Notes under the pieces: model-generated
Databases searched by the model: none
What the model saw: the letters and a program-made list of their open reading frames with translations, nothing else
Told to the model about the DNA's origin: nothing
Made by a program: the position numbers and the translations under genes
Virus record (IMG/VR): IMGVR_UViG_3300032163_000007
Location: 1-21,586 of that record
DNA length: 21,586 bases
From: a virus
Direction: 5' to 3' (one strand)
Shown here: in pieces, positions 1-21,586 of the stretch
Numbering within the stretch: the stretch's first letter is position 1
Layout of the letters: every line of letters starts with the position of its first letter

Positions 1-2
1 TG

Positions 3-569
3 TCGGTATCTCAAAGTACCTTAGAAGCATCCTTAAAGGAGTTTTTCCAACACAATGTGGGTCTGGGGTCGACTTCAGACTTAGACGCGCTTTACGACGA
101 TATAGCGCAGCGCTTTGCAGAGGTTATAGACGACTACGTAAAGACTTCATCAGACTCTGTGGGTAACTCTTGCTTGGGAGGTAGTGTCAGTACTCTTAAG
201 GGACTATTCAAAACACTGTTCAAAAACTCTACTACTGCTGCCTACTTTGCAACAAACTTTGACCTAGCCCTTACTACATATGCAGCAGCGATTCTATTCT
301 CCTTTTCATTTGTGCCTTTAGATGGTGTTTTTGGCACCGGTGTGTCAAACGCAGTTATACCGGCTCCTGCGGGGGTTGCTGGAGCACTCTTAGCAGAGCT
401 GGGAGCAGACTATTCGCCCTATGCTAACCTCGACACATATCTTAGTCAAAAGGTCAGTGCTATCAGCAGTATCATAACAGGCTTCGTGAAGTCCCGTACT
501 ACTTTAATAGCGTACTTTATACCTGGAACTCCTCTAGTACCAGCTGTTGCTACATTAACTGTTAGTTAG
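3..569 (+). CDS. Phage structural protein, 5' end outside the window (partial)
   Basis: The reading frame is open to the left edge: codons from base 3 onward have no stop and give SVSQSTLEASLKEFF before the GTG at 57. A start at GTG 57 is possible but poorly supported, because the AAAGGAG at 35-41 lies 15 bases upstream and the residues before it look like the normal amphipathic N-terminus of such proteins, so I treat the gene as truncated. About 188 residues are visible. The N-terminal half has a helical stretch with the DLDALYDDIAQRFAEVIDDYVK pattern (in short, an 'AxxFAxxIDxYVK' helix) that resembles small proteins encoded just ahead of baseplate genes in other phages. The rest is Ala/Ser/Thr-rich and hydrophobic. 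By position it is probably a virion component; the precise role is unknown. It shares an 18-base exact stretch with the gpI-like gene. Confidence 0.7.
   Translation, partial: SVSQSTLEASLKEFFQHNVGLGSTSDLDALYDDIAQRFAEVIDDYVKTSSDSVGNSCLGGSVSTLKGLFKTLFKNSTTAAYFATNFDLALTTYAAAILFSFSFVPLDGVFGTGVSNAVIPAPAGVAGALLAELGADYSPYANLDTYLSQKVSAISSIITGFVKSRTTLIAYFIPGTPLVPAVATLTVS
141..158 (+). repeat. 18-base exact direct repeat, copy 1 (coding)
   Basis: AAGACTTCATCAGACTCT at 141-158 recurs exactly at 5160-5177. Both copies are in frame and encode KTSSDS, one in the first structural gene and one in the gpI-like gene. Confidence 0.75.
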
Positions 570-578
570 GCGTGTGCT

Positions 579-590
579 GGATGATAATTA
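579..590 (+). promoter_or_regulatory. 12-base motif GGATGATAATTA, copy 1 (candidate regulatory element)
   Basis: The sequence GGATGATAATTA sits in the 45-base gap before the gene at 615, 10 bases ahead of its AAAGGAG. The identical 12-mer recurs at 5802-5813, also in a short intergenic gap. It contains GATAAT, which resembles a bacterial -10 box, but I see no good -35 hexamer at the right distance. It could be a phage promoter core, an RNA processing site, or coincidence. Confidence 0.3.
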
Positions 591-614
591 AACAGACCTT
601 AAAGGAGAGATATC

Positions 615-1895
615 GTGGTTAGCGCAGACATCCAACAAAAAATCGACAGCCAGAGCGAATTCTATCTATCCTCGATGTCAACCCTAGGATCTCTGGGACT
701 AAATAAGATGTCCCTACAGATAGTAGATTTTCTAAACAAGCTAACAGACCCAGATGTGGTTTACTTTTTTAGAGGATCTCCTGATGATCAGATCATGTCT
801 ATTCCATCGAAATCGTCAGTCACTCAAACTCGAGGGGGCTTTTGGGTGGAGGATTTTGGATTAGGAGCTAACGAGATAAAGTTATCAGGTACCACAGGGT
901 ATAAGAGGATGTCTTTAAATGGAAAGCAGCAAGATGGTAAGGAAAACTTTGAGCAGCTTCTAATGATATACCAGAAATACAATGATATTAGAAGGGAGCG
1001 ACGAGATGCCGTTCCTAGTGTAGATGATCCTAGAGCTATTGTGCTAGTCCTTTCCATAGGTATAGATGATAAGACTCTTATAGTACACCCAACAAACTTC
1101 GTAATTAAAAAGTCTAAGAGTCAGCCTCTACTCTATTACTATGATATATCGTTTGTAGTATTAGGAGACTATGCTACCTACCGGTACGCAGGTAGAACAT
1201 ACGATCCCCTAGCCTCCAAGATATATGATGGAGAGGCTCGAAGAAGCTTAATTGCTTCTGCGATGGATGGCATTATGAAAGGCATTATGACCTATCCTGA
1301 CAGCCTTAGAAGTCCTGAGTTGACAAGTAAGCTGTCTGAGGTACCTAGCCTGGGTACCGCAATTGATAAAACAAAGAAGAGTGCTACTATAGGAGTGGGT
1401 AACTTGACTGAAGGTGGAAAAGTGACAACTGAGCAGGTATCTTCGGAGAGCTTAAAGGTACTTGTTTATACTATGCCACGTAATGCAGCTTCTGCGAACG
1501 ACCCAATAAATAAAAAGGTGTTGAGTCGTGGTCAGTTAAATGTACTCACTTACGAGAAAAGCAAAACTAGCTTGCAAGGCCTAAATCTTTCTGAGTTTAA
1601 CGCAGAGAGTCCAAAGAGTAAGCAGAAATGGACTACAAATGGCGTGAAAGACTTCGTAGGTGGGCTAGGAGGAGCTATCTCTGGAATGACCGCCGCAATA
1701 AACACGGGGGCCTCTGTCGCAAAGAACGAGATGGGAGCCACTTTTGGAATTATACGTACAGCGCGGCAGCTCCAGACTTGTGTAATGTCCCTGATCAAGT
1801 ATCCAGAGCTCTTTACACAGTCTCTAGAGAATAAGTTTAATCAGGCTATAAGTTCTCAGAGTGGATGCTCTACTACGTTAGGATTGGAAATATAA
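615..1895 (+). CDS. Virion protein, probable tail/baseplate hub or tube-end component
   Basis: This 426-residue protein starts at GTG 615, chosen because AAAGGAG at 601-607 lies seven bases upstream. Residues 71-96 carry a GGFWVEDFG...LSGTTGY pattern. In phage tail proteins a 'GGxxxxDxGxG...ISGTTG' strand pair like this is common near the start of a tube-like or jelly-roll domain. Residues 140-190 continue as beta strands (IVLVLSIGIDD, LYYYDISFVVLGDY). The C-terminal third, about residues 340-410, changes to a Gly/Ala-rich helical segment that could be a shaft or membrane-interacting region. It is followed, in TAATG overlap, by the LysM/gp25 fusion gene, an order that fits a baseplate hub or distal-tail protein. 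The family is not recognised with certainty and function is inferred from context. Confidence 0.6.
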   Translation: MVSADIQQKIDSQSEFYLSSMSTLGSLGLNKMSLQIVDFLNKLTDPDVVYFFRGSPDDQIMSIPSKSSVTQTRGGFWVEDFGLGANEIKLSGTTGYKRMSLNGKQQDGKENFEQLLMIYQKYNDIRRERRDAVPSVDDPRAIVLVLSIGIDDKTLIVHPTNFVIKKSKSQPLLYYYDISFVVLGDYATYRYAGRTYDPLASKIYDGEARRSLIASAMDGIMKGIMTYPDSLRSPELTSKLSEVPSLGTAIDKTKKSATIGVGNLTEGGKVTTEQVSSESLKVLVYTMPRNAASANDPINKKVLSRGQLNVLTYEKSKTSLQGLNLSEFNAESPKSKQKWTTNGVKDFVGGLGGAISGMTAAINTGASVAKNEMGATFGIIRTARQLQTCVMSLIKYPELFTQSLENKFNQAISSQSGCSTTLGLEI

Positions 1896-3361
1896 TGCTA
1901 GCGACAGTTTCAAGATATATCGTTAAAGCGGGGGATACACTCCCAAGTATAGCAAAAGAGGTTTATGGAGATCCTGCGACCTGGTCACGAATAGCTCAGT
2001 TTAACCAGCTGGACTACCCATATATAGCGGTAGAGGATACTAGTGCAAGAGCTAGGGGGTATGTTACAGTATATAGAGATCCCACATATCTTACGGAAAA
2101 TCCTCTTGACGACATAGTGATTCCCAGCAACACCATGTTTACTGCTAGCTCAGATGGGGGTACTAAGACCTACGAGCTACAGACAAAAGCTAGTGTGACT
2201 TTCGTTAGCTGGTTACCTCTGATAGAATTACCTATTGTATGCACAAGTTATGGTATATTTGGGGAAACCCCAGCATCCACCATTGTAGCTCTCTCTACCC
2301 CTATAAGTAAGGTTAGTTCTATTATAAATAGCGAGCCTGTAACTTTGTACCCTACATATATAAGGGCAGTGGGAGAGATAGACGTTTCAATAATAGGGAC
2401 ACCTCCAACAACATTCAATCAAGGAATGATCCTCTCAACAACCTACTCGCAAAACACCCAGACGGACATTAGATACTATCAAGTTACAGAGGATGTAGTA
2501 GGAGGTACTACGAATACTCTGCCTGTGCGTGCGATGGAATCGGGAAATGTTGGAAACGTACCTCCTGACTCCATAAATACAATCAACTTCTACACGCCAC
2601 AAATAAAGGTTGCTTCTATTGACGCAACGCATAAAAAGGTGTATCTTACATCAAATAAACATGGAATTACAGCAGGTAGTAGCTTTAGGTTAGCAGAAAC
2701 CCTAGGCAACGATGGAGTATACTTGTGTGCAAGTGTAAGTTTAGATGGTAGTACCATCACTCTCAATTCTGCAGGTGGTGATTTGATCACACCAGAGAGT
2801 GATAACGGCACAATACAAAAAATGCCCTCCTTTATGGAGTATGTCGCCAGCGTAAGTAACGCAGATGCTATCTCCAATGGTGTTATTTTAAAGGTTGCAG
2901 CATTAGGGAATATTCTTTATATTCCCGCTATGAGTGCTACGACTAATACACCACCATCAGAGCTTGAGGCAGATGTGTACATTCGTAGGCTTAAGCAAGA
3001 TATCTTTTTAGACCCTGATGGAGATATTGCGATAGATGTAACGGGGGATATTCGAGTGGTAGAAGGTTTATCCAATATAGAGCAAGCTCTTCGGATAAGG
3101 CTATCTAGTAACGTTGGATCCCTAACGCATCACCCAGAGTATGGATCCCTTGTACACAGATTTATAGGGAGCTTAGGGAATGCAATTAATCTTATGATAA
3201 TTAAAAAAGAAATTATTAGAACGCTTCGTGCAGAAGAGAGAGTAGCAAGAATAGATGATGTGCGGCTAACTTTTGCGAACAGAACCTTAGACATCCGCAT
3301 ATACGCTACAATCATAGGTAGTGATGATATCCAGAATATAGCGTTTTCAATAAATCCCTAG
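1895..3361 (+). CDS. LysM + gpJ-like + gp25 (GpW/gp25) fusion baseplate protein
   Basis: The start at ATG 1895 shares the TAATG overlap with the upstream stop and has AGGA at 1880-1883; an ATG at 1865 would overlap by 31 bases and is less likely. The product has 488 residues. Residues 8-39 are a LysM fold (YIVKAGDTLPSIAKEVYGD...WSRIAQFNQ), as seen in the T4 gp53 type and in PBSX tail proteins. Residues 74-230 look like the front part of baseplate protein J, with IPSNTMFTA and GNVGNVPPDSI. Residues 235-308 form a small beta domain of the 'HGL' type (KHGITAGSSFRL). Residues 365-480 match the GpW/gp25 baseplate wedge family: FLDPDGDIAID, GLSNIEQALRIRL, HPEYGS, then LRAEERVARIDDV. It likely contributes to the inner wedge joining the hub/tube to the outer baseplate. 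Domains other than the gpJ-like part are clear. Confidence 0.85.
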   Translation: MLATVSRYIVKAGDTLPSIAKEVYGDPATWSRIAQFNQLDYPYIAVEDTSARARGYVTVYRDPTYLTENPLDDIVIPSNTMFTASSDGGTKTYELQTKASVTFVSWLPLIELPIVCTSYGIFGETPASTIVALSTPISKVSSIINSEPVTLYPTYIRAVGEIDVSIIGTPPTTFNQGMILSTTYSQNTQTDIRYYQVTEDVVGGTTNTLPVRAMESGNVGNVPPDSINTINFYTPQIKVASIDATHKKVYLTSNKHGITAGSSFRLAETLGNDGVYLCASVSLDGSTITLNSAGGDLITPESDNGTIQKMPSFMEYVASVSNADAISNGVILKVAALGNILYIPAMSATTNTPPSELEADVYIRRLKQDIFLDPDGDIAIDVTGDIRVVEGLSNIEQALRIRLSSNVGSLTHHPEYGSLVHRFIGSLGNAINLMIIKKEIIRTLRAEERVARIDDVRLTFANRTLDIRIYATIIGSDDIQNIAFSINP

Positions 3362-3370
3362 GAGGAATAG

Positions 3371-4756
3371 ATGGCTTTTACTATTAAGAACTTTGAGCAG
3401 ATATCCTACAGTATGATTAACTGGATGCATAATGCTGCTCCCAATATATCAGACTTTTTTGTAGGTAGCGTAGTAAGGACTCTTTTAGAGTCTGTTGCGA
3501 TGGAGTTAGATGAAATTTATTGGAGGACTTACAACTCTCTTACGGAAGCACAGTCAGAGGGTGTGTATAGTGCATTCGACTTTCCAAGAGAGCCTGCGAA
3601 AGAGGCGACAGGGTTTGTTACACTGATTGCAACAAGCTCTGGATCAGACATATCTATTCCAGCAGGTACAACATTTAACACTCAGGGGTCTGAGAATAAT
3701 CCAGAGGTTCTGTTTAAGTCTATGGCCTCCACATTCTTATACAGAGGCACAGGTGTAACAGAGCAGATATTATTCCACGCAGGTACTACGGCGTATGCTC
3801 CAGCGCAGAGACGTGTAAACACAGGAGTAGCTACTACCATGTTCGCTCACTCTGCGGGATTATTCCAAGAGCTACTTGAAGGAACTGACTACACTATAGA
3901 CACTACCAGCTCCACACAGAACTATATCGTGTTTACCAATACGATTCTCGTAGATGACAGCACATACTTTACATTTACATATACACCTCTTAGTGCGGAG
4001 GTTCAAATTATATGCACACAGACGGGGGAAGTTGGTAATGTCGGAGCAGGTACTATTACAAGTATGAAGTCACCTATTACAGGAGTTGCTTCACAGTATA
4101 ACTATGAGTCTTTTTCTAGTGGGGCAGGAGTGGAGTCGGATAGTGCTAGAAAGAGCCGATTTTCCTTATTTATTGGAGGATTATCCCGTGGGACTCTTGA
4201 TGCACTTAACTACGCGATATTTTACAGAACAACACAGTTTAAAGTATTCTCAGCGTTTATCCAAGAGAACTCCCCCATTCCCGGGTTTATTAAAATATAC
4301 ATCGCCGATAGTACTGGGTTTGCAAGCGATGCTATGAAGGCAGATGTTTTGGCAGCTATTGAGCCATATAGGGGTGCAGGAATTATTATAAACGTGGATA
4401 GTCCCACTAAAGTTCTTATAGATGTGGAGTGTAAGTTAAGGCTTAAAAATGGGTTCAATAAAGACATCATTATAGCCCAAGTCGGATCGGCTTTAAGTGA
4501 TCACTTGAGCAAGTATAGTTACTTAGATAATGGGGACTACTCTACCGTGTACCTCACTAATTTAGACTATATAGTAAAGGGTATGCGTCCCGAGGCCATT
4601 ATTGAGGCAGACATATCCTTTAAGAGGCAGACCGATGCTTGGTTAAATCCAGGTGACCCACTCACTCCTAGGCTAATTGAGGATATCATCCCAATTACAA
4701 ACGGTACAATTGCGGAGATATTTAGACCTGGTACTATTGGAGTTACCTCTTGGTAG
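3371..4756 (+). CDS. Baseplate protein J-like (gpJ / gp6-type wedge)
   Basis: This 461-residue protein starts at ATG 3371 behind an excellent AGGAGGA at 3360-3366. The N-terminal helix region (residues 10-60, ending LESVAMELDEIYWRTYNS) is the usual gpJ start. It is followed by ISIPAGTTFNTQG at 94-106, TGEVGNVGAGTI at 218-229 and GVESDSARKSRF at 253-264. These are the standard landmarks of the baseplate J family, whose members form the wedge ring that changes shape during tail contraction. Length is normal for the family. It sits between the gp25-containing gene and the gpI-like gene, the conserved gp25-gpJ-gpI order of P2-like and related contractile tails. Confidence 0.92.
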   Translation: MAFTIKNFEQISYSMINWMHNAAPNISDFFVGSVVRTLLESVAMELDEIYWRTYNSLTEAQSEGVYSAFDFPREPAKEATGFVTLIATSSGSDISIPAGTTFNTQGSENNPEVLFKSMASTFLYRGTGVTEQILFHAGTTAYAPAQRRVNTGVATTMFAHSAGLFQELLEGTDYTIDTTSSTQNYIVFTNTILVDDSTYFTFTYTPLSAEVQIICTQTGEVGNVGAGTITSMKSPITGVASQYNYESFSSGAGVESDSARKSRFSLFIGGLSRGTLDALNYAIFYRTTQFKVFSAFIQENSPIPGFIKIYIADSTGFASDAMKADVLAAIEPYRGAGIIINVDSPTKVLIDVECKLRLKNGFNKDIIIAQVGSALSDHLSKYSYLDNGDYSTVYLTNLDYIVKGMRPEAIIEADISFKRQTDAWLNPGDPLTPRLIEDIIPITNGTIAEIFRPGTIGVTSW

Positions 4757-4760
4757 GCTC

Positions 4761-5795
4761 ATGTCTATAGCATATGAAATTAAGAATATTCTGGGGTTTG
4801 CAGGGGAAGGCGAAGCTACTCTAGTTTGGGGAGAGCCTTTAGACTCTGACAACGTAACAAACTATTTTTATAATAGGTATGATGCCGTAGGAGGCAACTC
4901 GGGATGGATTCCTCTGGGCAGTAAAGAAGTCCTTAAGTCTATAAACTTAGGTGGTGCTGGTGCAAACTTCCTCTTATATAAGTTTAATAATCTTACCAAT
5001 GACACAGTGTATACTTATAGGATAGCAGCAGCCTCTCTCGGCTCTTCTGACATATTTTTAGATGCAAACTGTATAAGTACATACATAACCCCTTCTAGTA
5101 TAAAGAATGGGGAACCTTCTCCTGAGAGGTTGATGCGAGGCCTAGACACCAGTATCTTTAAGACTTCATCAGACTCTACTTTGTACAAAATATTTTATAT
5201 CCTAGCTATACACATAAGAGACTTCTACCTTGATTTAGGTAATGAGGCGCTGCCCCAATTAAATATATTAACAAGCACCGGAGAGTACGTTGACAACTGG
5301 GGATTTCTCTTTGGAATGAATAGGCAGCGTTTCGAGCCGGATCAGATTTATGCTGCACGTATTGTTAAAGGGATCCTAATAGAGAAGTGCACTCCTCAAG
5401 GCATTATTAAGGCTTTGACCCCTTATTCAGTAGTAGGAGTACCTGTTCAAGTAATTGATGGATCCAAAGATTACACTAGGTTTGTTTTTGATGCCTCTGT
5501 TTTGGGGGGACCTCCTACAGCTGATGGAGTCAGTCTTGATTTCGATCCTTATGCAATAGCGGGGTATATTCCAGGAACACCTGTTGGTTTTGTGGAGGAT
5601 GGTGTCTTGACTTATTCTCCACTCTTTGGAGACACTTTTGGTGGTATTGGTCTTGACAGCTTTAGTTTCATAGTAAGGCTCAGACCTATTGCTATAGGAT
5701 CTCCAGCTACTACAGCCAACACCCTAAGCATAGTATCCGAGATACTTCGAAAGTACCATATGGCAGGAACATCGTTTGAAATACAGACTATTTAG
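4761..5795 (+). CDS. Tail protein I-like wedge protein with N-terminal FN3-like domain
   Basis: I place the start at ATG 4761, five bases after the gpJ stop; the frame is open further upstream but that would overlap gpJ by 80 bases. The product has 344 residues. Residues 10-112 look like a fibronectin type III-like beta sandwich (EATLVWGEPLDSDNV, NNLTNDTVYTYRIAAAS). Residues 120-235 resemble P2 gpI/YmfQ-type tail proteins: a helical segment (LYKIFYILAIHIRDFYLDLG), TGEYVDNWGFLFGM, then a block ARIVKGILIEKCTPQGIIKALTPY that is typical of the group. The C-terminal part is beta rich. GpI-type proteins join baseplate wedges to tail fibres, which fits the fibre gene immediately downstream. The ribosome binding site is weak (TAGG at 4754-4757), so translational coupling to gpJ is likely. 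Confidence 0.8.
   Translation: MSIAYEIKNILGFAGEGEATLVWGEPLDSDNVTNYFYNRYDAVGGNSGWIPLGSKEVLKSINLGGAGANFLLYKFNNLTNDTVYTYRIAAASLGSSDIFLDANCISTYITPSSIKNGEPSPERLMRGLDTSIFKTSSDSTLYKIFYILAIHIRDFYLDLGNEALPQLNILTSTGEYVDNWGFLFGMNRQRFEPDQIYAARIVKGILIEKCTPQGIIKALTPYSVVGVPVQVIDGSKDYTRFVFDASVLGGPPTADGVSLDFDPYAIAGYIPGTPVGFVEDGVLTYSPLFGDTFGGIGLDSFSFIVRLRPIAIGSPATTANTLSIVSEILRKYHMAGTSFEIQTI
5160..5177 (+). repeat. 18-base exact direct repeat, copy 2 (coding)
   Basis: This is the second copy of AAGACTTCATCAGACTCT, inside the gpI-like gene at residues KTSSDS (134-139), just before its helical segment. Flanking bases differ from copy 1. Confidence 0.75.
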
Positions 5796-5801
5796 AATAT
5801 A

Positions 5802-5813
5802 GGATGATAATTA
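5802..5813 (+). promoter_or_regulatory. 12-base motif GGATGATAATTA, copy 2 (candidate regulatory element)
   Basis: This copy lies in the 34-base gap before the first fibre gene and ends five bases before its GAGGA ribosome binding site (5819-5823). It is identical to the motif at 579-590. If the GATAAT acted as a -10 box the leader would be only about 12 bases long, so an RNA-level or other role is equally possible. Confidence 0.3.
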
Positions 5814-5829
5814 GGAAAGAGGATATTTA

Positions 5830-7917
5830 ATGACGAAAAATTGGCCAATTGATAGTAACCACTTTAACAATAGTGGTAATGTTTATAGTCTTAGACGCAA
5901 GTATTTTTTTAGTGATAAGAACACAGATACATTTGATGTAAATAATCACTTCTCTAGATCTGCTTACTCTCTACAAAACTTCTCCTCTATTCGAGAAGGT
6001 CTTGACTTCCGTGTGGCTACTTCAAGTTCCGTATCCTTTGGATTTGGCTCATTCATGCACTGCGTGGATGGGAGTGTATTTAGTCAACCCATAAAAAATA
6101 TAAGCAACGTGGGATACCTATCCAGTGTGGATCATAACAGTAGCACAATACACGTAGGTCCCCTATATGATGTGCCTATGCAGTCTTACGACAATACGAA
6201 AGTATTTGCATTTCACTCCCTAGTAGGACTATCTACGTACCCTGCAGGGATGTCTGATCCTGTTTACGGAACAGTGACGGTAGATAATCCAGCAGTATAT
6301 TTGGCTTCAGATTTTGGTAATGATCAGGATTATCGCACTCCTTATATAAGTGTTACTCCGTTCGTGGCAAATCAAATTAACATGTCCGGTCTAACTGCAG
6401 GTGCTAACTATGATCTATATGTAGACTACACACCAGATGTAACGGCTACTTGGGATGCCATTCCCAATCAGAACTACACGGTAGCTAGTGGGGGTTCAAC
6501 AACAATACTCAAAGCCAGCGCTTCTACTTTCCTTCCGGGAGACATTGGCAAATGGGTAACCATTCGTACAGGGACTTACGCAGGGAAAAAGAGACAGATC
6601 GTATATTACATAGACAATCAGCATGTAGAGATAGAGGCGTTACCTGGTATACCAGCTGACGGAGTTCTGTTTTATGTGCATAGAGGTCAAGCACTACTCC
6701 CCACTCTCGCTAATAGTCCCCGATATGATGTTATAGGTATTAAGAAGAAAACATATGAAGTAAAAAAGAATGTTCAAGGCGTAGACTCAACAGGAATGCC
6801 TACTGTAGCTCCAGAGACTGCAAGATACTTCTCAACTTTCCAATTAGTGGTACAAGAGGGAGTCATACCTGTAGATGGTGGAGCTTCTATCAGTCCTTCA
6901 ACTCCTCTAGGATACCTCACTGCCGGTGACTTTATTCCTCTGGGTCTAGTTATTGCCACCAACACAGGTATAACTTTCATAAACCAAAAATTCCCTTGGA
7001 TATCCATGTTTAGAGAGCGCGGTCTTCAAACAGCCAACCTTCTTGCAAATAGCAGCTTTGAGACATGGCCTTCAACAAATCCGGATAGATGGACAGCGGT
7101 AGCAGGAGCTACTATTACTAAGGGGACACCTAGAATAGGTAGTAACTCAGCAAAAATTGTCACTACAAGCGCTCAGAACTGTATGTTCCAAACTGGTAGC
7201 CTTTCTCAAGTGGGTATTCATGTGGGAGACTGTATCTTGTTTAGCGCTTGGATGAATTCAACTGTAGTGCTTCCTGTGGGAAGGCTCCGTATGGTAATCA
7301 CCAGTAACTCCAGTAATAGCGATGCAGGTGCAGTTAAACTAGATATACATTCCAGTGATAGTATTAAATATGATGCTAACAGCAGCGGTTTTACCACGGT
7401 TACTTGTCGCGCTAGTATCCCAGTAGATGCTGGGATCGTTCCCACCGATTATATATTCTTTTACATAGAGGCATTACAAACTACAGGAGCTGGGTACTTT
7501 CAGGTAGATGACTGTGTAGCTTTTAAAATAGGTAGTATGTATAATGGTATGTATACTGCTAGCAGCGGTTCTGCTACCCTATTAACGGGAGACGTAATTG
7601 TAGCTGGGGATCTCTCGGCAAACGCCATCTCTGCTGCAAAAGATCTAACTGCCAATAATTTCCACTCTTATACAGGAACATTATCTGCAGGTGGTAACTG
7701 GCTTCCATTAGGAACTTATTTTTATCAGGATATCACAGGGATTTATGGGTCATCTCCCTCTAAGCGAAATGCCTTCATTCCCTCTTTTGTGGATAGTGCA
7801 ACAAATAAGGTAGTAGAAGTTCACGACATAGAAACAACTGACGCTAATGGTAATACAATCAGAGTATGGGTAACGGATAACACTAAGACCCTTATTTACA
7901 CAATAATTAAGGTATAG
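5830..7917 (+). CDS. Tail fibre / receptor-binding protein with carbohydrate-binding-like domain
   Basis: This 695-residue protein starts at ATG 5830 after GAGGA at 5819-5823. The N-terminal 400 residues are beta rich and have no motif I can assign, though residues 1-130 may attach to the baseplate. Residues 403-568 look like a CBM4/9-type jelly roll: NLLANSSFETWPSTNPDRW at the start, GSNSAKI, then CILFSAWMN, and FQVDDCVAF at the end. Such modules bind sugars and are common in phage fibres. Residues 575-612 (LLTGDVIVAGDLSANAISA) match the repetitive 'v.agdlsanai' linker often found before C-terminal fibre tips. The final 80 residues are a beta-rich tip. It lies just after the gpI-like gene, as expected for a fibre anchored on that protein. 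Confidence 0.8.
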   Translation: MTKNWPIDSNHFNNSGNVYSLRRKYFFSDKNTDTFDVNNHFSRSAYSLQNFSSIREGLDFRVATSSSVSFGFGSFMHCVDGSVFSQPIKNISNVGYLSSVDHNSSTIHVGPLYDVPMQSYDNTKVFAFHSLVGLSTYPAGMSDPVYGTVTVDNPAVYLASDFGNDQDYRTPYISVTPFVANQINMSGLTAGANYDLYVDYTPDVTATWDAIPNQNYTVASGGSTTILKASASTFLPGDIGKWVTIRTGTYAGKKRQIVYYIDNQHVEIEALPGIPADGVLFYVHRGQALLPTLANSPRYDVIGIKKKTYEVKKNVQGVDSTGMPTVAPETARYFSTFQLVVQEGVIPVDGGASISPSTPLGYLTAGDFIPLGLVIATNTGITFINQKFPWISMFRERGLQTANLLANSSFETWPSTNPDRWTAVAGATITKGTPRIGSNSAKIVTTSAQNCMFQTGSLSQVGIHVGDCILFSAWMNSTVVLPVGRLRMVITSNSSNSDAGAVKLDIHSSDSIKYDANSSGFTTVTCRASIPVDAGIVPTDYIFFYIEALQTTGAGYFQVDDCVAFKIGSMYNGMYTASSGSATLLTGDVIVAGDLSANAISAAKDLTANNFHSYTGTLSAGGNWLPLGTYFYQDITGIYGSSPSKRNAFIPSFVDSATNKVVEVHDIETTDANGNTIRVWVTDNTKTLIYTIIKV

Positions 7918-7926
7918 GAGTAATAA

Positions 7927-9339
7927 ATGCAAGTAATAGGCAAACGTGAGCAGCGCTCAACATTGAATTACCCCTTTGATTTAAGTGGTACCAGCACTTG
8001 GGGTAACACAAGCAATCTTCCTGAAGCTAGATTTGATGCAGCTTTATGTTATGACTCTCTTAACGCTAGACTTATTATAGGAGGTGGCCGTACAGACGCT
8101 ACCTATACTGCTCTTGCTACAACAAAGGTGTCCTATGATGGAGTTACTTGGGCAGCAGGACCGTCTTGCGCGGGTCTCTATGGGCATAAGATGGTTCAAT
8201 TTGGTAATGATCTTTGGGTTACTGGTGGACATACCTCAGGTGGAGATGTTAGAAATAACATAGCTATATCTGTTGGGGGCACGGCTAGCTTCACAGATAA
8301 CTTAGGTGGGTCTGGCATGACTGTAGCCAGAGGCTACCACGGCTCAGTAGTATTCAATGGTAAGCTATATGTTATTGGTGGAGAAGGTTCTGGTGGGAGC
8401 TATCTTAATTCTATCTCTTATAACTCCTCATACCCAGCAGCTTTTACTACCGTTACCCCAGCAGCTATGTGGGCAGGTAGAAAAGGACTTGGCTGCATAG
8501 TATTTCAAGGCAAGGTATGGGTAATCGGAGGACAGACTGGAAGCAGCGCCTATGACAACCAAATATGGTGGTCAAGCTCTCCAGAAACTAGCTGGACTCA
8601 GGTAACTCCGGTTGTAACAGGAGGGTCTCTATTTGGAGGCAGATCCGGCATGTCCTTATTTATATATAATGGGAAGATGTACCTGTTTGGTGGTTTTAAT
8701 GGCACTACATACCTGTCTGACCTGTATAGTACAGTAGATGGAACAAATTGGGTTGTAGAATCGGTATCTGTCACAGGTCTCGCAGGAGCTGGGTATGCGT
8801 CTGCATTAACGGCTTTTTCGAACCAGATATTTTACATGGGTGGGATCACAGGAACAAACGCATCTCCAACATACACAGGAGCTGTTTGGACCTACCCACA
8901 AGACCAGCAAGCCACTTATGGGAACCTACACGTAGTAGGTACCATGCATGCAAAGAAGCTTTGGAGCTACGCTATTGGAGCATACTACGCAGACTTGGGA
9001 GAGTACTTTTACTGCGATGAGAACTTACCTAATGGTACTCCTGTGTCTATCATAGGATATCGAAAAGTAGGTAGGTACAACGGAAAGAACTTTGCTGGAA
9101 TTATAACTATAAACTCTGGTGTGTACATGGGAGAAGACCTTAAAGGATTACCTAACACAGCACTAGTGGGACTTGCAGGTACCGTGTCTATGTGCGTTGA
9201 TGATCCTTCTATTGAGACTGGGGATGAGATTACTGCAGTAGGCTTTGAGTTTGTTAAGAAGACGAAAGAGACCCAACCAGTTCTAGCTATAGCTCAAACT
9301 TCCTATAACAAGGGTAGCGTTATAGTCTTAAAGACCTAG
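7927..9339 (+). CDS. Six-bladed Kelch propeller adhesin with C-terminal Peptidase_G2-like domain
   Basis: This 470-residue protein starts at ATG 7927, six bases after TAGGAG; that site overlaps the previous stop codon. Six Kelch units are visible, each ending in a double glycine near residues 52, 100, 151, 201, 255 and 305 (LIIGGG, LWVTGG, LYVIGG, VWVIGG, MYLFGG, IFYMGG), with aromatic and Trp residues between. The set is complete for a six-bladed beta propeller. Residues 330-345 (YGNLHVVGTMHAKKLW) echo the linker of the preceding fibre. Residues 350-470 contain YYADLGEYF, a GD-E-I turn and a final VIVL strand, like the Peptidase_G2/intramolecular-chaperone ends of some phage fibres; I do not see proof of self-cleavage. 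It is most likely a second host-recognition protein. Kelch propellers bind sugars or proteins. Confidence 0.8.
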   Translation: MQVIGKREQRSTLNYPFDLSGTSTWGNTSNLPEARFDAALCYDSLNARLIIGGGRTDATYTALATTKVSYDGVTWAAGPSCAGLYGHKMVQFGNDLWVTGGHTSGGDVRNNIAISVGGTASFTDNLGGSGMTVARGYHGSVVFNGKLYVIGGEGSGGSYLNSISYNSSYPAAFTTVTPAAMWAGRKGLGCIVFQGKVWVIGGQTGSSAYDNQIWWSSSPETSWTQVTPVVTGGSLFGGRSGMSLFIYNGKMYLFGGFNGTTYLSDLYSTVDGTNWVVESVSVTGLAGAGYASALTAFSNQIFYMGGITGTNASPTYTGAVWTYPQDQQATYGNLHVVGTMHAKKLWSYAIGAYYADLGEYFYCDENLPNGTPVSIIGYRKVGRYNGKNFAGIITINSGVYMGEDLKGLPNTALVGLAGTVSMCVDDPSIETGDEITAVGFEFVKKTKETQPVLAIAQTSYNKGSVIVLKT

Positions 9340-9364
9340 ACCACTACAACCAAGGAGTCGTAAT

Positions 9365-9949
9365 ATGACATTTAGTTGGACAAACACCAATACTCCCTGC
9401 AGTCGAAATAGTGCAAATGGGAATAACCCCTCGCCTGTTGCTACGACAAGTATAGCTAAAGCTGCAGATCTTAATGAGGTCAGATCAGCTGTAGAGGGAA
9501 TCTATGGCTACTACCACGGCAAAGATGTAGCCTGCCCAGTTGCTCCCTCTTGGGATGGTGTAATGGCTTCTGCAGTGGCTGGAAATATTGTAAGCGCCTC
9601 CCATATAAATGAGCTGAGATATGCAGTAAACGCGCTACGTACTACTTACAACGTCTGTGACTGTAATGGTCCTCATTGCTACGATCAAGGCAACTGTAGC
9701 AGTGGTTATTGTTGCTGGAATTGGTGTAATCCACAGGATAGAGATCGAAGATACTCTTATTTTGGGCAGCCAGGAGCATTTGCTTGGACTGGCTCTGATC
9801 CGGAGAGTGATGTGAATCCTAAGCGAGTAGGAGCATCAAAGCCCGTATCAGCAGGTGCTATACAAGAACTAAGAAATGCCATCGACACAATGAACAACGC
9901 CAGTACCTGGGGTGGCAGACAGAGTTCAGGAAATAACCTAACATTCTAA
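9365..9949 (+). CDS. Cysteine-rich protein with three ELR repeats; candidate radical SAM substrate
   Basis: This 194-residue protein starts at ATG 9365 after AAGGAG at 9352-9357. It contains three related units: AKAADLNEVRSAVEGI (31-46), VSASHINELRYAVNAL (76-91) and VSAGAIQELRNAIDTM (161-176). Each follows a stretch with W, in units 1 and 3 as FSWT and FAWT. Units of this 'F-W-T ... V-x-A-x-x-x-N-E-L-R-x-A-I' type occur as tandem modules in phage and bacterial surface proteins. Between units 2 and 3 is a Cys-rich loop with C98, C100, C105, C111, C116, C117 and C121, seven cysteines in 24 residues; C12 and C57 lie elsewhere. No signal peptide is visible. The radical SAM gene begins 11 bases downstream, so the loop may be modified by it. 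Alternatives are a metal-binding or disulphide knot. Position after the adhesins suggests a virion protein. Confidence 0.75.
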   Translation: MTFSWTNTNTPCSRNSANGNNPSPVATTSIAKAADLNEVRSAVEGIYGYYHGKDVACPVAPSWDGVMASAVAGNIVSASHINELRYAVNALRTTYNVCDCNGPHCYDQGNCSSGYCCWNWCNPQDRDRRYSYFGQPGAFAWTGSDPESDVNPKRVGASKPVSAGAIQELRNAIDTMNNASTWGGRQSSGNNLTF

Positions 9950-9960
9950 AAGGGAAATTT

Positions 9961-11361
9961 ATGTACACTTGGGCCACGCTCAACCTAACGAATCAATGCA
10001 ACCTTTCTTGCACTTACTGCTTCGAGAGAGTGAGGAACGCGAAAGCCATGTCTTTTGAGGAAGCCAAAGACATTATCGATGAGCTTCTTTCTCATAATGA
10101 CGGAAAGACTCCTCTCAGTTTGTGGCTATTTGGCGGGGAGCCTACTCTTGTTCCAGAGCTAACAGTAGAAATTATACACTACATTAATGAGACCACTTCT
10201 ATAAGAAAGACTTTTTTAGGTGTTGTTATGTTTACTAATGGACTACTCTGGTCCCAAGATATAATTGATGAAATGTTAAAAAGCTCCGGCTACACCTCCT
10301 ACAACATACAAATATCTTACGATGGAGACTCAAATTCAGCACGAGATCGAGGAAACCTAGCACTTAGAACGGCTACGGAACAAAACATGTTAAAGTATAT
10401 AGATTCTGGGTTAAAGGCTACTATACGGTCTACAATAACTCCAGAAAGCTATGTTCCAGGGACACTATACAACCTGCTACAGCTCTCCCATCAGATTGGT
10501 ATATCTTTTGCAGCGAACTTCCTATCTGAGGCTTTCTCTTATTCTCCAGAAGTGGTAGAGGCCATTAAACAGGATCATGAAAGATGCGCTGAGCAGATTT
10601 TGGAATGGTACCGCGCAGATGATTTGGGGGAGTATGTATTTTATAGCTTTGACCCTCGCATATTTTATAATGACTCAGAAAAAGGCTGCTCAGTTACTCA
10701 AGGTAACGCCGTTAGTTTTTTACCAGGAGACCCCACCGAATATGTTTGTAACTACGCTGCGAGTCATCCTGAAGCGGAGTTTCGAGTTAAGTCTGAATGT
10801 GCCACATGTGATGTTCCAGGTTGTAACCTATGCGGGTTGCAGGAGTCTGTTGAGGGTCCTCTTGATGAATCATTCTGTGACTTCAAGAAAATGATATACA
10901 GGGATGTTTTGCTAAAGTTTAGAGATGACCTTATCAAAGAGGGGTTGGCATTTATTCCCAAAGAGGACGACCTTTTTGTAATCCGTATGCTAGAGAGTAC
11001 TTTTGCATTTTTATATCCTCTGCGCCCAGAGCATATGGGGACCTTTATGCCTAATCTACCCCCTCCTCACCATTTTCGAAGTCTCAGTGAGTACTTGAGA
11101 CATACTGCATTCGTATTATTGGACCTAGCTCAAAGTATTTTGAATAGGGAAGGACTTCTCAGAGAATTAGGAGTTGACATTCAAACCAAAGACGATGTAT
11201 ACTCGTACTTAACGTATTTAGTAGGGCAAGTCATCAGTTTTAAGTATGCTACTCCGGACGCTAAGTTCATTAAGTTAGATACTTTTGACGCAATTACCCT
11301 GATGTTTATGTTGTTAGAAGCGACGAAGCCCTTAGAGACTGTAAAAAGTAATGCAGCATGA
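9961..11361 (+). CDS. Radical SAM enzyme with SPASM-type auxiliary-cluster domain
   Basis: This 466-residue protein starts at ATG 9961 after AAAAGGGA. Residues 13-20 read CNLSCTYC, the CX3CX2C motif that binds the [4Fe-4S] cluster of radical SAM enzymes. LFGGEP at 56-61 is the GGE motif that contacts SAM, and VVMFTNGLL and IQISYDG are later barrel strands. The second half has C243, C263, then C280-x2-C283-x4-C288-x2-C291 and C306, the spacing of a SPASM domain with two auxiliary clusters. Enzymes of this group modify ribosomally made peptides (thioether, C-C or C-O crosslinks, quinohaemoprotein maturation) or sulfatases. Residues 320-466 are a helical extension I cannot assign. The partner is unproven, but the cysteine-rich gene immediately upstream is the obvious candidate. 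The Cys ligands make the enzyme class secure; the substrate is inference. Confidence 0.9.
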   Translation: MYTWATLNLTNQCNLSCTYCFERVRNAKAMSFEEAKDIIDELLSHNDGKTPLSLWLFGGEPTLVPELTVEIIHYINETTSIRKTFLGVVMFTNGLLWSQDIIDEMLKSSGYTSYNIQISYDGDSNSARDRGNLALRTATEQNMLKYIDSGLKATIRSTITPESYVPGTLYNLLQLSHQIGISFAANFLSEAFSYSPEVVEAIKQDHERCAEQILEWYRADDLGEYVFYSFDPRIFYNDSEKGCSVTQGNAVSFLPGDPTEYVCNYAASHPEAEFRVKSECATCDVPGCNLCGLQESVEGPLDESFCDFKKMIYRDVLLKFRDDLIKEGLAFIPKEDDLFVIRMLESTFAFLYPLRPEHMGTFMPNLPPPHHFRSLSEYLRHTAFVLLDLAQSILNREGLLRELGVDIQTKDDVYSYLTYLVGQVISFKYATPDAKFIKLDTFDAITLMFMLLEATKPLETVKSNAA

Positions 11362-11379
11362 AAGCATAATTAAAAAGAG

Positions 11380-13446
11380 ATGTTAGTACCAGCACTATAT
11401 TTTAAACGAGTAACGAAGTACTTTCCAGCACTACTTAAGAAGTATGAGGGGCAAAAGAAGGATTCGGGTCCTCTAGTTCACAGATACGTCTATAAAGAGA
11501 TGAACGCTAGTGGTGAATGGGATTATATCTATCCTGAGGACTTACAGCGTATGGAGAGAGAAAAGGGTCCTGAGCTTGACAAGTTCCAAAGAAGTAAGAA
11601 CTATAAGTCAAATATGCGCCGCATACAAAAGCTTCAAGAGGAACAGAAGCAGAACCCAGCAAAATATGAAGAGAATAAGTTATTGGCTAGTACTCAGAGA
11701 GCCGAAGAGCCTCCTCCTAAGATATCTCCTGCAACTTTAAAAGCAAAGAAGCTTGAGTATGGCATGGATCCAGATGCTACTGCTACCTGGTTTGTAGATA
11801 CTGAGACAGGAGAAATCCGTCCAGTTATGAGGGAGCACGAAGATGTTCCTGCTGACCGTAGAGGGATACAGATACTTCCTGGAGATATTATAAAATATGA
11901 CCAGACCAAAGCGGCACATTATACTAAAGCGGAAAAAGGCGAAGATGGCAACTTTAAGAATCCTGCGGGCAAGGCAAAGAGTACTGAGGGCATATTTATG
12001 GGTCAATCTGAAGACGATCCAAATATGGCAGTAGTAGCTGTACACAGCGGAAACAGAAATGGAAAATATCTGGTTCCTATGAGTAGTATCAAACACCATC
12101 TAACACATCCTGAGAAGCATGCCGAGAAGCAAAAGGAGGTTCAGGCAACTGCAGCTTATAAGAAGAATTTAAAAGAGAGCTTGTGGAAGAAGGAATATGG
12201 ATCCCCGGGGATGTCCGTAAAAGAAATAGATGCACTCTTCCTGGCTCAGCCCGAGATAAGCGGTGGAGAGAGAACTACTACCGACCCAGAGACCGGAGAA
12301 ACAAAGACAGTGAAGATTCAGGGAATAATTCCTAAACTAGAGAACAGGCTTAAAAAGATTTTCTATCTATCAGACTTTGCCAAGAATGAGCTTACTGGAT
12401 ACTTACAGGATTTCTGCACAGACTCTTCAAAAACTCAACTAGTTAGATTGGCTTCACAGAGGGAGTCTGAGGGCTATGTAGATGAGGAGACAGGAGAAAC
12501 TGTAGAGGGTACAGGAGCTCCAGCAGCTGGTATTAGTAATAGGGTCATGACTAGACGCGCTAAAGGCATCATTGACCATCTCAATAATACGCAGACGCAC
12601 GCGCTAGCTGGTTGGTGTAAGGAAGTTATCGCAGGGAAATTTGGTATGTCCGAGTTCACTGGAGACGATATGCACAACACTATACGCTATATGAAGGTAC
12701 TTCAAGAGCTTCAGGCGAAAAACGTCGGGGATGTTACGAAGCTACCTATGAAGGCGAAGGCTGAGGGTCTCAAGCAGTCTATGATAGATAGGTTCCATGG
12801 AACCATAGCTAAACACACGAGAACGCTTGATAACGCCTTCACAGATATAGGCACTAACTACGACCCCGAAGTAAAAGCAGCAGCTAAAGAGAAGCTAAAC
12901 GGGTACATAGCCAAGGCTAAGGTAGCTATAGAAAATCTCGATAAGAAGCCTATTAGTTACTTCGAAGATCTAGTAACAACATACGACCGCTACGTATCCT
13001 TTAAGCAACTCAGTGACATAAATTCCGCCGAGGGTGTTGGTGACAGGAATATAGAGGTGTCCAACTCTATGTACGAGGGAGCAAGCGGCAGGGACACTAG
13101 AAATAAGAAGGCCCTAGAGCACTTTCAAAAGTATCTGCCTAAGATTAAGACACTTCTTCAGGGTACTGGAATGACTGAAGCACAGGTCCAGAGACTCGTT
13201 GACTATCATACAAGCTTAGACACGGGTCAAACGGAATATGAACCCTGGCAGGGCTCGGACGCGGAAGCAGCCCTTACAAAAATAGGGAAAGAGCATCCAG
13301 AGACTATGGACACCCTTAACGAGCTGATAGCTCAGGGCTTGAATCTGGCTGCAGATAAAGACAAAGACCTTTACGGTGAAGACTTCGAAGATGAGGATGA
13401 GTATGACAGTGACTTCGATCCAGCTGACAACACATCTTCTTATTAA
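11380..13446 (+). CDS. Unrecognised 688-residue protein, charged, with acidic C-terminal tail
   Basis: Start ATG 11380 is the only reasonable one, but its AAGAG abuts the ATG, so initiation looks weak and coupling to the radical SAM gene 18 bases upstream is likely. Residues 30-52 (VHRYVYKEMNASGEWDYIYP) resemble the 'xYxYKxxNxxGxWxYIYP' opening seen in many large phage proteins of unknown role. A charged helical stretch follows (55-125). Residues 165-237 look like a small beta barrel (PGDIIKYD, VVAVHSGNRNGKYLVPMSSI). Three short D-x-E-T-G-E turns occur at 140-145, 302-307 and 368-373. The rest is helical, and the last 30 residues are strongly acidic (YGEDFEDEDEYDSDFD). It sits between the radical SAM gene and the replication block. 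I cannot assign a function; virion interior, DNA-associated or polyvalent roles are all possible. Confidence 0.7.
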   Translation: MLVPALYFKRVTKYFPALLKKYEGQKKDSGPLVHRYVYKEMNASGEWDYIYPEDLQRMEREKGPELDKFQRSKNYKSNMRRIQKLQEEQKQNPAKYEENKLLASTQRAEEPPPKISPATLKAKKLEYGMDPDATATWFVDTETGEIRPVMREHEDVPADRRGIQILPGDIIKYDQTKAAHYTKAEKGEDGNFKNPAGKAKSTEGIFMGQSEDDPNMAVVAVHSGNRNGKYLVPMSSIKHHLTHPEKHAEKQKEVQATAAYKKNLKESLWKKEYGSPGMSVKEIDALFLAQPEISGGERTTTDPETGETKTVKIQGIIPKLENRLKKIFYLSDFAKNELTGYLQDFCTDSSKTQLVRLASQRESEGYVDEETGETVEGTGAPAAGISNRVMTRRAKGIIDHLNNTQTHALAGWCKEVIAGKFGMSEFTGDDMHNTIRYMKVLQELQAKNVGDVTKLPMKAKAEGLKQSMIDRFHGTIAKHTRTLDNAFTDIGTNYDPEVKAAAKEKLNGYIAKAKVAIENLDKKPISYFEDLVTTYDRYVSFKQLSDINSAEGVGDRNIEVSNSMYEGASGRDTRNKKALEHFQKYLPKIKTLLQGTGMTEAQVQRLVDYHTSLDTGQTEYEPWQGSDAEAALTKIGKEHPETMDTLNELIAQGLNLAADKDKDLYGEDFEDEDEYDSDFDPADNTSSY

Positions 13447-13477
13447 AGTAAGCTTTTAATAATTTATAGAATCAGGT

Positions 13478-14284
13478 ATGCCAAAAAAGAATTTAGGAGT
13501 AACCTATAAGTTAATGCCATGCTCTATGGAGGAGCATGAGGGTGTTAAGCAGATGATACTCTTTTATAGAGATCTGATTCAGAGAAGATTTAGGGTCAAT
13601 GTCTATGGGTTTTTGAAGAAGAACCTCAGAGAAATGAAGTCTTGGAACAAGCTATACTTATCATATAAGTGGCTAAAAGAGGAGGGTATAAATGTTAAGG
13701 AATATTGGCAGGTGGTTGTACATAACTTTGAGCCGAGTATCTTCAAACATGCCTATCCTTTTCTAATTAACGCAAAGGCTTATGAAGGCCTTTACATTAG
13801 TGGAGTAGATCTCACAAAAAGAGAAAACGGAGGAGCCAACTCTACTAAATTCTCGTCTAGTTTCCATGTTACACTCAAGGTGATAGGTAGAGACCTTATA
13901 ACACTTAAAAAGCTTAAGATATCGAATAAAGCGATGGCTGACACTGATATAATGCTAGACTTCCTAGGCTTCTTCACCAATACCTTCATATTGTCAGATT
14001 TAACCTTATTTATAGCTCTAGCAGAGCAACCAAAGCTGTTCGAAAGTTACTTTTTGGATTTACACAGGCGTAAAGATATCAAGCTACTTCATAATAGGCT
14101 GTTCTATGATCAGGTAGAGTATGATAAGCTCGTTGAGTACCGAAAGATCATGGAAAGCTACATTGATCAGCGCATTGATACTGAACGAGATATGTATTTA
14201 TTAAATCCGTCGGGATTTTTGATAGGATTACAGAACGATCTAGAGGAGGTCAATTATATGATTAGTGAGGCACCATGCAAGTAA
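13478..14284 (+). CDS. Unrecognised 268-residue protein upstream of the helicase
   Basis: I take ATG 13478 as start; the ribosome binding site is poor (CAGG directly upstream), and ATG 13514, with AGGAG at 13495-13499, is an alternative although the spacing is long. The product is helical and basic, with many Lys, Tyr and Phe residues, and has no motif I recognise. It overlaps the DnaB-type helicase gene by ten bases. Proteins in that place in other phages are sometimes helicase loaders or replication-initiation factors; that is a positional guess, since I see no Walker motif or known loader signature. This gene begins the replication block after the 31-base gap at 13447-13477, where nothing else is evident. 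Confidence 0.65.
   Translation: MPKKNLGVTYKLMPCSMEEHEGVKQMILFYRDLIQRRFRVNVYGFLKKNLREMKSWNKLYLSYKWLKEEGINVKEYWQVVVHNFEPSIFKHAYPFLINAKAYEGLYISGVDLTKRENGGANSTKFSSSFHVTLKVIGRDLITLKKLKISNKAMADTDIMLDFLGFFTNTFILSDLTLFIALAEQPKLFESYFLDLHRRKDIKLLHNRLFYDQVEYDKLVEYRKIMESYIDQRIDTERDMYLLNPSGFLIGLQNDLEEVNYMISEAPCK
14242..14250 (+). promoter_or_regulatory. Strong internal ribosome binding site before an in-frame ATG and the helicase start
   Basis: TAGAGGAGG at 14241-14249 is an excellent Shine-Dalgarno sequence inside the end of the 268-residue gene. The ATG at 14258 is in frame with that gene and would yield only MISEAPCK before its stop at 14282-14284. The helicase ATG at 14275 lies just inside this short frame and has its own GTGAGG at 14265-14270. 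The arrangement fits ribosome loading followed by coupled initiation of the helicase. Confidence 0.4.
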
Positions 14285-15669
14285 AACAATATGAATTTGA
14301 TGAAGAGTTTCAATGGAAGATTCTAGCACTCATGGTGCAAGAGGATAATCTTGTCAGAGATCATTATGATACTCTACACTCATCTTTCTTTACTAATCCT
14401 ATCTTTCAGAATCTGTGTAGAATTATAACTGAGTTCGTAACCAAATATGGAGTGCCTCCTTCTGAGGATATTCTTATTGAGCTGGTAAGGACATTCACAA
14501 ACAGAGATATCTACAGAGCTGAGCAAGAGCTATATATGGACATCACCAAGGAGCTTTATGCATTCTCTCTAAAGGGTAAAGATTACATCCTTGATCAGAT
14601 TATTGGATTTGGTAAGCATAGAGCTCTAGAGAACGCTATTCTTAAGAGTGTGGAACTTCTTAAGGATCATGAGTATGAGAAGATAACATCAGTAATACAG
14701 GAGGCTGCAAGAGTGGGCGTAAGCAAAAAGAATATAGGATCATTTTATTTGGATGGTGCAGACGCACGTACGTTAAAGAGAAGCATGCCACCTAGAAGTG
14801 TTGTACCAACAGGCTTTGCTGATTTAGATAAGTATCTAGAGGATGGTGGGATGCATGCACAGGAGTTAGCTTTTATTCTAGCTCCGTCTAGCGCTGGTAA
14901 ATCACTGATGTTAGGGAACCTGGCCAGGAACGCACTACTTAACAGGTTTAAGGTGCTGTATATAACTCTCGAAATGAGTATTGAGCAGATTGAGACCCGT
15001 TTAGACAGCATGTTCGTGGAAACAAGGAAAAAGGAATTAAAGCATAAGGGAGAGAACCTGACATCCAAGATGAAGGCAGTTAAGCTCCTTGGTGGTAACA
15101 TCCATATCCAGCACTTCCCCTCCAAGTCAATCACAACTAATGACATTATTGCGTACATAGATATGTTAAGAGTTACATATAATTTTGAACCAGACATCCT
15201 CTTTGTAGATTATGCTGATCTTATGAATCCCGTTGATCCCCAAAAGGATGAGCGTTTGAGACAGGCTAAAGCCTTTGAAGATCTCTTCTCTCTTGCAGGT
15301 ACTCTTCAGATTCCAGTGTGGACAGCTACTCAAGCTAATGCCAGTGCCTATACTGCAGCCAAAGAAAAGCGCAACATCGAGATGCAGGATGCTAGTGAGA
15401 GCAAAAATAAAGCTTTTACTGCGGATCTAGTTGTTAGTTTGCAGAGCTTAGAAAAATCTCCAGATGGTAGTACAGGTAGAAGCAGACTCTACATAGCCAA
15501 GTACCGTCACGGGGTATCTCAAGTGGCACATGAGATTGATGTCAATTATGACACTATGACAATGCACACGACTGGAAAGCAATTCTCAGATGTAGAAAAA
15601 GATAAGAAGCGCATCAAAGAATTATTTAATGCCCCGATAGAGGAGGAAGCTGATGGCAACAAAAAGTAA
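14275..15669 (+). CDS. DnaB-type replicative DNA helicase
   Basis: This 464-residue protein has the DnaB layout. Residues 1-150 are a helical N-terminal domain (EFQWKILALMVQED, FFTNPIFQNLCRII). Residues 178-430 are the RecA-type ATPase. Walker A is APSSAGKS (203-210), the catalytic glutamate lies in TLEMS (E233), Walker B is ILFVDYADL with D312, the glutamine sensor is in TATQAN (Q353), and KYRHG (409-413) carries the arginine finger R411. The hexamer unwinds DNA ahead of the fork and works with the primase encoded two genes downstream. It starts at ATG 14275 and ends in a 17-base overlap with the kinase-like gene. Length and motifs are normal for phage helicases. Confidence 0.93.
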   Translation: MQVKQYEFDEEFQWKILALMVQEDNLVRDHYDTLHSSFFTNPIFQNLCRIITEFVTKYGVPPSEDILIELVRTFTNRDIYRAEQELYMDITKELYAFSLKGKDYILDQIIGFGKHRALENAILKSVELLKDHEYEKITSVIQEAARVGVSKKNIGSFYLDGADARTLKRSMPPRSVVPTGFADLDKYLEDGGMHAQELAFILAPSSAGKSLMLGNLARNALLNRFKVLYITLEMSIEQIETRLDSMFVETRKKELKHKGENLTSKMKAVKLLGGNIHIQHFPSKSITTNDIIAYIDMLRVTYNFEPDILFVDYADLMNPVDPQKDERLRQAKAFEDLFSLAGTLQIPVWTATQANASAYTAAKEKRNIEMQDASESKNKAFTADLVVSLQSLEKSPDGSTGRSRLYIAKYRHGVSQVAHEIDVNYDTMTMHTTGKQFSDVEKDKKRIKELFNAPIEEEADGNKK

Positions 15670-16243
15670 GAAGATTGGTGTCATGCTGGTGGGTGGAATG
15701 TGCAGTGGCAAAAGCTATTACGCTAAAACACTCAAAGCAGGGATTAGAGGCTCTGGTATATTCAGCTTTGCATGCTCCTTAAAATCCATAGTAGGAAACC
15801 ATTATGCAAAGAAGGCTACCTTCAGCAAAGACGGCTCATACCCAGTGTATAGAAAGAGTATGGATGGTGGATGGGGGCTAGTATCAGGTAGATGGTTGCT
15901 GCAACAAATATCAGAAGCAATCAAGGCAATAGACTACTCCTGGTTTTACGTAGAGACCTACCGTCAGATTGTTGAAAGTCATTCAAAGTTCTTTATTATT
16001 GACGACTGTAGATTTAAAGAGGAGTATGAGTACTTCAAGGGGAAGTTTGAAAAGGTGATCCTTGTGTACCTCGATCTACCCAAAGCCCTTAGAGAAGAGC
16101 GATGTAAGAAGCTTTATGGTACCTCTATTGATACAGATCATGTGTCCGAGAAGGTGGAGTGGGCAAGAGAATATGCTAACTACTTTGTAAAAGAAGAGAA
16201 TAAAGAAAAAGAGCTCTTAGAGTTCATCAAAATCTTTGTCTAG
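15653..16243 (+). CDS. Deoxynucleoside monophosphate kinase-like P-loop protein
   Basis: This 196-residue protein starts at ATG 15653, six bases after AGGAGG at 15641-15646. Walker A is GGMCSGKS (14-21). SGRWLLQQISEAI (78-90) followed by YSWFYV, and the later FFIIDDCRFKEEYEYFK (113-129), match the 'GRxLLQxxG...W...xxDxRFxNE' signature of the phage dNMP kinase family (T4 gp1 type). Those enzymes phosphorylate dNMPs to feed phage DNA synthesis. Here the usual G-T-D after LLQ is replaced by S-E-A, so substrate range may differ. Its place between helicase and primase, overlapping both, supports a role in nucleotide supply during replication. A distant P-loop kinase of other specificity cannot be excluded. 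Confidence 0.8.
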   Translation: MATKSKKIGVMLVGGMCSGKSYYAKTLKAGIRGSGIFSFACSLKSIVGNHYAKKATFSKDGSYPVYRKSMDGGWGLVSGRWLLQQISEAIKAIDYSWFYVETYRQIVESHSKFFIIDDCRFKEEYEYFKGKFEKVILVYLDLPKALREERCKKLYGTSIDTDHVSEKVEWAREYANYFVKEENKEKELLEFIKIFV

Positions 16244-17285
16244 TCTTTATTCCTTTTTTGAGTCTAAGTTTGATGTGGAAGCAGGTAACTCCTACGATCC
16301 CAATCAAATAAAGATTTGTTGTCCCTTTTGTGAGGGCTCCCTAAAAGATAACGGCTCTACAAGAAGTAGAGACACAGAGTTCAAGTGTTATGTCCACCTA
16401 GGCAAGCAGATGTATTATTGCCAGAGGTGTGGTGCTAAGGGTGGGTTAAAGTCATTCTTTAAGAAGGTGTGGAATGTAGATCCCAAGGAAATGGGTATCT
16501 ACATCGAAAATACTACGGTAGCTACTGGAGAAGACCTACAATCAATTGTACTTAAGGCCATCTTCAGTACTCCCGCGGAAAAGACAAGGGTAGAGTTGCC
16601 AAAAGAGTATAGAGACTTGAATGTGAGGGAAGCTCTGAGTGGTAGAACAATTGGTAAAGCAGAGCTTCTCGCCTATGACTACGTCCTCAATAGAGGGTTA
16701 GAAGAGGACGAGGTAGCCTACTATAGACTGGGCTTTTGTTCAGAGGGTTATTATAAGGATAGGTTAATCATCCCCGTGGTGGAAAAAGGTGAAGTAGTCT
16801 ATTTCACAAACAGAATATATATGTGGAAGGGCAGTAGGCTTACACCGGAAGTCGAGAGGCAACTAAAGGCCATCGGTATACGCAAGACCATAAATCCATC
16901 AAAAGAGAAGGATCCCAACCTCCTAGGTAAGTCTGATGTAGTGTTCAACTTAGATTCTATACAATCAGGAGGTCAAGTCGTAATAACCGAAGGCCCATTT
17001 GACGCCATGCGTGTGGGTACGGATGCTGTAGCAATACTAGGATCCACTATGTCTAAGACTCAGATGACTAAGATTATGAAGAAGAGACCATCTAAGGTCA
17101 TTGTAATGCTAGATGGAGATGCCTGGGATAAGGCTCAGGCCATAGCAAAAGCATTTGAGGGGTTAGCCAATGTACACATAGCGCGTATAGGGGAGGCGGA
17201 TCCCGGAGATATGGAAAGATCTGAAAGTAGAGCTTATATAGAGTCCGCTGAGAAGTACGTAAGTGGTAAAGTAAGTTTTTTATAG
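16236..17285 (+). CDS. DNA primase (DnaG-type, zinc finger + Toprim), TTG start
   Basis: This 349-residue protein begins at TTG 16236. The frame has a stop at 16218-16220 and no ATG or GTG before the zinc finger except a GTG at residue 14 without a binding site, so TTG is effectively forced; it overlaps the previous stop by eight bases. The CHC2-like zinc binding site is CCPFC (28-32) and YYCQRCGAKGG (60-70). Residues 140-235 match the primase core start (ERYRLGF-like YYRLGFCSEGYYKDRLIIPV). The Toprim domain shows ITEGPFDAM (E252), then VIVMLDGD (D293 and D295). No C-terminal helicase-binding domain follows, so this is a short phage primase, acting with the helicase encoded upstream to lay lagging-strand primers. 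Confidence 0.93.
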   Translation: MSSLYSFFESKFDVEAGNSYDPNQIKICCPFCEGSLKDNGSTRSRDTEFKCYVHLGKQMYYCQRCGAKGGLKSFFKKVWNVDPKEMGIYIENTTVATGEDLQSIVLKAIFSTPAEKTRVELPKEYRDLNVREALSGRTIGKAELLAYDYVLNRGLEEDEVAYYRLGFCSEGYYKDRLIIPVVEKGEVVYFTNRIYMWKGSRLTPEVERQLKAIGIRKTINPSKEKDPNLLGKSDVVFNLDSIQSGGQVVITEGPFDAMRVGTDAVAILGSTMSKTQMTKIMKKRPSKVIVMLDGDAWDKAQAIAKAFEGLANVHIARIGEADPGDMERSESRAYIESAEKYVSGKVSFL

Positions 17286-17315
17286 AACACTAGTATAAGC
17301 GAAAAAGGAGATAGC

Positions 17316-17891
17316 ATGGCAGACATACAATTTATTTATAATTCGATCGTAGAGGATGATTGCTTCGGCATGGCAGTTAAAGAGGATAAGCTCTGTAAGC
17401 AGTGTGGGGCATATGATATGTGCCGAGACATCGTTGGCAAGGCAGAAGAGCAAGAAGTAGTTAAGCGTATCATAGAAGAGACGCCGGTTAAAGGAAAAGA
17501 GACCGTCGTAGTTTTAGATGACGAAGAGGTTGTTGAGAAGCCTAAAAAAGAGAAGGCTAAAAAGGCAAAGAAGGATGACGGAGCGTATAACAGTTTAGTG
17601 ACTCCATTTATCAACTACCTTAACATGAAAGATAAGTTCGAGTATGTGGATAAAGGTCTACAGGGACTTGCTGCCCAACTTAATGCTAAGACCTTCCTAA
17701 CGGTCAAAAGTTATAAGAAGCCCAACACAAAATACAATATTGTGTTTACAGCAGCAGCGCGAGGTATTCCTGGGGTAACAGAAAGGGTAGTAACAGCAGC
17801 CTACACTCAGCAGGTTTATGAGGGTTCGAGTTTCGAGGAGCTTCAAGGCATCGTGGAAGTATATTATAAGAAAGTGAAAGGTGCGAAATAA
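17316..17891 (+). CDS. Small protein with CFG...CxxCx5C motif and Lys-rich linker
   Basis: This 191-residue protein starts at ATG 17316 after AAGGAG at 17305-17310. Residues 15-36 contain C16-F-G and then C27-x2-C30-x5-C36, a four-cysteine pattern seen in many phage and bacterial proteins of unknown role that may bind zinc or an Fe-S cluster. Residues 74-88 are a Lys/Glu-rich linker (EKPKKEKAKKAKKDD). The C-terminal domain, about 90-191, is mixed alpha/beta with no clear match. It sits between primase and the dUTPase-fold gene and ends in a TAATG overlap with the latter, so it is likely part of the replication operon. A DNA-binding accessory role is plausible but unproven. Confidence 0.7.
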   Translation: MADIQFIYNSIVEDDCFGMAVKEDKLCKQCGAYDMCRDIVGKAEEQEVVKRIIEETPVKGKETVVVLDDEEVVEKPKKEKAKKAKKDDGAYNSLVTPFINYLNMKDKFEYVDKGLQGLAAQLNAKTFLTVKSYKKPNTKYNIVFTAAARGIPGVTERVVTAAYTQQVYEGSSFEELQGIVEVYYKKVKGAK

Positions 17892-18397
17892 TGATAGTAA
17901 ATCCTAAGCAGGCAGTAGACGATGGAGTAATTACAAATGTAGGCGATGGCCAGGTACAGCAAAATGGTATCGACATTCGTATTGATAGAATGTATAGAGT
18001 CAGGGGTTCAGCCTACCTGGGGATTGCTAAGAAGCTAATGCCCAATTTTGATGAGGTGCATCCACGTAAGAATGCTGAAACTGGTGAGTGGGTATTTGAT
18101 CTATCTCCGGAGCAGTCTTATGTATTCGACGCTGTTGAGGTTGTTGATATGCCTGAAAACCTGATGGCACTTATAGTTACTAGATCAACTCTAAACCGTT
18201 GTGGTATCCGGGTTACTTCTGGAGTATGGGATTCTGGTTTTCGTGGAACCCTCGGTGGTTTTATAAACACAGGAAGTATCCCAGCCTTTATTGAGCGTGG
18301 CAGCCGCATAGCACAAGTAGTATTTTATAATGCTGACTCCGCTTCAATGTATAACGGTCAATACCAGGATGGAAACAGTCAGAGTGTCGGAAAGTAG
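17891..18397 (+). CDS. dUTPase of the dCTP deaminase/dUTPase superfamily
   Basis: This 168-residue protein starts at ATG 17891 in a TAATG overlap, with AAAGGTG upstream. Motifs of the trimeric dUTPase/dCTP deaminase fold are in order: QNGIDIRI (24-31), RSTLNRCG (98-105), GVWDSGFRG (111-119), GSRIAQVVF (137-145) and YNGQYQDG (154-161). The VWDSGFRG block resembles archaeal-type dUTPases, where the Asp activates water. I see no glutamate in the LGGFINTG segment where dCTP deaminases keep the catalytic Glu of deamination, so hydrolysis of dUTP is the better guess. It would keep dUTP out of phage DNA and supply dUMP. The polymerase gene that follows overlaps its 3' end. Confidence 0.85.
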   Translation: MIVNPKQAVDDGVITNVGDGQVQQNGIDIRIDRMYRVRGSAYLGIAKKLMPNFDEVHPRKNAETGEWVFDLSPEQSYVFDAVEVVDMPENLMALIVTRSTLNRCGIRVTSGVWDSGFRGTLGGFINTGSIPAFIERGSRIAQVVFYNADSASMYNGQYQDGNSQSVGK

Positions 18398-21236
18398 CCC
18401 ACTTCGTAAATACTGTAACCCTAAGTGTAAGGGCTTTTGTGAGGATATCAAGGAGCCTGAGAGCTTCCATAATCCCCAGGCTAAGATAGTATTCTTAGTT
18501 GATGCTCCGGCATATGAGACTATAAAGGATCCTGATGACTCTTGGAGTACCACTGAGGTATTAAATACCGAGAGATACTGTGGTTATGAGTTCTTTGGCT
18601 TACTTCTTGATAATGGATTTAAGGAGAAGCAATTAAATGACGACATTACGATACTTCCTCTAACGGGGTGCATTCTACCGAAGTCAGCTGAACCTATCAA
18701 GGAAAAGCTTCACAGATCTTGCGCTAGATGTAACATTCTCAAAATTGTGGAAGACATTAATCCCCATATAGTGGTAGCTGTAGGAGAAGAGGCCTTAAGC
18801 GCTTTACCTAAGACTATTTCGGAGTTTCTGAGAATGGGACGCAAGAATGGTAAGTACATGGTAAACGTGTATAGGTCAGTTGCTCCACATAGACTCTACT
18901 ACTATCTTCCCGATTATGAGAAGGCAGTAACTGAATATGATAATAAGAATGATGTCCCATATAACGACTTTATGGCAAACATCAAAAATATTCTCCTTGT
19001 ACATAACACAGGGATCACGCCTAAGCCAGTTGATTATACCTTTATAGACACCCCAGAAAAGCTTGTGGAAGTCTATGAGATTATGAAGGCACAACCAATC
19101 CTAGCAACGGATATTGAAACATCTGGATTGGATCCTTTCTCTAAGAAGGCTAAGGTAGTGTCTATAAGCTTCTCTTGGGAGGAGCATCAAGGTATTTGTA
19201 TACCCCTCTACCATGACGAGTGTCCTTTTGATGAGGAGCAGCTCAAGGTTGTAGCAGAACTCGTCAAGGACATCTTAGAAGATGACAAAATTCTGAAGCT
19301 CCTACACAACGGGAAATTTGACTGCAACTACCTAGAGCTTACTATGGGCATTAAGACAGCCAATTTCGGTTTTGACACAATGCTTGCACATTACGCCCTG
19401 GATGAAGCCAGAGGTACTCATGGCTTGAAGCGGTTAGCTCTGCAACATACGGATCTTGGTGATTATGATGCATTCTTAGATACTTGGATGCAGGTAAATG
19501 GCCTGAAGAACTGTGGATACGATGTAATACCTCTTGACATTCTCTGGCAGTATAACTGCTGTGACACAGATGCCACTCTGAGATTATACAACCTATTTCG
19601 TGAGAGACTATTGGAGGAGCCTGGTGATCTTGGAGTGTTTAGAGACCTCATGGATATATCAGAGGCGTTCTCACAGATTGAGCGTAATGGTTGGACTATT
19701 GATCTCAGCGTCTTAGCGAAGCTAGAAGAGTCTATGCCCAAAGAGATTGAAGTGCTTACCCAGAACTTTTTTAGTTATCCTGAAGTTATAGATATTCAGA
19801 TGGAGCTGCAGTCAGTGGAGAATAAGAAGAAGTCTCCTAAGCAGCTGGAGTTTAATCCTGATTCACCAATACAGATGAGAAAGCTCCTATTTGATAAGCT
19901 TCAGTTACAGGAGTATATTCCCATGAAGAAGCTAAAAGACTTCTTGACGGATAAGGGTAAAGCTGAACGAATTAAGATGTTCAGAACAAGAACAAAATGG
20001 AAAACCATTAAAGATGTCCCATTAAAGTTTCTTAGCACGGGTGCAGAGGTTTTGGAGTTCTTCGACGAACTCGACGTACACGAATGTGTTAAGATTCTCA
20101 TGTCATTGAGAAAGCTTCAAAAGCTTTACGGCACATATGTGCAGCCAGTTAGAGATACCTGGATTAGTGATGATGGCTACGTACACGCAAGTAACCAAAT
20201 TGCAGGAACGCAGACAGGGCGACTAGCCTGCTCTAATCCAAATCTACAGAATATTCCTCGTGGTAGCACCATTAAGAATATGTTTATTAGTAAGTTCAAA
20301 GGTGGCTTAATTGGTCAGTTGGATTATTCTCAGATTGAGTTGAGAGTCGCTGCACTAGTCTCCAGAGAGCCTGTTCTGCTTGAATCTTATAGAAATGGCG
20401 AGGACATCCACAAGAGAACTGCTGCCATCGTTAATGAAATCGATATCAAGGAAGTTACAAAGGAGCAGAGACAAAATGTTAAAGATGTTAATTTTGGTAT
20501 TCTTTATGGCAGGTCTGCTTTTTCTTTGGCACCAAAGCTAAAGAAGACAGTTGACGAAGCAGAAGTATTTATCGAGAACTACTTTGAGAGGCTGCCTTTA
20601 TTGAAGCAGTTCATTGACAGCAAGAAGATGGAGATCATCGACTTGGAAGTATCAACTTCGATGTTTGGACGCAAAAGACGTTTCACAGGCCTCAACAAGA
20701 CTTGGATGAATTTTGCGAATGACAAAGAAAAGAGAGCATCTATTGAGGCGAATCTTCGAGAGGGTGTTAATCACGTCATTCAGTCAACTGCTGCTAGCTT
20801 CACACTATACAGTGTTATTGAGTTGGAAAAGTTTCTCAAGAGAAGTGGGCTTAAGTCTCAGATACTAGGAACGGTATATGACTCTATCATGCTAGACCTC
20901 TATCCTGGAGAGCAGGCAGAGGTACTCGCTAATGCTAAACGCATTATGGAAGAGGTAGGAGTTAGACTGGGTCTGGATTGGATTGACATTCCGATTGTAG
21001 CAGACTGCGAAGTAGGACCTAGATGGGGTAAACTGGCTCACGCCGTGTTTACTGAGAAGGACCGCGAAGAGATGATGGCGAACGAGGAGCAGCAGAAAAG
21101 GGCTCTTGATGGTAAGCGAGCAGATGAAGGTAAGAAGATCAAGGATTCCTTTAGCTCCTACTACGACCTAGCAAGCTCTCAGTTCTTACACTTTAACAAT
21201 GGGCAGCTTATGGAAGAAGACCTTTTTGCAGCATGA
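18369..21236 (+). CDS. Family A DNA polymerase with 3'-5' exonuclease and N-terminal UDG-like domain
   Basis: I choose ATG 18369 (955 residues), which overlaps the dUTPase gene by 29 bases; ATG 18330 would add 13 residues, and neither has a strong binding site. Residues 15-195 look like a family 4-type uracil-DNA glycosylase: CNPKCKGFC, IVFLVDAP, the pair C101/C118-x2-C121, NPHIVVAVGEEAL, VAPHR. Residues 240-410 are the DEDD exonuclease: TDIET (D248, E250), HNGKFDCN (D318), YNCCDTD (Y395-D399). The polymerase part shows TGRLACSNPNLQNIP, motif A LDYSQIE (D652), motif B with R701, K705, F709 and Y713, and motif C TVYDS (D838), where most enzymes have HDE. A charged 60-residue tail follows. It is the replicative polymerase. 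A UDG-fold fusion with PolA is, to my knowledge, also found in SPO1-like phages. Confidence 0.93.
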   Translation: METVRVSESSPLRKYCNPKCKGFCEDIKEPESFHNPQAKIVFLVDAPAYETIKDPDDSWSTTEVLNTERYCGYEFFGLLLDNGFKEKQLNDDITILPLTGCILPKSAEPIKEKLHRSCARCNILKIVEDINPHIVVAVGEEALSALPKTISEFLRMGRKNGKYMVNVYRSVAPHRLYYYLPDYEKAVTEYDNKNDVPYNDFMANIKNILLVHNTGITPKPVDYTFIDTPEKLVEVYEIMKAQPILATDIETSGLDPFSKKAKVVSISFSWEEHQGICIPLYHDECPFDEEQLKVVAELVKDILEDDKILKLLHNGKFDCNYLELTMGIKTANFGFDTMLAHYALDEARGTHGLKRLALQHTDLGDYDAFLDTWMQVNGLKNCGYDVIPLDILWQYNCCDTDATLRLYNLFRERLLEEPGDLGVFRDLMDISEAFSQIERNGWTIDLSVLAKLEESMPKEIEVLTQNFFSYPEVIDIQMELQSVENKKKSPKQLEFNPDSPIQMRKLLFDKLQLQEYIPMKKLKDFLTDKGKAERIKMFRTRTKWKTIKDVPLKFLSTGAEVLEFFDELDVHECVKILMSLRKLQKLYGTYVQPVRDTWISDDGYVHASNQIAGTQTGRLACSNPNLQNIPRGSTIKNMFISKFKGGLIGQLDYSQIELRVAALVSREPVLLESYRNGEDIHKRTAAIVNEIDIKEVTKEQRQNVKDVNFGILYGRSAFSLAPKLKKTVDEAEVFIENYFERLPLLKQFIDSKKMEIIDLEVSTSMFGRKRRFTGLNKTWMNFANDKEKRASIEANLREGVNHVIQSTAASFTLYSVIELEKFLKRSGLKSQILGTVYDSIMLDLYPGEQAEVLANAKRIMEEVGVRLGLDWIDIPIVADCEVGPRWGKLAHAVFTEKDREEMMANEEQQKRALDGKRADEGKKIKDSFSSYYDLASSQFLHFNNGQLMEEDLFAA

Positions 21237-21469
21237 TAGTATTTCCGGGTCAAAATTATAAGGGCTATCAGAAGGTCGCAGTTGACTGTGATTCAAGGCA
21301 GTCGCCCTACTGTAAGAAGAGGTCTCTGATTGCATATAGACGCTACAAGAAGAACGTCGAAAACCATAAGGGACGCTATGTGTGTAACCAGTGTGGCCTA
21401 GCTGAAAAGCATGGTGTATCCACAGAGGGTATGTTTTTGTTAAGGAAGTTCTTCAATGAGGAAAAGTAA
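21233..21469 (+). CDS. Small zinc-ribbon protein
   Basis: This 78-residue protein starts at ATG 21233 in an ATGA overlap with the polymerase stop. It has C19, C27 and the pair C51-x2-C54 in YVCNQCG, with a basic stretch between (KKRSLIAYRRYKKN). This is the layout of a small zinc ribbon, like the Zn parts found with phage HNH or AP2-type proteins, but there is no catalytic HNH core. Coupling to the polymerase suggests a replication-time accessory or DNA-binding role. I cannot name the family. Confidence 0.7.
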   Translation: MIVFPGQNYKGYQKVAVDCDSRQSPYCKKRSLIAYRRYKKNVENHKGRYVCNQCGLAEKHGVSTEGMFLLRKFFNEEK

Positions 21470-21478
21470 CGAAATAAA

Positions 21479-21498
21479 TTGTTATAGTAACATAACAA
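21479..21498 (+). repeat. 7-base inverted repeat with 6-base loop before the last gene
   Basis: TTGTTAT at 21479-21485 and ATAACAA at 21492-21498 are perfect inverted repeats around AGTAAC. The site lies in the 48-base gap between the zinc-ribbon gene and the final gene, eight bases before its AAGGAG. The stem is AT-rich and lacks a following T run, so it is not a terminator; an operator or weak RNA hairpin is possible. Confidence 0.45.
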
Positions 21499-21517
21499 CA
21501 AATATAAGGAGCAAAAC

Positions 21518-21586
21518 ATGGGTAATTTAGAAAATATAATGAACGGTACGAAAGTCTTTCTTGAGACTTACAAGACAAGAGATCCT
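21518..21586 (+). CDS. Start of a further gene, truncated by the window edge
   Basis: ATG 21518 lies six bases after AAGGAG at 21506-21511 and opens a frame with no stop for the remaining 23 codons (MGNLENIMNGTKVFLETYKT...). The good binding site and the clean gap make this a real gene start. Too little is present to suggest a function. Confidence 0.65.
   Translation, partial: MGNLENIMNGTKVFLETYKTRDP

Follow-up and report, generated by a model that had tools for sequence, protein, structure and literature searches.

Cysteine-rich ELR-repeat proteins paired with radical SAM/SPASM enzymes in phage tail modules: a possible route to chemical modification of tail proteins

Introduction

Why should a small cysteine-rich protein be encoded beside a radical SAM/SPASM enzyme within the tail module of a phage? 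The question is raised by a stretch of 21,586 nucleotides (the window), part of an 85,586-base virus record (IMG/VR IMGVR_UViG_3300032163_000007), in which a short reading frame, gene A, is followed by an enzyme gene, gene B. The initial annotation likened the two genes to the precursor and maturase of bacterial RiPP loci, and proposed that the phage cross-links or otherwise modifies a tail or virion protein, possibly an adhesin. Pairing of radical SAM enzymes with cysteine-rich products is already known from RiPP biosynthesis and from the CXXX-repeat system. Published explanations of phage radical SAM genes treat them as accessory genes for metabolism, iron-sulphur functions or quorum sensing (PMC2853527, PMC5332604, PMC10773633), and in pelagimyophages radical SAM cassettes are found in a host-recognition cluster (PMC7029224).

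The gene pair and its tail-module setting

The pair lies in a contractile-tail module, whose components include a tail-tube initiator, gp25/baseplate J, a second baseplate J protein, and a Kelch propeller protein whose gene sits just upstream of gene A. The genes closest to the question are as follows.

5830–7917, + strand: 695-aa presumed tail or receptor-binding protein (position only)
7927–9339, + strand: Kelch propeller protein, likely a fibre or receptor-binding protein, its role taken from position (Pfam Kelch, 2.5e-30; PHROG_6427, 2e-7)
9365–9949, + strand: gene A, an ELR/Cys protein of 194 aa, presumed substrate and tail-associated protein (ORF, Cys count, ELR motif)
9961–11361, + strand: gene B, a 466-aa radical SAM/SPASM enzyme, presumed maturase of gene A (Pfam, PHROG, NCBIfam, fold match)

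The tail-module placement made in the initial annotation is thus well founded, and so is its remark that no protease, transporter or immunity gene accompanies the pair, none being detected by Pfam among the neighbouring window genes scanned (615–14281). Its description of two upstream receptor-binding proteins is supported for one of them by the Kelch match; the 695-aa protein has no family match in Pfam or PHROG, and the assignment otherwise depends on position alone. The baseplate J protein is a distant relative, at about 30% identity, of its counterparts in SPO1-like and related phages, and no close relatives of the neighbouring baseplate protein are present in IMG/VR.

Several other features of the virus genome were recognised by eye. 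Queuosine-pathway-like genes (QueD-, QueE- and FolE2-like) lie at 55638–59211, and an anaerobic ribonucleotide reductase and its activator at 34779–37847 and 73125–73823; these two sets of genes, of which only the radical SAM members were checked further, suggest modified DNA and a host able to grow without oxygen. At 78017–79741 an intein-like (HINT) ORF comes after two ThyX-like pieces, an arrangement that looks like an intein or mobile element in a thymidylate synthase. The same phage has a TROVE/Ro60-like protein (62884–64341) and an RtcB-like RNA ligase (50189–51385). A second small Cys-dense protein, encoded outside the tail module (80820–81119; 99 aa, 13 Cys, with CxxC pairs), is likely zinc-binding.

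Gene A is an ELR-repeat protein with a cysteine loop

The recognisable parts of gene A are three copies of a 20-residue motif, here called ELR repeats, and a cysteine-dense loop.

9452–9511, + strand: ELR repeat 1, residues 30–49, IAKAADLNEVRSAVEGIYGY (10.9 bits; AF2 helix 33–52, pLDDT ~80–85)
9587–9646, + strand: ELR repeat 2, residues 75–94, IVSASHINELRYAVNALRTT (27.4 bits; AF2 helix 78–100, pLDDT ~83)
9656–9727, + strand: Cys loop, residues 98–121, CDCNGPHCYDQGNCSSGYCCWNWC, presumed modification site (Cys density)
9842–9901, + strand: ELR repeat 3, residues 160–179, PVSAGAIQELRNAIDTMNNA, 3′ of the Cys loop (11.0 bits; AF2 helix 163–183)

Cysteines are found at residues 12, 57, 98, 100, 105, 111, 116, 117 and 121, and the count of seven within the 24 residues 98–121 that first drew attention to the gene is exact. 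Such a density arose in only 6 of 20,000 shuffles of the protein, and elsewhere in the 85.6-kb virus it is reached by one other ATG ORF among 180. The spacing within the loop is irregular (2, 5, 6, 5, 1, 4), and the segment contains neither a CX3C repeat nor a tandem repeat, the latter a common but non-defining feature of the relatives described below (it is lacking also in loci L108 and L119). The loop had been placed between two ELR repeats; it does lie between repeats, but there are three of these, and it falls between the second and third.

The ELR motif was trained without gene A, on a non-redundant set of 76 Cys-dense proteins in which the Cys segments had been masked. Summed over the three repeats, gene A scores 49.2 bits, a value reached by none of 2000 shuffles and by none of 1964 other (non-Cys) ORFs. 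The position of the loop is also shared. In CxC-type relatives the Cys segment opens with C-x-C-[ND] after an ELR helix (with a gap of 0 in 27 of 62), and the corresponding junction in gene A is C98-D-C100-N, three residues past the ELR 20-mer. The nearest designs are those of L108 and L119, which have ELR repeats, an irregular Cys region and adjoining radical SAM genes; in L108 the ELR/Cys gene comes after that for a central tail fibre J protein. The top phmmer matches of gene A are likewise mostly ELR/Cys phage proteins. Judged by its sequence, gene A belongs to a phage ELR/Cys protein family.

In the AlphaFold model, which is poor overall (mean pLDDT 58.6), the ELR repeats are helical, the first two at a pLDDT of around 80. 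The Cys loop is poorly modelled, mean pLDDT per 10-residue block being below 50 from residue 101. With this poor model, Foldseek gave no match among viral structures at E ≤ 0.001. No family was matched in Pfam, PHROG or NCBIfam, and Pfam detects no C-terminal Peptidase_S74. No close relatives of gene A were found in IMG/VR or among the 50,697 phage records searched, and a DNA pattern for window-like loops (CDCN..HCY) recovered six stretches, all without an ELR or radical SAM partner.

Gene B resembles peptide and protein maturases

Gene B begins eleven bases downstream of gene A, as originally stated, the gap (9950–9960) reading AAGGGAAATTT. Three of its regions are of particular relevance.

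9997–10020, + strand: CX3CX2C motif (C13, C17, C20) for the SAM-cleaving [4Fe-4S] cluster (sequence; invariant in 30 relatives)
10687–10878, + strand: SPASM-type region (C243, C263, C280, C283, C288, C291, C306), presumed auxiliary clusters
10918–11358, + strand: C-terminal helical extension, residues 320–466 (alignment; low-confidence helices)

These motifs, together with a GGE motif at residues 58–60, are present as annotated, and the seven SPASM-type cysteines occupy nearly invariant columns in a 30-sequence alignment of phage relatives; there is an additional cysteine at C209. The C-terminal extension is missing from nearly all aligned relatives. Membership of the superfamily is clear (Pfam Radical_SAM, 2e-12; PHROG_1802, 9e-24), and gene B falls far under the cut-off of every NCBIfam maturase model: the top one is PapB (NF047865), at 79.7 bits against a cut-off of 340, and TIGR04115 gives 47.8 bits against 350. 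No close relatives were found in IMG/VR viral contigs, and with none for gene A either in the collections, co-occurrence of the two genes within the same lineage cannot be assessed.

The predicted structure has a mean pLDDT of 71, residues 1–325 being the better part, and these residues match CteB most closely (Z 26.6 over 310 residues). Further matches are ChlB (Z 23.3), anSME (22.5), TigE (22.2) and SuiB (19.1), with weaker ones to the epimerase EpeE (13.9) and to QueE (11.5). In the model the first barrel strand is already at residue 4, leaving no space for an N-terminal RiPP recognition element. On the strength of this predicted fold gene B is of the radical SAM/SPASM type that modifies peptides or proteins, not bases or tRNA. 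Clustering with DNA-base or tRNA-modifying families had been named as grounds for discarding the original proposal, and the fold comparison (CteB 26.6, QueE 11.5) points away from such families. It could still be argued that gene B modifies phage DNA or RNA and adjoins gene A by chance, since this phage has queuosine-type pathway genes that include a radical SAM QueE-like protein. We give this hardly any credence: the QueE-like (56138–56806) and NrdG-like (73125–73823) radical SAM proteins of the virus are encoded by separate genes, gene B is closer to peptide maturase folds than to QueE by 8–15 Z units, and its pairing with a Cys protein is recurrent.

The pairing recurs in many phages

A first clue to this recurrence came from weak matches of gene B in cultured and gut phages, where Cys-repeat proteins lie beside radical SAM genes: a 534-aa protein with CDCNYCTC repeats in Campylobacter phage IBB_35, and a 193-aa protein with CSGxC repeats in one gut phage. 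IMG/VR was therefore surveyed with a DNA pattern for C.C.YC.C.C.YC. The in-frame matches are proteins of about 120–530 aa composed of ELR-like helices and CTCNCNY heptads, and many of the heptad proteins end in a tail of the form SDxRLKxNI...VMAQEL...VDYSKLP. In four of ten relatives scanned (L024, L025, L083 and L107) Pfam identifies this tail as Peptidase_S74, an endosialidase chaperone known from the ends of fibres and spikes in phages. The relatives lie among tail-fibre or minor-tail genes, and many have two to four radical SAM genes. Across the family the substrate Cys designs include CTCNCNY heptads, CX3C tracts, CICNSDC and irregular arrangements.

There are several indications that the association is not fortuitous. 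First, of the 46 viral records that encode a true Cys-repeat/ELR protein, 42 have radical SAM genes of PHROG_1802, against none of 43 control records, in which the same DNA pattern occurs out of frame or in low-complexity sequence; the controls are mostly shorter, which weakens the contrast but does not remove it. In the four records without an enzyme the Cys gene is at or near a contig end or the record is short, and L268, which encodes a close relative of the Cys protein in these exceptions, has a radical SAM gene 3 kb away. The Cys protein is thus not regularly found without the enzyme, a pattern that would have counted heavily against the original proposal. Second, the association holds in reverse. 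When 77 loci were fetched by a radical SAM alignment led by gene B, with no Cys criterion, 69 proved to have, no more than 4 kb away, a gene whose product contains at least 7 Cys per 30 aa; in the control loci (349 kb, 465 ORFs) no ORF reaches this density. Not all 77 loci are independent, some being near-copies or from records of the first survey, and a few of the 69 are possibly false (L166 is an antisense Arg-rich frame). Among the eight loci without a Cys-dense gene are contigs that are short or truncated, two Campylobacter phages with the Cys gene elsewhere in the genome, L144, and L141, a bacterial-looking CXXX cluster with a 49-aa peptide shorter than the length cut used.

Third, in the enzyme tree CX3C substrates go with one clade, which includes the TIGR04115 reference, and a single change separates the CxC and CX3C labels. 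Enzyme and substrate therefore co-vary in the phage family. Gene B itself is on a long branch (2.0) outside the CX3C-substrate clade; its placement is unsupported, and a sub-family assignment from the tree was dropped. Bacterial genomes contain at least 119 stretches with the heptad pattern, and among the matches listed two are real ELR/Cys proteins with a radical SAM gene (L234 and L268), both on MAG contigs that are possibly phage; the others listed are apparently of low complexity or in the wrong frame.

These data bear on whether the Cys loop of gene A is merely a tail-protein element that forms disulphides or binds metal in the ordinary way, the substrate of the radical SAM enzyme being elsewhere. 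Cys clusters of tail fibres could indeed bind metal or form disulphides, and the phage encodes another small Cys-rich protein (80820–81119, 13 Cys). We nonetheless think this explanation unlikely, as the pairing recurs across divergent phages with varied Cys designs, enzyme clades track the design, and no control ORF has an equal Cys density.

Three further arrangements were seen. Three or four tandem ELR/CTCNCNY paralogues lie beside three radical SAM genes in L035 (4721–7285) and L114 (9203–11260), possibly reflecting diversification of a modified fibre. At L144 (2652–3119 and 4383–11740) the protein encoded next to several radical SAM genes is of ELR type but nearly lacks Cys; the substrate may be elsewhere, or modification may not need Cys in every case, which may count against Cys as a universal target. 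In some gut phages the genes for the CX3C protein and the radical SAM enzyme are separated by a small one of about 95–115 aa, possibly for an adaptor or recognition subunit.

L176 7616–7909; L118 7524–7871; L169 7601–7924; L011 5624–5908: small gene in CX3C gut phages

Cultured phages carry unrecognised versions of the pair

The pair is present, unrecognised, in two groups of cultured phages, the Campylobacter CP220 group and the Erwinia/Salmonella SPN3US group. In Campylobacter phages CP220 and CPt10, CPT_0180 is an ELR and CTCDCNY-repeat protein whose gene adjoins an RNA ligase/tail fibre attachment gene, with a SPASM enzyme about 2 kb off. The genome paper of 2010 reported a 21-bp coding repeat and 11–12 radical SAM genes separately, judged the radical SAM module to be metabolic and non-essential, and drew no link to the repeat (PMC2853527). 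The Cys repeats of CP220, CPt10 and IBB_35 are long, whereas the Cys segment of the window phage is short.

In the SPN3US group of jumbo phages (Salmonella SEGD1 and Erwinia Kwan) an annotated virion structural gene is followed by two tandem radical SAM genes, and the CX3C-repeat ORFs that lie in between, upstream of the tandem enzymes, are either omitted from GenBank or annotated in the wrong frame. These ORFs, which have a short MAISLKEL helix, lie at 3060–4190 of both L299 (Kwan, NC_031010, at about 143.3–144.4 kb of the genome) and L298 (SEGD1, KU726251); in SEGD1 the first CX3C-repeat copy is apparently divided over two frames.

Relationship to known systems

The closest parallels are the PapB/freyrasin ranthipeptide maturases (NF047865) and CteB (PDB 5wgg/5why), radical SAM/SPASM enzymes likewise encoded beside a Cys-rich ribosomal product. 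PapB forms Cys-Asp/Glu thioethers and accepts Cys-Xn-Asp with n of 0–6 (PMC9413430), and Asp at residues 99 and 107 of the gene A loop is within this spacing range of Cys. There are clear differences: gene B aligns to the PapB model over residues 6–188 only, its barrel starts at residue 1–4 and it has the C-terminal extension, and its putative substrate is a 194-aa tail-module protein and not a short precursor. The anSME enzymes are similar in acting on a residue within a full-size protein, but there is no sulfatase substrate beside gene B, which adjoins a Cys-cluster protein instead.

Gut phages that pair CX3C substrates with TIGR04115-like enzymes (that of L011 scores 300.6 bits against the cut-off of 350) connect the phage family to the bacterial CXXX-repeat system (TIGR04115 maturase, TIGR04117 target), and the two are thus related in part; the phage substrates differ in having an ELR domain and in lying within tail modules. 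As these CXXX-repeat systems are the nearest cellular pairing (L012 scores 630 bits with TIGR04115) and L141 resembles a bacterial cluster, it might be supposed that the pair makes a phage-borne RiPP, a peptide cleaved and released against the host or competitors and not part of the virion. We consider this very unlikely: besides the lack of protease, transporter or immunity genes beside the window pair, gene A continues beyond the Cys loop into a third ELR helix, and several of the relatives have a terminal Peptidase_S74 domain and tail genes as neighbours.

A proposed mechanism

We think it likely that gene B encodes a radical SAM/SPASM maturase and that its substrate, modified after translation, is the product of gene A, which would be a structural protein associated with the tail; both the substrate role and the virion location are inferred. 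The ELR helices would serve both as the scaffold recognised by the enzyme and as the part seated in the tail, and the Cys loop following the second helix would be the unfolded target. A 5′-deoxyadenosyl radical, generated by gene B from SAM with the help of its [4Fe-4S] cluster, would abstract a hydrogen atom from a loop residue, and the auxiliary SPASM clusters would assist in joining Cys sulphur to carbon. The resulting thioether cross-links would stiffen or protect the short loop on the tail, and a rigid, protease-resistant tip or joint is plausible. The product is probably thioether cross-links in the Cys loop, an inference by analogy made because CteB is the closest fold and PapB the best family score, and without mass-shift data.

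It is possible, though on balance we doubt it, that gene B modifies gene A by some other radical reaction, such as epimerisation, oxidation of Cys or Ser of the kind seen in anaerobic sulfatase maturation, or the formation of carbon-carbon (cyclophane) bonds with conserved Asn, Tyr or Trp. The fold matches include anSME (22.5), SuiB (19.1) and EpeE (13.9) as well as CteB, Asn and Tyr are nearly as conserved as Cys in the heptad relatives (CTCNCNY), the two to four radical SAM genes of many relatives suggest several reactions, and the L144 ELR protein is almost free of Cys. Set against this, the closest solved fold and the top family scores are of thioether-forming types (CteB, PapB), and Cys density is common to nearly all of the substrates.

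Maturation of gene A by gene B also faces more general objections. First, there is neither a mass shift nor virion proteomics, and adjacency is no proof of substrate use. Second, most relatives have Cys repeats, whereas the Cys loop of gene A is short and does not repeat. Third, neither gene has a close relative in the collections, and gene B, a long branch of unsupported position, falls well short of each NCBIfam maturase cut-off. Modification of a tail or virion protein, as initially suggested, thus gains support from the recurrent pair, the tail genes and Peptidase_S74, but its chemistry and virion location are unproven, and an adhesin has not been demonstrated.

Significance

Since many unrelated phages share the pairing, those that carry it probably alter their tail proteins chemically, by cross-linking or in some other way. 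We incline to a broader proposal, held a little less firmly than that for genes A and B: that many unrelated tailed phages share a so far unrecognised virion maturation pathway, with dedicated radical SAM/SPASM enzymes introducing cross-links into the Cys repeats of tail or fibre proteins built on an ELR scaffold, and that the substrate designs have diversified along with matching enzyme clades. A general viral maturation pathway has, in our view, a fair chance of being correct. In the literature covered, which lacked preprints and most subscription journals, we found no paper that connects a phage radical SAM enzyme with a tail protein; as far as could be found there, such pairing on ELR-scaffold proteins of phage tail modules is new. 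The presence of the pair in cultured phages makes the idea testable. Should phage radical SAM enzymes indeed serve to make cross-linked tail proteins, this would amount to a new form of virion maturation and to a viral analogue of RiPP biosynthesis, with a virion part as its product. Such a role would fit the location of phage radical SAM genes in tail modules, including the cassettes of the pelagimyophage host-recognition cluster, and would provide a large natural library of enzyme/substrate pairs.
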